Part shown: in pieces, positions 1 through 64,000 of the stretch | How positions within the stretch are numbered: position 1 is the first letter of the stretch | Layout: each line of letters opens with the position of its first letter | Origin: Halobacteriales archaeon YIM A00010 | GTDB taxonomy: Archaea > Halobacteriota > Halobacteria > Halobacteriales > Haloarculaceae | Assembly: GCA_025041175.1 (NCBI GenBank) | Contig: JAKCFJ010000002.1 | Coordinates: 744,001 to 808,000 of the forward strand | Direction of reading: 5' to 3' | DNA length: 64,000 nt | Notes under the pieces: generated by a model | What the model was told of the DNA's origin: nothing | What the model saw: only the letters and a program-made list of their open reading frames with translations | Database searches by the model: none | Translations under genes and position numbers: made by a program

Positions 1-60
1 GTGTCGCGGAGAGCGTGGTGAACGGGCAACTGCGTGTTCGATGGACCACGATCGACAGTA
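1..60. repeat. Family B inverted-repeat element (MITE-like), cut by window edge
   Basis: The first 60 bases match, in reverse orientation, the family B elements at 28933-29030, 42695-42799 and 54181-54279. Shared blocks include the right end CGACAGTA and the internal stretch around GGTGAACGGGCAAC. The remaining part lies outside the window. The bases after the end are TTA, so the flanking repeat cannot be checked. No coding capacity. Confidence 0.8.
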
Positions 61-100
61 TTACCATCCGAACGAGCTATCCGATGTATAAAGAGACAGT

Positions 101-1438
101 ATGCGTGTGATTGTCATCGGGGCTGGCCAGGTCGGGACGAACATCGCGGCCAGCCTTGCGTCGACCCATGATGTGATCGTCATCGATATCGACGAGGATC
201 GCACCGAGCAGTTAGCCTACGAACTCGATGTGCTGACGTTGACGGGCGATGGAACCGACATCGACGTGCTCCGAGAAGCCGATATCGGCGAGGTCGACAT
301 GGTCATCGCCAGCACCGATACCGATGCGGTGAATCTGGTCGCATGTGGCACTGCCAAGACCGCGGGCGACCCCTTTACCATCGCCCGCGTGAAGAGCCAC
401 CGATACCTCCGTGCATGGGAGGATGCTGAGGACGCCTACGGTGTTGACTTTATGGCATGTTCGGATCTCCGGACCGCGGAAAACATCGTCCAGGTGATCG
501 GGCTACCAGCGGCAGTCGACGTCGACCCGTTCGCTGGTGGTCTCGTCCAGATGGCTGAGTTCGAGATACCGTCCGATAGTCCGATAGCGAATCAAGTGGT
601 TTCTGAGGCCGATCAGTTCGATTCACTCACGTTCGCTGCTATCTTTCGGGAAGACCACTTCGAACTTCCACAGGGGAATACTCACATTCAGGCCGGTGAC
701 AGCGTGGTCGTCATTGGCAGTCCAGAAAGCGTCCAGGGATTTGCACCGTCCGTCGTACCGACCCAGACGCCGGATCGAGCCGACGAATTGGTCGTGGTCG
801 GTGGCAGCAAAATCGGCTATCACACTGCGCGGCTGCTCGAGGAGCGGAATCTGCAGCCCAAGCTCATCGAGCAGGACACCACCCGCGCTCGCGAACTCGC
901 CGAAGCGCTGCCGAACACGCTCGTAATGGAGCACGACGCTACCGACGTAGAGTTCCTCGCCCACGAGCACATCGACGATGCGGACGCGGTCATTGCTGCG
1001 CTCGACAGCGACGAGAAAAACCTCCTCCTCTCACTGCTCGCCAAACGGATCGGCGTTGACCGAATCATTGCGGTCGTCGATACTGGCGAGTACGTCGATC
1101 TGTTCGAAGAAATTGGTATCGATGTCGCCATTAATCCACGGCTCGTGATGGCCGAGGAGATCACCCGCTTCACGCGGGAGAGTGTCGCCGAGAACATCAC
1201 TGTCCTCGAGGAAGACTTAGCCGAAGTGCTGGAACTAGAGCTCAGTGAGAACAGCCCGTTGGTCGACCGTCCGATCCGCGAACTCGTTGGAGATCTCCCC
1301 GACAGCACTGTCATCGGGGCGATCACCCGTGACCACACGTTCATCACTCCACGGGGTGACACCACCCTCAAACCGGGCGACCACGTTGTCGTGTTCGTCG
1401 AGACCGAGTTCGCCGACGATATCACTGCGATGGCGTGA
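101..1438 (+). CDS. trkA: Trk potassium uptake regulatory subunit TrkA
   Basis: Peripheral NAD(H)-binding gating subunit of the Trk K+ uptake system, acting on the cytoplasmic face of TrkH. The 445-residue protein has the full duplicated architecture: RCK_N 1 (about 1-135) beginning with a Rossmann motif GAGQVG, RCK_C 1 (about 140-220), RCK_N 2 (about 230-350, motif GGSKIG, a degenerate GxGxxG) and RCK_C 2 (about 365-445). The channel partner TrkH follows 103 bp downstream on the same strand, and an Lrp regulator carrying an RCK_C domain lies after it. K+ import is central to salt-in osmoadaptation in haloarchaea. The second nucleotide site has a weaker motif, so the first is the more likely NAD site. 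Confidence 0.95.
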   Translation: MRVIVIGAGQVGTNIAASLASTHDVIVIDIDEDRTEQLAYELDVLTLTGDGTDIDVLREADIGEVDMVIASTDTDAVNLVACGTAKTAGDPFTIARVKSHRYLRAWEDAEDAYGVDFMACSDLRTAENIVQVIGLPAAVDVDPFAGGLVQMAEFEIPSDSPIANQVVSEADQFDSLTFAAIFREDHFELPQGNTHIQAGDSVVVIGSPESVQGFAPSVVPTQTPDRADELVVVGGSKIGYHTARLLEERNLQPKLIEQDTTRARELAEALPNTLVMEHDATDVEFLAHEHIDDADAVIAALDSDEKNLLLSLLAKRIGVDRIIAVVDTGEYVDLFEEIGIDVAINPRLVMAEEITRFTRESVAENITVLEEDLAEVLELELSENSPLVDRPIRELVGDLPDSTVIGAITRDHTFITPRGDTTLKPGDHVVVFVETEFADDITAMA

Positions 1439-1541
1439 CGACCCGTATCCCCTGCAGTCGGCCATGATGAGAACGTATTAGTAGAAACCGCCAGATTGTG
1501 GAACCAATGGATACGACTACACGTGTTTCTATGACTGCACA

Positions 1542-3047
1542 ATGACTGTCCGGATCCGGGTTGCCTGGCGGGTCAGCCTCGGACTCACAGGGACGGTTCT
1601 TTCCTACCTTGCGGTCCCACTGGTGTTTCCGTTGGCGGTGGCGATCTACTATGGAGAGCCGGTTGAGCCCTTTCTCGTGGCCATCGCAGCCACGCTTGTG
1701 CTCGCCGTTGGAATGAACGCCGTCTCGGCCGACGGCGATCTGGGCGTCCGCGAGGCGTTTCTTGCGGTCTCACTGATCTGGCTGCTCGTTGCGATCATCG
1801 GTGCCATTCCCTTCCTCGTGGCCGGAACCGGGACGACTGCCCATCTAGTGAACGCGCTGTTCGAGTCGATGAGCGGCATCACGACAACGGGAGCGACTGT
1901 CATGGTAGACTTCGATGCCCACCCACGGTCGATCATGATGTGGCGTCAAGTCATCCAGTGGCTTGGAGGGCTGGGGATTCTGATCCTCGCGACGGCCATC
2001 CTCTCGGAAGTGGGAGTGGGTGGGGCACAGCTCATGGAATCGGAAACTTGGACTGCGACAGTCAGCAAGCTTACCCCTCGCATCGCCGAAACGGCGCGCA
2101 TCCTGCTGGGGCTGTACACGGCCATCACCGCGCTGGCGGTGGTCGCCCTGTATGGTCTCCACCGACTGGGAGTCGCCCCGAATATGACGCTGTACAACGC
2201 CGTTGCACACGCGCTCACGTCGGTTGCAACAGCGGGGTTTTCTCCCGAGCCGGCGAGCGCCGGTGCGTTCTCACCCATCGCGCAGTGGATTCTCGTTGCG
2301 TGTATGCTCGTCGGGGCGACGAGCTTCATTCTCATCTACTTCGTTCTTACCGAGGAGAATCCCCGACGGTTCCTACACAACGAGGAGTTTCGCTTTTATC
2401 TGGGAGCGATCGCCCTCGCAGCGGGACTGGTTGCTGCCGCGGTGACGTTCGATCCGTCGATCAACCTAGAAGTAGAAGAAACGGTCCGGCACGCCGTGTT
2501 CAATACCGTCTCCCTTGTCACGACGACGGGATACGCCAGCACGGACTTCGATGTGTGGTCACCAGCAGCCAAGCACGTCCTGTTCGCCTGTATGTTCCTC
2601 GGAGGGATGGTCGGGAGTACGACCTGCTCGATCAAAACGCTCCGGTGGTTGGTCGTCCTAAAGGCGTTTTCCCGGGAACTGTTCACCACTATCCACCCCG
2701 CAGCCGTTCGGCCGATCCGCGTCAGTGGCTCACCAGTGGATGAGGAGACTGTTCGAGACATTTATGGATTCGTGTTGCTCAGTCTCGTCCTCGCCTTCGG
2801 GCTGACCGTGTTTATTGTGGTAGACGCTGCCCGTGTTGGCCTCCGAGTGTCGGAGTTCGAGGCGATGGGTGCGGCCGCCTCGACCTTTCTCAACATCGGC
2901 CCAGCGTTCGGCCGAGCGGGTCCCTACGGAACCTATCATACGTTCCCCACTACGACGAAAACAGCGATGATCGTGCTAATGTGGGTTGGCCGCATCGAGA
3001 TCATTCCTGTCTTGACGCTGTTCACCCGAGCGTTCTGGCGCTCATAA
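1542..3047 (+). CDS. trkH: Trk/Ktr potassium transporter membrane subunit TrkH
   Basis: Membrane pore subunit of the Trk K+ uptake system. The 501-residue protein is hydrophobic throughout, with about ten membrane segments and the repeated pore-loop signatures of the TrkH family (for example SGITTTGATV near residue 110, TSVATAGFSP near 230, TTTGYAST near 330 and NIGPAFGRAGPYG near 450). The glycine in each selectivity loop is present. It lies directly downstream of trkA, so the two probably form one functional unit. Length and motif order are normal for the family. Confidence 0.95.
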   Translation: MTVRIRVAWRVSLGLTGTVLSYLAVPLVFPLAVAIYYGEPVEPFLVAIAATLVLAVGMNAVSADGDLGVREAFLAVSLIWLLVAIIGAIPFLVAGTGTTAHLVNALFESMSGITTTGATVMVDFDAHPRSIMMWRQVIQWLGGLGILILATAILSEVGVGGAQLMESETWTATVSKLTPRIAETARILLGLYTAITALAVVALYGLHRLGVAPNMTLYNAVAHALTSVATAGFSPEPASAGAFSPIAQWILVACMLVGATSFILIYFVLTEENPRRFLHNEEFRFYLGAIALAAGLVAAAVTFDPSINLEVEETVRHAVFNTVSLVTTTGYASTDFDVWSPAAKHVLFACMFLGGMVGSTTCSIKTLRWLVVLKAFSRELFTTIHPAAVRPIRVSGSPVDEETVRDIYGFVLLSLVLAFGLTVFIVVDAARVGLRVSEFEAMGAAASTFLNIGPAFGRAGPYGTYHTFPTTTKTAMIVLMWVGRIEIIPVLTLFTRAFWRS

Positions 3048-3449
3048 ACGCCGGACGGAATTATTCGATAGCAGCGACAGCATCGACACCGGTTGTCGAA
3101 GCAAACGCATCCATCATCACGGGAACGACACGCCTAGTTTCAGAGCGCCAACACTGTATGGACGATCGTTCCCGTCTACGAGGTGTGTATCTCCCTCCGG
3201 ATAGCCGAATGTGATTCTCAACCGACGGTGGTCTGCACCACTGTCACCGTTTCTCACGGTTGGGTGAAGATCCAACCGACTCCGAGATTGTGCCACAAAC
3301 CACGCTGTCACATCCCGTATTTCATGGCTTGTCGCAACTGAAAAATATGCGTTGCAGGAGATTTTTCGTAATCGAAATTTAGACGGCTATAGAAAGCATT
3401 AAGTGAGTTAGACTCCGGTCTATTTTTATAATCGAAATCAACCGCGACC
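3048..3449. other. Intergenic region between trkH and the Lrp-RCK gene
   Basis: This 400-bp stretch holds no supported gene. The last 130 bases are AT-rich and carry the promoter of the next gene. Short open frames here have neither a recognisable start context nor any familiar sequence. Confidence 0.5.
3418..3431 (+). promoter_or_regulatory. TATA box of the Lrp-RCK gene
   Basis: The sequence CTATTTTTATAATC is centred about 25 bases upstream of the ATG at 3450. This is the spacing expected for a leaderless archaeal transcript, and no Shine-Dalgarno motif is seen between the box and the start. Confidence 0.6.
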
Positions 3450-4229
3450 ATGCCATATCCGGAAACCGATTATCGACTTGATGATATTGATCGCTGCATC
3501 CTCTATGCCCTCATGGAAGACGGACGCAATACGACCGCAGCCTCGATCGCTGAGACGGTTAACGTCTCGGGGGCGACAGTTCGAAACCGGATTCAGAACC
3601 TCGAAGAGCAAGGCATCATTCGTAGCTATACTACACACGTCGATTTCGAACGGGCCGGTGGCAAGCTCATGAATCTCTACTTGTGTAACGTTCCCGTCCC
3701 TGAACGCGAAGCACTCGCACACAGAGCCCGCACGATTCCAGGGGTTGTCAACGTCCGGACGTTGATGACAGGCCGTGAAAACCTCCACATCGTAGCGGTT
3801 GGCGAGCATACCAACGATCTTCAGCGAATCTCCCGAAACCTTTCGCAACTCGGTATTGAGATTGAAGACGAAGATCTGGTCGAAGACGAATTCTTCAGCC
3901 CCTATACACCGTTTAGTCCAGACGACGACCGACGAACCGATGAATCGGACGACTTCATTAGCCTCACCGGACAAGCCAATATCATCCAACTAACCGTCCG
4001 ATCCAAGGCTCCAATCACAGGCCATAGCCTCAAAGAAGCGAGTGATCGAGGAATTCTGGACGATAATACGCTCGTCATCGGTATCGAGCGAGACGACCAA
4101 GAACTCACGCCTCACGGTGATACGATCGTTCAATCTGACGATATTGTCACTGTTCTTTCTCGGAAGCACACCGACGGAACAGCATTTGAGATTTTCCGTG
4201 GATCCGGTTCCGAGACGGTTGAGCAATGA
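3450..4229 (+). CDS. Lrp/AsnC-type regulator fused to an RCK_C (TrkA-C) domain
   Basis: A 259-residue DNA-binding regulator. Residues 1-60 form an AsnC-type winged helix (LDDIDRCILYALMEDGR at the start), residues 65-150 an Lrp-like effector fold, and residues about 175-250 an RCK_C domain of the kind found in TrkA (core TVRSKAPITGHSLKEA). RCK_C domains bind small ligands such as cyclic di-AMP in other proteins. Coupled to an Lrp-type DNA-binding domain beside trkAH, the fusion suggests a sensor that sets K+ transporter expression (inference). It overlaps the next gene by 4 bases (ATGA) and is expected to be leaderless from the TATA box at 3418. Confidence 0.88.
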   Translation: MPYPETDYRLDDIDRCILYALMEDGRNTTAASIAETVNVSGATVRNRIQNLEEQGIIRSYTTHVDFERAGGKLMNLYLCNVPVPEREALAHRARTIPGVVNVRTLMTGRENLHIVAVGEHTNDLQRISRNLSQLGIEIEDEDLVEDEFFSPYTPFSPDDDRRTDESDDFISLTGQANIIQLTVRSKAPITGHSLKEASDRGILDDNTLVIGIERDDQELTPHGDTIVQSDDIVTVLSRKHTDGTAFEIFRGSGSETVEQ

Positions 4230-4390
4230 CACGACTGCCATGGCTCGGAACCCGCGTTCGACACTGGTCCAGTCCCGACACGGTGCTCTATGAGCGTCAC
4301 AACTGTGGAGCCACCCTCGAGCCCAGAGCCGAGTCGTGTCTAAACTGCAGTGGAGACAATCAACAAACACGATCTAACGTACATCAATGA
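4226..4390 (+). CDS. Small zinc-finger protein (54 aa)
   Basis: A 54-codon gene that overlaps both neighbours by ATGA-type junctions (start within the end of the Lrp-RCK gene, stop within the start of the UspA gene), which strongly suggests translational coupling. It carries H25-x-C27 and C38-x2-C41 with a YERHNCG...CLNC layout like the haloarchaeal small CxxC proteins. The usual first Cys of the first CxxC is Arg here, with His next to it. Function unknown; it may help regulation or protein contacts within this K+/stress operon. Confidence 0.7.
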   Translation: MTRLPWLGTRVRHWSSPDTVLYERHNCGATLEPRAESCLNCSGDNQQTRSNVHQ

Positions 4391-4803
4391 GCCAGCTATT
4401 CACTGAATCGATCGTCGTTCCGGTCGCCAATCGAGAGGATGCCCAGGCAACGGCGGTTGCTCTCGAACCGTACGACATCGGAGACATTACCGTCTTGCAC
4501 GTGATCGAGAAAGGCGAGGGGGTCCCAGATAAAACACCTGTCGAACAGTCCAAACAGATTGCTACCGAGTCGTTCGCTGCTTTTCGAGAGACGTTCCCTG
4601 AGGCCAAGACGGAAATCACGTATCGCCGCGATGTGGTCGCAGGGATCATCGAAGTTGCGAGAGACACCGATGCGAGCGCGATCGTCTTCCGACCCCGAGA
4701 CAGTGCTCGAATCTTCAAGTTCCTCGCCGGCGACCGCTCGCTCCGGCTGATTACCGAGGCAAAACGCCCGGTCATCGCACTCTCGGAAGAGGTAAGCGAT
4801 TAA
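4387..4803 (+). CDS. UspA family universal stress protein
   Basis: A single-domain Usp protein of 138 residues with an alpha/beta nucleotide-binding fold (start ESIVVPVANREDAQATAVAL). The C-terminal half has a shortened FRPRDSARIFKFLAGDRSLRLI region where ATP-binding Usp proteins carry G-x2-G-x9-G-S. ATP binding is therefore uncertain. It starts inside the stop of the zinc-finger gene and ends in TAATGA shared with the permease start, so it sits in a tightly coupled operon. A role in regulating the permease or Trk system is plausible. Confidence 0.88.
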   Translation: MSQLFTESIVVPVANREDAQATAVALEPYDIGDITVLHVIEKGEGVPDKTPVEQSKQIATESFAAFRETFPEAKTEITYRRDVVAGIIEVARDTDASAIVFRPRDSARIFKFLAGDRSLRLITEAKRPVIALSEEVSD

Positions 4804-7067
4804 TGACGGAAAGCAACGAAGAACTCGCGAAAGACCTCGGACTGCTCTCGGCATTGACGATCGGTATCGGGACGATGATCGGTGCAGGCATCTTCGTGTT
4901 GCCAGGTGAAGCGGCTGTGGCAGCCGGACCAGCTGTTGCACTCTCGTTCGTCGTCGGGGGTATCATTTCGTTGTTCACCGCTCTCTCGGCCTCTGAGCTG
5001 GGAACAGCGATGCCGAAGGCTGGCGGCAGCTACTACTATGTGAATCACGCCTTGGGGCCGCTGTTCGGCTCGGTCGCTGGCTGGGGCAATTGGATGGGTC
5101 TCGCCTTCGCCTCGGCGTTTTACACCCTCGGTTTTGGCGAGTATCTCGCCACGTTCCTTCCGATTCCTGCCCTGATGCTCGGTCCCGTCGGTTTGACCTC
5201 GTTTCAGGTCGGTGCGCTCTTGGCAGGTGCTGCGTTCATCGCCGTCAACTACATTGGTGCGAAAGAGACCGGCAGTGTCCAGATCATCATCGTCACATTC
5301 CTCGTCGGGATCCTCACAATCTTCTCGGTTCTCGGCATCTTTCAGACTGATCTCTCGACGCTTCGACCGTTCTTTCCAGCAGAAACGGGTGGCGTTAGTG
5401 CTGTCTTTCCCGCAACAGGTCTCGTATTCGTCTCATTTCTCGGATTCGCGAAGATCACGACCGTCGCTGAAGAGTTGAAAAATCCTGGCCGGAACCTTCC
5501 CCTGGCTGTCGTCGGGAGTGTGGTGATCGTGACGGTCATGTACGGTATCATCATGGTGATACTGATGGGGGTAGTCAACTGGCAGCAACTCGGCCCGTCA
5601 TTCACTACGACACCGGTTCTAGATGTCGCCGAGACCGCCTTCGGAACGCTCGGTCTCGCGGGTATCGGTGTCGGTCTGTTGACGTTCGCGGGGTTGTTGG
5701 CAACTGCTTCCAGCGCGAATGCGAGTATCCTCGCCTCTTCGAGAATCAACTTCGCGATGGGTCGGGACAAGCTCATCTCCGACAAACTCAACGCCATCCA
5801 TCCCAATTTCGCCACACCGTATCGGAGTATCGCGGTTACGGGTGCGCTCATCCTGCTGTTCATCGTCGTGGGTGACGTGAAGACGCTCGCAAAGGCCGGT
5901 AGCGTCCTCCATCTCATCGTCTACGGATTACTCAACATCGCGCTCATCGTGATGCGCCAGGCGGATGTCGAGGAGTACCAGCCCGACTTCGAGGTACCAC
6001 TGTATCCGGTGGTGCCGATCGTCGGCGCCATCACCTCATTCGGGCTGATTGCGTTCATGAAGCCGATCGAAATCGCGCTCTCACTGGTGTTCGTCGCCGG
6101 CGGGCTTGCTTGGTATCTTCTCTATGCTCGGGGTGTAGCTGAGAAAAAGGGTATTCTGAGCCAGTATATTCTCAATCGATCGGAGGAAATGCCGCCCGCG
6201 GCGGTTTCGGCGGCGAGTACGGTACAACCCGATGGTGGTGCGTTTCGGGTGATGGTCCCACTCGCAAACCCACAGACGGAGAAGGATCTTATCACACTCG
6301 CGAGCGCGATAGCCAAGCAGCGTGGGGGGACCGTTGACGCGGTTCATATCGTCACGGCACCCGATCAGACCCCACTCGAACACGCTGCCGATCACGTTGA
6401 CGAACTTGAAGAGGAGTATCACGCGATTCTCGACGACGCGAAACACGACGCCGAAACATTTGGTGTCGATGTCGAAACCCATACGATCTACTCGCACCGG
6501 CTGTTTGAGGGGATCTTCAACGCAGCCGAGTCGCATCGATCTGCTCTCGTCGTCTTGGGCTGGGAAGAGGAGACTCATGGCTTATCAGACCGGGTCAAGG
6601 ATACGTTCGACGGGCTGACCGACGGGTTGCCCTGTGATTGCTTGGTCCTCAAAGATCGTGGCTTCGATCCTGATGAAATCCTCGTACCGACAGCAGGCGG
6701 ACCGGATTCCGATCTCTCTGCGGAAGTCGCGAAACTGTTACAGTCTGAGTACGATTCACACGTCACTCTCCTTCACGTCGCTGACTCGAAGGAGGACGGC
6801 ACCACATTCCTTCAGGAATGGGCTGATACGCACGGCTTCACGGACGCAGCGTTACAGGTCGAGACCGGTGATATCGAGACCGCTATTGAGCGAGCAGCTG
6901 CCGACAGTACGATGATGATCATCGGTGCGACTGAGCGCGGACTACTCTCGCGGCTGGTCGGTGGTAACTTGGTGTTAGACGTCGTCGACGATGTGGAGTG
7001 TTCCGTGTTGCTCGCCGAACGATCACGGACAAAGGGTCTCCTTGAGCGACTAAGTGGAGATGAATAA
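4803..7067 (+). CDS. APC-family amino-acid permease with two C-terminal Usp domains
   Basis: Inner-membrane transporter of 754 residues. Residues about 15-465 are an APC superfamily permease with roughly twelve membrane segments and the early signature GIGTMIGAGIFVLPGEA that forms the substrate site. Two cytoplasmic Usp domains follow (about 485-615 and 620-750). The second keeps the GATERGLLSRLVGGN loop typical of nucleotide-binding Usp domains. Such permease-Usp fusions are common in haloarchaea and are thought to gate uptake by energy or stress state; the substrate (probably a cationic or neutral amino acid) cannot be fixed from sequence. It overlaps the upstream uspA by one base. Confidence 0.9.
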   Translation: MTESNEELAKDLGLLSALTIGIGTMIGAGIFVLPGEAAVAAGPAVALSFVVGGIISLFTALSASELGTAMPKAGGSYYYVNHALGPLFGSVAGWGNWMGLAFASAFYTLGFGEYLATFLPIPALMLGPVGLTSFQVGALLAGAAFIAVNYIGAKETGSVQIIIVTFLVGILTIFSVLGIFQTDLSTLRPFFPAETGGVSAVFPATGLVFVSFLGFAKITTVAEELKNPGRNLPLAVVGSVVIVTVMYGIIMVILMGVVNWQQLGPSFTTTPVLDVAETAFGTLGLAGIGVGLLTFAGLLATASSANASILASSRINFAMGRDKLISDKLNAIHPNFATPYRSIAVTGALILLFIVVGDVKTLAKAGSVLHLIVYGLLNIALIVMRQADVEEYQPDFEVPLYPVVPIVGAITSFGLIAFMKPIEIALSLVFVAGGLAWYLLYARGVAEKKGILSQYILNRSEEMPPAAVSAASTVQPDGGAFRVMVPLANPQTEKDLITLASAIAKQRGGTVDAVHIVTAPDQTPLEHAADHVDELEEEYHAILDDAKHDAETFGVDVETHTIYSHRLFEGIFNAAESHRSALVVLGWEEETHGLSDRVKDTFDGLTDGLPCDCLVLKDRGFDPDEILVPTAGGPDSDLSAEVAKLLQSEYDSHVTLLHVADSKEDGTTFLQEWADTHGFTDAALQVETGDIETAIERAAADSTMMIIGATERGLLSRLVGGNLVLDVVDDVECSVLLAERSRTKGLLERLSGDE

Positions 7068-7085
7068 TTGTTTTTTGATTTGTTT
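7068..7085 (+). terminator. T-rich transcription terminator after the permease gene
   Basis: The stop codon is followed within 5 bases by a T6 run and then TGATTTG. Archaeal termination needs such U-rich tracts, and this is the natural end of the trk/usp/permease operon. Confidence 0.45.
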
Positions 7086-7819
7086 AATACATAAAAGAGT
7101 ATTGAGAGTTAACCGAGTAAGCACATTATGAGCGAGCAGGACGGGTTTCGTACTGCTGCAGCAGTCGTTTGATTCGCTTCGCTGTAAAGAGACCATGGAC
7201 GAGCGGTGGGTATCGGGGTGACGTTCGATATCGGAGTTTTGTTCCCTGTTCGCCGGAGTCAACGTCACAGTCTGTGAGGACGGCCAGCAACAACCCGGAG
7301 CTGAGACGGATCTCAATCTGGTCATCATGGGTCTTCGCACGGATCCCACAAATCCAATCGGTCCGCTGAGAATCTAATAGAGATAGATATCAATATCATG
7401 AAATATATTATATCTATTGAGAAAGGTATATCTAACTCGACGTAGTAAGCTTACTGAATTAGAACTGATATCTCTAAAAGAGTACTAGACTGATTTACTC
7501 TCTAAAACTAGAACGTATGGCCAACGCGTAGAAGCGGGCCATCATGGTCAAACTCAGGAGGATTGCGTTCTGTGAGTGGTTCTATTGGGAGTGATATCGG
7601 TCTGAATTACTGTGAGATGGCACGACTCGAATCTCAAACTATCCAGCTACCCCGATGTCACGACCACAATACCAAGCAATTTACCCTGCCACACTACATC
7701 ATTTCTATAAGATAAATATATTATATTTTAATGATAGTTATCCAGGTGGCTAAGGAAGCGAGCACCCTGTGGGAGGTAAATGAGTAACGGGGTCGTTCCG
7801 TGTCTGCCCGGAATAGCAA
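7086..7819. other. AT-rich intergenic region, no supported gene
   Basis: About 730 bp. Positions 7370-7470 and 7690-7735 are strongly AT-rich. Short open frames at 7050-7349 (minus) and 7169-7369 (plus) have no recognisable family, no convincing start and mutually exclusive frames. I regard the stretch as decayed DNA flanking the xylan locus. Confidence 0.4.
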
Positions 7820-8014
7820 TCACTTCCAGACTCTGAAGTACGACGCTATCCCACAGGTTCGTGCGTTGTTCTGCCGCGCGCTGGTCTCTCGTGGAACGGC
7901 CTCTACGAGTTCCTCGGTGGAGAGGAATTCGTAGTCCGTGGGTTCGATCCGGCGAACTTCGTCCCCTACAATACGGCCTCGCTCGTTTAGGGCTTTGATG
8001 TGGACTCCCAGCAA
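7820..8014 (-). pseudogene. Remnant of an unrecognised protein gene
   Basis: A minus-strand frame reads like real protein for about 45 residues (LGVHIKALNERGRIVGDEVR, followed by an acidic EPTDYEFLSTEEL segment) and then loses character. It has only a TTG to begin with, and no normal C-terminus. The acidic composition fits a haloarchaeal gene that has been truncated at both ends. The family is not recognised. Confidence 0.35.
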
Positions 8015-8158
8015 TCAACTCTCGGCACGTGGCCGATAGCCGTCATCGTTCACCATCATCGGACTGACACGCTTGTGTGTCTGCCGTCTCTCAGCGGCGG
8101 TCACTCGACTTCGGAGAGACGACTCACTCTGCGGAGCGTCGTGCGTCGCCAGAAGCGA

Positions 8159-9430
8159 TCAGACCGACTCGAACGTCCAGAGCTGGTTGCCGCTGCCGCT
8201 CCAGGACCACTGCTGAACGTTCGCCCCGTTCGAAGTCGACGAGCTCGCCATCTCGACGGCCTTGTCGCTGTGGACCGGCTGGACGTGGTACTCGCCGCCA
8301 CCCTGATCGTGGAGCTGGAACCGCTGGTTGTCATTGCTGTAGTCGGTGTACTGCTGGACGTTGGCGCCGTCCTCAGTGGACGAGTTCGCCACGTCGAGCA
8401 CCTTCCCGCTGTTGACGTTGGCGATGCGGTACACACCGCTCCCGGTGTCCTCGACGTTCCATTGCTGGTTCGAGCCGCCGCCGTAGGAGTACTGCTGGAC
8501 GTTGGCACCGTCCTCGGTGGCCGAGTTCGCTACGTCGAGCACCTTCCCGCTATTGACGTTGGTGATGCGGTAGGTGCCGTTCGAGACAGAACCGGACGAG
8601 CCGCCGTCGTCGTCGTCACCGCCGCCCCCGCCACCGCCGCCGGAATCACCGACCGTGACGTTGGAACTCCCGCTGCTCTGGTAGCCCTCGGTGGCTAGGA
8701 TCTGGTAGTCGTGGCTGCCTATGTCCATCCCGTTACTGGCCCATGCGTCGAAGTGATTACCGGTGGTGATGGTGCCCCCCGTCCGCCTCGACTGCCGGAC
8801 GCTCCAGTACTGCGGGAAGGTTGCCTCGCCTATGATGGAGGGCTTGTCGACACGCTCCGTCTGATAGATGTCGTAGGTGCCGCCATCGCTGTTGACGGTG
8901 CCCTTGAAATCTCCATCGGGTCGGTAGCTGCCCCAGTTGTCGACGATGTAGTACTCGACCAGCGGGTCCGTCGTCCACCCGTAGAGGCACAGGTAGGCGT
9001 TGCCGGACGGATTGAACGACCCCGAGTAAGTCACGTTCCTACGCCCGCCGGTTTCCCAGCCCTTACCGCAGACGAAGTTCCCCGTGTCGCTCCACTCGGT
9101 GCTGTAGTTGCCTCCGCTCCCCAACGTCATGGAGACCGTCCCTTGAGCGTCGGTCCAGAACGAGTAGAAGTACCCGCCGTCGTTGCCGGTCTGGTTCTCC
9201 GTGATAGCGGCAGCAGCCGGGCTTGCCATGGCTCCAACGCCGAAGCCAGTCGCCACGGCGGCCGAAACCGCCTTCATGTAGCCACGGCGGCCGATCGAGT
9301 CCATGGCTCCGTCATCGGATTCGGTCGGCCGATCGTCGTCCGTCTCGAAGTCGGTCGAGTTCTCCGCCATCGTGGTGATCTCGTTGCGTTTCTCCGTCGT
9401 ATCCTCGATGTTACGTTCGTCGTTCGTCAT
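8159..9430 (-). CDS. Secreted GH11 endo-1,4-beta-xylanase with ricin-type (CBM13) domain
   Basis: Hydrolyses internal beta-1,4 bonds of xylan outside the cell. Reading from the ATG at 9430 (423 aa): a long acidic N-terminus, a Tat signal with RR at residues 48-49 followed by a hydrophobic stretch ending in PAAAA (about 75), and a GH11 jelly-roll domain (about 76-270). Both catalytic glutamates are visible, in [11 protein letters not shown] and in [12 protein letters not shown] Gly8/Asp4 linker follows, then a ricin-B/CBM13 domain (about 300-423) with three repeats (NQQWNV, NQRFQL, NQLWTF). An in-frame ATG further upstream (9505) gives an unlikely extension. The next gene upstream is a near-duplicate of the catalytic half. 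GH11 is mostly known from bacteria and fungi, so transfer into the lineage is plausible. Confidence 0.92.
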
Positions 9431-9587
9431 GGTTGTGTGAATCGTGTACCTTCGTTGTCGTGTTGGGAGTACGTCGTAAGGTGTTCGTTGGCGGGATCCC
9501 CTCATCCGCCACCGTCACCGGGACCACCACAGATACCCGGCAAAGCCGGACGTGGATGACCCCGGCCGGACTGTGCTACTCGTTGGC

Positions 9588-10634
9588 TTACGAGATCGTG
9601 ACGTCGACCGAGTCGGTCGTCGTGTCGCCGTTGTTGTTGGTGGCGGTGAGCGTGACAGTGTAGGTGCCCGCTGACTGGTAACGCTCGTCCGTGTACCAAC
9701 CGGTCGCGGTCGTCCCGTTACCGAGGTCCCACTCGAGAGAGTCGATCCAGTTGCCCGAATCGGCGGTGTTATTGACGTTGAACTGGACCTGTTCGCCGGT
9801 CGACGCCGACGTCGTACTCGGGTCGATCTCCGCGATCAGACCTCCGGGACTATCGCCTCCGCCGTCGTCGTCGTCATCGCCGCCACCCCCGCCACCGCCG
9901 CCGGAGTCACCGACCGTTATGTTGGAACTCCCGCTGCTCTGGTAGCCCTCGGTGGCTAGGATCTGGTAGTCGTGGTTGCCCATATCCATGCCATTACTCG
10001 TCCACGCGTCGAAGTGATTACCGGCGGTGATGGTGCCACCCGTTCGCTTCGACTGCCGGATGCTCCAGTACTGCGGGAAGGTCGCCTCGCCTATGATGGA
10101 CGGGGCGTCTTCCCGTAGCGACTCGTAGATGTCGTACGTCCCACCGTCGCTCGTGACGGTGCCCTTGTAGTCATGCTCGGGCCGGTAGGTGCCCCAGCTG
10201 TCGAGGATGTAGTACTCGACCAGCGGGTCCGTCGTCCACCCGTAGAGGCACAGGTAAGAGTTACCGGACGGGTTGAACGAGCCCGAGTAGGTCACGCTCC
10301 TGCGCCCGCCGGTTTCCCAGCCCTTACCGCAGACGAAGTTCCCCGTGTCGTTCCACTCGACGCTGTAGTTGCCCCCGTTCCCCAACGTCATGGAGACCGT
10401 CCCCTGGGCGTCGGTCCAGAACGAGTAGAAGTACCCGCCGTCGTTGCCGGTCTGGTTCTCCGTGATGGCGGCAGCGGCTGGATTTACCATAGCTCCGACG
10501 CCGAAGCCAGTCGCCACGGCGGTGGCCGCTGCTTTCATGTAATCACGCCGGTCGATTCTGCCGACCGCCGATCGTGTCTCCTCCTCGGTCCCGTCGTCGG
10601 ATGATAGTGACTCGTTGTCGTCTTGCATACACAT
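9588..10634 (-). CDS. Secreted GH11 endo-1,4-beta-xylanase with PKD domain
   Basis: Second xylanase, tandem to the first. From the ATG at 10634 (348 aa; 10628 or 10655 also possible): a Tat signal with RR at 29-30 and [16 protein letters not shown], a GH11 catalytic domain (about 57-250) nearly identical to its neighbour, with both catalytic Glu ([11 protein letters not shown] and [11 protein letters not shown]), the same poly-Gly/Asp linker, then a PKD domain (about 270-348, [20 protein letters not shown]) instead of the ricin domain. The pair therefore arose by duplication followed by replacement of the C-terminal module. The linker and catalytic DNA are similar enough for gene conversion. 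Confidence 0.92.
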
Positions 10635-10734
10635 ACTTCTCCTGCAACCCGACAATAGAGATACGTAATAATAAATGTTATGAATCTTCTGATTTTTTAT
10701 AATTATTAGATATCGTTACTCAATTACTATCGAA

Positions 10735-10985
10735 ATTAATGTATCCCGAATCGTTCGAACCGAGGTGCTGCGGCGGGGGATCCGGTAGGAGGACGGTAGT
10801 GGTGGAGTGAGTGGTAGAGAAAGGTTCGACGCCGGCCGCTTCGGCGACGGGGAGAACCTCGCGGAGGATCCTCTCACAGTTCGCCCAGAATTCGGCCTCG
10901 GTGTACTCTCGGCCGAGGCCGGGGACGCTCGCCGCGTCGAGATTCCCAATGAGCGTCGTAATCTGCGCGAACGCTCACAGCCATC
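10735..10985 (-). pseudogene. Fragment of a mannonate dehydratase (UxuA)-like or sugar isomerase gene
   Basis: Read on the minus strand, one frame gives AASVPGLGREYTEAEFWANC and then ERILREVLPVAEAAGVE, close to the UxuA/TIM-barrel stretch that precedes the metal-binding ALHPDDPP motif. After this point the frame degenerates, and PDPPP reappears in a shifted frame. There is no start and no complete domain. UxuA acts on uronates released from glucuronoxylan, so the fragment fits the locus as a lost function. It could also derive from a related xylose-isomerase-like family. Confidence 0.4.
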
Positions 10986-11103
10986 TACGAAAGCAGCGAA
11001 CGGCGAGACGATAGAGATTTGACGCGTTGTACCCGAACACCCGAGAGTTCCAGGCGTTCTGATCGACGTTCGCTGTCAGAAATAGAATCGGTGGCAGTCT
11101 GAT

Positions 11104-13164
11104 TCAGGTCGGATCATCGTCGTCAACGGATTTCGCGTGTCGGGCCCTAATCCGTGGATTACTAATCCGGTCGAGTGACTGTGCGAGGAGTATCAGTCCC
11201 ATCGAGAGCAGGATAACGAACACCATCGGGGCGATGATGAAGTGGACCTGATCGAGCGTGTACAGTGCTCCTGCTTCCTCTGCATTGTTGAGGACGACAC
11301 CCCAATTCTGAGAACTGATCGGGAGGAATCCGAGATAGTACAGCGCGACCGATGCGAAGATGATGTTCCGCGCGTTGTTCGCGAGGTTGATCAGGATGTA
11401 CGGCCAGATATTCGGGAGAATATCCCTCAGGATGATCGGGGCCGTTCCGATGCCTATGGCCCGAGAAGCCTCGACGTATTCGTGTCCCCGGACTTTGAGA
11501 ACCTCAGAGCGGATCGACCGACCGAGTCCACCCCAAGCGGCGATCGAAAGGACTACCCCAACCATCGCCGGGTGGCGCGGTTCAATGATTGCTGCGATGA
11601 CAATAATGAGGGGAAGACCAGGGATAGAGATCACAATGTCACAGATCGTCATCAGAATCCGGTCCATGGTCCCACCCCGGAATCCAGCGACTGTGCCGAC
11701 ACTGACGCCAATGCAGACCGTTGCGATCGCGCCAGTGACGATCATGATCAGGACTGGCGTGGTTCCATGGACCATCAGGGAGAGGATGTCAACTCCCGTG
11801 TTCGTTGTTCCGAGTGGATGGGAGAGACCAGCCTCTAACGGTGAGATCCACGTCTCGAACGTCGTCGTAGGGCTGTAGACGAATCGCGGACCGATGAAGC
11901 CGATGGCAAAGAATGTGAGAATGATCGTAAACCCGGCAGCTCCTCGCCAATCGCTCAGCACGATCTTTATCGGTGCATACACAGATCGGTCGAGCTTCCG
12001 ATAAAGTACCGCCCTTCGATCGATGTTGATCGCCGTCTCCTCGCCCGTGAATTTGTAACGCGTCGATCCCCTCTCAATCCGTTCGGTACCAGCCTGCCCG
12101 GTGAGTCGCTGTACGTACCGCTTGAGCTGTGTTCGAAGTGGCACACCGGTCGAGCTTCCGTAGACCTCTGTGCTGCCCCCTTCAGCTTTGGCCCGTGGAT
12201 CGATCCGACTGTACGTGATGTCAGCGATGATCATCGCGATCACTACCGTGATACAGATGATCATGAACCCCCCCATCATCAGCGGGTAATCCCGGTTGTT
12301 GACCCCTTCAAACATGTACCACCCCATGCCACGGTAGTTAAAGATGTCCTCGAGGATAATCGATCCTCCAATCATAAACCCGACTGTTAGCAGGAGTCCT
12401 GTATAGAGCGGCAAGAGCGCGTTCCGCATGACGTAACGAAGTGCGATCCGTGTCGGAGGGAGACCACGCAAACGAGCCACTCGAATGTGATCGGCACCGA
12501 GGACGCTGATTGAATTACCACGCATACTGAGCGATGCCGCAGCACCCGTAACGATAAGCGATATGATCGGCAACGCCGCGTGATGTAACGCTCCGAGCAC
12601 GAAGCCAGGATTTAGGCCGATTTCGACTCCGCCCGGATAGCGTGCTCCTGTGGGAAACCACCCCAACTGGTAGGCGAAAACGAACGACAGGATGAGTGCT
12701 GCAACGTAGTAGGGCGTCGAGGACTCGATCACGGCGATCCCGGTCATCGCTGTATCAAACTTCGAACCCTCGTAGTACGCCATAATTGCACCCAGACAAA
12801 TACTCGACACGAACGTGATGACCATAGCAATAGACATATAGAAAACGGTCCACGGGACAGCCTCGGCGAGGATTTGATTGACTGAGGCGTTCTGTGAGAT
12901 CGAATAGCCGAGATCCCCCTGAAGGATCGATCCCATGTAGTTGAGGTACTGGACGTATAGCGGTTCGTTGGGCTGTACGTTCAACTGGAGTTCGACGATT
13001 TGCCGTGCAGTCGCTGGATCTCCTGGATACTGTTCGAGCGCCTGTGCCATCATTGCTTCCACCGGGTTCCCGGGCATCATCCGAACCAGAACGAATGTCA
13101 GGTGGAATACCACGATGACCGTTAGTACTGCCTGCCCCAATCGCTTGATCAGCCAGTTCGTCAT
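11104..13164 (-). CDS. ABC transporter permease, DppB-DppC fusion
   Basis: A 686-residue membrane protein containing both permease subunits of a dipeptide/oligosaccharide (Dpp/Opp-type) ABC importer in one chain. Residues 1-335 are DppB-like (start NWLIKRLGQAVLTVIVVFHL; EAA loop near HIRVARLRGLPPTRIALRYV). A hydrophilic linker of about 60 residues follows. Residues 396-686 are DppC-like (EAA loop YVEASRAIGIGTAPIILRDI). In most genomes the two are separate genes. It lies downstream of the binding-protein gene on the same strand, and the ATPases are encoded divergently. The substrate is probably xylo-oligosaccharides by context (inference). Confidence 0.9.
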   Translation of the reverse strand: MTNWLIKRLGQAVLTVIVVFHLTFVLVRMMPGNPVEAMMAQALEQYPGDPATARQIVELQLNVQPNEPLYVQYLNYMGSILQGDLGYSISQNASVNQILAEAVPWTVFYMSIAMVITFVSSICLGAIMAYYEGSKFDTAMTGIAVIESSTPYYVAALILSFVFAYQLGWFPTGARYPGGVEIGLNPGFVLGALHHAALPIISLIVTGAAASLSMRGNSISVLGADHIRVARLRGLPPTRIALRYVMRNALLPLYTGLLLTVGFMIGGSIILEDIFNYRGMGWYMFEGVNNRDYPLMMGGFMIICITVVIAMIIADITYSRIDPRAKAEGGSTEVYGSSTGVPLRTQLKRYVQRLTGQAGTERIERGSTRYKFTGEETAINIDRRAVLYRKLDRSVYAPIKIVLSDWRGAAGFTIILTFFAIGFIGPRFVYSPTTTFETWISPLEAGLSHPLGTTNTGVDILSLMVHGTTPVLIMIVTGAIATVCIGVSVGTVAGFRGGTMDRILMTICDIVISIPGLPLIIVIAAIIEPRHPAMVGVVLSIAAWGGLGRSIRSEVLKVRGHEYVEASRAIGIGTAPIILRDILPNIWPYILINLANNARNIIFASVALYYLGFLPISSQNWGVVLNNAEEAGALYTLDQVHFIIAPMVFVILLSMGLILLAQSLDRISNPRIRARHAKSVDDDDPT

Positions 13165-13337
13165 AGTTTATCACCTCTTATTGATGTTTTTCTACTGCTC
13201 TCATGTACAGCTGATGTGTAACACCATCGGGAGACGATAGCTGCGCCGAAACGAAGGTAGCAATCGATACTGCGGGGGATGATCGTCCGCGACCGCTTTA
13301 GCGTCGGTGGCTGGGAAACGAGGAATCGTCTCATCGA

Positions 13338-15152
13338 TTAGCTACTCGGTTCGAGGCCGTGTTCGAGGAAGTAGTGCGTGATGCGGTTGGACGTCAACCA
13401 GGCGTCCGACTCGAGGTCGAAGTTCCACTCGCCAGCGTTCACCCAGTAGTGTTCGCTCCACGGGTAGACCACCATCCCAGGTTGGAGGTGGTTATGGGCC
13501 CACGCGATCCTAGTCGCGTGTTCGATGACTTCGTCCTCGTTCTGGGCAGTGGCGAGTGCGCTGAGGGTTTCCTCGAAGTTGACCGTGATCATGTCGCCGT
13601 CGGGATTGCCGATTTCTGGAACCTCGACCTCGTTCCCGAAGAGTTCCCGCTCGGAAACGGCTCCCCTGGTCGAGCCGAACAACTCCTCTTGAAGATCGGC
13701 GTGGGCGTGGTAGTCGCGGGCCATCCCGTAGTTGAGGTGGACGCTGATGTCGAACTGAGAGTCGTCCTCGACTTCCGACTGCCACGTCTGCATCTCCTCG
13801 ACGTAGTAGTCGACACCGATGCCGAACTCCTCCAGGTTGTTGTAGATCATCTCGGACGACGCTTGGAACCAGTCACCGACAGGGAAGTTCAGCTCCCAGC
13901 GGTCACCATCGGGGGTGTGCCATTCCCCACCCTCCTGGGTGAACCCAGCATCCTCAAGCAGTTCCGTCGCGCGGTCATGGTTCTCCGGAATGTAGTTCGT
14001 CATCGCCTCCAACACGCTCTCCTCGACGAAGAATTCGACGTAACCGGCGTCGATACCACACGAGTACGGGTCTGATGGGGTGTCGGGAGCGACCTCGGCG
14101 ACGAGGGTATCGAAGTCGACGGCATGTGCGAGGGCCTGCCGGACGCGTGGGTCGTCGCTAATGAACTCGTCTTCCGGCCCGAACAGGAGCGCAAACGACT
14201 GACCCGAGTATGAGACTGGCGGCGAGTCATACTTCTCCGGAAGATCCTGTAGGGTCGGATCGTTGTGCCGCCAGTCGACCTCGCCTGCACGTAGGCCCTC
14301 CTCGTCTTCGGATTGTCCGTGGCGGAGGTAGAACTCCCAGTCCTGGGCGATCGGGTGCTCGGGGTTCGGGACCTGATCGGCGTATTCTTCGTTCGCTTCA
14401 ACGTAGACGAACGGGCCCGAAAAGAGCGCTTGATCCCATTCCGGCTCGAACGAAACGATATCCTCCTGGATCTGTTCGATCTCGTCGTCCCCGGCGTCCT
14501 CGAATTGTTCGATGAATTGGCCGTATTGAGCCTCCGAGACGTTCAATAACGTCTCGGCCCATTGGTTGAGCCACAGTTCCTCTTCGATGTCCTGGAACTC
14601 CTCGCGGGGCTTGATCTCGAACGCGTAGTCGCCATCAGTGGTGATGTCGGCGGGGTCGACGTAGGTCTCGATCCCCTGATCGAGATACGCCGACAGTTTG
14701 AGAGCGGTCACGAAATCGGCCGACGTTATCGGGCTACCGTCGGACCAACCGTACTCGTCGCTGATCTCGATGCGTGTGACGCCCGTCTCGTCGTCGTGCT
14801 CCCAACCCTCGGCGACCCGTGGAACGAACCCCCCTTCCGCAGTACTGTAGACGGCGAGGTATTCGAAGGACGTCTCCTGAGCGTCGCCGGGATTCCACGA
14901 CGTGTGGTAGGGATTGAAGATGTACTCTCCGTTGTACGGATTGACTGCTCCTCCGGGCACCGCCTCGTTCATCTCCTCCTCGTAGTTCTCGTTGTAATCC
15001 ACGTCGACTGTCTCGAGTCCTTGGTCGAGTAGGTCGCTGTCGTCATCGTCACCGCCGAGACATCCCGCGATCGTCCCGACACCCACCGCTCCGGTTAGTG
15101 CTAGTACCGTCCTCCGAGAGACGGCTACTGGCCGTCTGCGCTTCTCTGGCAT
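13338..15152 (-). CDS. Extracellular solute-binding protein family 5 (Tat lipoprotein)
   Basis: Substrate-capture component of the adjacent Dpp-type importer. The 604-residue protein begins with a Tat signal (SRRTVLAL) and a lipobox GTIAGC at about 27-32, followed by an acidic DDDDSD tether, so it is anchored by a lipid on the outside of the membrane. The rest is an SBP_bac_5 fold with typical stretches such as DPRVRQALAHAVDFDTLVAE. Family 5 proteins bind peptides, but cellobiose and xylo-oligosaccharide binders are also known. The xylanase context favours the latter. It faces the ATPase genes across a 480-bp divergent promoter region. Confidence 0.9.
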   Translation of the reverse strand: MPEKRRRPVAVSRRTVLALTGAVGVGTIAGCLGGDDDDSDLLDQGLETVDVDYNENYEEEMNEAVPGGAVNPYNGEYIFNPYHTSWNPGDAQETSFEYLAVYSTAEGGFVPRVAEGWEHDDETGVTRIEISDEYGWSDGSPITSADFVTALKLSAYLDQGIETYVDPADITTDGDYAFEIKPREEFQDIEEELWLNQWAETLLNVSEAQYGQFIEQFEDAGDDEIEQIQEDIVSFEPEWDQALFSGPFVYVEANEEYADQVPNPEHPIAQDWEFYLRHGQSEDEEGLRAGEVDWRHNDPTLQDLPEKYDSPPVSYSGQSFALLFGPEDEFISDDPRVRQALAHAVDFDTLVAEVAPDTPSDPYSCGIDAGYVEFFVEESVLEAMTNYIPENHDRATELLEDAGFTQEGGEWHTPDGDRWELNFPVGDWFQASSEMIYNNLEEFGIGVDYYVEEMQTWQSEVEDDSQFDISVHLNYGMARDYHAHADLQEELFGSTRGAVSERELFGNEVEVPEIGNPDGDMITVNFEETLSALATAQNEDEVIEHATRIAWAHNHLQPGMVVYPWSEHYWVNAGEWNFDLESDAWLTSNRITHYFLEHGLEPSS

Positions 15153-15634
15153 CCTCTACAAAAGAGAAGTAATACATAATAAATGTATTGGGTATTGATC
15201 GTCAAGAAGCAATATAGATGTCCCAATCCGATCGTTGATCGTGTCCATGCTAATCGCTTCTACCTTCGTGTATTCTATCCCGAGAGGCGAGATCGACGGC
15301 AGTCATCTCGTAGTCTGCACCCGGACGCGTGGTCGAAACGAGCCGGCTCTCCCCACATCGACTGTTTTCATGAAGAATCGGTGGGTCGGAAACGGATGGT
15401 CGGCAGAATAAGCCGAGATGTTCTGTGTTACACAGATCAAGGGGGTACGAAGTTATTCCCTCGGTATTCTCGTTCGGAATCGTCTTTGTTATGGAATGCT
15501 ACCCATCAACAATAGATAAAAGGTTATTTATGATATTAGTTGCGACGTTATAGCGAATGATATGTACACCTAGTTCGTGGTATCACCGATCGAATCCGTT
15601 CCGATCAAGCGAGCAGTACAGAGGGTGATCAACG
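15153..15634. promoter_or_regulatory. Divergent intergenic region of the xylan-transport genes
   Basis: The 482 bp between the binding-protein gene (minus) and the first ATPase (plus) contain no convincing gene. AT-rich stretches at 15165-15190 and 15510-15560 are the likely promoter segments for the two directions. No regulator gene for the locus is seen nearby. Confidence 0.45.
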
Positions 15635-16696
15635 ATGTCAAACGAAACGACCAACGTCTCCCCGAACCAGACCCGGACGGCGAATGAGCCAATCATCACG
15701 ATTCGGGATACAAACGTTCGGTTTGAGATGGATCTAGGTACCTCACGCGTTCTCAAGGATGTTACCCTGGATATTCACCGTGGAGAGACACTCGGCGTCG
15801 TCGGTGAGAGTGGAAGCGGCAAATCGATGTTCGCGGACTCGCTTCTGGACGCCGTCGTCGAACCGGGAGTCGTAAGCGGAGAGATCACGTACCATCCTCA
15901 AAACGGGGAACCGATCGATCTCCTCGGGCTACAGCCATGGGAGCTGCGCGAGTTCCGTTGGGAGAAGATCTCAATGGTGTTCCAGGGTGCGATGAGCGCG
16001 TTCAACCCGACGATGAATACTCGGGAGCACTTCGAGGAAACGCTCGAGGCCCACGGCTGGGACAAGGACGAAGGCCTCGAACGGGCGGAGCAGCTGTTCA
16101 CCGATCTGCATCTCGATCCGGATCGGATGCTCACGTCATTTCCCCACGAACTGAGCGGCGGACAGAAACAGCGTGCGCTCATCGCCCTCAGCCTGATTCT
16201 GGAACCCGAGGTCCTGGTGATGGACGAGCCGACAGCGGCGCTCGATCTGCTCATGCAGCGGTCGATCCTCAACCTGCTCTACGACATCAGGGACAAGTAT
16301 GGCCTGACGATAGTGTTTATCAGCCACGATCTCCCGATCGTCTCCGGGTTTGCCGATCGGTTGGCAGTGATGTACGCGTTCGAGTTCGCCGAGATCGGGC
16401 GGGCGAACGATATTCTCGGAAACGCCTCGCATCCCTACACCCGTGCGTTGCTCAAATCCACACCCAATCTCGAGACACCACTCGACGAGATGCGACAGAT
16501 CGAAGGCGAGAGCCCCGACCCGGTCAACCATCCGGAGGGCTGTTCGTATCATCCCCGCTGTCCATTGGCCGACGAACGATGTGAGACAGAAGATCCCGGG
16601 TTCTACACTGTCGACGGTGAACACGAGGTACGGTGTCACTATTGGGAGTCGGCTGCCGAAGCAGTCTCGCTCTCGTTCGGGGGTGAAGAGCGATGA
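15635..16696 (+). CDS. Oligosaccharide/dipeptide ABC transporter ATPase (DppD-like)
   Basis: Cytoplasmic ATPase that powers the Dpp-type importer. The 353 residues carry Walker A GESGSGKS (about 67-74), signature LSGGQKQR (about 177), Walker B VLVMDEPTAAL and the switch His in VFISHD. The C-terminal oligopeptide/dipeptide ABC extension has the Cys-rich GCSYHPRCPLADERC motif that is usual for DppD/DppF and may hold a metal or FeS site. It overlaps the second ATPase by ATGA. It was most likely acquired together with the fused permease and binding protein. Confidence 0.9.
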   Translation: MSNETTNVSPNQTRTANEPIITIRDTNVRFEMDLGTSRVLKDVTLDIHRGETLGVVGESGSGKSMFADSLLDAVVEPGVVSGEITYHPQNGEPIDLLGLQPWELREFRWEKISMVFQGAMSAFNPTMNTREHFEETLEAHGWDKDEGLERAEQLFTDLHLDPDRMLTSFPHELSGGQKQRALIALSLILEPEVLVMDEPTAALDLLMQRSILNLLYDIRDKYGLTIVFISHDLPIVSGFADRLAVMYAFEFAEIGRANDILGNASHPYTRALLKSTPNLETPLDEMRQIEGESPDPVNHPEGCSYHPRCPLADERCETEDPGFYTVDGEHEVRCHYWESAAEAVSLSFGGEER

Positions 16697-17862
16697 GTAC
16701 CGACAAACCGCTGATCTCGATCTCTGACTTGGAGGTTCACTTCGAGGACACATCCATGACGAACGCGATGGTTCCCTCTTGGATCGGCGATCGGCTGGGA
16801 ATCGAGGCGGATCCAGCTGTTCGGGCAGTTGATGATATCTCCCTCGATATCGACGAGAATGACGTGATTGCCCTGGTTGGAGAAAGCGGCTGTGGCAAGA
16901 CGACCCTCGGGAAGGCGGCTGTTGGACTCCAGCGTCCTACTAGCGGATCGATCGAGTACCGTGGACACGATATCTGGGACGTACGTGACGGCACATCGGA
17001 TGCAGACATCACGTTCGAGGAGATCCGTCGTTCTCTCCAGATCATTCATCAGGATCCGGCTGCCGCACTAAATCCGTATCGCTCGGTGCTCGACAATCTC
17101 GCGGCACCATTGAAACGCTGGAGCCCCCATCTCAACTACGAAGAGCGGCGAAACCGCATCCTTAATATGCTCAAACGGACGGGTATCAGCCCACCCGAGG
17201 ATTACGCCGAGCGGTACGTTCACCAGCTCTCGGGGGGCGAGCAACAACGGGTGACGCTCATCCGATCCCTGCTGGTCGAACCCGATGTGATTCTCGCCGA
17301 TGAGGCAGTCAGTGCCCTCGACGTCTCGCTCCGGATCGGTATTATGGACCTGTTCCTCGAGATGCAGGAAATCTTCGACACGTCGTTCGTCTTTATCAGC
17401 CACGACCTCGCGAATGCCAGGTATCTAGCCGGGAAATCCGGCGGGCAGATAGCCGTGATGTACCTCGGTGAGATCGTCGAGATCGGAACCGCTGATGAGA
17501 TTATCAAGAACCCACAGCATCCATACACCAAGGTTCTCCGATGGGCAACACCGATACTCGATCCGGAACAGGCCGAAGAAGCTATGCGCGAGTCACCACC
17601 AGTTCGGAAGATCGATATCCCCGACGCAACCAATCCCCCATCGGGGTGTCGGTTCCACACACGATGTCCGGAAGCACGCGAAGCGTGTCGCCAAGAGAAG
17701 CCAGAATTATACGAAGACGACGATCACGGATTCCACCGAACGAAGTGTTTCCGTCGGGTTGATGACCACGAATACTGGCAAAGTCCGGGGCTCACGGATA
17801 CAGAGGACGCCGAAGAAGGTGTCTCCGCAGTCGACGATACGTCGGCTGGGGCCTCCAGCTAA
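16693..17862 (+). CDS. Oligosaccharide/dipeptide ABC transporter ATPase (DppF-like)
   Basis: Second ATPase subunit, 389 residues. Walker A GESGCGKTT (about 58), signature LSGGEQQR (about 176) and the switch His (VFISHD) are intact. The Walker B segment reads ILADEAVSALD, with Ala where Pro is usual (DEP), while the catalytic Glu is kept. The C-terminal motif GCRFHTRCPEAREAC is the DppF-type Cys cluster. Start overlaps the stop of the upstream ATPase. The last 40 residues are an acidic tail with no known role. Confidence 0.9.
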   Translation: MSTDKPLISISDLEVHFEDTSMTNAMVPSWIGDRLGIEADPAVRAVDDISLDIDENDVIALVGESGCGKTTLGKAAVGLQRPTSGSIEYRGHDIWDVRDGTSDADITFEEIRRSLQIIHQDPAAALNPYRSVLDNLAAPLKRWSPHLNYEERRNRILNMLKRTGISPPEDYAERYVHQLSGGEQQRVTLIRSLLVEPDVILADEAVSALDVSLRIGIMDLFLEMQEIFDTSFVFISHDLANARYLAGKSGGQIAVMYLGEIVEIGTADEIIKNPQHPYTKVLRWATPILDPEQAEEAMRESPPVRKIDIPDATNPPSGCRFHTRCPEAREACRQEKPELYEDDDHGFHRTKCFRRVDDHEYWQSPGLTDTEDAEEGVSAVDDTSAGASS

Positions 17863-17888
17863 CGGATTCCTCGGTTTGAACTCTGGAT

Positions 17889-18098
17889 CTAAAACGGAAC
17901 CCAGTTGGAAGACAGCGCCAGCAACGTACCGAGAATGACAGCAACGACTACGGCTGCGCTCACTTGTCCGATTACGTACGAGGGTGTTCCTGGTTCGAGG
18001 TAGATAAATGACCAGCCGAGCAACAGTAACATCGCGATACTGACCGCGAGGATCGATAGCCAGAGTTGGTGGCTGAGACTCGATGGACGACGGGTCAT
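17889..18098 (-). CDS. Small two-helix membrane protein
   Basis: 69 residues, with two clear membrane segments (about 13-32 and 40-63) and a positively charged N-terminus (MTRRPSS). No family is recognised. It is convergent with the ATPase operon and separated by 26 bp. The hydrophobic pattern and ATG start argue that it is a genuine gene, but its role is unknown. Confidence 0.55.
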   Translation of the reverse strand: MTRRPSSLSHQLWLSILAVSIAMLLLLGWSFIYLEPGTPSYVIGQVSAAVVVAVILGTLLALSSNWVPF

Positions 18099-18233
18099 TG
18101 ACTACTGGTACCACACTGGAACCAATAAAGACAGCGGTTGTCTACGGAGCGATAACGGGTTGGAAACGTGATCGAACCCGCTTCTTCTGCAGGAACCACA
18201 TAATTGATATGGATAGACGTGTATTCGTGGTGT

Positions 18234-18482
18234 ATGTTAGATCTGTACATGAAGCGGTTCGAGCATCCATACCTGCTAGCTCTTATCCCGACAGCAGCAG
18301 GGTTGTTAGGACTGTCTACAGTCGCGGAAATAACCGGCTTGAACCAGGTCGCCGGATTCTTGGTCCTCTATGCGATGGTCGCGCTGATTATCTGCAGTAT
18401 CGGATATATTGCGCTTCAGACACTAAAATACAGTACTCAGGCGCTCCATCAGTGGCGTATGGGGCGCTCTGAGGTGAACTGA
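18234..18482 (+). CDS. Small membrane protein, unknown function
   Basis: From the ATG at 18234 this encodes 82 residues, starting MLDLYMKRFEHPYLL, with two hydrophobic segments (about 12-30 and 37-60) and a basic C-terminus. An upstream ATG at 18204 in the same frame is possible. No family is recognised. It is a standalone gene between two small minus-strand genes. Confidence 0.5.
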   Translation: MLDLYMKRFEHPYLLALIPTAAGLLGLSTVAEITGLNQVAGFLVLYAMVALIICSIGYIALQTLKYSTQALHQWRMGRSEVN

Positions 18483-18544
18483 ACGACAACTACGTGGGCC
18501 CCAATACTCGGAGCTGTATTCTGTTGGCCAGCAATGTGGAGGTT

Positions 18545-18808
18545 CTATACTGTCGGACCTGCGGACGGCGTGCGACGGACGAGCCAGCTGCTGTCGGGCG
18601 ATTCACCAGCAGCCGATACGTGATCACCCCAGTCCGACAGTATCAGGAGAGTACCGATCACGCTTGCCGTCACGAACTCTCTTCGTATGCCGAAGTAGAC
18701 GATCACGCCGAGGCCGATGGCGACCGATCCCCAGAACGCCTGGCGGGCGATGCGTCGTTGTCGTTCGCGAAACCCATATTCCGGCTTCGAAAGCCAGTCA
18801 TACAGTAG
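18545..18808 (-). pseudogene. Membrane protein fragment that reads through a family A element
   Basis: The minus strand has one long open frame without a start codon (a TAA stands just upstream). It reads YDWLSKPEYGFRERQRRIAR, then a hydrophobic segment FWGSVAIGLGVIVYFGIRRE, and then continues without a stop through the whole family A element (giving SDWGDHVSAAG...RRTPSAGPTV) to a TAG that abuts the outer end of the element. It is a 5'-truncated gene whose C-terminus was extended by the insertion. The family is not recognised. Confidence 0.45.
18548..18642. repeat. Family A inverted-repeat element (MITE-like)
   Basis: 95 bp with terminal inverted repeats TACTGTCGGAC / GTCCGACAGTA, and an inner hairpin (GCTGCTG / CAGCAGC). 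Near-identical to the copies at 63324-63418 and 43816-43910. Right flank TCA, left flank CTA. No coding capacity of its own, but one strand is open through its length. Confidence 0.85.
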
Positions 18809-18893
18809 TTACGCCCGCTATCTCGTTCGAGTAGGCGCTTTCCCCAAGCAACAATGCTCACATATTTATCCATGGACTGTGTCCGATTGAGCG

Positions 18894-19868
18894 ATGTCGA
18901 ACTATTCGTCCCTCCGAGAGGCGGCTGACAACCATGGGTTTCGGATCGGTGCAGCACTCAACGCCCGATCGCTACGAAGCGATCCGAGCTACTGGAAGAC
19001 CGCAAAAAACGAGTTCAACGCGATCACACCTGAGAACGCCCTGAAGATGGGGCCGCTTCGACCCTCGAGAAAGATCTACGACTTCACTGATGCCGACGCC
19101 ATCATCGATTTTGGACGGGCACACGGTATGTACACCCGAGGGCATACCCTCGTCTGGCACAACCAGAAACCAGACTGGTTTCAAGCATGGGACTACACCG
19201 ACGAGCAACTCGAAGCATTCCTCCGAGATCACATTCATACCGTTACAGGACGCTACCGGGATAAGATCGATGCCTGGGACGTCGTTAATGAGGCAATAGC
19301 CGATGACGGGACGCTCCGCGAGACGGTGTGGGCCGACGCAATGGGCGAGAACTATCTCGACAAGTCGTTCCGATGGGCAGACGAGATTACCGACGCCGAT
19401 CTCTATTACAACGACTATGGCGCTGACGCGGTAAACAAGAAGTCGGATGCTATCTACGATCTTCTGTCGGATCTACTCGAGCGCGATGTCCCGATCGATG
19501 GCGTCGGACTCCAGTGTCACGCTCTCGGCGACCATCCGGATCCCGACTCCGTTGCGAAGAACATCCGGCGGTTTCGGGAACTCGGTCTTGACGTTCAGAT
19601 TACTGAGATGGACGTTGCGTTCCCTCTCGATGACCGTCCCGAAAACCCACTCGAAGAACAAGCGATGTACTACCAGGCGATCACCGAAGCCTGTCTTGAG
19701 GCGGGGTGTGGGGCACTCGTTCAATGGGGCGTAAACGACGCGAATTCCTGGTTGCGGAGCTTCAAGGACTTCCCCGAGCGGTTCACGGGCGACCCGCTGT
19801 TGTTCGACGATAACTGTGATTCCAAACCCGCGTACCACACCGTCAAGGAAACGCTCGCGGACAGCTGA
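18894..19868 (+). CDS. GH10 endo-1,4-beta-xylanase, intracellular
   Basis: A 324-residue GH10 TIM-barrel enzyme. The acid/base Glu lies in WDVVNEAI (about residue 130) and the nucleophile Glu in VQITEMDVAF (about 241). The substrate-cleft motifs FNAITPENALKM and RGHTLVWHNQ are also intact. There is no signal peptide, no Tat motif and no binding module, so the enzyme should act in the cytoplasm on xylo-oligosaccharides brought in by the Dpp-type transporter encoded upstream. GH10 enzymes accept short substituted oligosaccharides well, which fits this division of labour with the exported GH11 enzymes. Confidence 0.92.
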   Translation: MSNYSSLREAADNHGFRIGAALNARSLRSDPSYWKTAKNEFNAITPENALKMGPLRPSRKIYDFTDADAIIDFGRAHGMYTRGHTLVWHNQKPDWFQAWDYTDEQLEAFLRDHIHTVTGRYRDKIDAWDVVNEAIADDGTLRETVWADAMGENYLDKSFRWADEITDADLYYNDYGADAVNKKSDAIYDLLSDLLERDVPIDGVGLQCHALGDHPDPDSVAKNIRRFRELGLDVQITEMDVAFPLDDRPENPLEEQAMYYQAITEACLEAGCGALVQWGVNDANSWLRSFKDFPERFTGDPLLFDDNCDSKPAYHTVKETLADS

Positions 19869-21119
19869 TCGTTCGTCGGCTATTGGTGTTCTCTATGGAG
19901 GTGGTACTCTCATCGGGCCGATCGACGTTAGAGACAGCTCGGTCTATCGAAAGCGATGTTTGGACGGTTACACCTTCGACGGTTCCACGGAAACTCTGGA
20001 CTGAGAACCTCACAGTTGCAGTAAACGCCTCGATCAGTGAACGGTCGACAGGAACAGATTTGAGCCCATGAAGAGAGTGCTGTACGTCACTACTGATGGA
20101 TTTACACGCAAGGAAGGCCATAGTGTAGACATCAAAACCACCGATATCGGCACGCACACAAATTTTAGAATCAAATCATGAAGATCCGGCTCTCTACCGC
20201 GTTCATTTGTTCTCTATTATAGAATAACGTAATGAGTGCTCCCAAGAACGAGTTCCTCCTGATACTGATTGAATCTCATTCGTCCCTTATGAAGTGATTC
20301 CCTTTCTATAGGAGTTATATATTCTATTCAAGCCAAAAAACACGGTGCGTACGAATCTCAATACTGTCTCAGAAACCGGATAGAGAGACACAACGCTGCT
20401 CAACACGAGCCACCGCGTTAGTGAGGTGCTGACGAACGCTTTATGAACAGAACTGGATGCTATCTCTATCAATCGAAGGCAAAACTACAGCCAATCTCGA
20501 GATCTACGAAGGTGTGTTAGATCGTATCGTACCGAGCTCGGAAAGCTACACAGTAGTACCGGTACTGAGTGCTTTAGCAGAGTCGTGGTTCGCTCAATAG
20601 CAAGGAACTCTTCGTTATCATTACCGAGTCACTATATGTGAGAGTCGTTCTATTTTAGAGAACAGTACACTAACCCGTCGATTACCACAGTTTAATATTG
20701 CTATAATCTCCTAAACAATTTTAGAATATAATTAATTATTTTTAAGAAATAAATAGTTGAGTTTCCACCAATCAGTATTGCACTGAGTATTGGGCTTTAG
20801 TATTACAATAGTACGTTTGTAACACATAGGTCGTGAAAAAGCGGTTTTAGCCCCATAATAATATATAAATTATATATAATATCATTAAAAAGATATTTAT
20901 CAGTACCGGACGTATTCTGGAACTAGCTCTATAATTTCGCACCTTTGTTGTCCCGATTGTACCTGCTAGCTGCTATGATTTCACTCATTCAAATATTTCA
21001 CCCCGATTATGTCGTTATCTATTTTAGAACCTGCTGGTGTCTGTCCGTCAAGAGACTAGTACAGTCATTGTGTGTTATAGTAGTGTACGGACTGTTCAAG
21101 CCGCCCTCTGACGCTTGTC
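19869..21119. other. Gene-poor AT-rich stretch
   Basis: About 1.25 kb without a supported gene. The segment 20640-20940 is very AT-rich. Open frames at 19843-20157 (minus), 20287-20472 (minus) and 20945 onward (plus) lack family resemblance; the last one runs into the transposase remnant. It probably represents decayed DNA next to the IS insertion. Confidence 0.4.
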
Positions 21120-21264
21120 CGACTGTCGACTCACAATTAGGAAAACGATTACCGCTCATCTTGCGGGTGAAATCACTTTTGGACGTGGTTTTGCCCGACT
21201 ACACCGAGCTGACCGCAACCTCAACCGAGATGGAGGTTGTGGAACGAGAGCGGACACCGCGTCA

Positions 21265-21470
21265 TAGGGACTGTTGTGATTCCTTTTCGCTGTGGCGACA
21301 CAGAACGGTTCGTGAAACCCCCGAGCCGTCGTCATACTGTCGGACAGAGATAGTTGAATATCGGCTGCTGGTGACCGCTAGACAGCAACTGGATATTCCG
21401 TCTCAGTCCGTACGTGACTCTGTCCGACAGTATCACTCAACGACCGTGCCGCTACTCACAACAGTCACTA
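21265..21470. repeat. Family C inverted-repeat element carrying a nested family A element
   Basis: Outer element with ends TAGGGACTGTTGTG / CACAACAGTCACTA, flanked by TCA on both sides (21262-21264 and 21471-21473). Without the nested insert it aligns over its whole length with the family C copy inside pabB (41138-41245). Its middle is interrupted by a family A element plus duplicated TCA. Confidence 0.85.
21335..21432. repeat. Family A element nested inside the family C element
   Basis: 98 bp bounded by TACTGTCGGACAGAG / CTCTGTCCGACAGTA-type ends and flanked by TCA direct repeats (21332-21334, 21433-21435). The uninterrupted family C copy in pabB shows a single TCA at the matching place, which identifies the duplication and the insertion order: IS first, then C, then A. 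Confidence 0.85.
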
Positions 21471-21671
21471 TCAGCTCATGGAACTCGACATTCGACGCTA
21501 CCTTGCTGATCCCTCTCGTTCAGATACTGTTCGAGAAGGAGATACGTACGGTGTCGAACGATCACGAACGGTCGTACGACTGAGTAGACAAGTGCGATCT
21601 ACAGCCGATCACTGGCGCTTCGTCGAACTACGTTGGATTGATGAGCAGCAGTATTGGCTGTCCGCAGTCAC

Positions 21672-21879
21672 CAGAACGCAAAGCGATCTGACTGGCCCAC
21701 GAGAGCTGCGCTCTCGTGAACGTCACCGGAACTCTCCGAGTTCCGGTTGGCACGCAAGACCGAAGGTCTTGCGAACGTCCCCAGAATCCTTTGGATTCTG
21801 GTGTGCGAACGAGACGCGGAGCGTCTCGTGAACGTCGCCGGACTACGTCCGGCTGGCTCATCAGACTACCGTCTGATGA
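21672..21879. repeat. Array of eight small triloop hairpins, ~28-nt period
   Basis: Eight consecutive inverted repeats with 3-nt loops (last one 4): 21672-21690 (one mismatch), 21698-21718, 21725-21747, 21753-21773, 21781-21801, 21809-21829, 21837-21853 and 21858-21879. Stems are 7-10 bp and all different in sequence (for example CCAGAATCC TTT GGATTCTGG, then ACGAGACGC GGA GCGTCTCGT). Centres are 23-28 bases apart. The short spacers alternate between AACGTC and TGGC types, so the basic unit is a hairpin pair of about 55 bp. The array interrupts the IS6 transposase gene. The flanking GCAGTC / GCTGTC may be a target duplication. Confidence 0.85.
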
Positions 21880-22446
21880 ACGCTGTCGATCCTCAAACGA
21901 ACAGACTGCTGTACAGACGGCTGTTTTCGACGGCTACAACCACCCTTACTGCAATATCTCTGCGAGAAGTAACCGGGAAACACGACGTCAAGAACGCCGT
22001 GTCTCTCGTTGATGGAGCAAAACAGCTTCAGACGACACGCCGTCGCTGAAGACTCTGATTTCAGACACGAACGCCACGGACATCCGAATGTCGAACGTGT
22101 CTTTCATGAGGTAAAACGACGAACCATCTATTTCCCAAACTGCTTCAGCAACACCAATATAGAAACTACCGATGGGTGTATCTTCGCGCAGGATAACGGT
22201 GGGGACCTTCTCACTGCCCCCCATTCCAGACGCTTGCGAGTCGATCTGGTCACTCGACAGATCTATGCTACCTCGCGCCGAATTCCGGAGATCCGTTTCG
22301 AAGGCATCAACAAATAGCATTCTGGTGGTTTCTAGTGGATATCCACACTTATAACGTAAATAAACATATTAAAACTATAATATACTTGTATTGAATTACG
22401 AGAGAGTAGTTTATGTGTTCACACACCATAGAACCCAGTTGGGACA

Positions 22447-23754
22447 ATGGCACAACGCGAAATCCAACAGGAACTGGCAGTGGATCAGTACACCCTCGGG
22501 CTGGTTGGTCCCGACCAGGAATGGGCGGGTACTGTCACCGATGGAGGGATCATTCACACTCATACGCCGCCAGCGTGCTGGGGACCGATGATCACGCCCG
22601 ATTTCCGTGGGGGGCACGAAGTTACTCGACCGATCGCTGTCGAGAACGCCGAAGTCGGCGACGCAATCGCGCTCACGATCAAAGATATCGATATCACCAG
22701 TGTTGCGACGAGCACCGGTAGCATGGCCGAGCGCGAGGAAGCGTTCGGCGATGATCCGTTTGTGGACCATCGGTGTCCCGAATGTGGCACCGAATGGCCT
22801 GACAGCATCGTCAAGGGAACCGGCGAAGACGCCATCAAGTGCGCTGAGTGCGGTGCGAACGCTTCGGCATTCGGTTTCGAGTTCGGCTACACGGTTGCAT
22901 TCGACGAGGACCGTTCGGTCGGACTGACGATGGACGCCGATGCGGCTGACGACCTCGCCAATCGGGCCAATGAAGCGATGGCGATTCCGAAAAACTCCCG
23001 CCAACATCCGATTTTGCTCTACAAACCGTCGGAGATGGCTGGAACGCTCGGCCATCTCCGGCCGTTCATCGGCAATATTGGAACGACCCCCTCTATTGAA
23101 TTACCCGATTCGCACAATGCCGGCGACTTCGGCCAGTTTCTCATCGGCGCGGAGCATGACTGGGGGCTTGCGGACGAGGAAACACTTACCGAGCGAACTG
23201 ACGGCCACATGGATGTGAATGCCGTCCGGGAAGGCGCAGTACTCATCTGTCCGGTGAAAATCGACGGCGGTGGTGTCTATGTCGGTGATCTCCACGCAAA
23301 CCAGGGCGATGGGGAGCTTTCCCTTCACACGACAGATGTGAGCGGCCACACCGAACTCGGCGTAGAGGTGATCAAAGGCCTCGATATCGACGCCCCGCTC
23401 CTGCTCCCGAACACAGAGGATCTCTCCCATATCAGCGCCCCCTATACGGATGCAGAGCGCGAGACGGGGCGTGCGCTGGCCGAAGAACATGATGTCGAGA
23501 TGACCGAGGAGATGGGTCCGATACAGGTAATCGGCACCGGCAAGACAATCAATGACGCCACCGAAAACGCGTTCGACCGGGCCAGCGCTCTACTCGATAT
23601 GTCCGAAGGAGAAGTCCGAGGACGATGTACGTTCACTGGCGGCGTCGAAATCGGTCGCTTGCCCGGTGTCGTGCAGCTAACTATGCTCGCTCCAATGCGC
23701 AGCCTCGAAGACAAGGGGATCGACCATCTCGTGAAAGATCAATACGATCTCTGA
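22447..23754 (+). CDS. fmdA: Acetamidase/formamidase family protein
   Basis: Amide hydrolase of the FmdA/AmdA family (435 residues), predicted to release ammonia from formamide or acetamide in the cytoplasm. Family stretches include THTPPACWGPMITPDFRGGH near the N-terminus, ILLYKPSEMAG mid-protein, and GGGVYVGDLHANQGDGELS with the expected His/Asp metal and active-site region. A zinc-ribbon-like insert (CPECGTEW and CAECG, about residues 114-140) sits in the first half, as in some archaeal members. No amide transporter or regulator is adjacent. AT-rich DNA upstream (22340-22390) probably holds the promoter. Confidence 0.88.
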   Translation: MAQREIQQELAVDQYTLGLVGPDQEWAGTVTDGGIIHTHTPPACWGPMITPDFRGGHEVTRPIAVENAEVGDAIALTIKDIDITSVATSTGSMAEREEAFGDDPFVDHRCPECGTEWPDSIVKGTGEDAIKCAECGANASAFGFEFGYTVAFDEDRSVGLTMDADAADDLANRANEAMAIPKNSRQHPILLYKPSEMAGTLGHLRPFIGNIGTTPSIELPDSHNAGDFGQFLIGAEHDWGLADEETLTERTDGHMDVNAVREGAVLICPVKIDGGGVYVGDLHANQGDGELSLHTTDVSGHTELGVEVIKGLDIDAPLLLPNTEDLSHISAPYTDAERETGRALAEEHDVEMTEEMGPIQVIGTGKTINDATENAFDRASALLDMSEGEVRGRCTFTGGVEIGRLPGVVQLTMLAPMRSLEDKGIDHLVKDQYDL

Positions 23755-24133
23755 TAGGTGGTGGCCGCGTTTGTGATGTTGCCTTTCTATCCATGAACCA
23801 TCAGGCAGTTGGTTTCTCATATCGTATGTGAGAACCAACGTTCAACCTGATCATCAGCTACTCTGCATACCGATCGTGCCGTACCGGTACACAATCGGCC
23901 GAGCGTACTGGGAAAGAAGGAGTGCGACTGCTTATCCGTGTCACCGACATCCACGAACAGCCATTCAGCGAACTCGATGAGAAGGGTGCAGAACACGAAG
24001 GAGGGTATTCAATCGAACGAGACTTCTGAGCGGTGCGCTGAACGACAACGTTTGAACGGTCCGAGGGTCGTCCATACTGGCTGTTTGGATCGAAGAATAG
24101 TGGGTTCGAGACAGGGGTTCCGGCACGGCTGCG
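23755..24133. other. Intergenic region, convergent genes
   Basis: About 380 bp between the convergent formamidase and HtpX genes. No open frame with recognisable content was seen; short frames here are not supported. Confidence 0.4.
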
Positions 24134-25141
24134 TTACCGCGTCGCGTGCTCGCGTTCGAGGGTCCTGAGACGATCGATGCGCTCGTCGGTCGCCGGATGG
24201 GTGGCCAGTGCAGGGCGGAGGTACCGCTCGTGCAGCCGGCGACGGACCCGTCGAACCGGGAGTCGAACCCTCCAGAGGAGAGGTTGGCGCCCCTCGTAGG
24301 TGAGTTTCGGCCCTGGTGCCTCGCTCTTGTCAGGAACGATCGACAACGCGGCGAGTGCCGCCTCACGGGCATCCCGGTCGGGCGCCGAGGGGACGTCATC
24401 GTCGAGCGCCTCGAGAGCACCCGCCAGCGCCGCAGGGTCGCCAAGCAGCGCGCTCGCGCCGCGGTCGGCGGCGAGTTCTCGCGAGCGAGACAGCGCAGCG
24501 ACCAGCAGGCGGCCGACCCCCCAGAAGGCATACGAGGCGAGCGCAACCCCGATCACAACCGGCTGACCACCACCCCCCTGGAGTAGTCGTCCGAGAGTCC
24601 GCGCACTCGCCAGGGGCAGTTCGACGAGCGTCATCACGGTCGCGTCGCGGTTTTTGATGTGTGCAAGCTCGTGGGCGAGGACGGCTTCCACTTCGTCGGC
24701 GTCAAGCACGTCGAGCAACCCCGTCGAGACGACGAGCTTGGTGTCGTCGGTCGAGAGGCCAGTCGTCATCGCCAGCGGGCGCTCGCGGTCGGTAATATGA
24801 ACCGACGGAACCGGGAGATCGGCGGCCTGTGCGAGCCGTGTGACCGTCGCGTGGAGATCGGGACACGTCTCTGGGCCAACGGCCGTAGCGTCGAACGTCT
24901 CAGCGGCGTCCTTGCGCAGCGCCCACCAAAGAATAATGGCGCCAGCGACGAGCGTCGTTACACCGCCGAGGACGAGCCGGAGTTCGATGGAGACCCCGAG
25001 ACCGAACAGTTCGCCGAGCCACTCCATCCCCCACGCCAGTAAGGCGGCGACGCCGGTGGCGAACGCGACAGCGAGTGCCGCCAGTGCGAGCAGGGTCAGC
25101 GCCATTCGTCGGTGGAGGTGTCGGTTGATGGACCAGTCCAT
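24134..25141 (-). CDS. htpX: HtpX-like M48 family membrane metalloprotease
   Basis: Zinc-dependent protease for membrane protein quality control, 335 residues. Two N-terminal membrane segments (about 12-35 and 55-75) precede the cytoplasmic catalytic domain. The zinc site HELAH is at about 165 (VLAHELAHIKNRDA), the third ligand Glu lies downstream in SRSRELAADRGA, and two further hydrophobic segments (about 175-215) lie between. Length and order are normal for archaeal HtpX. The neighbours give no functional link. Confidence 0.9.
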   Translation of the reverse strand: MDWSINRHLHRRMALTLLALAALAVAFATGVAALLAWGMEWLGELFGLGVSIELRLVLGGVTTLVAGAIILWWALRKDAAETFDATAVGPETCPDLHATVTRLAQAADLPVPSVHITDRERPLAMTTGLSTDDTKLVVSTGLLDVLDADEVEAVLAHELAHIKNRDATVMTLVELPLASARTLGRLLQGGGGQPVVIGVALASYAFWGVGRLLVAALSRSRELAADRGASALLGDPAALAGALEALDDDVPSAPDRDAREAALAALSIVPDKSEAPGPKLTYEGRQPLLWRVRLPVRRVRRRLHERYLRPALATHPATDERIDRLRTLEREHATR

Positions 25142-25203
25142 ATCTTACTTTCGTGATAGCACAGTATAAAACCTCGCGTCGCGGTCGTGGATGCCCAGAG
25201 TAG

Positions 25204-25470
25204 TTAAGGATCGGCGAAGCCGACGACGATCGCCTCGTCCTCGATCCGCCCGCGGATCATTGCGCGCTCCTCGAGTTCGATGCCGGTGTTGACCGCTTCC
25301 GGAGGGCCGCCGGTGTCGTAGTCGAAGTCATCAGGATCGAAAGCATCGCCACGTCGGACCGGGATTCGACCGTTTCCCTGGCCGGCACCGAAGTCCGCAA
25401 AGCGCTCGAGGCACTGCCGAACCTCATTAGGAGTGAACCTCTCGAAGGTGACAAAGCCGGACGAATCCGA
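25204..25470 (-). pseudogene. Unrecognised acidic protein lacking its start
   Basis: The minus strand holds an open frame ending at a TAA (25204-25206) whose sequence is typical haloarchaeal protein (GFVTFERFTPNEVRQCLERF; GIELEERAMIRGRIEDEA) for about 85 residues. No ATG or GTG start exists in frame before the sequence turns non-coding near 25480. It is either a 5'-truncated gene or one with a rare start. Family unknown. Confidence 0.45.
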
Positions 25471-25628
25471 TGCCGTCGAGGTCGATACCCTACACAGTAT
25501 ATCAGCGATACAGAACTTACGAAGATACCATGTTATTGCTGTAACAGGACTATACAGACGGAACGTTTTCAGAAAATAGGGACCACGGTATTACTGAAAG
25601 TGTTAGCTAAAGACGGAGTCGCTATGAA

Positions 25629-26072
25629 TCATTCACGATCAGTAATCCGTTCCCGATGATTTCGCTCGTTGAATCGCTGCTCGATATCCTCCATCGATTC
25701 GGTTTCGAGAAGGAGGTTGAGTTTGCGCTCAAACTGCTCGTCAGTGAGTTCGCCTCGTGCATACCGATCGCGAAGCGTAGTGAGGGCATCTTCTTTAGAA
25801 GTAGTGTCGTCAGAGGTCGGCGCCGTCGGTTCCGTTTCCGATTCTTCTCCAAAGATGTCTTCCCAGAACTCGTCTTTCAACGGATCCCACTCACGCCAGT
25901 CATCCGCACCGAATAGCATTCCTACAAGCGGGACGACAACGAACAGTCCAACGACAAAGAATAACCATGTATAGGGCACGCTCAACCCATACGCAATGAC
26001 ACTCAGCCCGATGATAATTAGGGCGGTAGCTGATGTGATGTTTTCTTTGAACCGTTGTTTTGGATTACTCAT
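25629..26072 (-). CDS. Two-helix membrane protein with C-terminal SHOCT domain
   Basis: 147 residues. Two membrane helices (about 14-33 and 36-53), an acidic spacer, and a SHOCT domain at about 95-125 (TTLRDRYARGELTDEQFERK), a short helical module common in prokaryotic membrane proteins and thought to mediate oligomerisation or ligand contact. Proteins of this layout are frequent in haloarchaea and their role is unknown. AT-rich DNA before the start (26085-26130) fits its promoter. Confidence 0.8.
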   Translation of the reverse strand: MSNPKQRFKENITSATALIIIGLSVIAYGLSVPYTWLFFVVGLFVVVPLVGMLFGADDWREWDPLKDEFWEDIFGEESETEPTAPTSDDTTSKEDALTTLRDRYARGELTDEQFERKLNLLLETESMEDIEQRFNERNHRERITDRE

Positions 26073-26245
26073 GGTCTGTGGAGGGTGTTATGTATGATTG
26101 TCATATATAATGTATCATTAAATAATTTACGATTCGTCTTTGGCTAAGCGAAGAACCACGCGACAGCGGTAACGTATCGAGACACCGTTTCGAGAGGAAT
26201 GAGGAGCCAACCGCTACGCACACAGACGCCTCTTCCTCTCAAATT

Positions 26246-26440
26246 ATGCGTCGGCTCACTACGCTGTCTCCATCTGAGTTCCTCGACGAGCACACTCGGC
26301 GTAGTCGAACGCGACCGCAAGCTGCAGATTCCTATTCTCGTCCAGGCACGTGTTCGGCTTCACCGGAAAAAGCCGAACACTTGCCGGGTTCAAACGCGGC
26401 TACAACTCCACAGCCGATAAGACGATTTCTCAGTGGATCA
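26246..26440 (+). pseudogene. N-terminal fragment of an IS4-family (ISH8-like) transposase
   Basis: Three frames in succession give RRLTTLSPSEFLDEH, LGVVERDRKLQIPILV and VFGFTGKSRTLAGFKRGYNSTADKTIS, which is the N-terminal region of ISH8-type transposases, broken by frameshifts. The catalytic DDE region is absent. No inverted repeats mark IS ends. A short relic only. Confidence 0.7.
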
Positions 26441-26677
26441 GGCTTTCATCTCATCAGTGCCCGCCTAGGACAAATATTTTGAACCGATTAGTATATGACC
26501 TGCCGTAGTACTGCATTTTCGATATAGCACTCCAAAACCCACCAAGGCGGTCGGTTATCGACTACGCGTACAAAGAAGCAGATCCAAGATCGCCTGCTTC
26601 GGTGATATACGTTCTGCGTTCTTGGGGGGCAGATTGTAGTGATATTGCGACTGCCTCTGTGGAGTGATGTCGGTCGC

Positions 26678-27361
26678 TTATCGGCGCCAAATGGAGAATA
26701 CCGCTACCGTGAGTAGAGCGACGAAGGCCAACATCCCGGTGAATCCTGGACCGGATGTACTGGTTGTTTCTTTTTCGGTTGATGAGTCGGTAGTTGTTGA
26801 ACTATTATTATTTGGTGACTCTGTTAGTGTGACCGGTTCAGCATTAGTCTCAGTTGGTGTGGATGTTTTGGTTGGTGTGTGACCGGAAAGACGTAATGTA
26901 TACGGCATCGGTAGCTCCGGGTTAGACATATGTGATATTTGAACATAATATGTATCAGTTTGGTCGGGAGTGAACGTCAGTTGTTCTCGTGTATCGCCTT
27001 CGTGCGAAAGGGAATCGGTGATCCGAGAGCCATCGGGACCATAGATCTCAAAGTCTAATGTATCAACATTATCTGATTTATTGAGAAGAACTGAAGCCGT
27101 CTCTCCCTCTGTGGCCTGGAATGAATACCAATCTTCCCCGCCGGACTCATAAAGCCCTCCCTCGATGGACGTGCCCGTGATCGGTGTTGCTTCCCCGGGT
27201 GAGTCGTTCGGTTCGTTCGTTTCCTCGTCCTGCGCAAGCACGCCCACGGGTACGGTCGATGCTAGCACTAATAGGACGAGTATGACGGCGCTAATAGCTA
27301 CGAGTCCTGGTTTGAATTTGTTTAGCATGTAATTGGAGCTTTTGTTGTTTCTCTGGGTCAT
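26678..27361 (-). CDS. Secreted surface protein with PPC-like domain and PGF-CTERM anchor
   Basis: 227 residues. N-terminal Sec signal (hydrophobic 18-42, cleavage likely after VLAQ), a pre-peptidase C-terminal (PPC)-like beta domain at about 50-160 (NEPNDSPGEATPI; DWYSFQATEGETASVLL), then a Thr/Ser-rich stalk (about 160-205) suited to O-glycosylation. It ends in PGFTGMLAFVALL...WRR, the PGF-CTERM tripartite signal. Archaeosortase A is expected to process it and attach a lipid at the surface (known for the family). No enzyme domain is present, so the function is unknown. Confidence 0.82.
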   Translation of the reverse strand: MTQRNNKSSNYMLNKFKPGLVAISAVILVLLVLASTVPVGVLAQDEETNEPNDSPGEATPITGTSIEGGLYESGGEDWYSFQATEGETASVLLNKSDNVDTLDFEIYGPDGSRITDSLSHEGDTREQLTFTPDQTDTYYVQISHMSNPELPMPYTLRLSGHTPTKTSTPTETNAEPVTLTESPNNNSSTTTDSSTEKETTSTSGPGFTGMLAFVALLTVAVFSIWRR

Positions 27362-27515
27362 GTACTACGTGAGATCTCACGAGCGGGAGAATATTCACCT
27401 CACTGACTGCTCAGACACACAAATCCCGAACAGATCTATAAATAGATTTCCCCTTTGAGCTTGTAGTAGGCACAAGAGAGTGTGATGATCCCGACTGCGT
27501 CCCCTCACTGTCGTT

Positions 27516-27779
27516 TTAATAAGTGCGCCGTTCGCTCGCCGATTGTAACGTGTCTGGGGGGAATGCGGAGTTGTCAATTGGTGCGTTCGCTATACCCACC
27601 ATCGCTGGGTGGCGTTTCTCGTGGAGACAACGAACGTTTTCCAACGGAGCATCGTGGAACGAGCGCACTCCAAGCCGGATCGACGCAGCGCCTGAACAGT
27701 CGATCAGCTCGAACACTGGAGGCTCAGCCTTCGGTTGTGGATCAACGCGAACAGCGTGGCCGAGTGGAGCGGTGCTCAT
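27516..27779 (-). CDS. Hypothetical protein coupled to the DUF7504-like gene
   Basis: An 87-codon frame whose ATG lies 2 bp after the stop of the upstream gene on the same strand, so it could be translated in the same transcript. The sequence (for example EPPVFELIDCSGAASIRLG) does not match a family I can name. In haloarchaea, small signalling-output proteins often follow this type of gene, but key features of those are missing here. Possibly real, possibly decayed. Confidence 0.3.
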   Translation of the reverse strand: MSTAPLGHAVRVDPQPKAEPPVFELIDCSGAASIRLGVRSFHDAPLENVRCLHEKRHPAMVGIANAPIDNSAFPPDTLQSASERRTY

Positions 27780-27781
27780 CG

Positions 27782-28498
27782 TTACAGCTGGATCCAGCCG
27801 GTTGAACGGTCCGTCTCAAGGAGATGCCAGCGATGCTCAGAAATACCGTGGTGTTTCCGCAGTTCGATATGGATGTCTACGAATGGCCGCAGTGCCGTCC
27901 ATGTTTCCGAGTCAGGTTCACCGGGGAAATGGAAGTGACCCATCCCCTGGACGGCCAAGAGATCAGCTCGGACAGCCCGGACGAATGCCTGGGTTGCTGA
28001 GAGACCATCGATATCGATAAGCACCCCGAGCGTCGCAACACCGAGCCGAAGTTCGCCCGGACGCAGAGAATCGGTGGTAATGGCGTCGGTGATTGCGTTA
28101 TACAGTGCTGTCCCGTGATCAGTCATTGAGGCTGTCTCCTCCGAATCGATGTCGGACGATAGTCGGGATAAGAGACCGGAGGTGCTACTTAAATCTCGTA
28201 TCTTATCAGTGTAATCAAGCGTCGTTACGGTGGCGTGTGTTGGCGTGATCCCGGTGGGCAAATACTGGGGAATGAGATGCGGTGTTGCCTCAGTGAGTAG
28301 CAGTACACGCTGTCTGGATTCGTCGCTCTGCCCGAACAGTCGACGGGATTGGGCAGCACGCATCTGTTCGTTCACTTGTCCAGTCACCAATACACAACAT
28401 CCCCGGCGTTTGAGGTCCATGAGTGTCCCAGTGAGCACTTCCCGGTCGTGAACCGTCTCCTGACTCGACGGGGCCGGGCTGCGTGTCGCCTGGTCCAT
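27782..28498 (-). CDS. DUF7504-like haloarchaeal protein (RecA-like fold, no Walker A)
   Basis: 238 residues. It opens with a P-loop-like beta strand and helix (RRGCCVLVTGQVNEQMRAAQ) but has no GxxxxGK[ST], so nucleotide binding is doubtful. Later segments (ALYNAITDAIT; GELRLGVATLGVLIDIDGLS; FVDIHIELR) follow the pattern of a RecA/KaiC-type core found in haloarchaeal signalling-associated proteins. The family has no proven function. A second protein of this type is encoded at 34673-35362. Confidence 0.6.
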   Translation of the reverse strand: MDQATRSPAPSSQETVHDREVLTGTLMDLKRRGCCVLVTGQVNEQMRAAQSRRLFGQSDESRQRVLLLTEATPHLIPQYLPTGITPTHATVTTLDYTDKIRDLSSTSGLLSRLSSDIDSEETASMTDHGTALYNAITDAITTDSLRPGELRLGVATLGVLIDIDGLSATQAFVRAVRADLLAVQGMGHFHFPGEPDSETWTALRPFVDIHIELRKHHGISEHRWHLLETDRSTGWIQL

Positions 28499-28696
28499 AG
28501 TGTTCTGCTATTATCACATTGAAATATTAATCTGTCGAAAGATGAGTTTCTATTTCCTTTCATCTGATGAGTGTGGAATACTCCTCACAAGTGTGGATTG
28601 GCAACCGATGATCAACGAGCGCGTGAACGGGGTTCACCAGTGGTCCCTGCTTCGATAACGGAATGACTATATCATCGACCCAAGATATAGTGTAGT

Positions 28697-29004
28697 ATGG
28701 ATGATGAGATTGGTGTCAACCCACCGGACCATCCTGTCTGGGACAACTCATTCTTGGTGAATCTACTGTTTCTTGCTCCAACCATCTTCCCGCTCTGGAT
28801 GTTTGTACGGGGGGCTCTCCGCTCGTCGGTGGCGGATTCACGGCAGCTCTGGTGTTAGTATTCACCATTTTGAAGGTTCGAGTGGTGTTTTTTGACGATC
28901 GGGAGGACCAACCGATCGTTGACTACGGCTCATACTGTCGGTCATGGTCCGCCGAACACGCAGTTGCCCGTTCATCACGCTCTCCGCGACACAGACCACC
29001 GTAA
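28697..29004 (+). pseudogene. Frameshifted small two-helix membrane protein ending in a family B element
   Basis: From the ATG at 28697 the frame gives MDDEIGVNPPDHPVWDNSFL and a membrane segment, then stops early at 28858. Adding one G to the G6 run at 28809-28814 would join it to a second frame with another membrane helix (FTAALVLVFTILKVRVVFF) and an acidic tail, DDREDQPIVDYGS. That frame then runs into the family B element and ends at a TAA inside it (29002-29004). So the gene carries a one-base loss and its natural C-terminus is replaced. Family unknown. Confidence 0.45.
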
Positions 29005-29030
29005 ACCGTACGTCAGTATGACCGACAGTA
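28933..29030. repeat. Family B inverted-repeat element (MITE-like)
   Basis: 98 bp with ends TACTGTCGGTCAT / ATGACCGACAGTA, flanked by TCA on both sides (28930-28932 and 29031-29033). Closely related to the copies at 42695 and 54181 and to the partial one at the window start. Confidence 0.88.
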
Positions 29031-29406
29031 TCACAAGGGATGGGAAAAATCATGCATCACCACACGGAGTGTGGTGCTGGGCCTTTAAGTTGTTCTGGCG
29101 ATAAGGTAGAGATATAGACGAGGTTTTGTGCGCTTTCTTCGTTGGTTGTCCCCGAGCCAGATGGATTTCCGGTGTTTGGGATTAACGCTGTGAATTAGTC
29201 GTTACGTCCTCCTCAGGTCCGGGTATCCAATAGGCATGACATATTATGTCACTCGACGGATATAGGTGAGGATTCGGCCTACATATTAACATTCGGCATC
29301 AACGGGCGTGTAGCGTATCGAGGTACACAGGTTCGCTCGATTGAGAGCCGTCTCTGAGCGCGTTCGAAGTCGGAATGGCTTTCTCATTCCTTTCGGAAGT
29401 ACGCCT

Positions 29407-30558
29407 ATGCGAGTCACTGATGTCGAGACGTTCGTCGTCGACGCCGATTGGCGAAACTGGTTTTTCGTCCGGGTCACGACCGACGACGGCACCACCGGTG
29501 TCGGCGAGGCACTGAGCGGTGAGGGACTGACTGCCGCACTCGAAGCGACTGCCGAAGCGCACAAACACTACGTCATCGGAGAAGATCCGTTGAACCGGAA
29601 ACAGATCAGCCGGAAGCTCCGCCGGTATCCGTTCGCGTGGCGGGCTGGAAAGCTCATCAACGCCGTGGCCGCCGCAATCGACATCGCACTCTGGGATATC
29701 GCCGGAAAGCAGTATGGCGAACCCGTCTGGAAACTGTTGGGTGGAAAAGTCCGCGACGAAATTCCCGTGTACGCCAACGGCTGGCACATCGGGGAGCGCA
29801 CGCCCGAAAACTACGCCCATCACGCGAAAAAGGCCGTCGAGGAGCAAGGCTACCCGGCGCTGAAGTGTGATCCGTTCGCTCACTACGAGCACTCGCTGAC
29901 CGACGCTCAACTCGACGAAGTCGCCGAGCTCCTCGAAGCCGTTCGAGACGCTGTCGGGTGGGACGTCGGCATCGCGCTCGACTGCCACGGTCGATTCACC
30001 CGGCGTGGCGCGATCGAGGTCGCGGACGCGCTGGCGGAGTACGACATCATGTTCCTCGAAGAACCCGTCGAACTCGAGGATCGGGAGGTAATGGCCGACG
30101 TTACCCAACACGTCGATATGCCTGTTGCGACCGGCGAGCGCATCTACAACAATGAGACGATGGAGGATCTCGTCCGGAAGCAGGCCTGTGACATCGTCCA
30201 GCCGGACGTCACCAACTACGGAAGTCTCCAGGAGGTCCAGCACGCGGCTGCCATCGCGGATTCCCGGTACATGACGATCGCCCCACACAACCCCAACGCC
30301 GGCGTCAGTACGGCGGCCTCGGTCCACCTCTGTGCGGGGCTCGAGAACCTCGAAGTGCTCGAGCACATGAGCCGGGACGTCGAGTGGGGTGACGAAATCA
30401 TCGAACACGACTTCACGGTCGAAGACGGCGTCCTCGAAGTTCCCGACGAGCCCGGATTGGGGGTGACGTTCGATCCCGATGCGGCGCGGGAGTATCCGGG
30501 CGAACCCAAAGACAGCCACAGTCTCTTCGACGAAGAAGGCGCTCTCAAGCGGCCATAG
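29407..30558 (+). CDS. Enolase-superfamily sugar-acid dehydratase (MR/MLE type)
   Basis: 383 residues from the ATG at 29407 (an upstream ATG at 29341 is less likely). N-terminal capping domain (MRVTDVETFVVDADW) and a TIM barrel. Metal ligands are seen in IALDCHGR (Asp), FLEEPVE (Glu) and VATGERIYN (Glu), and a catalytic His in APHNPNAGVST. The ALDCHGR and LEEP pattern is that of galactonate/gluconate/xylonate dehydratases. Haloarchaeal oxidative xylose degradation uses a xylonate dehydratase of this superfamily, so a link to the xylan locus 10 kb away is attractive (inference). The exact acid cannot be told. Confidence 0.85.
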   Translation: MRVTDVETFVVDADWRNWFFVRVTTDDGTTGVGEALSGEGLTAALEATAEAHKHYVIGEDPLNRKQISRKLRRYPFAWRAGKLINAVAAAIDIALWDIAGKQYGEPVWKLLGGKVRDEIPVYANGWHIGERTPENYAHHAKKAVEEQGYPALKCDPFAHYEHSLTDAQLDEVAELLEAVRDAVGWDVGIALDCHGRFTRRGAIEVADALAEYDIMFLEEPVELEDREVMADVTQHVDMPVATGERIYNNETMEDLVRKQACDIVQPDVTNYGSLQEVQHAAAIADSRYMTIAPHNPNAGVSTAASVHLCAGLENLEVLEHMSRDVEWGDEIIEHDFTVEDGVLEVPDEPGLGVTFDPDAAREYPGEPKDSHSLFDEEGALKRP

Positions 30559-30640
30559 GAATCCCCGCCACGCGAACGTCGGTATCCGCGGATTACCCGG
30601 TCATCAGCGGGGATCGACGCGCGAAATCGAAGAAAGATTT

Positions 30641-30817
30641 TCACGTATCGTCGAGTCGTGTTGCTTTTGTTGTGAGACACTCTGGACACTGGATACGCTG
30701 TGGAGATGTCTGTGATTCGAACTCGATGTCACACTCCGTACATCTGTACGTATGCGCACTCGTTGATGCGTCGTTCCTGGCTCCAAGAAGGGACCGAATT
30801 TTCTGAACGACCGACAT
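30641..30817 (-). CDS. Small zinc-ribbon protein
   Basis: 58 residues from the ATG at 30817 (a longer frame starts at 30904). Short basic N-terminus, then YRCTECDIEFES...IQCPECLTTKATRLDDT with two CxxC knuckles spaced as in rubredoxin/FmdB-like zinc ribbons. Convergent with the dehydratase gene, 80 bp apart. Haloarchaea have many such stand-alone zinc ribbons, mostly of unknown function. Confidence 0.6.
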   Translation of the reverse strand: MSVVQKIRSLLGARNDASTSAHTYRCTECDIEFESQTSPQRIQCPECLTTKATRLDDT

Positions 30818-31010
30818 TCTGTGTGGAAGATACACTGCCCGGAAAATAATAATTACCACGGAGACACTCTCCAACAAAAGCCATTCGGAGGATAGATCGA
30901 ACAAGCCAGTTTCGTGGCGTCAATCACTCATTTTTGCTGTTCTCAATCACTCACGAATGCACCTGTATTGACGGCCAACATACAAACGGGAGGCGGTCCA
31001 CGTCTCAGCT

Positions 31011-31364
31011 ATGGTCTCAGCACTTGCGGACCACGAGTGCGAAGCGTGTACGTCAGAGGACGAACCACTCACCGAAGTCGAATATGGCGAGTATCTCGAG
31101 GAACTCGATGATGAGGTCTGGGATGTCGTTGACGAACACCACCTCACGGGAGCCTACGAATTCGAGGATTTCCGTGACGCACTCGAATTCACCTACGAGA
31201 TCGGTGAGCTCGCTGAAGCGGAATGGCACCATCCAGATATCCACCTGCAGTGGGGTGCAGTGACCATCGAAATGTGGACACACAAAATCGATGGACTGCA
31301 CAAGACCGACTTCGTGATGGCAGCGCGGATGGATCGCATCCACGAGGAGTACGCACCCGAGTGA
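31011..31364 (+). CDS. Pterin-4a-carbinolamine dehydratase family protein
   Basis: 117 residues with the PCD/DCoH fold. The active-site motif [15 protein letters not shown] (two adjacent His and the HPD, near 72-80) and a later conserved His in [13 protein letters not shown] are intact. The enzyme recycles 4a-hydroxy-tetrahydropterin; many prokaryotes use it in pterin metabolism without an aromatic hydroxylase nearby. An N-terminal CxxC (ECEAC) is an extra feature. It lies just before the tRNA gene, transcribed from the other strand. Confidence 0.82.
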
Positions 31365-31426
31365 CGGCCATTCAGTGGGAGCGATTACTCGAGGGGTAAG
31401 GCCCGAAAGAGAATATATTCTACCAA

Positions 31427-31501
31427 TAGCAGGAGGCGGATTTGAACCGCCGATCTCCAGGTCATGAGCCTGGTGGAATCTCCGAGCTATCCTATCCCGC
31501 T
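31427..31501 (-). tRNA. tRNA-Met (CAT), probably initiator
   Basis: 75 nt on the minus strand. Acceptor AGCGGGA pairs with TCCTGCT; discriminator A; anticodon stem CCAGG/CCTGG with loop CTCATGA (anticodon CAT); T arm GGCGG TTCAAAT CCGCC. The CCA is not encoded. The A1-T72 end pair is typical of archaeal initiator tRNA. No intron is seen. Confidence 0.92.
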
Positions 31502-31564
31502 ACGTGACTATTCGTTACTGCTGCGGATAAGTATTGAGATACGACCGCCATGTGTGGATCACCC

Positions 31565-31735
31565 TCATGCTTCACTAATCGGCTGGGTCCACCGCCAAGC
31601 AACATCGCCACTCGTATATTCCCCCTTTGAGCGGGTTCCACAGCCGTCACACTCGAGGGTGAAGATACCATACTCATTGGTCTCGATGTCCTGTTGTTCA
31701 TCGCAATCCGGACAGGGAACAGTAGGTCTAGTCAT
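31565..31735 (-). CDS. Small zinc-ribbon protein (56 aa)
   Basis: From the ATG at 31735: CPDCDEQQ then LECDGCGTRSKGEY, two CxxC knuckles about 24 residues apart. A longer in-frame opening to 32005 has no protein-like character. It is next to the tRNA on the same strand. Function unknown. Confidence 0.6.
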   Translation of the reverse strand: MTRPTVPCPDCDEQQDIETNEYGIFTLECDGCGTRSKGEYTSGDVAWRWTQPISEA

Positions 31736-32272
31736 GTACAGTCGCTCTTCTGTAGAGCGACGGAAAGACGGTTTCGACCTCGTCTGCGATCGCCTGCATA
31801 TTCGATAGTACGGGAATCGGAGCGGCGATTCAGTCAGTACGGTACGCTGACCGCCGATACCGTCTTGTGACATTCCCCTACCCAGTGTTAGGAACCATAT
31901 AGCGGAACGACCCCCTACCAATTGGGAGTCGCTGTTCAGCGGATCCGCGTGGAACCATGACGATACATGGGAAACCTGGTGTCTCCACCTGTTCCACGAG
32001 TACATGTTCTCACTCGAAGTCGCCTATCCACGAGGAGACATTCAACGCTGCGCCGTTGGAAAGGTTTATACTGCTGTTCGGCTATTCTTAGGTGAACGAT
32101 TCATCCGTTCGCACATCGGAGAGTGTACAGTACGGTTCTCAGTAGAGATGAACCTGTTCGAGAATCGATACGGAGAAATCCATCGATTGGTTCGTACCGA
32201 TGTGTTATGAGTCAAATCAACGATCGACACACTTTCAGCGAGTGAGTACACCTCAGACTCGCCCCGATATCT
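31736..32272. other. Intergenic region upstream of aCPSF1
   Basis: About 540 bp with no supported gene. The stretch GGTTTATACTG near 32060 resembles a TATA box and could start a leadered transcript of the aCPSF1 gene, but it lies about 200 bases from the ATG. Confidence 0.35.
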
Positions 32273-34192
32273 ATGAATACACACGACACCACAGGCTCAC
32301 TTGAATCAGTGAAAGCGAATCTCGAAGCCGAGATTCCCGACGAACTCACGATCTCGAAGGTCACCTATGAAGGACCAGAACTCGTCATCTATACCGAGAC
32401 GCCTCGGAAGTTCGCCCAACAGGATGGATTGATCGGACAGCTAGCTAGTACGGTTCGAAAACGGATTACGGTCCGTCCCGTCCCTGGCACGCAGACCGAT
32501 CCGGATGAGGCACGAGCGCGGATTCGAGATCTGATTCCCGACGAAGCGGGGATCACGAATCTCGAATTTGCTCCAGTGACTGGTGAGGTCCTGATCGCGG
32601 CCGAAAAGCCAGGGATTGTCATCGGACACCGAGCGAGCACACTTCGTGAAATCACCCAAGCCGTCGGTTGGACACCCGAGGTCCTCCGTACCCCACCGCT
32701 CGAGTCGGCAACGGTCGCGAACGTTCGTAACTTCCTCATTCAGGAGCGTGACGAGCGACAGGCGTTTCTCGAACGGGTCGGTGAGCAGATCCACCGAGAG
32801 CCGACCCACGATTCCGAGTGGGTGCGGATCACAACGCTCGGCTGTTGTCGGGAGGTCGGACGAGCGGGATTCATCCTGAGCACGCCAGAAACGCGAATTC
32901 TCATCGACTGTGGCGACAAACCCGGGGCAGAGGGTGAAGTACCCTATTTGCAACTGCCGGAAGTGAATCCGATCGCGGATCTCGACGCGGTCGTTCTCAC
33001 GCACGCCCACCTCGATCACAGTGCGCTCCTGCCACTGTTATTCAAATACGGCTACGATGGACCCGTTTACACCACACAGGCCACGCGTGATCTGATGGGG
33101 CTGCTCCAACTCGACTACCTCGACGTGGCCGGAAAAGAGGGACGAACACCGCCGTACGAAAGCGAGATGATCCGCGAGGAACTCAAACACACGATCACAC
33201 TCGACTACGGCGACGTCACCGATATTGCGCCGGATATCAAACTCACACTCCACAACGCTGGCCACATTCTCGGGAGTGCCGTCGCCCATTTCCACATCGG
33301 GGAGGGCTTCCACAACGTCGTGTTTTCGGGAGATATCCACTACACCGACACGCGCCTGTTCAACGGCGCAGCCAACGACTTCCCCCGCGCCGAGACGCTC
33401 GTGTTGGAATCGACCTACGGGCGTCGCAACGACCACCAGACGGACCAGACCGACAGCGAGCGCACCCTTATCGAGTGCATCAACGACACCTACGAGAACG
33501 ATGGCACCGTCGCCATTCCAGCGTTCGCTGTCGGGCGTTCACAAGAACTCATGTTAGTGCTCGAAGAGGCGATGCGTGAGGGGAAGATTCCGACGATGCC
33601 GGTGTATCTTGACGGCATGATCCGGGAGGCGACGGCGATCCATGCAGCGTATCCCGAATTCCTCCGCGATGGCTTGCGCCAGAAAATCCTCCATCAGGAC
33701 GACAACCCGTTTCTTGCCGACCAGTTCCACCAAGTGGATGGCGGTGAGCCGATGCGCCAAGAGATCGCTGGCGGCGAGCCATGCGTCATTCTCTCGACAT
33801 CCGGGATGGTCACGGGTGGACCGATCATGTCGTGGCTCGAACTCCTCGGTCGCGACCCCGAAAACATGCTGCTGTTCGTCGGGTACCAGGCTCAAGGGAC
33901 GCTCGGTCGACGGATCCAAAGCGGGCGGCGGGAGATACCCTTCTCCGGTCGACGTAGCGACACCAAGCAGTTGACGCTTCGTCTCTCGGTGGAATCGATG
34001 AGCGGCTTCTCGGGACATGCTGACCGCTCTGGCCTCGAAGAGTTCGTCCGAACGATGAACCCTCGACCCGAGGAAGTGCTGTGCGTGCATGGTGATGAAA
34101 CGGCAACGGATCACCTGTCCTCCGGATTGTATCAGGAACTCGGTCTTCGGACGTACGCACCACGGAATTTGGAAACGTTCCGATGCGAATGA
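32273..34192 (+). CDS. fttA: aCPSF1 (FttA) transcription termination ribonuclease
   Basis: Archaeal CPSF73 homologue of 639 residues that cleaves nascent RNA after U-rich tracts and ends transcription (established for the family). Residues 1-150 are two KH RNA-binding domains; about 175-420 form the metallo-beta-lactamase core with THAHLDHSALLP (motif 2) and later HILGSAVAHF and VVFSGDIHYTDTRL. A beta-CASP cap (about 420-580) follows, then the final motif SGFSGHADRSGLEEF and CVHGDE. All zinc ligands appear intact. Length is normal. It stands alone with its own upstream region. Confidence 0.95.
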   Translation: MNTHDTTGSLESVKANLEAEIPDELTISKVTYEGPELVIYTETPRKFAQQDGLIGQLASTVRKRITVRPVPGTQTDPDEARARIRDLIPDEAGITNLEFAPVTGEVLIAAEKPGIVIGHRASTLREITQAVGWTPEVLRTPPLESATVANVRNFLIQERDERQAFLERVGEQIHREPTHDSEWVRITTLGCCREVGRAGFILSTPETRILIDCGDKPGAEGEVPYLQLPEVNPIADLDAVVLTHAHLDHSALLPLLFKYGYDGPVYTTQATRDLMGLLQLDYLDVAGKEGRTPPYESEMIREELKHTITLDYGDVTDIAPDIKLTLHNAGHILGSAVAHFHIGEGFHNVVFSGDIHYTDTRLFNGAANDFPRAETLVLESTYGRRNDHQTDQTDSERTLIECINDTYENDGTVAIPAFAVGRSQELMLVLEEAMREGKIPTMPVYLDGMIREATAIHAAYPEFLRDGLRQKILHQDDNPFLADQFHQVDGGEPMRQEIAGGEPCVILSTSGMVTGGPIMSWLELLGRDPENMLLFVGYQAQGTLGRRIQSGRREIPFSGRRSDTKQLTLRLSVESMSGFSGHADRSGLEEFVRTMNPRPEEVLCVHGDETATDHLSSGLYQELGLRTYAPRNLETFRCE

Positions 34193-34453
34193 TCTCCTGA
34201 TTGTGGTGGTTCTGCTGGATCCTGTGAATGTATGCCGCCCTCCATCGGAGATTATAAACGAAACTTATTTACCATTTGGACAGGAATTTCATGGTGGACT
34301 TCCGATACTATCCCGTCCATTCTTCGTTCGCCGTTGGGTCGCCACGACAGCAGAGCCTGATTCGTTATGATTGCGTTGACGACCACCATATTGGACGATG
34401 GCCTGCGGTGATACCGATGGGGTACGTCTGACGGGGTCAAGCACCCAATACCA

Positions 34454-34666
34454 ATGACTCATGAAACAACCATCCCGTGTTCGGACTGCGGAATAGACCT
34501 CATCGAACAGTCGGTTCATACACGAACGTTGGCCGTTACGACCGAGTGGAGTGGCCAGGTGACGATCGCTGAGTGTCCTGCCTGTGGCGCTCGGTACTAT
34601 CCAGAAGCGGCTCTATTCCGGCTCGCAGATCGATCGGATACGACACATCGACAACAGGGCAAATAA
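34454..34666 (+). CDS. Small zinc-ribbon protein (70 aa)
   Basis: CSDCG near residue 9 and CPACGARYYPE near 41 form a two-knuckle zinc ribbon. Its stop is 6 bp before the next gene, so the two are probably cotranscribed. The pairing of a zinc ribbon with a DUF7504-like gene hints at a shared, unknown, process. Confidence 0.6.
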   Translation: MTHETTIPCSDCGIDLIEQSVHTRTLAVTTEWSGQVTIAECPACGARYYPEAALFRLADRSDTTHRQQGK

Positions 34667-34672
34667 GCACGA

Positions 34673-35362
34673 ATGACCGGACAGTCAGAATCATCTATCG
34701 ATCCCGAGACAGTGCAGGTCACGGCGCTTCCGGAGGGATTGCCACCGAAATCGACGATCTTGATCGCTGGGCCTGGCGAGCCAGCGATGTCTGCGGTTGG
34801 GCTGCAGGCGCTCGGTCGGTACGGCCACGCTGATGATACCGAATTTGTCGTCACCACGGCGACGAGTGCCGACGAGACCCTCGATACGTATACGACAGTC
34901 TGTTCGGAGTTGGATCGGCCAGCGCTCGCGCTCGTCGATACAGTCTCCGAACACCAGTACGTGACTGCTCCCTACAGTGATACACCGGTCGTCTTCGTCC
35001 CAGCACCGACCGATCTGGAACGGATTGTTATGGCCCTCTCGGAACTAACGGAGTATCCACCCACGTCGGATGGAGATCGTCACCTCCTCATCCGGTCGCT
35101 CACGCCGCTCCTCACGATGACCTCGACCGATCGTGTGCGGACGATTCTCGATCGGATTACTGGCCTCCACACTGGTGCTGGCCAGTGCTTTCTTGGCCTC
35201 GATTACACGGCACACGATGAGTCGACGATGACGACACTGATCGAGCAGGTCGATGGCGTGCTCTGGCTAACAGGCTCAGCAGAGGGATCTCTCGACTGTG
35301 ACTACCGCCCAGCAAATGGCCGGCATAGACGGAGCCCGACAGAGACAGATAGTGATGGTTGA
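34673..35362 (+). CDS. DUF7504-like haloarchaeal protein (RecA-like fold)
   Basis: 229 residues following a KaiC/RecA-like order of elements: KSTILIAGPGEPAMSAVGLQ in the P-loop position (without the Lys-Ser/Thr), LALVDTVSE, LTPLLTMTSTDRVRTILDRI and CFLGLDYTAHDESTMTTLIE. A degenerate ATP site makes a regulatory or scaffold role likelier than ATPase activity. The C-terminus (RPANGRHRRSPTETDSDG) is disordered. Downstream it is followed by a family A remnant. Confidence 0.6.
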   Translation: MTGQSESSIDPETVQVTALPEGLPPKSTILIAGPGEPAMSAVGLQALGRYGHADDTEFVVTTATSADETLDTYTTVCSELDRPALALVDTVSEHQYVTAPYSDTPVVFVPAPTDLERIVMALSELTEYPPTSDGDRHLLIRSLTPLLTMTSTDRVRTILDRITGLHTGAGQCFLGLDYTAHDESTMTTLIEQVDGVLWLTGSAEGSLDCDYRPANGRHRRSPTETDSDG

Positions 35363-35371
35363 GTTCGATCT

Positions 35372-35420
35372 CGACAGCAACTGGCTCGTCCGTCGCGCTC
35401 CGTCCGCAGATCCGACAGTA
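35372..35420. repeat. Truncated family A element
   Basis: About 49 bp match the right half of family A (CGACAGCAACTGGCTCGTCC through TCCGACAGTA). The left half is missing. Its outer end abuts the TAG stop codon of the macro-domain gene (35421-35423, minus strand). Confidence 0.7.
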
Positions 35421-35930
35421 CTAGGAGCGACGAGTCTCGTCAGCGATCCGTTCGAGCGTCTCGTGTTCGTGCTGTGAGTACGCAATGACCCGGACATCGG
35501 AGAGGGACGTTGGCTCATAGTCTCGGATCTCCTCACAGACGCAGACGACCCCATCCTCAAACGAGAAGCCAGCAGCGCCGGTTCCAAGGATCGGGATCAC
35601 GATCGATTCACAGTCCAGCTCCTCGGCTTGCTGGAGCGAATTGTGCGTCGCCTCGCGGATACTCTGGGCCGACGCCCGGCCATCGTCATAGTGGGGCATC
35701 GCTGCCGCATGGATGACGTGTTCAGCATCGAGTTCGTACGCGTCCGTGACGGCGACCGCACCGAGCTCGATGGGACCCTTCGAGACGGCAGCCTCGTTGA
35801 TCGGCCCGTTCGCGCCTCGTCTGAGCGCACCGGCAACACCGCTGCCCATCTGAAGACTCGTCCCAGCGGCGTTCACCAGCGCATCGGCGCGCTGGGAAGC
35901 GATGTCACCCTGAATGACGGTGAATTCCAT
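35421..35930 (-). CDS. Macro domain ADP-ribose-binding/processing protein
   Basis: 169 residues from the ATG at 35930 (MEFTVIQGDIASQRADALVN). Conserved macro motifs: VNAAGTSLQMGSGVAGAL (ADP-ribose contact loop) and VIPILGTGAAGFSFEDG (phosphate loop). It probably hydrolyses O-acetyl-ADP-ribose or removes ADP-ribose from proteins or nucleic acids. A longer frame from 36071 is not supported. It is convergent with the DUF7504-like gene and ends at the truncated family A element. Confidence 0.88.
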   Translation of the reverse strand: MEFTVIQGDIASQRADALVNAAGTSLQMGSGVAGALRRGANGPINEAAVSKGPIELGAVAVTDAYELDAEHVIHAAAMPHYDDGRASAQSIREATHNSLQQAEELDCESIVIPILGTGAAGFSFEDGVVCVCEEIRDYEPTSLSDVRVIAYSQHEHETLERIADETRRS

Positions 35931-36079
35931 AGCGGTACTACGAGGGCAACCACAGTAAAAGTACCACAGCTGAGGAGCACAATAGCGGAATCCGAATAAT
36001 GATATCGAACGCGGACTGGCTCCGAGCATGGCAGCCACGAATCGGACGCTTTTAGTTTGTCTCACTCCCATGATTGGAC

Positions 36080-36265
36080 ATGGGATTTGGAAGCTACGAT
36101 GAATCCGAGCAGCAAAATCAGGAAATGAACACCGACGACGACACCGAGGGTGTCAACGTTCACGAAAATGAACACGAGGGGGAACTCACCTTCGAATCCC
36201 AGGCCTCGACCGACGACCTCGTCGACCAACTCAAATCGATCAAATCGACTGCCAACGACGAATAG
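36080..36265 (+). CDS. DUF5786 family small acidic protein
   Basis: 61 residues starting MGFGSYDESEQQNQE and containing NVHENEHEGELTFES and STDDLVDQL, the hallmark of a small haloarchaea-specific family. Highly acidic and probably cytoplasmic. Function unknown. An ATG two codons upstream (36074) is an alternative start. It is divergent from the macro-domain gene. Confidence 0.8.
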   Translation: MGFGSYDESEQQNQEMNTDDDTEGVNVHENEHEGELTFESQASTDDLVDQLKSIKSTANDE

Positions 36266-36897
36266 AACAACCGTTCCATTCCTGTTTATATATTATTTAT
36301 TATTTTACTAATATATTAATAAATTTGTCGTCAGAGGCTGAATGGTCGGTTATCTTCATGAAACCATTACTTCTACGAATCTCCTGAATAAAATTTAAAA
36401 AATAAGACCGAATGCGTCCATAATGTACTTCTTTGTCCGTATTCATTTCTCAGATTGTGGAAAGGGTTAATACGATAGGCGAATATAGAATACACTATCT
36501 GATGAGAGGTATCATTGTCGTAGGTGTTACGACAGTACGTCTGTCAAGTCCTTCTTGATTACAGAGAGACAGTACGATCGATCGGGAAGATAAAAATATG
36601 CGAAACAACAGGCTAGTTCGTGATCAGGAATGAGCACCATCTCTAGTAGGTACGCCCATTCACGGTCTCGTTCGGGAAATCGAGTCTCGGGGATAGCCTG
36701 TTAACTGGTTCCTTCAGCTATAGCAGCGTTATCGGGTGTTATAGGATACTATCTCCCCCAGCGATAAAACACTTCTCCTCTCTGTCCTTCTCTTCTTCAT
36801 CCTTTCTCCGCTAGACGACGAGCGAGACGTGGTTCGAAGGAGACACTCGTTGGTCAACGCTCAGAGATCAGAGCAGCGTTGAAGGCGGGGAGAGATA
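36266..36897. other. AT-rich intergenic region
   Basis: About 630 bp with no supported gene. T-rich runs right after the DUF5786 stop (36280-36320) are suitable as a terminator. Confidence 0.4.
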
Positions 36898-37005
36898 TAC
36901 ACCCGGACACGAATAGGTCAACGTACATGTGAGTGCGTCCCTGACAGCGCGATTGTTTCCAGTCCGTCAGGCACCGTCTCGTTGAATGAATCGTGTCCGG
37001 GTGTA
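36898..37005. repeat. Family D inverted-repeat element (MITE-like)
   Basis: A 104-bp core bounded by CACCCGGACACGA / TCGTGTCCGGGTG and flanked by TA on each side. The second copy at 59178-59285 is the same length and in opposite orientation. A TA target is typical of the IS630/mariner type of transposase. Confidence 0.8.
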
Positions 37006-37025
37006 TAGTACGATATCGCACTATA
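37004..37025. terminator. Palindrome overlapping the adk stop codon
   Basis: TATAGT-ACGATATCGC-ACTATA, 22 nt with one mismatched pair, spans the adk stop codon (37021-37023) and touches family D. It could form a 3'-end hairpin in the adk mRNA. Confidence 0.35.
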
Positions 37026-37641
37026 CAACTTGTTTGATGTCCCTCCAAACGTCTTCGATAGCTTGCTGCCCGTCGATTTCGATGAGTGTCCCCCGGGTAC
37101 GGTAGAACTCGATGAGTGGCTGTGTATTCTCCTCATAGACGCGAATACGCTCGCGGACGGTGTCTTCTTGATCGTCTTCTCGGTGGTAGAGGTCGTCTCC
37201 ACAGTCATCACACACCCCAGCTTCCGCGGGCGGGTTAAATTCCATGTGATAATTCGCACTGCAGTTCGAGCAGACGCGCCGTCCAGTGAGTCGATCGACG
37301 AGTACGTCCTTGTCGACCGCTAGATGGAGGACAGCATCGAGGTCCGTAATCGAATCGAGATGTTCGGCCTGGTCCTTATTCCGGGGATAGCCATCGAGAA
37401 CAAAGCCGTCAGAAGCCTCGAGTTCGGCTTCAACGATTTCGTTGACGACCGGATCGGGAACGAGTTCACCTTCATCCATGTAACTACGGGGCGTCCCATA
37501 CTCCGTTTCCATATCCTTGTTTGCACGCAGCGCATCGCCAGTCGTGACGTGCGTGAGATCGAATTCGTCGACCAACCGTTCACACTGTGTTCCTTTGCCC
37601 GCACCGGGTGCGCCAAGAATGACGAGTCGTGACTGAACCAT
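37021..37641 (-). CDS. adk: Adenylate kinase
   Basis: Phosphoryl transfer between ATP and AMP, 206 residues from the ATG at 37641 ([18 protein letters not shown]). P-loop [12 protein letters not shown]-binding region TTGDALR; DGYPRN; LID domain with four Cys (CSNC...CDDC) that binds zinc. Normal length for the long-LID form. An in-frame extension upstream to 37932 has no Adk sequence and is not used. Confidence 0.95.
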
Positions 37642-37984
37642 GTAGATGTCTGTCTCGGGCAGCCCTAAAGCAACTCCGAAATCAAACTGTGGTAGTCTGT
37701 TCGGTGTTGTTCCCGTCGTTACAGAGCTTCGAGCGAGTCCATATGTGATAGATAGTTGGTTGGGCCCCGATTGTTTCGATATCGAGTCGGTGTCCACGGA
37801 CCGGATGTGATGAGACTCCAGGGAGATACGTCTGCTTTGCAGACGTGTTGGTAGCAATGAACAGATAGCACAGAGTGGCGACAATGAGTGGTTGTCCACT
37901 GGCCCCATGTGATCGTACACGGAAATGGCCACTTATCCAGTCAGTCTCCTAGAAGGTAGCAACCGTTCAGCGGCTCCCACTTCG

Positions 37985-38278
37985 TCACTCGACAGCCACA
38001 GCGGGTTGCTCAACGTACTGGGCCTCCCAGTCCCTCCGAGCATCGATCTCGCGTTGTCCACGGCGAGTCAGACTGTAGTAGTTCGTCCGCCGGTCTAACT
38101 CTCCCTTCTCCACGAGACCTTTTTCGACGAGGGTGTCGAGATTCGGATACAGACGGCCGTGGTGAATCTCCGTTTCGTAGTAGTCTTCGAGCTCATCCTT
38201 GATCGCCAATCCATGGGGGTCGTCTCGGCCAGCAATCACGTACAGAAGATCCCGTTGGAAGCCGGTCAAATCGTGCAT
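37985..38278 (-). CDS. PadR-family transcriptional regulator
   Basis: 97 residues, a single winged helix: LTGFQRDLLYVIAGRDDPHG, then the recognition region GRLYPNLDTLVEKGLVEKGE and the wing RRTNYYSLTRRGQ. Small PadR proteins of this type in haloarchaea act as dimeric repressors and often control themselves. An inverted repeat lies between its start and TATA box (38286-38307). The target gene is not obvious from the neighbourhood. Confidence 0.85.
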   Translation of the reverse strand: MHDLTGFQRDLLYVIAGRDDPHGLAIKDELEDYYETEIHHGRLYPNLDTLVEKGLVEKGELDRRTNYYSLTRRGQREIDARRDWEAQYVEQPAVAVE

Positions 38279-38285
38279 CTCCCTC

Positions 38286-38307
38286 TTTACTAGAGTACTC
38301 GATTATA
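38286..38307 (-). promoter_or_regulatory. Imperfect palindrome and TATA box of the padR gene
   Basis: TTTACTAGAGT / ACTCGATTATA is an inverted repeat (8 of 11 pairs, GAGTACTC at the centre) beginning 8 bp upstream of the padR ATG and overlapping the TATATAATC box (38302-38311), which is at leaderless distance. The position suits autorepression. Confidence 0.4.
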
Positions 38308-38311
38308 TATC

Positions 38312-39302
38312 TTTTTCGTGTGGGAGTCCACTATAGAGCCTGAACAAGCACAGTCGAAATGTCTTCCAATTAGTGCATCTCTACCGATAATTAATGGCGA
38401 GTGTTCCGTGTCACGTATATCACGGTGTTCATTCTGCAAAAATGAGTTCGATCTCGAAGCTTATCGGAATACTGGGCAGTTATTTCTGCGTGTAAAGAGA
38501 AGTGCCGATATGGGGGCAAGGTGCAAAATCAAGCGACACCGATTGAAACCGCGGAAGAGTACGCCAACACTGAATGTGTCGTTCGATGGATCGTTACGAC
38601 GAAAGAAAAAAGACACTGCGTAATTGTAGGATTTCAGATGCGCATTTTCCGATGCATACACGCACTCTATTCAAATTACTAAACCTGTTGAAAAACGTGA
38701 TTTCACACGACCGAACAGGTCGATTTGATTGATCTACAACCCATCAAGTATTATCATGATACACAATAATGATATGGTTCCAATCAAAAGTGAATACACG
38801 ATTTTGATTGTGATTCTACTAACTGAAGCTCGGTCAGTGCGGTACAAGTCTTTGCACAGCTGGACAGAACATTATGCATTACATGCGTACGATTGTAATA
38901 TCGCTGAAGCTCATCAGCTGGTGTATTAGATGTCGTTAATAAGTGCTCCTGTGGTGCTATACACTCACAACACGGAGAGAGCCACCTGTTTCGTCGCGTA
39001 CGTTGTGCCTCCTCCCGGACCACAACGTAACAAATTACAAATATTTTATGGACTCGAACGCCTATAGATCCACTGTTTCGAGATCGAAGCCGCCAACGAG
39101 TCTGTCCGAGTATAGCGCGACCGGCGGCGTTCAGCGGACGGCAGCGCGTCTCCTGTATGAAGTCTTCTTATGAGGTCGAAACGCTCCCTTGTCTAGAGCG
39201 TCACCAGTGGAAGACCGGCGCCGATCACTTGTAACCCATACCGGAACGGAACCCAATCCATCAGAGTTCCCTCCGGCGGTATTGGGCGTATCGCGTCCGT
39301 TG
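38312..39302. other. Gene-poor AT-rich region, possible gene relics
   Basis: About 990 bp. A frame around 38420-38530 (ending LFLRVKRSADMG) and another at 38515-38640 (TAEEYANTECVVRWIVTTKE) read like pieces of protein in different frames, so a decayed gene may lie here. No family is recognised. AT-rich elsewhere. Confidence 0.35.
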
Positions 39303-40196
39303 CTATGAAGGTCTGATGGGTATATTCGACTGCAGACTCGCCGCCGTTACAGTATTGTACATAAGCATTGCAATAGTGAGCGGCCCTACCCCACCGGGAA
39401 CAGGAGTGATAGCGCTCGCCTTTTCCTTAGCACTCTCGAAGTCGACATCGCCGGCGAGTTCGTAGCCCTTCTCGGTGTCGGCGTTAACGCGGGTGATGCC
39501 GACATCAATAACGGTCACGCCCTCCGAGAGCATCTCACCGTCGATCATTCCGGGGACGCCAGCCGCGGCGACGAGGATATCAGCAGTACGGGTCTTGGCG
39601 GCGAGATCGTCGGTCCGGGAGTGACAGACCGTCGTCGTCGCATTGCCCCCGTCGTCTCGCTGGATGAATAGGTTCGCCATCGGCTTGCCGACGATGTCTG
39701 ACCGGCCAACGATGACGGCATCCCTGCCCTCGGTATTGATGTCGTACGCCGCTAGCATCTTCTGAATGCCGTGAGGGGTGCAAGGTTTGTACCGCGCGTT
39801 TCCCGCGACCAATCGCCCAACGTTCTCCGGATGGAAGCCATCGACATCCTTCAACGGGTCGATTCGCTCCAACACGGTCCGCTTGTCGATGTGCTCGGGG
39901 AGGGGCATCTGCACGAGGATGCCGTGGACCGATGGGTCATCATTCAATTCATCGATACACTCGAACAGGACCTCTTCCGGTACGTTCGGATTGATCTCGT
40001 GGTGGAATCCCTCGATACCGATCTCTTCGCAGGCTTGCTGTTTCATCGAGACGTACGTCTCGCTGGCCCCATCGGTACTCATCAGTACCGTCGCCAGCCC
40101 CGGAGTCACGCCTTCGTCGACCAGTCGTTCCGTACACGTCTTCACATCGGTCTTGATTCGGTCTGCGATTTCGTTGCCGTCGAGTATCGTAGTCAT
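39303..40196 (-). CDS. folD: Methylenetetrahydrofolate dehydrogenase/cyclohydrolase FolD
   Basis: Bifunctional enzyme that converts methylene-THF to methenyl- and formyl-THF with NADP, 297 residues from the ATG at 40196. Key features: YVSMKQQACEEIGI (catalytic Lys), VQMPLPEHID, DVDGFHPENVGRL, PCTPHGI and the NADP loop VIVGRSDIVGKPMA, ending TPVPGGVGPLTIAML. An extended start at 40280 is not supported. It is divergent from pabB and opens the folate/one-carbon island. With PurU and GlyA nearby it can move C1 units between oxidation states. Confidence 0.95.
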   Translation of the reverse strand: MTTILDGNEIADRIKTDVKTCTERLVDEGVTPGLATVLMSTDGASETYVSMKQQACEEIGIEGFHHEINPNVPEEVLFECIDELNDDPSVHGILVQMPLPEHIDKRTVLERIDPLKDVDGFHPENVGRLVAGNARYKPCTPHGIQKMLAAYDINTEGRDAVIVGRSDIVGKPMANLFIQRDDGGNATTTVCHSRTDDLAAKTRTADILVAAAGVPGMIDGEMLSEGVTVIDVGITRVNADTEKGYELAGDVDFESAKEKASAITPVPGGVGPLTIAMLMYNTVTAASLQSNIPIRPS

Positions 40197-40517
40197 TGTT
40201 GATGTCGGAAGTGGTGCTGTCAGTGCCCGTTCCCCGCGTCGTGGGTCCCGCCAATCGATACACTGCTGATAGCGATCCATCCAGCACGGTCTTACGTTTC
40301 ATCTTCGGTTCGGTTGATATAGTTGGGAAGGGGGAATAGTCCACCTGTTGAAGTAGCGGTGAATGTTCACCCAGACCCCATCGCTATTTCACGATCAAAC
40401 CGTTATCGTGCTGGCCGCGTGTACATCTCACGCAAGATTTTTGCCAGGGCCAATATATGGTCTCAAACAGCGCTATCGAGGACTGTACCCTGGTTCTCGT
40501 GGAGGCTATCGAATCAA

Positions 40518-42131
40518 ATGAGCGGAACAACGGTCGTCACAAAGAAGGAATCGTTCGTCGAGACCGCAGCGTCGGCGCCGCCCAGCGCTCGGATTCCGGT
40601 CGAGATACGCATCACCGTTTCGGACCCGTTCGAGGCGTACCGCCGCGCCCGTGAGCGCGACAGCGACGGATTCTACCTCGAGACCACCGGCGGACAGACC
40701 GGGTGGGGCTACTTCGGCGTCGAGCCGATCGAACGTCTGCAGGTGAATGCGGATGCGACGCCACGCGGTGCTGGCAGTCCCAGTATCGAGACCATCGACT
40801 CGTTGTTGGACCGCGAACAGCTCGTTCGCGGGGACTGTGATGTCCCCTTCCCCTGTGGCGCGTTCGGGTGGCTGTCGTACGACATTGCGCGGGAATTGGA
40901 AGACCTGCCAGCGACAACGATTCCCGATGGACTCCCTCGCCTCCAGCTCGGGGTGTTCGACTGCGTCGCTGCCTGGAAGGAGCCACGCGACGGTGACGTA
41001 CAGGTTCACGTGACCGCGTGTCCGATCGTCGGAGAGTCGGCGGTAGCGGCTTACGAAGAGGGACGAACGAACGCGACAACACTCGCCGAGGCGGCGCTGT
41101 ACGGGGACAGACGCATCCAGTCGTCCCCGATCGCTCATAGGGACTGTTGTGATTCCGTCCCGCTGTGGCGAAACAGAACGGTTCGTGAAACCCCAGAGCA
41201 GTCGTCAGTCAACGACCGTGCCGAAAATACGCACAACAGTCCCTATCAGGCGACGTTCGAGAGCGAGTGTGGCGAGACGGCGTTCGCTAACCGGGTACGG
41301 ACCATCAAACAGTACATCCGGGACGGCGATACGTTCCAGACGAACGTCTCACACAGGCTCGTGGCGCCTGCGGCGGTCCATCCAGTCGAGATCTTCGCCG
41401 CAGTGCGGCGGGTGAACCCATCACCATACTCCGGTCTGCTAGAATTTCCGGGCATCGACCTCGTCAGCGCTAGCCCGGAACTACTGCTGGACGTCGAAGG
41501 GAACCGGCTGCTCACCGAACCAATCGCCGGCACACGGCCGCGGGGCGACACGCCCGAAGAGGACGCGGAGCTGGAGCGTGCTCTCCGCACCGACACCAAA
41601 GAGCGCGCCGAACACGCGATGCTCGTTGACCTGGAGCGCAACGACCTGGGCAAGGTGAGCGAGTACGGGACTGTCAACGTCGCGGAGTACCGCCGCGTCG
41701 ATCGTTATTCGGAGGTGATGCACCTCGTCTCGCTCATTGAAGGACGGCTGTGCGATGACGTGAGCGTCGCCGACGCTGTCGCGGCCGTGTTCCCAGGGGG
41801 CACCATCACCGGCGCTCCAAAGCCCCGGACGATGGAGATAATCGACGAGGAGGAGAGGACTCGCCGCGGGCCGTACACCGGAAGTATCGGCGTTTTCGGG
41901 TTCGACGACCGGGCCACGCTGAATATCACCATCCGGACGCTGGTCCGCCACGAGGATGAGTACCGACTACGCGTCGGCAGCGGCGTAGTCCACGATTCGG
42001 TGCCCGAAACGGAGTACCAGGAGACACTGGACAAGGCACAGGCGCTTGTGACGGCTCTCGACGAGGCGCTGGGCGAGCAGGGGTCGTTCGCCGTCGGAAC
42101 CAGTACCGACCCGATGGAGGGGATCCGGTGA
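40518..42131 (+). CDS. pabB: Aminodeoxychorismate synthase component I with an in-frame MITE
   Basis: Converts chorismate and ammonia to 4-amino-4-deoxychorismate for p-aminobenzoate and folate synthesis. 537 residues from the ATG at 40518 (a longer frame begins at 40323). N-terminal Anth_synt_I_N part (about 20-200) and the chorismate-binding domain (about 250-520) with [56 protein letters not shown] and [12 protein letters not shown]. Residues 207-243 are encoded by a family C element lying in the linker between the domains, with no stop and no frame change. Assignment to PabB rather than TrpE rests on the folate neighbours. It overlaps pabA by 4 bp (GTGA). Confidence 0.88.
41138..41245. 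repeat. Family C element inserted in frame within pabB
   Basis: 108 bp with ends TAGGGACTGTTGTG / CACAACAGTCCCTA, flanked by TCA on both sides (41135-41137, 41246-41248). Element plus one TCA is 111 bp, that is 37 codons. Removing it joins GCT-CA to G-GCG-ACG and gives a continuous pabB reading. Same family as the element at 21265-21470. Confidence 0.9.
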
Positions 42132-42694
42132 TACTTATCATCGACAACTACGACTCGTTCGCGTACAACCTCGTCCAGTACGTCGGCGAGTTCGACGATG
42201 TCACGGTCCGGCGCAACGACGAGATAGACGTGGCTGGCATTCGGGACCTAGATCCGGACGGCATCGTTGTCTCTCCCGGCCCGGGGGTGCCTGCTGACTC
42301 TGGCGTTTCGGTCGATATCTTCGCCGAGACGGGGTATCCCGCTCTCGGTGTCTGTCTGGGTCACCAGGCATTGTGTGCGGCACACGGCGCGCCAGTCGAA
42401 TACGCTCCCGAAGTGATCCACGGAAAGCCGTCCGAGGTTCGCCACGACGGGTCCGACCTGTACGACGGTATCGACAATCCATTCGAGGTCGGCCGGTATC
42501 ACTCGCTGGCCATCGATGATCTGCCAACCGAACTGGTCAGGACGGCCCACACCGACGACGAACAGGGTGTCGTGATGGGAGTCCGGCACGTCGAACGACC
42601 TCACGTCGGCGTGCAGTTTCACCCCGAGAGCATCCTCACTGAGGCCGGGAAGCGCATCGTGGAGAACTTCTGTTCGTCCATCGCCAGAGCCTGA
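42128..42694 (+). CDS. pabA: Aminodeoxychorismate synthase glutamine amidotransferase subunit
   Basis: Supplies ammonia to PabB from glutamine. 188 residues, class I amidotransferase: [15 protein letters not shown] at the start, [11 protein letters not shown], the nucleophile Cys in [10 protein letters not shown], and the His-Glu pair in [13 protein letters not shown]. Starts with GTG overlapping the pabB stop. Its TGA stop codon (42692-42694) is at the same time the left flanking repeat of a family B element. Close relatives (TrpG) look the same; the context favours PabA. Confidence 0.9.
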
Positions 42695-42799
42695 TACTGT
42701 CGGTCATGGTCCGTCGAACACTCGGTTGCCCGTTCACCACGCGTCCCATCGCCGCGACACAGACCACCGGTCGACGTCATGTAATTATGACCGACAGTA
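42695..42799. repeat. Family B element at the pabA stop codon
   Basis: 105 bp with TACTGTCGGTCAT / ATGACCGACAGTA ends. The flanks are TGA (42692-42694, the stop of pabA) and TGA (42800-42802). The insertion used the stop codon as target and left it intact. Confidence 0.9.
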
Positions 42800-42802
42800 T
42801 GA

Positions 42803-43176
42803 GATGTTTCACCAACCATACTAGTCGGTCGTGTTCGTGATGTGTCTGTGGTGAGGTGCCTGTTGAGTGACGATAATCGACGTGTTGACCCTATTTATCG
42901 ATAAAGCGCCTGCTTCAGCCGGCGCCACAGGTGGGGTAGTGGCGAACGGATCGGTCAGCTCGGTCAGTTCCATAATTGATGATTGGACTGTCAGGATGTG
43001 TTGAATACCGATTACACTCGAATAACACCTGCGAGCAACGCTGTCTCACTGTGGTCTGCTCCCGACAGTTCCATCCAGTACACCCGTCGCAGTGATCGGT
43101 TACTGTCCCCGTTCGAACGCCGATTCATCGCTGACCGACGGCAGTTTTATGATCCGGCTTCTGCTTGTTCAGATAG
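42803..43176. other. Intergenic region before folE
   Basis: About 370 bp with no supported gene; it should contain the folE promoter. A small frame at 42983-43228 overlaps the folE start out of frame and is not credible. Confidence 0.4.
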
Positions 43177-43815
43177 ATGGGTTCACAGGACCAGCAAGCT
43201 GACTACCAGTACGGCACCGAGGCAGTGACTGGCCCACCGTTCGGTTTCGACGAACAGAAAGCACAAGAGGGGGCGCGACTGCTACTCGAAGCGGTTGGAC
43301 GCAACCCCAACGAAGCCAGTGTCTACGAGACCTGGAACCGGCGCGTGCCAGCGATGCTGGAGACGCTCACCGAGGGGATGCGGCCCGAGGCGAAGCCGGC
43401 GATGCGCACCTTCGACACCGAGACCAGCGGCTTGGTCGTCAAGACGGGGATTCCGCTCCACAGCATGTGTGAACACCACATGCTCCCCTTCCAGGGCGTC
43501 GCCCACGTCGCGTATCATCCCGGGGAGTCGATGGTCGGTCTCTCGAAGATCGTTCGCTACGTCCGGTGGCAGGCACGCTGCCTGACCACGCAGGAGGAAC
43601 TGACGCGTGACATTGCAGCAGGTCTGGACGACGAATTGGACGCCGAAGGAGTGCTCGTCGAACTCACCGCGACGCACGCGTGCGAGGCAATGCGCGGCGT
43701 CGAGACGGCGTCGACGACTACAACGCGGGAGAGTGTCGGCGAGGTCTCTGACACCGACCGCGAGCAGTTCAGGGGGTCGATCCGGCAGGACGGAGCCGGC
43801 GCTATCGGCTACTGA
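43177..43815 (+). CDS. folE: GTP cyclohydrolase I (FolE, type IA)
   Basis: First step of pterin synthesis, GTP to 7,8-dihydroneopterin triphosphate and formate. 212 residues with the type IA zinc and active-site motif LHSMCEHHMLPFQGVAHVAY, VGLSKIVRYVRW, CLTTQEELTRDIA, and the third zinc ligand region ATHACEAMRGVE. An extra about 30-residue acidic tail follows. Many archaea use the unrelated MptA for this step, so the bacterial-type enzyme here is notable. Its TGA stop (43813-43815) is the flanking repeat of a family A element. Confidence 0.93.
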   Translation: MGSQDQQADYQYGTEAVTGPPFGFDEQKAQEGARLLLEAVGRNPNEASVYETWNRRVPAMLETLTEGMRPEAKPAMRTFDTETSGLVVKTGIPLHSMCEHHMLPFQGVAHVAYHPGESMVGLSKIVRYVRWQARCLTTQEELTRDIAAGLDDELDAEGVLVELTATHACEAMRGVETASTTTTRESVGEVSDTDREQFRGSIRQDGAGAIGY

Positions 43816-43910
43816 CACTGTCGGACAGGGGTGATCGCGCCTCGGCTGCTGGTGACCCGCCGGACAGCAGTTGGCTAGGCCGTCGCACGCCGTCCGCAGA
43901 TTCGACAGTA
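43816..43910. repeat. Family A element at the folE stop codon
   Basis: 95 bp, ends CACTGTCGGAC (one mismatch to the consensus) / TCGACAGTA, flanked by TGA on both sides (43813-43815 is the folE stop; 43911-43913). Orientation is opposite to the copies at 18548 and 63324. Confidence 0.88.
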
Positions 43911-44081
43911 TGACCCCTGCCGACTGCTGGGCAGCCTTACCGCGATCGAAGCGTGCTCTTCCGGGAGCAACTCATCCGTATAAACACCGTCATATGTACT
44001 CATGAATTCTTTTGGATCGTATCGTCGGATGGTATGTAGGATGAACCTGATGAACAACGGCACTGACCGGGGGCAGATAGC

Positions 44082-45056
44082 ATGACCAGCGAACTAACCG
44101 AGATAACGGTTGTTGGTGAGGATGACACGGGTATCATCGCAGGGATAACGTCGTTCCTCTTCGAGCGCGGCATCAATATCGAGGGTCTCGACCAGGCTAT
44201 ACGGGACGGCACCTTCCGGATGACCATGCACGTCGACACGTCTGAGATGGTCACAACCCAGATGAAGCTCCGGGAAGACCTCGAGGAGTTGGGTGACGAA
44301 TTCGGGGTCGACACACAGATACGGTTCCCGACCGACTGCCAATCCCAGTCCATCGCTGTTCTCGTTACCAAGGAAAGCCACTGTCTCAAAGCACTGCTCG
44401 AGGCGTGGGACAGCGGCGATCTTGGGGCGACCATCGAGGTCGTTATCGGTAATCACGACGACCTCCAGCCGCTCGCGGCGGAGTACGGTGTCCCCTTCCA
44501 CGATATCGGCGACGAAACGGGGACCCCCGACGAGGATAAGCTGTTAGATCTGTTGGATGACTACACGGTCGACCTCCTCGCCCTGGCTCGCTACATACGC
44601 ATTCTTTCGCCGGAGGTCGTCTTCCGCTACGATAGGCGCATCATCAACGTCCACCCGAGCTTGCTCCCCGCGTTCCCCGGAGCCTCGGCGTACATGCAGG
44701 CCATCGAAGAGGGCGTCCGGATCGCTGGCGTCACCGCTCACTACGTGACCACGGACCTCGACCAGGGACCAATCATCTGTCAGCGAGCGTTCAACGTTCC
44801 TGACGATGCCACCGAAACGGAGCTCCAAGAACTCGGCCAACCGCTCGAAGCTGAGGCCCTTATCGAGGCGATCAAGCTCCATCTCAACGATGAAATCACG
44901 GTCCACCGCGGGCGAACGAAGCTCCGAGATCCGGAGGAAGCCGACGCCCAACTCGGTGCCCCCGAAGAGATCGACCGGCAAAATCCCGAACGCCCGATCG
45001 ACGGTTTCGACGAGGTTGTCACTAGGGTGGATGAGCAAGCCACTGCGGACGACTAG
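44082..45056 (+). CDS. purU: Formyltetrahydrofolate deformylase (PurU-like)
   Basis: Hydrolyses 10-formyl-THF to formate and THF, keeping free THF available. 324 residues: ACT domain (about 1-85, LTEITVVGEDDTGIIAGITS), then a formyltransferase fold with the catalytic Asn and His in INVHPSLLPAFPG and the Asp in VTTDLDQGPII. A 40-residue acidic C-terminal tail is additional. In the island it offers an exit for C1 units made by demethylation. The ACT domain suggests control by a small ligand such as glycine or methionine, as in bacterial PurU. Confidence 0.92.
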   Translation: MTSELTEITVVGEDDTGIIAGITSFLFERGINIEGLDQAIRDGTFRMTMHVDTSEMVTTQMKLREDLEELGDEFGVDTQIRFPTDCQSQSIAVLVTKESHCLKALLEAWDSGDLGATIEVVIGNHDDLQPLAAEYGVPFHDIGDETGTPDEDKLLDLLDDYTVDLLALARYIRILSPEVVFRYDRRIINVHPSLLPAFPGASAYMQAIEEGVRIAGVTAHYVTTDLDQGPIICQRAFNVPDDATETELQELGQPLEAEALIEAIKLHLNDEITVHRGRTKLRDPEEADAQLGAPEEIDRQNPERPIDGFDEVVTRVDEQATADD

Positions 45057-45310
45057 ACACCGATACCGCCCAACACCCTCGCGCGATGGGTGCACGATTG
45101 TTCCGTATATCCCGGCCCGAACGGTACTACTCACGTGAGACCGAAGAGCGGGTGATGTTGGTGTTTGGTTTCGAATCGACCGTGAGATGAACCCAACGGA
45201 ACACCATCCGACGACGAACGTCGACACTATTTATCAAAATAAATTGCCAATTCTCGTTTCGTCAACGAGTCCCCGACAGGTTGATCAGGCCGCCACTGCG
45301 GATATGCGTC

Positions 45311-47698
45311 ATGGAGTACCACGAATCGACCGACTATCTACAGTCCCTACAGCGTCGGCGTCCCAAACTCGGGAAGGAAACGACGGTCCGGATGCTGTCC
45401 CATCTCGGAAGCCCGCAGACCGGCATCGACTGCGTGCAGGTCGCCGGGTCAAACGGGAAAGGGAGTACCGCTCGGATGCTCGAAAGCGTGCTCCGGGCCG
45501 CCGGACTAGACGTAGGCTTGTTCACATCCCCAAAGCTAAACGACTTCCGCGAACAGATACGGGTCAACGGACGGGCGGTATCGAAAGAACGGGTCGCGGA
45601 GTACGTGGAGCGAATCCGGCCCTGTATCGAGCGGCTCCCGGCCGACGACACGCCGACCCACTTCGAGGTGCTCACGGCGCTTGCTATCCACCATTTCGGT
45701 GTCGAGGATGTCGACGTGGCCGTGCTAGAGGTCGGTATTGGCGGCCGCTACGACGCGACCAGCGCAGTCAGTCCGGTCGCAAGCGCGGTCACGAGCGTCA
45801 GCCTAGAACACACCGACCTACTCGGAGACACGGTCGAAGAGATCGCACGCGATAAAGCCCAGGTCGCTCCAACCGGGGCACCGCTCGTGACAGGGGCCGA
45901 CGGGACGGCCTTGGAAGCCATCCGGAACGAGACGGACACGATCACGGTCGGGGAGCGGGACGCGGATGTCCTGGCGGTCGAGAGTGGGATGCGGTCCGAT
46001 GTCGAAAGCGAGGTGGCCATCACGGGGCCAGACTGGGCGCTGGAGACCTGTCTCTCGTTGTTGGGCCACCATCAGGCGACGAACGCGGGCGTCGCCGCCA
46101 CCCTGGCCCGACAGATCGCCTCGGTCGATGCGCCCACGATGGCCGAGGGACTTCGGAACGCAACCTGGCCAGGACGGTTCGAGATCGTCACTACGGACCC
46201 GATGGTCGTTCTGGATGGCGCTCACAACCCGGCGGCTACGGCGACACTGAGCGACCTGCTCGGCCGCTACGACTACGATGACCTGCACGTCGTTTTCGCG
46301 GCGATGGCGGACAAAGACCACGAGCGGATGGTCGCGGAACTCCCGGCGATCGACAACGTATTCGCCACGCGCCCCGGCGTCGATCGCGCCGAGGACGTCG
46401 CCGTGCTGGCCGACGCCTTCAGTGGGCACGCAGGCCGGATCCACCAAATCGAGTCCGTCCCGGAAGCCACGGAACGAGCCCTTGCCGCGGCCGACGAAAC
46501 CGACTTCGTGCTCGTCACCGGCTCACTATACGCCGTCGCCGAGGCACGGGATCGGTGGACGCGGCTGCTCGTCCCAAAGGACGGCGGGCGTCGGGCGAGC
46601 CGCGCCGTGTTCTCCGGTGCAACGTTTCCAGAGGCGGCCGTCAGCGATGTCGATCACCGAGTCTTTGCGACCCGTCTTCGCAGTGACCAGGCCGAGCTGG
46701 TCGACCAGCGCCTCGAAACCATCGGTGGCAAGTGTGTGTGCTCTGCGGCGGGCGCACCCGGGAAGCTCGTTGGGACGGTGCTCTCGGGAACGGTCGCACA
46801 GCTCCAAGAGCTCGCGGCTCGCGTTGGGACTGATGGTCTCGGGTTAGGACAGTTCGCACGGCAACTCGAAACAGCCCTCGACGGGCCGACGCCGGACGAT
46901 CCGTTCGATACAGACAAGACAGCCGTGATGGGCGTGTTGAACGTCACACCGGACAGTTTCCACGACGGTGGCGAGTACAACGGGATCGATGCGGCGGTCG
47001 AACGCGCCGAGCAGATGGTCGCCGCCGGTGTGGATATAGTCGATGTCGGCGGCGAGAGCACGCGACCGGGCGCCGATCCTGTTCCTGTCAGCGAGGAAAT
47101 CGACCGCGTCGTCCCCGTCATCGAATCGATTGCCTCACTCGACGTTCCTGTCTCCGTCGACACGCGGAAGGCGGCCGTCGCGGAGGCAGCACTCGACGCT
47201 GGGGCTGCTATCGTCAACGATGTCTCCGGGCTTTCCGACTCGGAGATGCGGTTCGTCGTTGCCGACCACAACGCGTCGTTGGTCCTCACACATAGCCGCT
47301 CGGTACCCGTCGATCACGACCGGACCGAACCGTACGATGACGTGGTCGAGGACGTTCTCCGGGAACTCTCGGACCAGATCCTTCTCGCGGAACGAGCGGG
47401 GATCGATCGGGAGCGGATCGTTGTCGATCCGGGCTGTGGGTTCGGCAAGGACGCAGCCGGATCGTTCGCCCTGATCGACCGAATCTCGGAGTTCCGGGCG
47501 CTCGGATGCCCCGTGATGGTCGGTCACTCCCGGAAGTCGATGTTCGAGCGGGTCGGCTATCGGAAGGGCGAGCAGCTCCCACCGACGCTGGCGGTGACGG
47601 CCCTGGCGGCCGAACGGGGAGCCGACGCGGTCCGCGTGCACGATGTCCCGGAGAACGTCGCCGGAGTCCGGACGGTTGCGACCATGAACGACCCCTGA
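45311..47698 (+). CDS. folCP: Folylpolyglutamate/dihydrofolate synthase - dihydropteroate synthase fusion (FolC-FolP)
   Basis: Two folate enzymes in one 795-residue chain from the ATG at 45311. Residues 1-420 are FolC: VAGSNGKGSTARMLESVL (ATP loop), FTSPKLNDFREQI, VLEVGIGGRYDATS, and VLDGAHNPAATA. Residues about 425-525 are a bridge of unclear fold (KDGGRRASRAVFSGATFPEA). Residues about 530-795 are FolP: VMGVLNVTPDSFHDGGEY, DVGGESTRPGADPV, AAIVNDVSG, DPGCGFGK and GHSRKSMFER. The same fusion order is known from other haloarchaea. It follows purU on the same strand with a 254-bp gap. Confidence 0.94.
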   Translation: MEYHESTDYLQSLQRRRPKLGKETTVRMLSHLGSPQTGIDCVQVAGSNGKGSTARMLESVLRAAGLDVGLFTSPKLNDFREQIRVNGRAVSKERVAEYVERIRPCIERLPADDTPTHFEVLTALAIHHFGVEDVDVAVLEVGIGGRYDATSAVSPVASAVTSVSLEHTDLLGDTVEEIARDKAQVAPTGAPLVTGADGTALEAIRNETDTITVGERDADVLAVESGMRSDVESEVAITGPDWALETCLSLLGHHQATNAGVAATLARQIASVDAPTMAEGLRNATWPGRFEIVTTDPMVVLDGAHNPAATATLSDLLGRYDYDDLHVVFAAMADKDHERMVAELPAIDNVFATRPGVDRAEDVAVLADAFSGHAGRIHQIESVPEATERALAAADETDFVLVTGSLYAVAEARDRWTRLLVPKDGGRRASRAVFSGATFPEAAVSDVDHRVFATRLRSDQAELVDQRLETIGGKCVCSAAGAPGKLVGTVLSGTVAQLQELAARVGTDGLGLGQFARQLETALDGPTPDDPFDTDKTAVMGVLNVTPDSFHDGGEYNGIDAAVERAEQMVAAGVDIVDVGGESTRPGADPVPVSEEIDRVVPVIESIASLDVPVSVDTRKAAVAEAALDAGAAIVNDVSGLSDSEMRFVVADHNASLVLTHSRSVPVDHDRTEPYDDVVEDVLRELSDQILLAERAGIDRERIVVDPGCGFGKDAAGSFALIDRISEFRALGCPVMVGHSRKSMFERVGYRKGEQLPPTLAVTALAAERGADAVRVHDVPENVAGVRTVATMNDP

Positions 47699-47763
47699 TC
47701 AGGCCCACCACTCATCGGATCGTAGATGCATTTCCTCTCGGAAAATCGAAATAGACGGCAGCG

Positions 47764-49563
47764 TCAATCGCTGCTCTCGGCGTCGCCACCCCGCTTCACC
47801 CTGATGACCGTCTCGTCACCAGTCGTCGTCACGCTAACACCATCCTTTTCTGATATATTATCAATACGTTCGGTGAACTGTTTGGACTTCAGGATCTCGT
47901 ACTCGTTGTCGAGTCCCCGATACACGGTGTAGCACGCCAGGCACAGGACGAGCGCGAACGGGAGTCCGGTCGCGATCGAGGCCGTTCGCAGCGCGTCGAG
48001 TCCACCGACATAGAGCAGGGCCGCCGCGACGGCCCCCTCGGCGATCGCCCAGAAAATCCGCTGTATCTTCGGCGCGTCGTGTTTGCCACCCGACGTTATG
48101 TGGTCAATGACGAGCGACCCGGAGTCCGAAGAGGTGACGAAAAAGGTGACGACGAGGAGCGTAATCAGCAGGCCCGAGACGGCTTCTAGTGGGAGCGAAT
48201 CGAGCATGGTGAACGTCGCGGTCGCCTCATCGGCGTTCGGTTGTGCGAGAGCCGACGCGATGCCACCGTTGCCCACGAGTTCGATCCACAGCGCAGAGCC
48301 ACCGAAGGAGGCAAGCCAGACGAACGAGAACAGCGTGGGTACCAACAGCACGCCGAGGATGAACTCCCGAACCGTGCGACCCTTCGAAATACGCGCGATG
48401 AACATGCCGACGAACGGCGACCACGCGATCCACCAGCCCCAGTAGAAAACGGTCCAATCGCCCATCCAGCCGCTGACCGTGTAGTCACCGAGAGCGGTGC
48501 CGCCACCAATGGCGCTGGTAAAGAAGCTCAGGTTGAAGAAATTACCGAAATAAACGCCGAGTCCCTGGGTGAACGTCCCGAAGATGTAGACCACCGGGCC
48601 GACGACGAGCACGAACGCCAGCATGATGAGCATCAAGTAGACGTTCATCGTGCTGAGGCGCTTGATGCCGCTTTCCAGACCCGCTGCAACCGATCCGGTT
48701 GCGATGAGGGTGATCACGGCGATAAGGATTATTTGTGTGCCGGTCCCCGTCGGAACGTTCAGGACGTTGAGGGTGTCCCCGAAGACGAAGGAGAGACCGG
48801 CGTTGACCTGTTTGACCCCCAGACCGAGCGAGGTCGAGAGACCGAACAGCGTTGCGAACACCGTGATCAGATCGATGACGTGGCCCGGCCACCCGTAGAT
48901 CCGCTCGCCGAGCAGCGGCCAAAAGATCGACCGGACCGTCAGCGGCAGCCCGCGGTTGTACGTAAAAAAGGCGAGTCCGAGACCGACCAGCCCGTAGATG
49001 GCCCACGGGTGGAACCCCCAGTGGAAAAACGTTTGTGCGATCGCCGCAGTGGCCGCCTCGGTGGTCCCGCCTTCCGCGCCGAACACCGGTGGGACGACCA
49101 TGAAGCCGGAGGCATCGCTACCGAAGTGCCACATCGGTTCGGCGACGCTGAAGAACACGAGCCCGATCCCCATGCCAGCACTGAACAGCATGGCTATCCA
49201 GGCGAAGTCGCTGAACTCCTTTTCGGCCTCCACGCCGCCGAGCCTGACGTTCCCATACTTGCTCAAGGCGAAATAGAGGACCGCGACGATGAACAGGTTC
49301 ACCGCCAGGATGTAGAACCAGCCGAAATACCCGTTGATGCCCTCGAAGATCGTGGTGTACGCCTCCGCTGCCCCTTCGCTGAAGATGATCGTCACCGCGA
49401 CGAACGCGACGATGACGACCAGCGATACCGGGAAGACGATCGGGTGGATGTCCAATCCGAACTTCTGAATATTAGTGTCACCGGGCTCGCGATCCGATTC
49501 AGGATGGAACAGATCCCCCTGGACTCCATTCGACATCTCGTCTGTGGTGTCATCATCAGACAT
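47764..49563 (-). CDS. BCCT-family betaine/carnitine/choline transporter
   Basis: Sodium- or proton-coupled uptake of quaternary-ammonium compounds or DMSP. 599 residues with about twelve membrane helices. Diagnostic segments: GMGIGLVFFSVAEPMWHF, YWGWWIAWSPFVGMFIARIS and the Trp-rich box they contain for the trimethylammonium group, then RGRTVREFI-like SKGRTVREFILGV. Acidic N-terminus (about 1-45). It lies between the folate genes and the dimethylglycine-type dehydrogenases, so the imported betaine may serve as food as well as osmolyte (inference). Confidence 0.94.
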   Translation of the reverse strand: MSDDDTTDEMSNGVQGDLFHPESDREPGDTNIQKFGLDIHPIVFPVSLVVIVAFVAVTIIFSEGAAEAYTTIFEGINGYFGWFYILAVNLFIVAVLYFALSKYGNVRLGGVEAEKEFSDFAWIAMLFSAGMGIGLVFFSVAEPMWHFGSDASGFMVVPPVFGAEGGTTEAATAAIAQTFFHWGFHPWAIYGLVGLGLAFFTYNRGLPLTVRSIFWPLLGERIYGWPGHVIDLITVFATLFGLSTSLGLGVKQVNAGLSFVFGDTLNVLNVPTGTGTQIILIAVITLIATGSVAAGLESGIKRLSTMNVYLMLIMLAFVLVVGPVVYIFGTFTQGLGVYFGNFFNLSFFTSAIGGGTALGDYTVSGWMGDWTVFYWGWWIAWSPFVGMFIARISKGRTVREFILGVLLVPTLFSFVWLASFGGSALWIELVGNGGIASALAQPNADEATATFTMLDSLPLEAVSGLLITLLVVTFFVTSSDSGSLVIDHITSGGKHDAPKIQRIFWAIAEGAVAAALLYVGGLDALRTASIATGLPFALVLCLACYTVYRGLDNEYEILKSKQFTERIDNISEKDGVSVTTTGDETVIRVKRGGDAESSD

Positions 49564-50117
49564 GGGTTCCTCTCGTCGTGCGAAGCCGCCGTCGGTGTCT
49601 GCTTGCTCTCATGGTTGTTGTCCGCGTTTCCGTTGGTTCATTTGGTGTCTTGTTCGATTGTGACATGTGTTGAGTCCGTCCATCTGTGGTCAAACTGAGT
49701 GACGTCGCGTCAGGTCACCACGCATTCTCGTTCGTGTGTTGATAGCTATCGCGGTATACAACCTCACATGCGCGCATTGATTAGAATGTAACGAAATTTC
49801 CCTGAGAAAGCTTGATCATTGATGACGTGGAACATGGTTAGTGCTGGCACGTAGCGGCAGTTTGTGATGCAGAGCGTGCGTGTTCCGGAGGCTTTGCCTC
49901 GACCAATCCACCCCGGGTGCTCACGGGCGTATAGATAAATCTCCGTCAGTGACTCGAGCAAACAAATGATGACTGTCGGGCTAGATGTTGTGTTTTATTG
50001 TCTCGGCGCAAGCGGGTGCGGAGTCGACGGTTACTTCACCTACGGACGGCAGACAGCTCCGGCTAGCTGGAGACGCCATCAGCGACAATGTGGACAAAAG
50101 GATATGGACACTGCCAC
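49564..50117. other. Intergenic region between BCCT and dehydratase genes
   Basis: About 550 bp without a supported gene. A minus-strand frame at 49764-49961 (LESLTEIYLYAREHPGWIGR) has protein-like character over about 20 residues only and may be the remnant of another gene. Confidence 0.4.
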
Positions 50118-51362
50118 CTATACCGCTTCTGTGACGTTCTCGACCGAATAGCCAGCAGCTTCGATGCCGTCGAGTATCGAGGCTGCGTGTTCCGCGCCGC
50201 TCGTCTCCACGGTGAACACCAGATACGCTTCGCCGACGTTAAGACTGTCAACCGACCGATCGTGGCGGGCATCGTGGATATTCGCGCCGTGGTCGGCGAC
50301 AACCCCCGAGATCTCCGACATTTTCCCGGGTTGGTCGTCGATTCGCACGCGGAGACGCATGATCTGTTGTCGCTCGGTGAGCGCGTGGACCAACACCGTC
50401 CGTAACATCGTCATATCCAGATTCCCGCCACAAAGCAGCGGAATCACCGTCTCGCCCGCGACATCGAGGTCGTCGCTCAGAATGGCTGCCACAGATGCTG
50501 CTCCAGCGCCTTCGACGACCTGTTTTGCCCGTTCCAGCAACAGAAGGATCGCTTGTGCGATCTGCGAGTCGGAGACGGTAACGACTTCGTCCACGTTGCG
50601 TTGAATACTGCTCAGCGTCGGCTGTGAGATACCCCCCGTCGCGATCCCGTCGGCAATCGTGTCCACCTCATCTAGGGTCACTGGAACACCTTTGTCCAGA
50701 CTCTCGTGGACCGTCTCGGCTCCGGTTGCCTGCACGCCGACCACGCGGGTCTCTGGCGAGAGATGCTTGATAGCGGTCGAGACGCCGCTGATGAGTCCGC
50801 CCCCGCCGATCGGCACCACGACGGTATCAACATCCGGACAATCGTGGTACATCTCGATGCCGAGCGTACCCTGACCGGCGATGATGTCCGTGTCGTCGTA
50901 GGCGTGGACGAACTCGGCGTTGGTCTCCTCGGCCACTGACGTGGCGTGAGCCATGGTCTCCTGGAAGTTCTTGCCGACGAGTTCGACGGTCGCGCCGTAG
51001 TCTCGCGTCGCATCGATCTTCGCCTGTGGGGCGTTCTCCGGCATGTAGATGGTCGAGTCCGCGCTACACGTGGTGGCCGCGAGCGCGACCCCCTGGGCGT
51101 GGTTCCCCGCGCTCGCGGCGATGAACTGATCGACGCCACGGTCGACATCCTGCTGTATTTTGTTGTACGCGCCTCTGGTCTTGAACGATCCCGTCCACTG
51201 TAGGTGTTCCATCTTCAGGTACACCTCTCCACCGACGAACTCGCCCAGCGACGAACTCCGCTCGACTGGTGTCTCCTTGACGACGGAGTCGTCATCGAGG
51301 CGCTCGTGGGCCTGTTCGACGTCTGCGTACTGGACAGGGAGGTCGGCTTCGATCGTTGTCAT
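50118..51362 (-). CDS. Serine/threonine dehydratase with ACT domain
   Basis: PLP enzyme deaminating threonine or serine to the 2-keto acid. 414 residues from the ATG at 51362. PLP Lys in WTGSFKTRGAYNKI, SAGNHAQGVAL, the phosphate loop PIGGGGLISG, and SerGly residues near GAGAASVAAIL. A C-terminal ACT domain (about 330-405, RLRVRIDDQPGKMSEISGVV) implies allosteric control by an amino acid. It lies 43 bp after the dehydrogenase gene on the same strand. In this setting serine, made by GlyA from glycine and methylene-THF, is the natural substrate, giving pyruvate (inference). Catabolic TdcB and biosynthetic IlvA cannot be separated by sequence. Confidence 0.9.
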   Translation of the reverse strand: MTTIEADLPVQYADVEQAHERLDDDSVVKETPVERSSSLGEFVGGEVYLKMEHLQWTGSFKTRGAYNKIQQDVDRGVDQFIAASAGNHAQGVALAATTCSADSTIYMPENAPQAKIDATRDYGATVELVGKNFQETMAHATSVAEETNAEFVHAYDDTDIIAGQGTLGIEMYHDCPDVDTVVVPIGGGGLISGVSTAIKHLSPETRVVGVQATGAETVHESLDKGVPVTLDEVDTIADGIATGGISQPTLSSIQRNVDEVVTVSDSQIAQAILLLLERAKQVVEGAGAASVAAILSDDLDVAGETVIPLLCGGNLDMTMLRTVLVHALTERQQIMRLRVRIDDQPGKMSEISGVVADHGANIHDARHDRSVDSLNVGEAYLVFTVETSGAEHAASILDGIEAAGYSVENVTEAV

Positions 51363-51405
51363 GGTTTTCGTGGTGGATTGGTCTGCGTGCGATACTGTCG
51401 AGGCG

Positions 51406-53958
51406 TCATCCGAGTATCTTCTCTCGACCCGGATCGAACAACGGTTCGTCGCGCACTGTCGCGTCGTACAGTTCGTCCTCACACAGTATTTGGACCGATG
51501 TCCCGGCCTCGGCGTGCTCGCTCGGGACGTATGCGTAGGCAATGGAGTTGCCGATGGAGTACCCGTACCCGCCGGCTTGTACGTAGCCGATCCGTTCGCC
51601 GTCCTTGAGGACGGGTCGGCCGCTCAGCACGATGTCGGTCGAGTCATCGAGCGTGAGGGGGGTGATGTGCGTGTCGATGCCCCGCTCGTTGGCTTCGCTC
51701 AGCTCCTCCTTTCCGATGAAGCTGGTGTCCATATCCACGGCAAACGAGAGGTTGGCCTCGAACGGATTCGTGTCCGTGTCGATATCGGTGCCCCAGAGCC
51801 GGAAACCCTTCTCTAAGCGCATCGACTCCAAGGCACCGCCACCCATCGGCCGCACACCGAGGTCCTGACCGGCCTCCCACAGCGTCTCCCAGAGCCGCTG
51901 GCCGTACTCGCTCGGGGTCCACAGCTCCCAGCCGAGCTCACCGACATACGAGACCCGAAGCGCGATGACGGGCACTTCACCGACGTAGATCCGCTTGGCG
52001 CGGAAGTAGGGAAAGCCGCTGTCGGTTACGTCGGCGTCGGTACACCGCTGGAGTAGGAGCCGTGACTCCGGTCCCCACAGCCCGATGGTGGATTTTGCGC
52101 CCTCTTGGATGGTCACCGAGACGGCTGCTGGAGCGTGGTCTTTGAGCCAGTTGCCGTGGATGCCCGGCGAGTTGCCGCCGCCGGTGGTGACCATGAACTC
52201 GTTCTCGTCGAGACGGACGACAGTAACGTCCGCGAGGATACCGCCCCCCTCGTTCAACAGCAACGAATAGCGGACCTGACCGACGTCGATGTCCATGTCG
52301 TTGGTACAGACCCCCTGGAGGAACGCTTCGCTCCCCTCGCCCTCGATCATGATGGAACTGAACGTGGTCATGTCGAACATCGATACGTTCTCACGCGTGT
52401 GAAGGTGTTCGGCCCCTTCGATGGGCGAGCGGTGTATCGCCTGCCAGCCGTCCTGCTCGGGAAGCCTGTTCGTGTAGCGGTCGACGAGGTCGGCGTTGTG
52501 CTCATACCACTGGGGTGTCTCCCAGCCGCCGGCCTGGTAGAACTCCGCTCCCAGTTGCTTTTGCTGGTGATAGAACGGGCTGGTGCGCAGGCCGCGGTGG
52601 TCGTCGGGCTGCCAGCGCGGCTCGACGATGCTGTACACCTGCTCGTACCGTTTGGCACCCCGGTCGACGAAATACCCCTTGTCACCGGCGTGGGGCGCGA
52701 ACCGCCTGACGTGAATGGCTCCGGTGTCGACCGGCCCCGTCGGGAGCCGCGGGACGCCGTTTTCCATCCACTCGGCGAGGATGCGACCGTAGCCAGCGGA
52801 GTGGGTCCACCAGACGGCGAGCGCACTCCAGAGCCCATCGACTGCTGCCGTCTCGCCGACGGCGGGCATCCCGTCGGGCGTGAAGACGAAGATGCCGTTC
52901 TCGGTGACGGCGTACTCCGCGTCCGTGGTGGCCGGGAGCAGTTCGTCGAACGCCTGCTTGGCGGATGTCTCGCGGTTGGGGTGGGTCGGATCCTCCCAGT
53001 GGTTTCTCGAAAAGCCCCGCACTGACGCCTGGCGCTCGTCGGTGTTCGTCCCCATTGTCTCGGGGTCGACGGGCAGCGGCTCGTGGTTGTACGATCCCAT
53101 GCCGAGGGCGTCGCCGTGGCTCCGGAAGTACAGCGAGTGGTCCTGATCGCGCCCGACCGGGCGGTGTGGTCCTTCGCTCATGTACTCCGCGATGTCACGG
53201 TCGCCGGGGACGGTGAGACCGGTCGTGTTGTTGCCGACGGAAGCCCCGGCACCGGCCAGTTCCTCCATCTGTTCGGTGACAACGTACTGGTGTTCGACTG
53301 GCGTGATGGGGAGATCCAGCCCCGCCAGCTGCCCGGTCTGGTACCCCCAGTTGTTCGTTGCCATGACACAGCGGTCGCACTCGATGCGACCCCGGTCGGT
53401 GACGACCGCCTGTATCTCGCCGCCAGAGACCACTAAGTCCGTCACCTCGGTGGTGCCGAAGAAGTCCGCTGAGGAGTTCTCGATGTACCACTGGAGGGCA
53501 GAGATGCCGTCGACACGACCGTCGGTCGGCGAGTAATACCCCCCGAGGATCTCGTCTTCGTTCACCAGCGGGAGCTGTTCGGTCACCTCCTCGGGCGAGA
53601 GCAACTGCGGGTCCGGTAGCCCGTAGGACGTTGCCCATTCGACGCGGCGCTGTAGGAAGTCCATGCGCTCGTCGCTCCGGGCCACCTCGATGCCGCCGAC
53701 TTCGTCGTACACCCCGATGTCGGAGAAGAACTGGCTCGTGTAGCGGGCCGCCTTGGTCTGTATCTTCGACGGCGATGTCTGGAACACGATGCCCGGCGCG
53801 TGGACCGACGATCCACCGGTAACCGGCAGCGGTCCCTGGTCGATGACGATCACATCGTCGGTCCCGAGTTCCGTTAGGTGGTACGCGACGCTACACCCGA
53901 CGGCACCAGCTCCGATGACGACGGTGTTCGCCCGTGAGGGAGGATCTGTAGCACTCAT
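51406..53958 (-). CDS. Dimethylglycine/sarcosine dehydrogenase-like FAD-GcvT protein (copy 2)
   Basis: Oxidatively demethylates an N-methylated glycine and passes the methylene group to tetrahydrofolate. 850 residues from the ATG at 53958. FAD domain (about 1-370): NTVVIGAGAVGCSVAYHL, GGSSVHAPGIV where His is the residue that binds FAD covalently in mammalian relatives. An FAO_M-type joint domain (about 370-430) follows, then a GcvT folate-binding domain (about 440-730; FDMTTFSSIMIEGEGSEAFL, YVGELGWELWTPSEYG) and GcvT_C (about 740-845). Tandem paralogue of the next gene. Substrate choice between dimethylglycine and sarcosine is open. Confidence 0.9.
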   Translation of the reverse strand: MSATDPPSRANTVVIGAGAVGCSVAYHLTELGTDDVIVIDQGPLPVTGGSSVHAPGIVFQTSPSKIQTKAARYTSQFFSDIGVYDEVGGIEVARSDERMDFLQRRVEWATSYGLPDPQLLSPEEVTEQLPLVNEDEILGGYYSPTDGRVDGISALQWYIENSSADFFGTTEVTDLVVSGGEIQAVVTDRGRIECDRCVMATNNWGYQTGQLAGLDLPITPVEHQYVVTEQMEELAGAGASVGNNTTGLTVPGDRDIAEYMSEGPHRPVGRDQDHSLYFRSHGDALGMGSYNHEPLPVDPETMGTNTDERQASVRGFSRNHWEDPTHPNRETSAKQAFDELLPATTDAEYAVTENGIFVFTPDGMPAVGETAAVDGLWSALAVWWTHSAGYGRILAEWMENGVPRLPTGPVDTGAIHVRRFAPHAGDKGYFVDRGAKRYEQVYSIVEPRWQPDDHRGLRTSPFYHQQKQLGAEFYQAGGWETPQWYEHNADLVDRYTNRLPEQDGWQAIHRSPIEGAEHLHTRENVSMFDMTTFSSIMIEGEGSEAFLQGVCTNDMDIDVGQVRYSLLLNEGGGILADVTVVRLDENEFMVTTGGGNSPGIHGNWLKDHAPAAVSVTIQEGAKSTIGLWGPESRLLLQRCTDADVTDSGFPYFRAKRIYVGEVPVIALRVSYVGELGWELWTPSEYGQRLWETLWEAGQDLGVRPMGGGALESMRLEKGFRLWGTDIDTDTNPFEANLSFAVDMDTSFIGKEELSEANERGIDTHITPLTLDDSTDIVLSGRPVLKDGERIGYVQAGGYGYSIGNSIAYAYVPSEHAEAGTSVQILCEDELYDATVRDEPLFDPGREKILG

Positions 53959-54180
53959 AGCTCTCATGCCGGTGTGCTTCTGTCACAGTCTTAAATACAC
54001 CGGTGACGTTTCGTCGTCTACACAGTTATCCGGCGCAAGAACGCCACTCCCACGGATTATCGTCCGATTCGAATTTCTCGATCGTGGTCCCGATCACGAG
54101 GTGGCGCGAATCCCAGCGTGACAACAGGGAAATACGATTAGGTCTGCGTCTCGGGCCGACGGTGATCGCCGCAGCCGCCA

Positions 54181-54279
54181 TACTGTCGGTCATACTGACG
54201 TGCGGTCGACGGTGGTCTACGTAGCGGATAGGACGCGTGGTGAACGGGCAACGTGTTCGACGGACCACGACCGACAGTA
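54181..54279. repeat. Family B element at the stop codon of the copy-1 dehydrogenase
   Basis: 99 bp with TACTGTCGGTCAT / ACGACCGACAGTA ends. Right flank TCA (54280-54282) is, on the minus strand, the TGA stop of the dehydrogenase gene. Left flank is CCA, one base different. It separates the two paralogous dehydrogenase genes. Confidence 0.88.
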
Positions 54280-56850
54280 TCAGGACACCAGCGGTTCTTC
54301 CCGTACGGTCGCCGCGTACCGATCACCTTCATACAGGATTTCCACCTCGGTACCAGGCTCGGCGTACGCCGGAGGGAGATACGTGTATGCAACGCAGGAC
54401 CCGACGCTGTAGCCGTACTCTGCGCTGTGAAGGTAGCCAATGGTCTCCTCGCCGTCAAGCACGGGTCGATGCGGGAGTACGGTTGCCTCCGCATCATCAA
54501 GCGTCAGGCAGGCGACCTTGTGTTCGATGTTGTCGCCCGCTGCGGCCGCAGCGACGGCTTCTTTCCCGATGAAGTCAGTGTCGAGATCGACGGCCCAGCC
54601 GAGTCCGGCCTCGTAGGGGTTGTGCTCGGTGTGGAGGTCTTCCCCCCACAGCCGGAATCCCTTCTCGATGCGCAGGGCGTCGAGCGCGCCGTTGCCGTAG
54701 GGTCGGATGTCGTACTCCTCGCCGGCCTCCATGACGTGTTCCCAGAGTCGTTCGCCGTACTCGGCGGGTGTGTACAGCTCCCAGCCGAGTTCGCCGGCAT
54801 ACGAGACCCGAAGCGCCGTGACGGGCACGTTCTTGATGAAGCACTCTTTGCTCGTGAAAAACGGAAACGCATCGTCCGAGAGGTCAATGTCGGTTACCTT
54901 TGAGAGCACCTTTCGGGCGTTCGGGCCGGTGCAGACCATCGCGGCCAGGCCGGACGTAACATCGTTGACAACCACGTCCTCGGGTGCCTGCTCGCGGACC
55001 CACGCGAGGTGATTGTTCCCGACCTCCCGACCGGTCGTCAATATGAGGTAGCGGCTCTCGTCGGTCCGCGTGACGGTGATGTCCGCCCGGATGCCGCCAC
55101 CCTCGTTGCACATCAAGGTGTAACGAACCTCGCCCACACCGAGCGCCATGTCGTTCGTACAGAGATGCTGGAGGAATTCGTCGGCATCGCTCCCGATGAC
55201 CTCCATCTTGTTGAACGAGGTCATGTCGTGGAGACCGACGTTGTTGCGGACGTTCAGCGCCTCCGCTCCCTCGATGGGCGACCAGTACTCTGCGTCCCAG
55301 CCCTCCCGGTCGGGGATCGCATCGCTGTATTCGGCCAGCAGGTCAGCGTTGGAGTCATACCACTGTGGCTCCTCCCAGCCGGCCTCGGCCCACAGTTCGG
55401 CATCGCGGTCCTCGTGACTGTGGTACATCGGCGTGCGCCGGATGTCGCGCTGTGTGTCCGTCCACACCCACTTGGGATGGATGATGTTGTAAACGATGCG
55501 GTACTCTTCGCCTCCGATATCGCGGGTGAAATCCCAGCTTCCTTCGTGGGCATCGAACCGGTTAACGTTGGCGTGTGCAAGGTCGATGCGCCCGTCATCT
55601 AGCCGTGGAACGCCGTTCTCCATCCATTCGGCGAGAGCCTTCCCGGCACCGCCGGCGTGTGTGACCCAAATCCCCGCAGCGGTCCAGAGCCCGTCGTACT
55701 CCCGAACGGGTCCCATCACGGGCAGCCCGTTTGGCGTCTCCGAGAACATCCCGTTGTACTTGTGCTCGAGGTCGGCTCCCTCGGTGGCAGGGATGAGTTC
55801 GTCGCTGGCCTGCCGGGGGGCCTTCTCCCTGTCTGGGTGAGTGGCGGTGTCCATGTGGTAGTCGGTGAACTCGTGGATCGATCCCTGTTCGCCATCGGGA
55901 TCGTTGCCGCCTAATGTTTGAGGGTCGGGCACGATCGGTTCGTGGTTGTAGGAGCCGATGCCGTAGGCATCCCCGTGGGTCCGGAAGTATAGCGCGTTGT
56001 CCTGGTCGCGCAGAATGGGCCGATCAGGCCCGATGAGCAGGCGTTGGGCCTTCTCACCGGAGACGTTCCGGTAGTTCTCGAACAGCGGATGGTCGGTAAC
56101 ATCGACTGCGTCGTCGGCTAGGTCGTCGAGCGACTCGGTGATCGTGTACTGGTGCTCGACCGGCGCCACCGGTAGGTGAACGCCAAGCTTCTCACCCAAC
56201 TGCCGCGCCCAGATGTTCGTCGCAATGACGACCTCGTTGCATTCGATCGTCCCGTTCTCGGTGACAACCGTCTGAACCACGCCGTCTGTGGTTTCGACGT
56301 CTTCCGTTCGCGTGTGTGGAACGAACGTTGCGCCCTTCTTCATGGCTTCTCGGGCCAGCGCATCACAGGCGACGACACCGGAAACCTGGCCGTCTGTCGG
56401 CGAGTAGTAGCCACCCTTGATCTGGTCGCTGTCGACCAGCGGGAGTTTCGTTTCGACGTCTTCAGGTGAAAGAAGCTGCGGGTCCTCGATTCCCCACGAT
56501 TTGGCCCACTCGACGCGCCGCTGGAGGTACTCCATCCGTTCGTCGGTTCGGGCAACTTCGATCCCCCCAACTTCGTTGTAGGCCGGCTGGCCGTCTGCTC
56601 CCTCGAGATCGGAGTACAGCCGCCGGCTGTAGTTCGCGAACTTGGAGAGAATCTTCGGCTCGTCGGTCTGGAACATGATGCCGGGCGCGTGTGTCGAGGA
56701 ACCACCAGTGGTCGGCATCGGTCCCTGATCGACCACCACGATGTCCTCGCGCTCGAGGGCTGCCAGCTGATACGCGATGTTACACCCGACGATCCCGGCA
56801 CCAACGATGACGGTGTCGGCCTGGGTCGGCAAGCTGTCGGTCGTATCCAT
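54280..56850 (-). CDS. Dimethylglycine/sarcosine dehydrogenase-like FAD-GcvT protein (copy 1)
   Basis: 856 residues from the ATG at 56850; same layout as copy 2: FAD domain DTVIVGAGIVGCNIAYQL, GGSSTHAPGIMFQT with the FAD-linking His, joint domain, GcvT (MTSFNKMEVIGSDADEFLQ; YAGELGWELYTPAEYG) and GcvT_C to the end. The stop codon is the target repeat of a family B element, so the coding region is complete. The two copies are diverged through their whole length, which suggests different substrates, such as dimethylglycine for one and sarcosine for the other (inference). Likely cotranscribed with copy 2 and the dehydratase unless the element terminates transcription. Confidence 0.9.
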   Translation of the reverse strand: MDTTDSLPTQADTVIVGAGIVGCNIAYQLAALEREDIVVVDQGPMPTTGGSSTHAPGIMFQTDEPKILSKFANYSRRLYSDLEGADGQPAYNEVGGIEVARTDERMEYLQRRVEWAKSWGIEDPQLLSPEDVETKLPLVDSDQIKGGYYSPTDGQVSGVVACDALAREAMKKGATFVPHTRTEDVETTDGVVQTVVTENGTIECNEVVIATNIWARQLGEKLGVHLPVAPVEHQYTITESLDDLADDAVDVTDHPLFENYRNVSGEKAQRLLIGPDRPILRDQDNALYFRTHGDAYGIGSYNHEPIVPDPQTLGGNDPDGEQGSIHEFTDYHMDTATHPDREKAPRQASDELIPATEGADLEHKYNGMFSETPNGLPVMGPVREYDGLWTAAGIWVTHAGGAGKALAEWMENGVPRLDDGRIDLAHANVNRFDAHEGSWDFTRDIGGEEYRIVYNIIHPKWVWTDTQRDIRRTPMYHSHEDRDAELWAEAGWEEPQWYDSNADLLAEYSDAIPDREGWDAEYWSPIEGAEALNVRNNVGLHDMTSFNKMEVIGSDADEFLQHLCTNDMALGVGEVRYTLMCNEGGGIRADITVTRTDESRYLILTTGREVGNNHLAWVREQAPEDVVVNDVTSGLAAMVCTGPNARKVLSKVTDIDLSDDAFPFFTSKECFIKNVPVTALRVSYAGELGWELYTPAEYGERLWEHVMEAGEEYDIRPYGNGALDALRIEKGFRLWGEDLHTEHNPYEAGLGWAVDLDTDFIGKEAVAAAAAGDNIEHKVACLTLDDAEATVLPHRPVLDGEETIGYLHSAEYGYSVGSCVAYTYLPPAYAEPGTEVEILYEGDRYAATVREEPLVS

Positions 56851-57162
56851 GAATCTGGTCCCAAAGATGCTGGGGCACACAAATATAGCTATCGTCTACA
56901 GGGGTACAGTTTTCAGCGCGATATTATTGATTCTATCAATATAATAAATATATTGAATAATGAAATATGAAACTATAATAGTCTTCTGAATTTGTGATGA
57001 TGTAGACAGTACTCGAAGACGACCCGCAGTGCGACCCATGGCGGGTCTGGGCGCTAGGACTCCGGCTTTAGCGTCGATTCGACCACCGCCTGTAGCTGCC
57101 CATCCTCACGGAGTACGGTAAACGGACAGTTATGAGATGAAAGTAGCACGAGCGATGGATTT
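56851..57162. other. AT-rich divergent promoter region with a small gene relic
   Basis: About 310 bp. 56900-57000 is very AT-rich and should hold the promoter of the copy-1 dehydrogenase. At 57054-57150 the minus strand reads HNCPFTVLREDGQLQAVVES then TLKPES and stop, resembling the Cys-containing C-terminus of an HTH-type regulator. It has no start and is a relic. Confidence 0.4.
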
Positions 57163-57189
57163 TTGAATTATCAGGCTCATTCCAGCGGT

Positions 57190-57609
57190 GTGGTCGAATC
57201 CATCTCCCTAGAGACTGCGACAGAGCTCATCGAAGCAGCCGAGGAGAAAGCCGAGGAAATCGACAACCCGATGGTCGTCACGGTTGCGAACAGCGAGGGG
57301 AACCTCATCGCACAGCACCGCATGGACGGTGCCTGGCTCGCCTCCGTGAGCATCTCACGGAACAAGGCCTACACGGCGGCCGCGCTCGAAACCCCGACGC
57401 ATGAACTGGCTGAATCGTCGGAGCCGGGAAACTCGCTGTACGGCCTTCAGACGACGGATAACGGGCGTATCGTCGTCTTCGGCGGCGGCTACCCGCTCGA
57501 ACGAGACGGCGAGATCGTCGGTACGATCGGCGTCTCCGGCGGGGCTGTCTCACAGGACCGCGCGGTCGCAGAAGCTGGTGTCGAGCGGTGGAACGAACGA
57601 ACCGAGTGA
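57190..57609 (+). CDS. GlcG/HbpS-family heme- or cofactor-binding protein
   Basis: 139 residues from GTG at 57190 (a TTG at 57163 would add nine residues). The fold is that of the GlcG/HbpS (DUF336) family: SLETATELIEAAEEKAEEID, VVTVANSEGNLIAQHRMDGA, KAYTAAAL, and the Gly-rich GGGYPLERDGEIVGTIGVSG. Relatives are found beside enzymes for glycolate, diol or methylated-amine use, with roles in heme or corrinoid handling that are not settled. Placed between the dehydrogenases and the C1 genes, it may serve them. Confidence 0.8.
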   Translation: MVESISLETATELIEAAEEKAEEIDNPMVVTVANSEGNLIAQHRMDGAWLASVSISRNKAYTAAALETPTHELAESSEPGNSLYGLQTTDNGRIVVFGGGYPLERDGEIVGTIGVSGGAVSQDRAVAEAGVERWNERTE

Positions 57610-58061
57610 ATACCAGCCGCCACCCTTATTCGTTTCCTGGGATCTATCTGGTGATCCGCTATAGCGTCGAGCAGGCCGACCAGCGCGCCCGTCGCTGCCT
57701 CAAGCCAGGTGATATCACGGATGACCGGAACGTTGGTCTCGAGATCCTAGGGTTGCCGTGAAATCCGAGGTTCCGCCGCGGCCGCAACCGGTTCTTTTTA
57801 CACTCGGGGCGTAGGGACGGAGTATGGAGCACGAGTTCGACCGTGTGTTCAGGAGCCCGGTGTCGCCTACTCGCTGACCCTGGAAGCCGCCCTCGTTGCG
57901 GACGAACGGCTCGCTGGCATAACGATCCCCGGCCCGCACTCGAGTGGCTCCGACCAGCCGAACCGCTGACATCGCTCCAGTTGTACTTACCCACCATTTG
58001 AATGGGTTGGTTATTCCTAACCTATTGTTATCACCCACAGTGTGTCACAGTACAACAAGAT
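57610..58061. other. Intergenic region with a possible broken leaderless gene
   Basis: About 450 bp. A TTTTTACAC box at 57794-57802 stands about 25 bases before an ATG at 57824 (MEHEFDRVFRSP), which stops after 17 codons. A second frame then continues (YSLTLEAALVADERLAGITI). This looks like a frameshifted, unrecognised small gene. Confidence 0.35.
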
Positions 58062-59171
58062 ATGGATCTACAACCCTCATTTGACATCCTCGCGCGGATA
58101 GTCGAACAGTACGAGTCGAACGGAAGATCGGTCCGACACGTCGAGGCGACGGCAAGCGAAGCAGACGGGGAGACTCTGCACGTCACGATGGACATCCCAG
58201 TTGCCCTCTGCTCGGCGTCCGGTGGGTTGCATCCGGAACTCACCCCGGAGACGGCGACGTTGACCGAAGGAGGTGGACTCCAGGTCGGGTTCTCGTCATC
58301 GGTCCTTGCTGCCCTCCCCCCGACGACCGCGGAGGCCGTCTCAGCGAGCAACCAGGCCGTGCGTGTCGCGGACGACAGCGGTCTCCTCCTGAGCGTGGAA
58401 CTCACCATCGACCCGAGCAGCGGTGGGACGCAGCAGGCGACGGCCGGCAACGAACAGTCAGATACTGAGCCGTCGGCAGCCAAAGAGGACGCGTCCAGCA
58501 GCACCGTCCAGTCGGCCGCTGTGGGCCGTCACGACGAGTCGGAATCACACTCGGAGCTGGCAAACCTCGCGGCAGCGCGCGATGAATCCCTTCCCGCCTA
58601 CGAGGACACCGAATACCTCCAGCGTCTCTATGATTCGTGTGACACCTTCGCCGAGATGAGCCAGAAGATAGAGATGGACGTCACCGCCGAGACGGTTCGG
58701 CGGTACATGATAGAGACCAGCATCCACGATCCGACCACCTACAACACGGCGACCGTCGAAGAGCAAGCCGACGAGCATCGATCAGCGACGGCCGAGGGTG
58801 CGGCAAGGGAAATGGAAACGGACACTACAACGGACTCTGAAACGGAGACCACCAAACCGACGCCAACTCAGTCGGCGGCAGCGACTGATACTCCAGGAGA
58901 AGCGACCCCTAGCGAGCAACTCGTCACCGACGGAATCGGACTGCCCGAGGGGCTCCAGATAGAGGACATCATGGACGCTGTCGTCGATTCGGTCACTGTC
59001 CACGAGGTCCAGCGGGATCTCGGTCTCGAACGACAGCGCACCCGGGAACTCCTAGAACAGCTCAACCTTCTGGACGTGGTAATGCGCCGAATAGCCGACA
59101 ACCCGGAGCAAGAGATTTCCTACGAGGAAATAGCCACGCGGATCCGCCAGCGTGCTGTCGGTGGGGCGTAG
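58062..59171 (+). CDS. HTH-domain protein of unknown function
   Basis: 369 residues from the ATG at 58062. N-terminal domain (about 1-120) of mostly beta character (DLQPSFDILARIVEQYESNG), then a long Ser/Thr/acidic linker. A first helix-turn-helix-like segment lies at about 180-225 (AYEDTEYLQRLYDSCDTFAE; DVTAETVRRYMIETSIHDP). A second acidic linker precedes a C-terminal helical domain (about 300-365; DSVTVHEVQRDLGLERQRTR) also HTH-like. The layout suggests a DNA-binding regulator. It sits directly upstream of metF and glyA, making it a candidate regulator for the one-carbon genes (inference only). Confidence 0.6.
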   Translation: MDLQPSFDILARIVEQYESNGRSVRHVEATASEADGETLHVTMDIPVALCSASGGLHPELTPETATLTEGGGLQVGFSSSVLAALPPTTAEAVSASNQAVRVADDSGLLLSVELTIDPSSGGTQQATAGNEQSDTEPSAAKEDASSSTVQSAAVGRHDESESHSELANLAAARDESLPAYEDTEYLQRLYDSCDTFAEMSQKIEMDVTAETVRRYMIETSIHDPTTYNTATVEEQADEHRSATAEGAAREMETDTTTDSETETTKPTPTQSAAATDTPGEATPSEQLVTDGIGLPEGLQIEDIMDAVVDSVTVHEVQRDLGLERQRTRELLEQLNLLDVVMRRIADNPEQEISYEEIATRIRQRAVGGA

Positions 59172-59177
59172 GTCCTG

Positions 59178-59285
59178 TACACCCGGACACGATTCATGTA
59201 CTGATATGTCGCCTGATTGGCCGGGAACAATCCTGTTGTCCGGGATGCGGTCATCTGCGTGTTGATCTATTCGTGTCCGGGTGTA
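59178..59285. repeat. Family D inverted-repeat element (MITE-like)
   Basis: A 104-bp core with ends CACCCGGACACGA / TCGTGTCCGGGTG and flanking TA, opposite in orientation to the copy at 36898. It starts 6 bp after the stop of the HTH gene and ends 73 bp before metF, so it occupies the metF upstream region. Confidence 0.8.
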
Positions 59286-59358
59286 TGTGTGCCACTTAAA
59301 CGGGTTTTCTGTGGCACCCACAGACAGAAGTATCGGTGCGAGCATCTGAGTGTAAGTC

Positions 59359-60213
59359 ATGTCCGTAGAAACGCGGTCCGCCATGGAACCGGATGGTGGT
59401 CTCCTCACGAACGCGCGGTACGAGCTGATGCCGTTCGACAGCTTCGACGACGAAATAACCCACCTCCCCGACGACGCGACCATCGCCATCACCACGTCGC
59501 CGCAGCTCGGCATCGATAGGACGGTCGAGCGCGCCGAGCAGGCGGCCGAACAGGGGTTCGACATCGTCCCCCACATCGCTGCGCGCTACATTGACGATCG
59601 GGAGCATCTCGAAGACGTCTCACGTCGACTCACCGAGGCCGGCATCACGGACATCTTCGTCCCGGGTGGCGACCGTGAAGAGCCTGCCGGGGAGTTCGAA
59701 TCAGCCTACGACCTGCTTTCGACGCTCGATGGGATGGAGTACTCCTTCGATGAGGTCGGCATCACTGGCTATCCCGAGGGGCACGCGTTTCTCGACGAGA
59801 AGACGCTAGCAGACTCGATGGCCAAGAAAGAACCCCATGCCACATACATCGTCACACAGCTCTGCTACGACCCGGAGACTGTCCTCCAGTGGATCAGGAC
59901 CATCCGTGATCGAGGCATCGATCTCCCCGTCGAAATCGGCATCCCGGGCGTGATGAACTACCAGCGACTGATGAAGATATCTCAGAAGGTCGGCGTCGGT
60001 GACTCGATACGGTTCCTCAAAAAGACGACCGGCGTTCTCGGATTCGTTCGCCAGCTCGTTGGGTCACGAGGGGTGTACAAACCCGATGCACTCATCGACG
60101 GGCTCACACCGTACGCCGACGACGAGGCGTACGGCATCCGTGGCGTCCACATTTACACCTTCAACCAGACGGCTGACACCGAATCGTGGCGTCTGTCTCG
60201 GTGTCAAGAGTAG
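59359..60213 (+). CDS. metF: Methylenetetrahydrofolate reductase family protein (MetF-like)
   Basis: Predicted to interconvert methylene-THF and methyl-THF. 284 residues forming a TIM barrel: IAITTSPQLGIDRTVERAEQ, DIVPHIAARYIDDREHLEDV, DIFVPGGDREEPAGEF, GITGYPEGHAFLDE (family YPEGH), YIVTQLCYDPETVLQWI and GIPGVMNYQRLMKI. The C-terminal extension keeps family features. It is next to glyA. Running forward it supplies methyl groups for methionine; running in reverse it would oxidise methyl-THF from demethylation. Confidence 0.9.
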   Translation: MSVETRSAMEPDGGLLTNARYELMPFDSFDDEITHLPDDATIAITTSPQLGIDRTVERAEQAAEQGFDIVPHIAARYIDDREHLEDVSRRLTEAGITDIFVPGGDREEPAGEFESAYDLLSTLDGMEYSFDEVGITGYPEGHAFLDEKTLADSMAKKEPHATYIVTQLCYDPETVLQWIRTIRDRGIDLPVEIGIPGVMNYQRLMKISQKVGVGDSIRFLKKTTGVLGFVRQLVGSRGVYKPDALIDGLTPYADDEAYGIRGVHIYTFNQTADTESWRLSRCQE

Positions 60214-60370
60214 GTATCAACGCGCGGTTAGCCGGACGCTGCTGTTCTACTAATCACATTGTTGATAGATAGAACACGTTTCATTCTGTGGTACCGGACA
60301 CAGATGATCGGTTATCCATCATTTTCTGTCGAAGGCTAGATTATTCTGTGTTCGGATCGATACGCCAAAC

Positions 60371-61618
60371 ATGACGTACGACAGCGTCCGCGAGACGGAT
60401 CCGACCGTTGCTACCGTCCTCGAACACGAACGAACTCGACAGAACGACACGCTGGCGATGATCGCCAGCGAAAATCACGTCTCGGAAGCCGTCATGGAGG
60501 CCCAAAGTTCGGAACTGACGAACAACTACGCCGAGGGATACCCCGACGAGCGGTACTATGGCGGCTGTAGACACGCTGACAAAGTCGAACAGTTGGCCAT
60601 TGACCGCGCCAAGGAACTGTGGGGGGCTGAGCACGTCAACGTTCAGCCTCACTCGGGAACGCAGGCGAATATGGGCGTCTACTTGGCGGTGCTGGATCCG
60701 TATGACAAGATACTGTCTCTCGACCTGACCCACGGTGGTCACCTCTCGCACGGCCACCCCGCGAACTTCGCGGGGCAGGTCTACGATGTCGAGCAGTACG
60801 AGGTTGACGCCGAGACGGGATACATCGACTACGAGGGTCTGCGAGAGACAGCTGAGGAGTTCGGGCCGGACATCATCGTCTCAGGATACTCCGCGTATCC
60901 CCGAGAGGTCGATTTCGAGCGGATTCAATCGGCTGCCGACGCTGTCGACGCCTACCACGTGGCAGACATCGCCCACATCACTGGATTGGTCGCTGCGGGC
61001 GTTCACGAGTCACCCGTGGGAGAAGCGGACTTCGTCACCGGTTCGACGCACAAGACAATCCGCGCCGGTCGTGGAGGGATCATCATGTGCAGCGAGGAGC
61101 ACGCCGATGACATCGACAGTGCAGTGTTCCCCGGCACACAGGGTGGTCCAGCAATGCACAACATCGCGGGAAAAGCGGTCGGATTCGGTGAGGCGCTCGA
61201 CCCCTCGTTCACCACGTACGCCGAACAGACGGTTGCCAACGCGACGGCGCTCGGTAACCGACTACAGGAGCACGGTCTCAGCCTCGTGTCGGGCGGTACG
61301 GACAACCACCTCGTGCTCGTGGATCTCCGGCCATCCCATCCCGATACAACGGGGAAAGAAGTGGAAGCGGCGCTGGAGGACGCTGGGATCGTACTGAACG
61401 CGAACACGGTGCCGGGCGAGACGCGGTCGGCGTTTAACCCGTCGGGCATCCGGGCTGGCACGCCCGCGCTCACGACGCGCGGATTCGGCGAGGAGACCTG
61501 CCGCGAGGTCGCTGATCTCATCTACGAAGTCATCGAGGCGCCCCACAACGACACCGTCATTGCCGCCGTCGGTGAGCGTGTTGACGAACTCACCGACGAG
61601 TACACCCTCTATGACTGA
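60371..61618 (+). CDS. glyA: Serine hydroxymethyltransferase
   Basis: PLP enzyme that makes serine from glycine plus methylene-THF (reversible). 415 residues. MIASENHVSEAVMEAQSSEL near the N-terminus, YPDERYYGGC, NVQPHSGTQANMGVYLAVL, ADIAHITGLVAAGVH, and the PLP lysine in VTGSTHKTIRAGRGGIIM. Length and motifs are those of active SHMT. It links the glycine produced by the demethylation enzymes with the dehydratase at 50118, and takes up the methylene groups carried by THF. Confidence 0.96.
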   Translation: MTYDSVRETDPTVATVLEHERTRQNDTLAMIASENHVSEAVMEAQSSELTNNYAEGYPDERYYGGCRHADKVEQLAIDRAKELWGAEHVNVQPHSGTQANMGVYLAVLDPYDKILSLDLTHGGHLSHGHPANFAGQVYDVEQYEVDAETGYIDYEGLRETAEEFGPDIIVSGYSAYPREVDFERIQSAADAVDAYHVADIAHITGLVAAGVHESPVGEADFVTGSTHKTIRAGRGGIIMCSEEHADDIDSAVFPGTQGGPAMHNIAGKAVGFGEALDPSFTTYAEQTVANATALGNRLQEHGLSLVSGGTDNHLVLVDLRPSHPDTTGKEVEAALEDAGIVLNANTVPGETRSAFNPSGIRAGTPALTTRGFGEETCREVADLIYEVIEAPHNDTVIAAVGERVDELTDEYTLYD

Positions 61619-61757
61619 CGAACCACTAACAATAGACCACCGACGATCACGACACTGTGCGGGTATCTGATCGCTGCACGCATACGAACGTCGCGGACGG
61701 GTGAACTCATCAACCGATAATGAGATTAACCGTCACGAAACCGACGAGTGATACCGT

Positions 61758-63122
61758 TCAGTCGTCGGTCTGGGCTTCCTTTTTTGCGTTCAGCTTGGCC
61801 TGTTCGCGGGCGCTCGGGTTGACCGACTCCTTGAACGGTATCTTGGCCACCGTAGCGTACACCGGCTCGCCCGGCTCCTCGGCGTACTCGTCGGGCAGAT
61901 GCACCCGGAACTCGGTGTCGAGATCGGCGTCGTACACACGGTCGTCCAGCGGTGCCTCGAGTTTCTCCGCCGGCACGAAGCCGAGCGCGATGTTCGTCTC
62001 TAGTTCGGGATTCCACCACGGCGACGTGACGTACCCACATTCCTCGCCGGTCTCCGGGTCGGAAATGAGCCAGAAGTCGGGCGCGTAGTCTCGGATCGGT
62101 TCGCCAGCCATCTTCAGGCCGACCATTTTGAGGGCGAACGGATACTCGCCGTTCTCGAGCCGTCTCTTCTGGCGTTCGAGTTCCGCCTTGCCGATGTAGT
62201 CGGCTTCCTTGTCATCGGGCACCTGATAGCCCAAGTTGACCTGGAACGGCGACGTCTCGTGGTCCATGTCCTGGCCCCACGAGAGGATGCCCGCCGCAAT
62301 CCGACGGTGGTGGCCGGGAGCGATCTGCATCCCGCCGTGGTCCTTGACGGCCGCCAGAACCGGATCCCACACGGCTTCGGCGTTTTCCATCGCATCGCGC
62401 ACGTAGATCTCAAAGCCCTTCTCGCCGGAGAAGCCGGTCTGGCTCACCAGCACCGAACAGCCGTTGATTTCAGCCTCCATCAGACCGTAGTACGGGATGT
62501 CACTGACCGCTTCACCGACGACATCAACCATCACGTCCTCCGATAGCGGTCCCTGAATTTGCATCGGTGCGACGTCGATCTCGTCGATTTCGACATCGAA
62601 GTCCATTCCGACGTTGACACCCTGTAGCCACTGCATGAGGGTGGAATCGGAGACGGAAAACCAGAACTCCTCTTCTCCGGGACGCAGCAGCACTGGATCG
62701 TTCAGAATACCGCCGTCCTCGTTACAGAGAATAACGTACTTGCCGTGCATCGGCTCGATCTCGGTCGCATCGCGGGTGATGACGTGGTTGGTGAGGGCTT
62801 CTGCGTCCGGTCCCTTCACCCGGATTTGGCGCTCGACGGCGACATCCCACAGCGTCACCTTGTTGACCAGCGCGTCGTATTCGGCCATCGCACCGCCGTC
62901 CTCGGGTTCGACGAGACCGCGCGGATGATACAACCGATTGTACACCGTACACCGCCAGGCCCCTTCCTCGTTGAAGGACTTATGGAAGAAGGGAGATTTG
63001 CGAACACGCGTCGAAACCAGCATCTGGATGCCTGGATCGCCGCTCTGACGCAGGTTTCTCGGCAGCACGCGATCCGATTGATCGACACTCGGGTGGTTGG
63101 GGTGCTCGGTATTTCCTGTCAT
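61758..63122 (-). CDS. DmdA-like / GcvT-family THF-dependent demethylase
   Basis: 454-residue single GcvT-fold protein: KSPFFHKSFNEEGAWRCTVYN at the N-terminus, TLWDVAVERQIRVKGPDA, GKYVILCNEDGGILNDPVLL, FWFSVSDSTLMQWLQGV, QTGFSGEKGFEIYVRDA and GILSWGQDMDHETSPFQVNL. The order and details (WDVSVERQ-like box, NDPV, SDSDLLLW-like box) match the DMSP demethylase DmdA clade better than glycine-cleavage T protein, and no GcvP or GcvH genes are in the window. A role in taking a methyl group from DMSP or another methylated solute onto THF is inferred. The C-terminal 120 residues are longer than in DmdA. Confidence 0.75.
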   Translation of the reverse strand: MTGNTEHPNHPSVDQSDRVLPRNLRQSGDPGIQMLVSTRVRKSPFFHKSFNEEGAWRCTVYNRLYHPRGLVEPEDGGAMAEYDALVNKVTLWDVAVERQIRVKGPDAEALTNHVITRDATEIEPMHGKYVILCNEDGGILNDPVLLRPGEEEFWFSVSDSTLMQWLQGVNVGMDFDVEIDEIDVAPMQIQGPLSEDVMVDVVGEAVSDIPYYGLMEAEINGCSVLVSQTGFSGEKGFEIYVRDAMENAEAVWDPVLAAVKDHGGMQIAPGHHRRIAAGILSWGQDMDHETSPFQVNLGYQVPDDKEADYIGKAELERQKRRLENGEYPFALKMVGLKMAGEPIRDYAPDFWLISDPETGEECGYVTSPWWNPELETNIALGFVPAEKLEAPLDDRVYDADLDTEFRVHLPDEYAEEPGEPVYATVAKIPFKESVNPSAREQAKLNAKKEAQTDD

Positions 63123-63323
63123 GCAAGTGGATCAACTTTGTAGACGGCAATAAAAGACGATGCTAACATTCCATCCCATTTATATCCAGTCGTCTATCGG
63201 GCTATCTCGACCGCCGTGGTCTGTAGCGTGAGGCACCGGAATGACCGGCCATGGCTGCCCCTCCCGGCGGCCGTTTCGGAATCGCGTACCACGGCCGCCG
63301 AGTCGGCGTACGCACCGATCTCA

Positions 63324-63418
63324 TACTGTCGGACCTTCGGACGGCGTGCGACGGACGAGCCAGTTGCTGTCTGGCGGGTCACCAGCAGCCGAGACGCGAT
63401 CACCCCTGTCCGACAGTA
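63324..63418. repeat. Family A inverted-repeat element (MITE-like)
   Basis: 95 bp with ends TACTGTCGGAC / GTCCGACAGTA-type, flanked by TCA on both sides (63321-63323 and 63419-63421). It lies in the intergenic region between the DmdA-like gene and the Bat-type regulator and is nearly identical to the 18548 copy. Confidence 0.88.
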
Positions 63419-63644
63419 TCAGTTCGCCGTAGATCCCACCGAAAACCGGGGAACGATGCGCTCACAACCATCCTCGAAACTGTGTTATGACCCACCAACA
63501 ATCCACGGCACAAGAGCGAAACACTGTTGTATACCCGGAGTGTACTTCTTACGGACATAATGATTCAATGTACTGTCATACCAAGGCATCCACACCCACT
63601 ATCCGTATGGGGCGGTGAAACGTTGTAGGAGAACCTAACGCCAC

Positions 63645-64000
63645 ATGTCTATTACAGCGAAAGTACACATCAAGCACGAACGACTCGCTCTCGTCCCCAC
63701 GTTGCGGAATCTCGACAATATCGAGATCAGGGTTATCGCACAGGGAAACACCAACCCAGGGGCGACTGTCTTCCCATTTCTCATCGAGTACACCGACCGC
63801 GCGGAACTCGAGAGGATGCTCGACGACGACTCGACGGTCAACAGCTATGAACTCGTAGATTGGACCGTCGAGACGGGTATCTACTATATCGAGCACACTC
63901 CAGAGACGAAACTCATCAGCACCGTGGTGACAGATGTGAACGGCTTTTTAGTTCACACTGAGACGAGAGGGAGAGGGTGGCTCGTTCGGCTACTCCTGCC
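63645..64000 (+). CDS. Bat-type (bacterioopsin activator-like) regulator, 5' part
   Basis: From the ATG at 63645 the frame stays open to the window end (118 codons). The start MSITAKVHIKHERLALVPTL, then RAELERMLDDDSTVNSYELV and YIEHTPETKL, matches the N-terminal sensor domain of haloarchaeal HTH-10 regulators of the bacterioopsin-activator family. The DNA-binding domain would lie beyond the window. Neighbouring the DmdA-like gene, it may control the C1 island. Confidence 0.75.
   Translation, partial: MSITAKVHIKHERLALVPTLRNLDNIEIRVIAQGNTNPGATVFPFLIEYTDRAELERMLDDDSTVNSYELVDWTVETGIYYIEHTPETKLISTVVTDVNGFLVHTETRGRGWLVRLLL

Follow-up and report, generated by a model that had tools for sequence, protein, structure and literature searches.

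The nested element and its host gene

The window, i.e. the whole 64,000-nucleotide stretch of DNA analyzed (G000:C2:744001-808000), belongs to a genome of 5.97 Mb in seven contigs; its best matches are haloarchaeal. It carries an IS6 transposase gene interrupted by a composite MITE, C[A], in which an element A lies inside an element C. The features are as follows:

21224..21261, + strand, IS6 transposase remnant before the composite (flank-joined reading frame)
21262..21264, no strand, left TCA of the outer target duplication (read directly from the sequence)
21265..21470, + strand, composite MITE C[A], 206 bp, with the ends TAGGGACTGTTGTG / CACAACAGTCACTA
21332..21334, no strand, left TCA of the inner target duplication at C position 67 (read directly)
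21335..21432, + strand, nested A element, 98 bp, TACTGTCGG..CCGACAGTA (read directly)
21433..21435, no strand, right TCA of the inner target duplication (read directly)
21471..21473, no strand, right TCA of the outer target duplication (read directly)
21474..22047, + strand, IS6 transposase remnant after the composite (flank-joined reading frame, interrupted by a hairpin array at 21698-21879)
41138..41245, + strand, C element of the simple form, 108 bp, lying within a chorismate-binding (pabB/trpE-type) gene, with a TCA duplication at 41135-41137 and 41246-41248

Direct reading of all parts confirmed the originally predicted nest of A in C in the IS6 gene with its TCA duplications. After removal of A and one TCA, a C backbone of 105 bp is left in the window copy. 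This backbone had been equated with the simple C copy in the chorismate-binding gene, which holds for the layout, but not for the sequence, as 10 substitutions and a 3-bp gap distinguish the two. The window A is identical to the A elements nested at G000:C1:1361564 and C2:118347.

Removal of C and one TCA had been claimed to rejoin the transposase frame, and the joined flanks indeed yielded an IS6 frame with which a homologue is collinear. With the hairpin array also removed, the 132 joined residues matched IS6-family transposases at 52-54% identity, and 13 consecutive residues across the join, VERERTPRQLMEL, are those of the Natribaculum luteum IS6. The claimed insertion of C, now C with A, into the IS6 gene is supported. 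The insertion site is empty in the IS6 homologue, which is a homologue and not a sister strain; Pfam gave no recognition of the IS6 fragment. The gene is disrupted twice, by the composite and by the hairpin array downstream, and the IS6 transposase in the window is dead. A second IS6 copy at G000:C2:118306 (L004/L011) carries this composite too, inserted at the identical IS6 position, with a 93% match to the window over 429 bp running into IS6 and a 93% match over another 270 bp of IS6. Since it shares its IS6 flank with the window, it was not counted as an independent site.

Two families of MITE-like elements

The elements are 95-108 bp long, have inverted ends and contain no transposase gene; target duplications and many copies, also typical of MITEs, were found for both C and the A/B elements. 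Ends with TNATACTGTCGG occur 389 times in the genome (188 forward, 201 reverse) and once in the control. TCA or TGA duplications flank 37 of the 46 intact C elements from the fetched loci, while one has CGG and eight have none. A 3-bp TNA duplication is present at 69 of 89 TACTGTCGG-ended elements, compared with a frequency of about 0.00065 for random window places 100 bp apart, and the target is TA..TA in 10 of the 89. Because of these duplication frequencies, the structure in the window is not a product of chance. The proposal of two MITE-like families, defined by these ends and by TNA as their target, is supported. Six further TACTGTCGG-ended elements lie in the window, four of them with TCA or TGA duplications:

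18548-18642, further TACTGTCGG-ended element
28933-29030, further TACTGTCGG-ended element
42695-42799, further TACTGTCGG-ended element
43816-43910, further TACTGTCGG-ended element
54181-54279, further TACTGTCGG-ended element
63324-63418, further TACTGTCGG-ended element

Composite elements in the genome

A search of the genome itself with the 212-bp stretch gave 44 matches, at least 159 bases being covered in 10 of them. For the set of C elements, fetched loci matching either the nest or simple C were used if both ends were recognizable. This gave 46 elements, a partial set for which 40 of 79 candidates were scored in one search and outside of which the truncated copies L011/L004 and L052 stand. 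It comprises 28 simple and 18 composite elements, the latter in four layouts: A at position 67 of C (eight copies), B at 67 (six), a B-type element at 48 (three), and one triple composite with a B-type element at 48 plus A at 67. Nested elements thus occupy only the positions 67 and 48. Units of one, two and three elements measure 108 bp, 206-218 bp and 319 bp, respectively.

A at C position 67 was found at nine sites (eight plain, one triple), always with the same join and orientation and always with an outer TCA/TGA duplication; among all 18 composites, this duplication is absent in two (L058, L059). The flanks of the composites, compared over up to 1 kb, are unrelated except for a 96-bp stretch at a neighboring TACTGTCGG element and one 24-bp match, which rules out that the nest was multiplied by segmental duplication, the second IS6 copy being the exception.

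The original prediction had read the locus as an ordered record of three transposition events, and had named recurrence of the nest at unrelated sites as the sign that it moves as one unit. The nest is indeed present at nine sites, all of which have separate outer duplications, and the claimed order of events falls with this result. Because the same nest is present at eight other unrelated places, A probably did not jump into C at the window locus; what arrived there was probably a composite MITE assembled earlier, or the inner part of one. The nest is real but was wrongly taken as local history: it is a composite MITE family, a nested variant of known MITEs.

The reading we prefer on the basis of these comparisons is that of a composite MITE which spreads as a ready-made unit, with later exchange between copies (probability about 0.7). 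The non-coding, inverted-repeat A element of 98 bp would have entered a TCA of the 108-bp C a single time, in an element from which most C[A] copies descend, and the identical nests elsewhere suggest that this event most likely took place outside the window locus. With the outer C ends still usable, a trans-acting, TNA-duplicating transposase would then have mobilized C together with the A it contains. As the outer duplications are separate and the flanks unrelated, the unit probably arrived at new sites, presumably including the IS6 gene of the window. Later recombination among dispersed copies would have swapped arms, so that parts of one copy differ in history.

Origin of the nest

In the tree of A elements, eight of the ten nested copies (L009, both L010, L011, L012, L013, L014 and the window) group in a single clade (99/95) that excludes the 49 solo A elements, and the nested A of L015 and L016 fall among the solo ones. 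A single clade for all ten nested copies was not rejected (AU p 0.28; 0.128 without L016). The base after the inner TCA is C at eight of the nine sites with A at 67 and G in all 26 simple 108-bp C elements. Based on the eight-copy clade and this base, a single nesting event probably gave rise to most C[A] copies. L016 has G after the inner TCA, and in the C tree its C falls together with three simple copies (L041, L045, L048); L016, and perhaps L015, may represent separate nestings at the same TCA. The C backbones of the C[A] copies are not one clade (five changes on the tree, weak support).

The window copy and L009, its closest full-length relative, have a common 3-bp deletion, which is absent from all 26 simple C elements of 108 bp, and they show no difference in the insert (0/98) or the right arm (0/35) despite different flanks. 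Judged from sequence agreement, the clearest cases of unit movement are two other groups. The C[B] copies L017, L029, L030 and L031, 218 bp long and at four unrelated sites, differ at 1-3/67, 0-2/107 and 0/38 positions, and the C[A] copies L013 and L014, also at unrelated sites, differ at 0/67, 1/98 and 2/38.

Other nests

Five simple C elements that are not themselves flanked by a duplication (L042, L043, L046, L123, L127) lie at unrelated sites inside a third element D, TACTGTCGGTCAGAAAG.., the D[C] total being 209-210 bp. The outer duplications are TCA on both sides in L123, TGA on both sides in L046, and TGA..TCA in L127. L042 (G000:C1:1731094) and L043 (1726535) differ at 1/209 positions, are inverted relative to each other about 4.6 kb apart, and have crossed duplications, TCA..TGA and TGA..TCA; this pattern is likely an inversion scar from recombination between them. 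A in B occurs at two sites (L013, L101) with 21/205 differences, while C in B (L034), A in B (L064) and B in A (L066, L102) are single cases. At L065 (1192-1408), two head-to-tail B elements have one common TCA in between.

Probable exchange between copies and alternative explanations

An unlikely alternative is that the nest spread mainly by gene conversion, recombination with a composite having copied A and an arm into simple C elements pre-existing at many sites, so that the outer duplications would be those of older C insertions. In three pairs of copies, mismatches are concentrated in the left arm: the window and L009 differ at 6/67 positions there and at 0/133 in insert plus right arm (Fisher p 0.0012), the window and the second IS6 copy (L004) at 4/34 and 0/133 (p 0.0015, a figure tempered by the only 93% identity of the shared IS6-side match), and the L010 pair at 4/67 and 1/136 in the rest (p 0.042), all p values being post hoc and uncorrected, for non-independent pairs chosen after the distances had been seen. 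Rate differences do not explain this mismatch, because the arms of simple C are equally divergent (0.087 per site on the left, 0.089 on the right) and solo A is more so (0.139). Also, the left arm of L009 is only 1/67 from a simple C, and the crossed duplications of the inverted D[C] pair fit recombination as well. However, the full-length agreement of L013/L014 and of L017/L029/L030/L031 at unrelated sites needs no conversion, the tract of which would have to span the whole element each time. Shared history of all parts is seen for these two groups, not for the window and L009.

Under the preferred reading of unit movement with later exchange, part of the window copy may have come by gene conversion. 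Left-arm mismatch and crossed duplications together suggest recombination between dispersed copies, which would make the order of events unreadable from the window locus.

A hot spot in C, one TCA of which A (and B) entered several times independently, would account for A, and B in six copies, both being at position 67, for the two B-type elements at position 48, and for the A copies of L015 and L016 outside the main clade. C has only five TCA/TGA sites, two of them near the ends, and position 67 scores best of the five against C insertion sites (1.9, compared with -0.14 and -0.45 for the two remaining inner sites). The eight-copy A clade, the common TCAC base and the 3-bp deletion of the window and L009 would be left unexplained, and we regard this explanation as very improbable. 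Hardly credible is the purely local history, C into IS6 and then A into that C, which the local sequence alone allows: an identical A and right arm with the 3-bp deletion lie between unrelated flanks at L009, and every other copy would have to stem from the window copy, C landing in IS6 first.

In a more far-reaching reading, which is less likely than not, C would be a docking MITE, the inner TCA/TGA sites of which repeatedly capture MITEs (A or B at 67, B-types at 48, both in the triple composite). Despite complete inner ends, the compound might go on using its outer ones, and its parts might be shuffled by ectopic recombination; one archaeal genome would then build modular mobile elements from blocks of about 100 bp.

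Putative helper transposase and distribution of the elements

The 30 PF01609 loci read, out of 38, were without a pair of such ends or TNA-flanked inverted ends, and for PF13358, 8 of 8 loci were without matching, duplicated ends. The pairing of ends was confined to contig C1 and covered 93 forward and 99 reverse ends, out of 100 listed for each direction, left ends already pairing at about 100 bp being counted as MITEs. No helper transposase, originally predicted to lie elsewhere in the genome, was found among these 30 PF01609 loci, 8 PF13358 loci and C1 end pairs. Three end pairs of 0.9-1.2 kb (L063, L065, L099) each consist of two MITEs with other DNA between; in the 2.05 kb pair from 1729227 (L100), the right end belongs to a D[C] copy. 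Candidate ends at L052 and L053 are a truncated C[B] and a lone end. At L063 (849-1761), a gene for a HAD-type hydrolase (943-1668) has an A-type MITE with a TGA duplication on either side, and the whole only looks like a 913-bp transposon. The TNA target recalls IS5-type IS427/IS1031 elements. Assignment as an IS5-family (IS427/IS1031-type) MITE is not supported, as a matching DUF4096-type transposase (PF13340) was found in 0/146 family genomes including the own one, with 5 of 14 controls positive.

Searches of 58 relatives, of 145 other family genomes with few candidates scored in each, and of plasmid and phage records revealed no composite. The exact join pattern matched 19 stretches in genome contigs, of which the five haloarchaeal ones, read individually, contain no composite and the other 14 are bacterial; the single match in viral contigs is not a composite either. 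Rfam gave no match. Elements with TACTGTCGG ends, about 105-109 bp long and flanked by TCA/TGA, occur in other family genomes (e.g. L050, L114, L117, L118, L120), as does a C-like element of 109 bp (L109), and A-like matches were obtained in one plasmid each of Halalkalicoccus jeotgali and Natrinema.

Comparison with known systems

Like other prokaryotic MITEs, the elements are short (95-108 bp), have inverted ends and a short target duplication, and are present in many copies with no transposase inside; unlike these, they are stacked, the stack is a family of its own, and no helper with matching ends was found. A composite transposon such as Tn5 is also a mobile element built of mobile parts, whereas here one element lies inside another and the unit is bounded by the outer ends only.

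In Haloquadratum walsbyi, MITEs occur together with SMRs about 110 bp long, mobile elements tend to insert into one another, and MITE movement is noted where no functional helper exists (PMC3119063). Common to both systems are the length of about 110 bp (SMR-A), many copies and element-into-element insertion; in contrast, SMRs have no target duplication, the described material contains no multiplying nest, and Table 5 gives 0/192 events of a MITE inserted in a MITE (PMC3119063). Identity with the Haloquadratum SMRs was ruled out by the target duplications present here (37/46 C, 69/89 TACTGTCGG-ended elements). Tandem MITE arrays of corals also form a MITE unit larger than one element, but they are eukaryotic and consist of one family, whereas here one family lies inside another with both duplications kept (PMC2872659). 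Composite transposons and Russian-doll elements are mentioned in general terms in two further sources (PMC10969869, PMC3852290). Among the literature surveyed, mostly as titles and abstract beginnings, no paper on MITE-in-MITE units multiplying in a prokaryote was found.

Nested repeats are often taken as local layers that give the history of a site; this reading fails here, which becomes visible only genome-wide. The system is also a natural test of transposase choice between outer and inner ends, and of the frequency of recombination among short dispersed repeats in a haloarchaeon.

In-frame C elements and the hairpin array

The simple C in the chorismate-binding gene adds, together with its TCA, 111 bp or 37 extra residues, and the frame (window 40323-42128) is open throughout. 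It thereby resembles the palindromic elements that lie in frame in Rickettsia genes. Open frames are also found in other simple copies of C, none of them placed in a known gene.

The hairpin array in the IS6 gene (window 21698-21879) consists of seven perfect hairpins with stems of 7-10 bp, different in each hairpin, and loops of 3-4, spaced at about 28 bp and connected by linkers such as TGAACGTC. Since just two hairpins are present at the equivalent place in L004, the sister copy of IS6, the array has probably expanded or contracted since the two copies separated. A stretch with similar hairpins has matches in 103 of 146 family genomes, and in several of six loci read, hairpins lie near tnpA/tnpB-like (IS200/IS605) genes, as judged by eye.

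Follow-up and report, generated by a model that had tools for sequence, protein, structure and literature searches.

Tandem hairpins in a decayed haloarchaeal IS6 gene as probable copies of a small, REP-like mobile DNA element

An array of eight hairpins interrupts an IS6-type transposase gene in this DNA. Very probably it represents a haloarchaeal mobile DNA element, small and non-autonomous, that is present here in four tandem copies and is named the double-hairpin element (DHE). The DHE unit spans 55–60 bp (mostly 55–57 bp) and has the order TC, hairpin A, TGGC or TGTGCG, hairpin B, AACG, where hairpin A has a stem of 7–10 bp and usually a 3-nt loop. A first reading, made from the letters alone (the sequence-only reading), had proposed a two-hairpin unit of ∼55 bp; this is borne out. 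The same pair also occurs singly, both at many other loci of this genome and in further haloarchaea.

The window, that is, the whole stretch of 64,000 nucleotides that was analysed, carries the array in a 215-bp insert at 21668–21882. As first described, it is a series of eight consecutive inverted repeats at ∼28-nt spacing, mostly with triloops: seven of the eight stems (7–10 bp) are perfectly Watson–Crick paired, with a single mismatch in hairpin 1, and seven of the eight loops are 3 nt long, hairpin 8 having a 4-nt loop. The spacers alternate between an AACGTC type and a TGGC/TGTGCG type. All four units lie on the forward strand, end in AACG and are matched by a covariance model of the DHE. 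Unit 1 (21668–21722, matched at G000:C2:765668-765722) comprises hairpin A at 21672–21679/21683–21690 with loop AAA and the mismatch, and hairpin B at 21698–21706/21710–21718 with loop TGC. In unit 2 (21723–21777; 66 bits, E 1.2e-16), hairpin A (21725–21734/21738–21747, loop TCC) is joined by a TGGC spacer to hairpin B (21753–21761/21765–21773, loop GAA). Unit 3 (21778–21834; 73 bits, E 6e-19) has a TGTGCG spacer between hairpin A (21781–21789/21793–21801, loop TTT) and hairpin B (21809–21817/21821–21829, loop GGA). In unit 4 (21835–21882; E 2.7e-7), a short hairpin A (21837–21843/21847–21853, loop TAC) and a TGGC spacer precede hairpin B (21858–21866/21871–21879, loop TACC).

The folding energy of the array is 8.3 standard deviations below that of dinucleotide shuffles when computed for RNA (z −8.3) and 9.3 below when computed for DNA (z −9.3), and none of 200 shuffles folds as well. 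A CRISPR was considered and ruled out, in line with the first reading: CRISPRs have identical direct repeats and unique spacers, whereas here the stems differ and the spacers are common to the units. Rfam models give zero matches to the array up to an E-value of 1, and phage records contain no match.

The family is widespread within one order. A search with CCAGAANNCNNNGNNTTCTGG, which leaves the two inner pairs free, gives 57 sites in the array's own genome, against 0 for the reversed control; the pattern is frequent within the order and near absent in the rest of the phylum. Among loci harvested with this pattern, the free inner pairs are complementary in 141 of 153 hairpins. The covariance model, built from 31 units, gives 134 matches in the own genome, some of which are one place read on both strands. 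Of 99 genomes sampled from the order, 84 have at least one match; outside it, the model finds single weak matches in only five genomes. In annotated plasmids, no gene lies under the best match in 36 of the 37 matched records. Related arrangements were also seen. At L011:785-1008 (G000:C2:164 kb), nine hairpins separated by TGCC/TGCT and CTGTC/GATGTC spacers form an array that adjoins a seven-hairpin array of the window's type, and the downstream palindrome of IS605-type elements contains hairpin pairs whose spacers are of the TAGCA/GATGTC type (L070:6300-6371, L166:4637-4708 and L171); the latter pairs may be further subfamilies.

The host gene of the array is a decayed IS6 remnant, interrupted at further places besides the array. 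Its forward-strand parts upstream (21478–21667) and downstream (21883–22054) of the array are 90% and 94% identical to a second copy in the same genome (G000:C2:118490 and G000:C2:118699, respectively), and 73% and 72–76% identical to Natrinema IS6. The reading frame that the array splits is contiguous in Natrinema and other relatives, and the array sits between adjacent codons of the transposase, as first proposed. The possibility, raised at the same time, that intact IS6 relatives carry the segment as normal sequence was examined, and the uninterrupted relatives are without it. At one and the same position, the four IS6 copies in the own genome hold 4 (in the window), 1, 3 and 2 units; their end units are similar and their interiors different. 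The remnant also has an apparent second insertion of ∼200 bp at 21260–21460, between ..ERERTPR and QLMELD.., which holds a 16-bp inverted repeat (ATACTGTCGGACAGAG / CTCTGTCCGACAGTAT, at about 21334–21349 and 21419–21434) and most of whose sequence is also present in a sister copy (L009).

Evidence for mobility comes from empty and occupied sites. Six insertion sites were resolved by comparing the joined flanks of occupied copies with relatives that lack the element (slashes mark the borders). At a site in the middle of tnpB, CAGCG/TCACC...TTAACG/CAAACG corresponds to uninterrupted CAGCG or close variants in eight relatives. At an IS1341-type site, TTCACG/TCACC...GAACG/CCGAGG corresponds to (T/A/G/C)ACG/CCGAGG in seven relatives, and in a second tnpB type TACAACG/TCACC...GAACG/CCGCG is matched by an uninterrupted copy. 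Near the 3′ end of tnpB, ATCAACG/TCC...TAACG/CCTG has the empty counterpart ATCAACG/CCTG. An IS605-type element has a site at its upstream end (GAGGGGATACAGCG) where empty copies, forward insertions, inverted insertions and B–B dimer insertions all share the same base. The IS6 site obeys the same rule if its left CG has mutated: the left copy of the dinucleotide (21666–21667) is now AG, and GG in two sister copies, and would have been CG in the empty site, while the right copy (21881–21882) is CG. DHE insertion is thus precise and follows a CG dinucleotide, in either orientation, leaving CG at both ends, and all resolved sites fit. The outcome would be the same with a 2-bp target duplication as with the insertion of a unit whose own last two bases are CG, and the two cannot be told apart. 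The sequence-only reading had pointed to GCAGTC and GCTGTC at the borders of the array, which are best read instead as a CG repeated on either side. The IS6 and tnpB sites had at first suggested that 6 bp (GCNGTC or AACGYC) are duplicated at the target, a view given up in favour of CG after more empty sites had been resolved. The suspicion that these might be a self-spreading family of palindromes is supported by the many copies and by the paired empty and occupied sites. The hotspot at GAGGGGATACAGCG is a CG that lies just within the IS605-type element's upstream palindrome (L270, L280, L284 and L286).

The regular 55–57-bp spacing and the shared spacers would suit an array made in place, from one double-hairpin unit that was tandemly duplicated and whose copies then diverged by compensating mutations, as the sequence-only reading had supposed. 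Recombination inside arrays does occur, as judged from the differing array lengths among the IS6 copies and from a chimeric hairpin, CGCAAGACC.AAA.GCTCTCGTG, in one of them (L014:1100-1450, G000:C3:704 kb); the arms of this hairpin come from two hairpin types, and it is likely to be the product of a deletion between neighbouring hairpins. In-place duplication is nevertheless contradicted by identity, and is highly improbable: units in the window are 82–88% identical to units elsewhere in the genome and only 61–66% identical to their neighbours in the array. The array is therefore a mosaic, which arose as various members of the family inserted and as arrays recombined with one another. The border AA-CG-TC offers a way for such growth. 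Because every insertion leaves a new CG, a next unit could enter beside the first, and adjacent insertion together with recombination between arrays could then yield tandem arrays of different members.

Stem pairing is kept while stem sequences change. In the covariance alignment, both partners of a pair differ in 105 cells, against a single cell with a one-sided G–U change, and the covariation score is 0.509 against 0.143 for shuffled alignments; this set was harvested with a Watson–Crick filter, and the unbiased sets are those defined by flanks alone, in which sites were chosen without regard to stem pairing. At these flank-defined sites, 1018 of 1040 stem pairs (98%) are Watson–Crick, 11 are G–T and 11 are mismatched. 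Several different stem sequences occur there, and stems are shortened on both arms together by paired single-base deletions. The first reading's view that stems differ and pairing is kept through compensating changes therefore holds at sites free of the filter, and the loss of pairing in relatives that it had thought worth looking for is not seen. Selection on RNA is expected to leave more G–T pairs than other mismatches. That G–T pairs are no commoner than mismatches points to upkeep of the pairing at the level of DNA rather than RNA, which is the best reading of these data. Pairing would be kept by selection for a single-stranded hairpin in mobility, by the copying of one arm onto the other in replication (template switching), or by both.

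Arm copying by itself, with hairpins that are under no selection, is possible but rather doubtful. The paired single-base deletions and the lack of a G–T excess are what it would produce, as are copies that differ only by a reverse-complemented triloop (AAG/CTT, GAA/TTC, AGA/TCT or ACA/TGT). Such copies make up 4 of 11 at the tnpB site and 7 of 55 pairs in a wider set, where the excess over a null of about 6% (5.8%) is weak; these loop-inversion pairs are suggestive, though few and mutually non-independent. Against a purely replicative origin, the stem vocabulary is limited and 62% of loops are GNA or its complement TNC, compared with 12.5% expected by chance, which suggests some constraint on the hairpin. 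GNA and TNC form unusually stable DNA triloops beside a C–G pair. Given the limited stem vocabulary, constraint by a binding protein accounts for the pairing as well as arm copying does.

The same data bear on the idea that the array is an RNA or a protein-binding regulatory array, selected here as a transcribed series of hairpins. Its strong folding as RNA and its conserved pairing would agree with such a role, and bacterial REPs are often transcribed (PMC3733652). The idea is highly improbable all the same, given the location within a decayed IS6 gene whose copies carry anything from one to four units, the equal counts of G–T pairs and mismatches, the lack of an Rfam match and the presence of copies at hundreds of unrelated places.

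Inside tnpB genes, the reading frame continues through the DHE. All 32 distinct copies at the tnpB 3′ site have inserts of 57 or 60 nt without a stop in the tnpB frame, whereas the other two frames contain stops in 18 and 24 of the 32; at the non-coding upstream site of the IS605-type element, insert length varies freely. Judged by their frames, tnpB genes in several loci (L066, L070, L082, L097 and others) would be translated through a 57- or 60-nt DHE near the C-terminus. This is the region in which transposons of this kind are known to encode a guide RNA. The IS6 copies differ in this respect, their frame not being open.

How the element is moved can be approached from its neighbours. The DHE would move in folded, single-stranded form with the help of a trans-acting enzyme. 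One candidate is a Y1 transposase of the IS200/IS605 or RAYT type, which would mobilise DHE units as passengers in the manner of GTAG REPs and REPINs. The two hairpins of subterminal type, the insertion 3′ of (A)ACG and the unit end AACG recall the target logic of IS200/IS605, and a DHE lies ∼140 bp upstream of some Y1 genes. This last position is an insertion hotspot, which makes the DHE there a passenger. Across 99 genomes, the number of DHEs shows no clear correlation with that of Y1 genes (PF01797; rho 0.18, p 0.07), and Y1 matches are absent from eight genomes that hold 16–47 DHEs, although the enzyme may have been present in the past. Mobilisation by Y1 enzymes is therefore unlikely, and the mobilising enzyme would not consistently be of this type. 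TnpB is a frequent DHE neighbour and the association is strong; a role as carrier, with insertion hotspots in IS605-type elements, explains this better than one as mobiliser, because the hotspots within these elements have empty copies. A fuller picture can be put forward only tentatively: DHEs may be miniature elements found throughout the haloarchaea, whose folded single strands enter CG by means of a non-Y1 enzyme and whose stems evolve by arm copying in DNA. Changes in one arm, deletions included, would be written into the other arm, and loops would flip orientation. If so, the covariation of hairpins here records a mutational process instead of an RNA function.

The DHE is a REP-like element, so that the verdict of the sequence-only reading, neither a CRISPR nor any nameable class of repeat, was too strong in its second half. 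The closest described kind is the bacterial CGTC-tagged REP dimer, including palindromic elements of Rickettsia. The superfamily of CGTC-tagged REPs (Di Nocera et al. 2013, PMC3733652) includes dRS3 of Neisseria, and RPE-4 and RPE-6 of Rickettsia are CGTC-REPs (PMC3733652). Like the DHE, these have an unpaired CGTC (or TGTC) tag beside a short stem, form dimers with the tags outside (head–head) that are often heterodimers, include subsets with complementary stem changes, and lie between genes and sometimes within them, with no dedicated transposase (PMC3733652). In nearly all DHE copies, CGTC precedes hairpin A and CGTT or CGTC (on the other strand) flanks hairpin B. DHE stems are mostly 8–10 bp, compared with 8–9 bp in CGTC-REPs, and head–head dimers are the rule; judged on Y1 genes, the DHE has no transposase of its own either. 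As for the short tail of CGTC-REPs (consensus CCA), the TGGC/GCCA spacer carries CCA on one strand, at hairpin B, but the TGTGCG types are without it. The differences are that the DHE is found in haloarchaea and not in bacteria, that its loops are 3 nt in the great majority instead of 4–5 nt, and that most of its stems start with CC or AC and a minority with AT, the usual start in CGTC-REPs. Tandem clusters are frequent in some genomes and not rare, the inner spacer is short (4–7 nt), G–T pairing is rare, and precise insertion at CG is resolved for the DHE. Membership of the superfamily is not claimed, because stems starting with AT and loops of 4–5 nt are both defining features. The text of PMC3733652 names no haloarchaeon, and that of a 2025 survey of REPs (PMC12306157) has no word beginning with 'Halo'; a text search for the element sequences themselves returned chance matches only.

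Other known systems share single features. The palindromic elements of Rickettsia occupy protein genes without breaking the frame and are read through, and the inserts at the tnpB 3′ site are stop-free in frame as well; the DHE differs in having two adjacent hairpins (57/60 bp), in a read-through so far seen only in tnpB genes of transposons, and in being archaeal. SMR-A, SMR-B and PATEs of Haloquadratum (PMC3119063) are, like the DHE, short, transposase-free mobile repeats of haloarchaea with an enigmatic mobilisation, and they too target IS605-type elements and palindromes. SMR-A is ∼110 bp long, with prominent terminal inverted repeats and no target duplication, and sits in near-terminal palindromes of IS605-type elements; SMR-B ranges down to 80 bp (PMC3119063). 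The DHE, at 55–60 bp and with CG on both sides, is set apart from SMR-A by the description of the SMRs rather than by their sequences, and the main text of PMC3119063 describes neither double triloop hairpins nor hairpin arrays among the Haloquadratum repeats. REPINs and BIMEs associated with RAYT have a mobile unit of two REP hairpins in inverted order, also intergenic and in many copies; their tag is GTAG and not CGTC/CGTT, and REPINs depend on RAYT, whereas the DHE shows no link to Y1 and at least 16 copies are present in each of the eight genomes lacking a Y1 match. The double-hairpin or repetitive hairpin elements of mitochondria (PMC2800124 for sponges) likewise spread as two adjacent hairpins; they are organellar, and the likeness is one of description, not of sequence.

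The DHE is thus an archaeal, triloop and often clustered variant of REP-like repeats, of which an earlier description may exist in the subscription literature, which lay largely outside the search. The known range of REP-like mobile palindromes thereby grows to include archaea, in which most haloarchaea carry the family. Now that its CG target, unit and orientations are defined, mobility and the mobilising enzyme can be tested in culturable strains such as Haloferax mediterranei. The family also carries a warning, since its stems covary without a G–T excess: DNA repeats without RNA function can come to show strong base-pair covariation. Compared with the bacterial CGTC-REPs, its closest described counterparts, the DHE adds empty and occupied sites that are exactly resolved, of a kind not reported in PMC3733652.

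Follow-up and report, generated by a model that had tools for sequence, protein, structure and literature searches.

The pabB-type gene studied here contains a segment that comes from a mobile repeat and is read in frame, and the locus raises the question of how this segment came to be translated and whether the protein makes use of it. The segment is a young copy of a mobile family, bounded by a target-site duplication (TSD), which has kept the reading frame at a site that is empty in relatives, in a genome with an intact pabB paralogue. With a probability of about 0.9, we consider that a non-autonomous MITE that duplicates a TSA target recently entered the pabB linker, with the frame kept by the length of the element and by chance, and that the added peptide is likely functionless.

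Structure of the insertion in pabB

The analysed window is a 64-kb stretch (C2:744001–808000) of a 5.97-Mb haloarchaeal genome in seven contigs, and its pabB is carried by the second-largest contig. The gene reads without a stop across 40518–42131, insert included, and matches the Pfam families Chorismate_bind (1.3e-86) and Anth_synt_I_N (2.5e-7). The element at 41138–41245 has perfect 14-bp inverted termini, TAGGGACTGTTGTG at its start and the exact reverse complement at its end. Together with one TSD it accounts for 37 in-frame codons (207–243) in the inter-domain linker, between the Pfam N domain (residues 35–148) and the chorismate-binding domain (residues 254–506). The earlier note had described an in-frame mobile-element insert between the two domains of PabB, and both its nature (108 bp between TCA and TCA, 37 codons, no stop) and its position are borne out. 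The gene is followed by pabA and then by a folE-like gene (43177–43815). An antisense open frame of 143 codons (41246–41677, minus strand) has a terminal TGA that is the TCA target in pabB, probably a coincidence in GC-rich DNA.

Table 1. Coordinates of pabB, its insertion and related elements (window positions)
Feature	Position	Strand	Remarks
Second family C copy in the window	21265–21470	+	Family B MITE nested (about 21335–21432)
pabB-type gene (aminodeoxychorismate synthase component I)	40518–42131	+	537 codons including insert
Left TSD, TCA	41135–41137	.	Direct sequence; TSD pattern in 39 copies
108-bp MITE (family C) within pabB	41138–41245	+	2 differences from consensus, both common to other copies
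Left terminal inverted repeat (TIR), TAGGGACTGTTGTG	41138–41151	+	
Right TIR of family C element	41232–41245	-	
Right TSD, TCA	41246–41248	.	Direct sequence
pabA-type glutamine amidotransferase	42128–42694	+	Overlaps pabB end; Pfam GATase 2.3e-49
Family B MITE	42695–42799	+	Left TSD 42692–42694 is the pabA TGA stop; 42692–42802 with TSDs
Family B MITE	43816–43910	+	Left TSD 43813–43815 is the TGA stop of the folE-like gene; 43813–43913 with TSDs

Two families of MITEs

The element belongs to a repeat family, termed C, of about 46 copies genome-wide, of which 29 are about 108 bp long and 17 measure 206–319 bp (overall range 104–319 bp). Clean TSDs of 3 bp flank 39 copies and are TCA or TGA (TSA) in 38 of these. 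The family thus has the features of a MITE: it is short and multicopy, with a 14-bp TIR, a 3-bp TSD and no transposase gene inside. The sequence TSATAGGGACTGT occurs with at most one mismatch at 87 sites genome-wide, compared with 7 for the reversed control, and the repeat is therefore far beyond chance. The copy at 21265, which had been cited earlier as the mark of a mobile repeat, is confirmed; a second MITE nested within this copy brings its length to 206 bp. Five copies (L011, L012, L016, L021 and L025) have unmatched TSDs; their flanks are of shared types (GATCGAATCAATG and GTAACGGCTT), as though these copies lay inside a different repeat.

A second family, B, is represented by 351 termini across the genome, against none with the reversed control, and duplicates the TSA target like family C, from which it differs in sequence. 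Most of the 17 long family C copies have a family B MITE nested in them, mostly at one internal TCA (21265–21470; loci L030 and L062–L077) and at other positions in loci L078 and L079. The nesting suggests that composite family C and B elements were amplified as units.

A genome pattern search found no autonomous element with family C termini, and no matching TIRs were present at the 30 loci of PF01609, the only transposase family scanned. The family C element was also absent from the plasmids searched, and a scan of 59 related genomes turned up no full copy, with one weak 38-bp match in G005.

The empty site and the age of the insertion

In-silico removal of 111 bp (the element and one TSD) leaves a 500-codon frame without stops. 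The nearest orthologues, which are 79–85% identical to pabB around the insert, contain 501–502 codons and lack the insert; those of G010, G030 and G012 align at residues 2–208 and 243–537, with almost nothing between. The insert is absent from all 38 other rows of the haloarchaeal pabB locus alignment, which includes a few duplicated records and, as one row, the paralogue on the largest contig, C1. The comparison with related haloarchaeal PabB sequences proposed in the earlier note therefore found the empty site in every homologue aligned. Its claim that excision restores pabB also agrees with the alignment to the PabB family TIGR01824, which is continuous over residues 114–473 after excision and covers only 238–510 when the insert is present. 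After excision, the linker lacks two residues relative to the nearest orthologues; this is a small lineage-specific difference, which the TSD model does not explain.

The pabB copy is the closest of all to the family consensus, with 2 differences in 108 positions, none of them private, and the dS of pabB to its nearest orthologue is about 0.9. The insertion is therefore recent relative to the divergence of the gene. In the explanation that we prefer, a 108-bp MITE would have been moved in trans by a transposase whose 3-bp target, TSA, is duplicated on insertion, and would have inserted only recently into the inter-domain linker.

Fold and function of the interrupted PabB

The AlphaFold model of the window PabB has the PabB/TrpE fold (pTM 0.84) and matches B. 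subtilis PabB (7qu9/7pi1). Residues 206–242, between helix 175–195 and strand 244–249, have a pLDDT of about 28, which is partly trivial because no other alignment row covers the insert; the rest of the model is confident. The insert is thus predicted to form a disordered loop in the linker. All columns that are invariant in a 36-row alignment are kept, and the dN/dS to the nearest orthologue (0.09) is typical of the family. The best NCBIfam family, TIGR01824, gives 388 bits, just short of the curated cut-off of 408.6; the score is 397 bits without the insert, 400 for the nearest orthologue and 422, above the cut-off, for the C1 paralogue. Fold, conserved residues and the neighbouring pabA are those expected of PabB. 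Since neither the window PabB nor its nearest orthologue quite reaches the TIGR01824 cut-off, PabB activity of this second pabB group, whose members are often on plasmids, is putative.

The C1 paralogue is part of a complete pabC-pabA-pabB cluster (C1:200689–204134), in which pabC was assigned from its sequence rather than by family search. A third pabB copy (L082, C4:752301–755750) contains a stop and a frameshift and adjoins a pabA-like sequence.

These copies bear on the strongest alternative, namely that the insertion has already inactivated PabB, but so recently that the gene has had no time to decay and merely looks intact. This is a real possibility, although we would not bet on it. An element without private mutations leaves little time for decay, and both the redundant cluster on C1 and the broken copy on C4 show that such a loss can be tolerated; the insert, however, lies outside both Pfam domains, the remainder of the fold is predicted to be normal and the invariant columns are retained. 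It is plausible that PabB tolerates the insert. The insertion may have persisted because the linker accommodates a disordered loop, because the other pab cluster supplies the function, or for both reasons.

Siting of the MITEs at stop codons

The pabB site is an exception for family C, whose usual home is non-coding DNA, often at an exact TGA stop. In reconstructed empty sites, the TSD coincides exactly with the TGA stop of a coding-like ORF for 18 of the 46 family C insertions, compared with 6.8% of nearby non-coding TSA sites (binomial P 4e-11, where genes were called by a simple codon-usage score and insertions are treated as independent, as in the P-value below). Ten of these 18 genes were checked, and all ten encode Pfam domains. 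Family B, sampled independently and from C1 only, has 13 of 28 non-coding insertions on stop codons versus 5.7% (P 1e-9). For both families pooled, 30 of 71 clean insertions are at distance 0 from a stop, against an expectation of about 5%, or 11% when weighted by the context of intergenic insertions; 8 others are within 40 bp.

Could this pattern reflect survivorship only, with selection removing insertions elsewhere? Coding insertions of family C are strongly depleted, and an insertion on a TGA stop is harmless because the 3-bp TSD regenerates the stop. Positions just downstream of a stop should be equally harmless, yet sites a few bases past it are not equally used, and a real target preference is therefore favoured over harmlessness alone; we regard pure survivorship as unlikely. 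We lean, by a small measure, towards a transposition system that prefers TGA stops, with two MITE families sharing the habit and the pabB insertion a rare miss that was turned into part of a protein. A limited search of the open-access literature did not find such safe-harbour siting at stop codons described. If the transposase chooses stops, rather than the MITEs merely surviving there, this would be a safe-harbour strategy of more importance than the pabB case itself and, if true, stop-targeting MITEs could mark the 3' ends of genes genome-wide.

Meaning of the open frame

An insertion of this length is frame-neutral, because 108 + 3 = 111 is divisible by three. Of the 29 short copies, intergenic ones included, 26 have no stop in frame F1 of the element and 25 have none in F2, and roughly one insertion in three should therefore read through. 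In these two frames, nonsynonymous substitutions between copies outnumber synonymous ones by about 3:1. In the preferred explanation, the pabB frame would have survived through the multiple-of-three length and the two stop-free frames out of six (a chance of about 1 in 3). An internal in-frame insertion is found in only one of the 46 family C copies, that in pabB; no further case was found among these and 33 family B copies, the closest being insertions that precede a likely start codon or fall near the C-terminus.

The earlier note had suggested that the protein perhaps uses the added segment. Use of the 37 residues (in regulation, interaction or salt adaptation) would fit an in-frame, stop-free insert in a linker, but seems very improbable to us. 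The open frame is generic to family C and is thus no evidence that pabB uses the peptide, which is absent from orthologues and too young for visible selection; the gene is moreover redundant with a second, intact pab cluster. The peptide is most likely without function. A native, lineage-specific linker expansion that merely resembles the repeat can be dismissed: linker length does differ by a few residues among other Halobacteriales, but the repeat family, with 95–96% identity over 108 bp between the pabB element and copies elsewhere in the genome, and the exact TIRs and TSD rule it out.

Comparison with known systems

Nearly half of the Rickettsia palindromic elements lie in ORFs, each encoding a conserved peptide (review PMC10969869). 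The pabB element is similarly short, palindromic and mobile, and is read in frame as part of a metabolic gene; in contrast, family C is internal and in frame in one of 46 copies, and no selection on the peptide is seen. The enterobacterial RU-1, RU-2 and RU-3 elements (Delihas 2007, PMC2759123) are likewise MITE-like (about 100–170 bp), mostly intergenic and occasionally translated, but belong to another lineage, and the abstract of that paper mentions no siting at stops. SMR-A of Haloquadratum walsbyi (PMC3119063) resembles family C in length (about 110 bp), prominent inverted termini, copy number (up to 54) and an unknown mobilising enzyme; the Haloquadratum SMRs, however, duplicate no target and use IS605/PATE palindromes as target, whereas family C has a 3-bp TSA duplication and favours stops. 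MITEAba12 (PMC6382973) is also a short MITE (113 bp) that inserts in genes, but has the 9-bp TSD of its known parent IS, and each of its six frames contains two or more stops. The pabB case, with its empty site, TSD and relative age, is a clean example of an archaeal enzyme that has gained a peptide from a MITE. It is thus a further example of the known in-frame translation of mobile repeats, and it is the stop-codon habit that sets family C apart.
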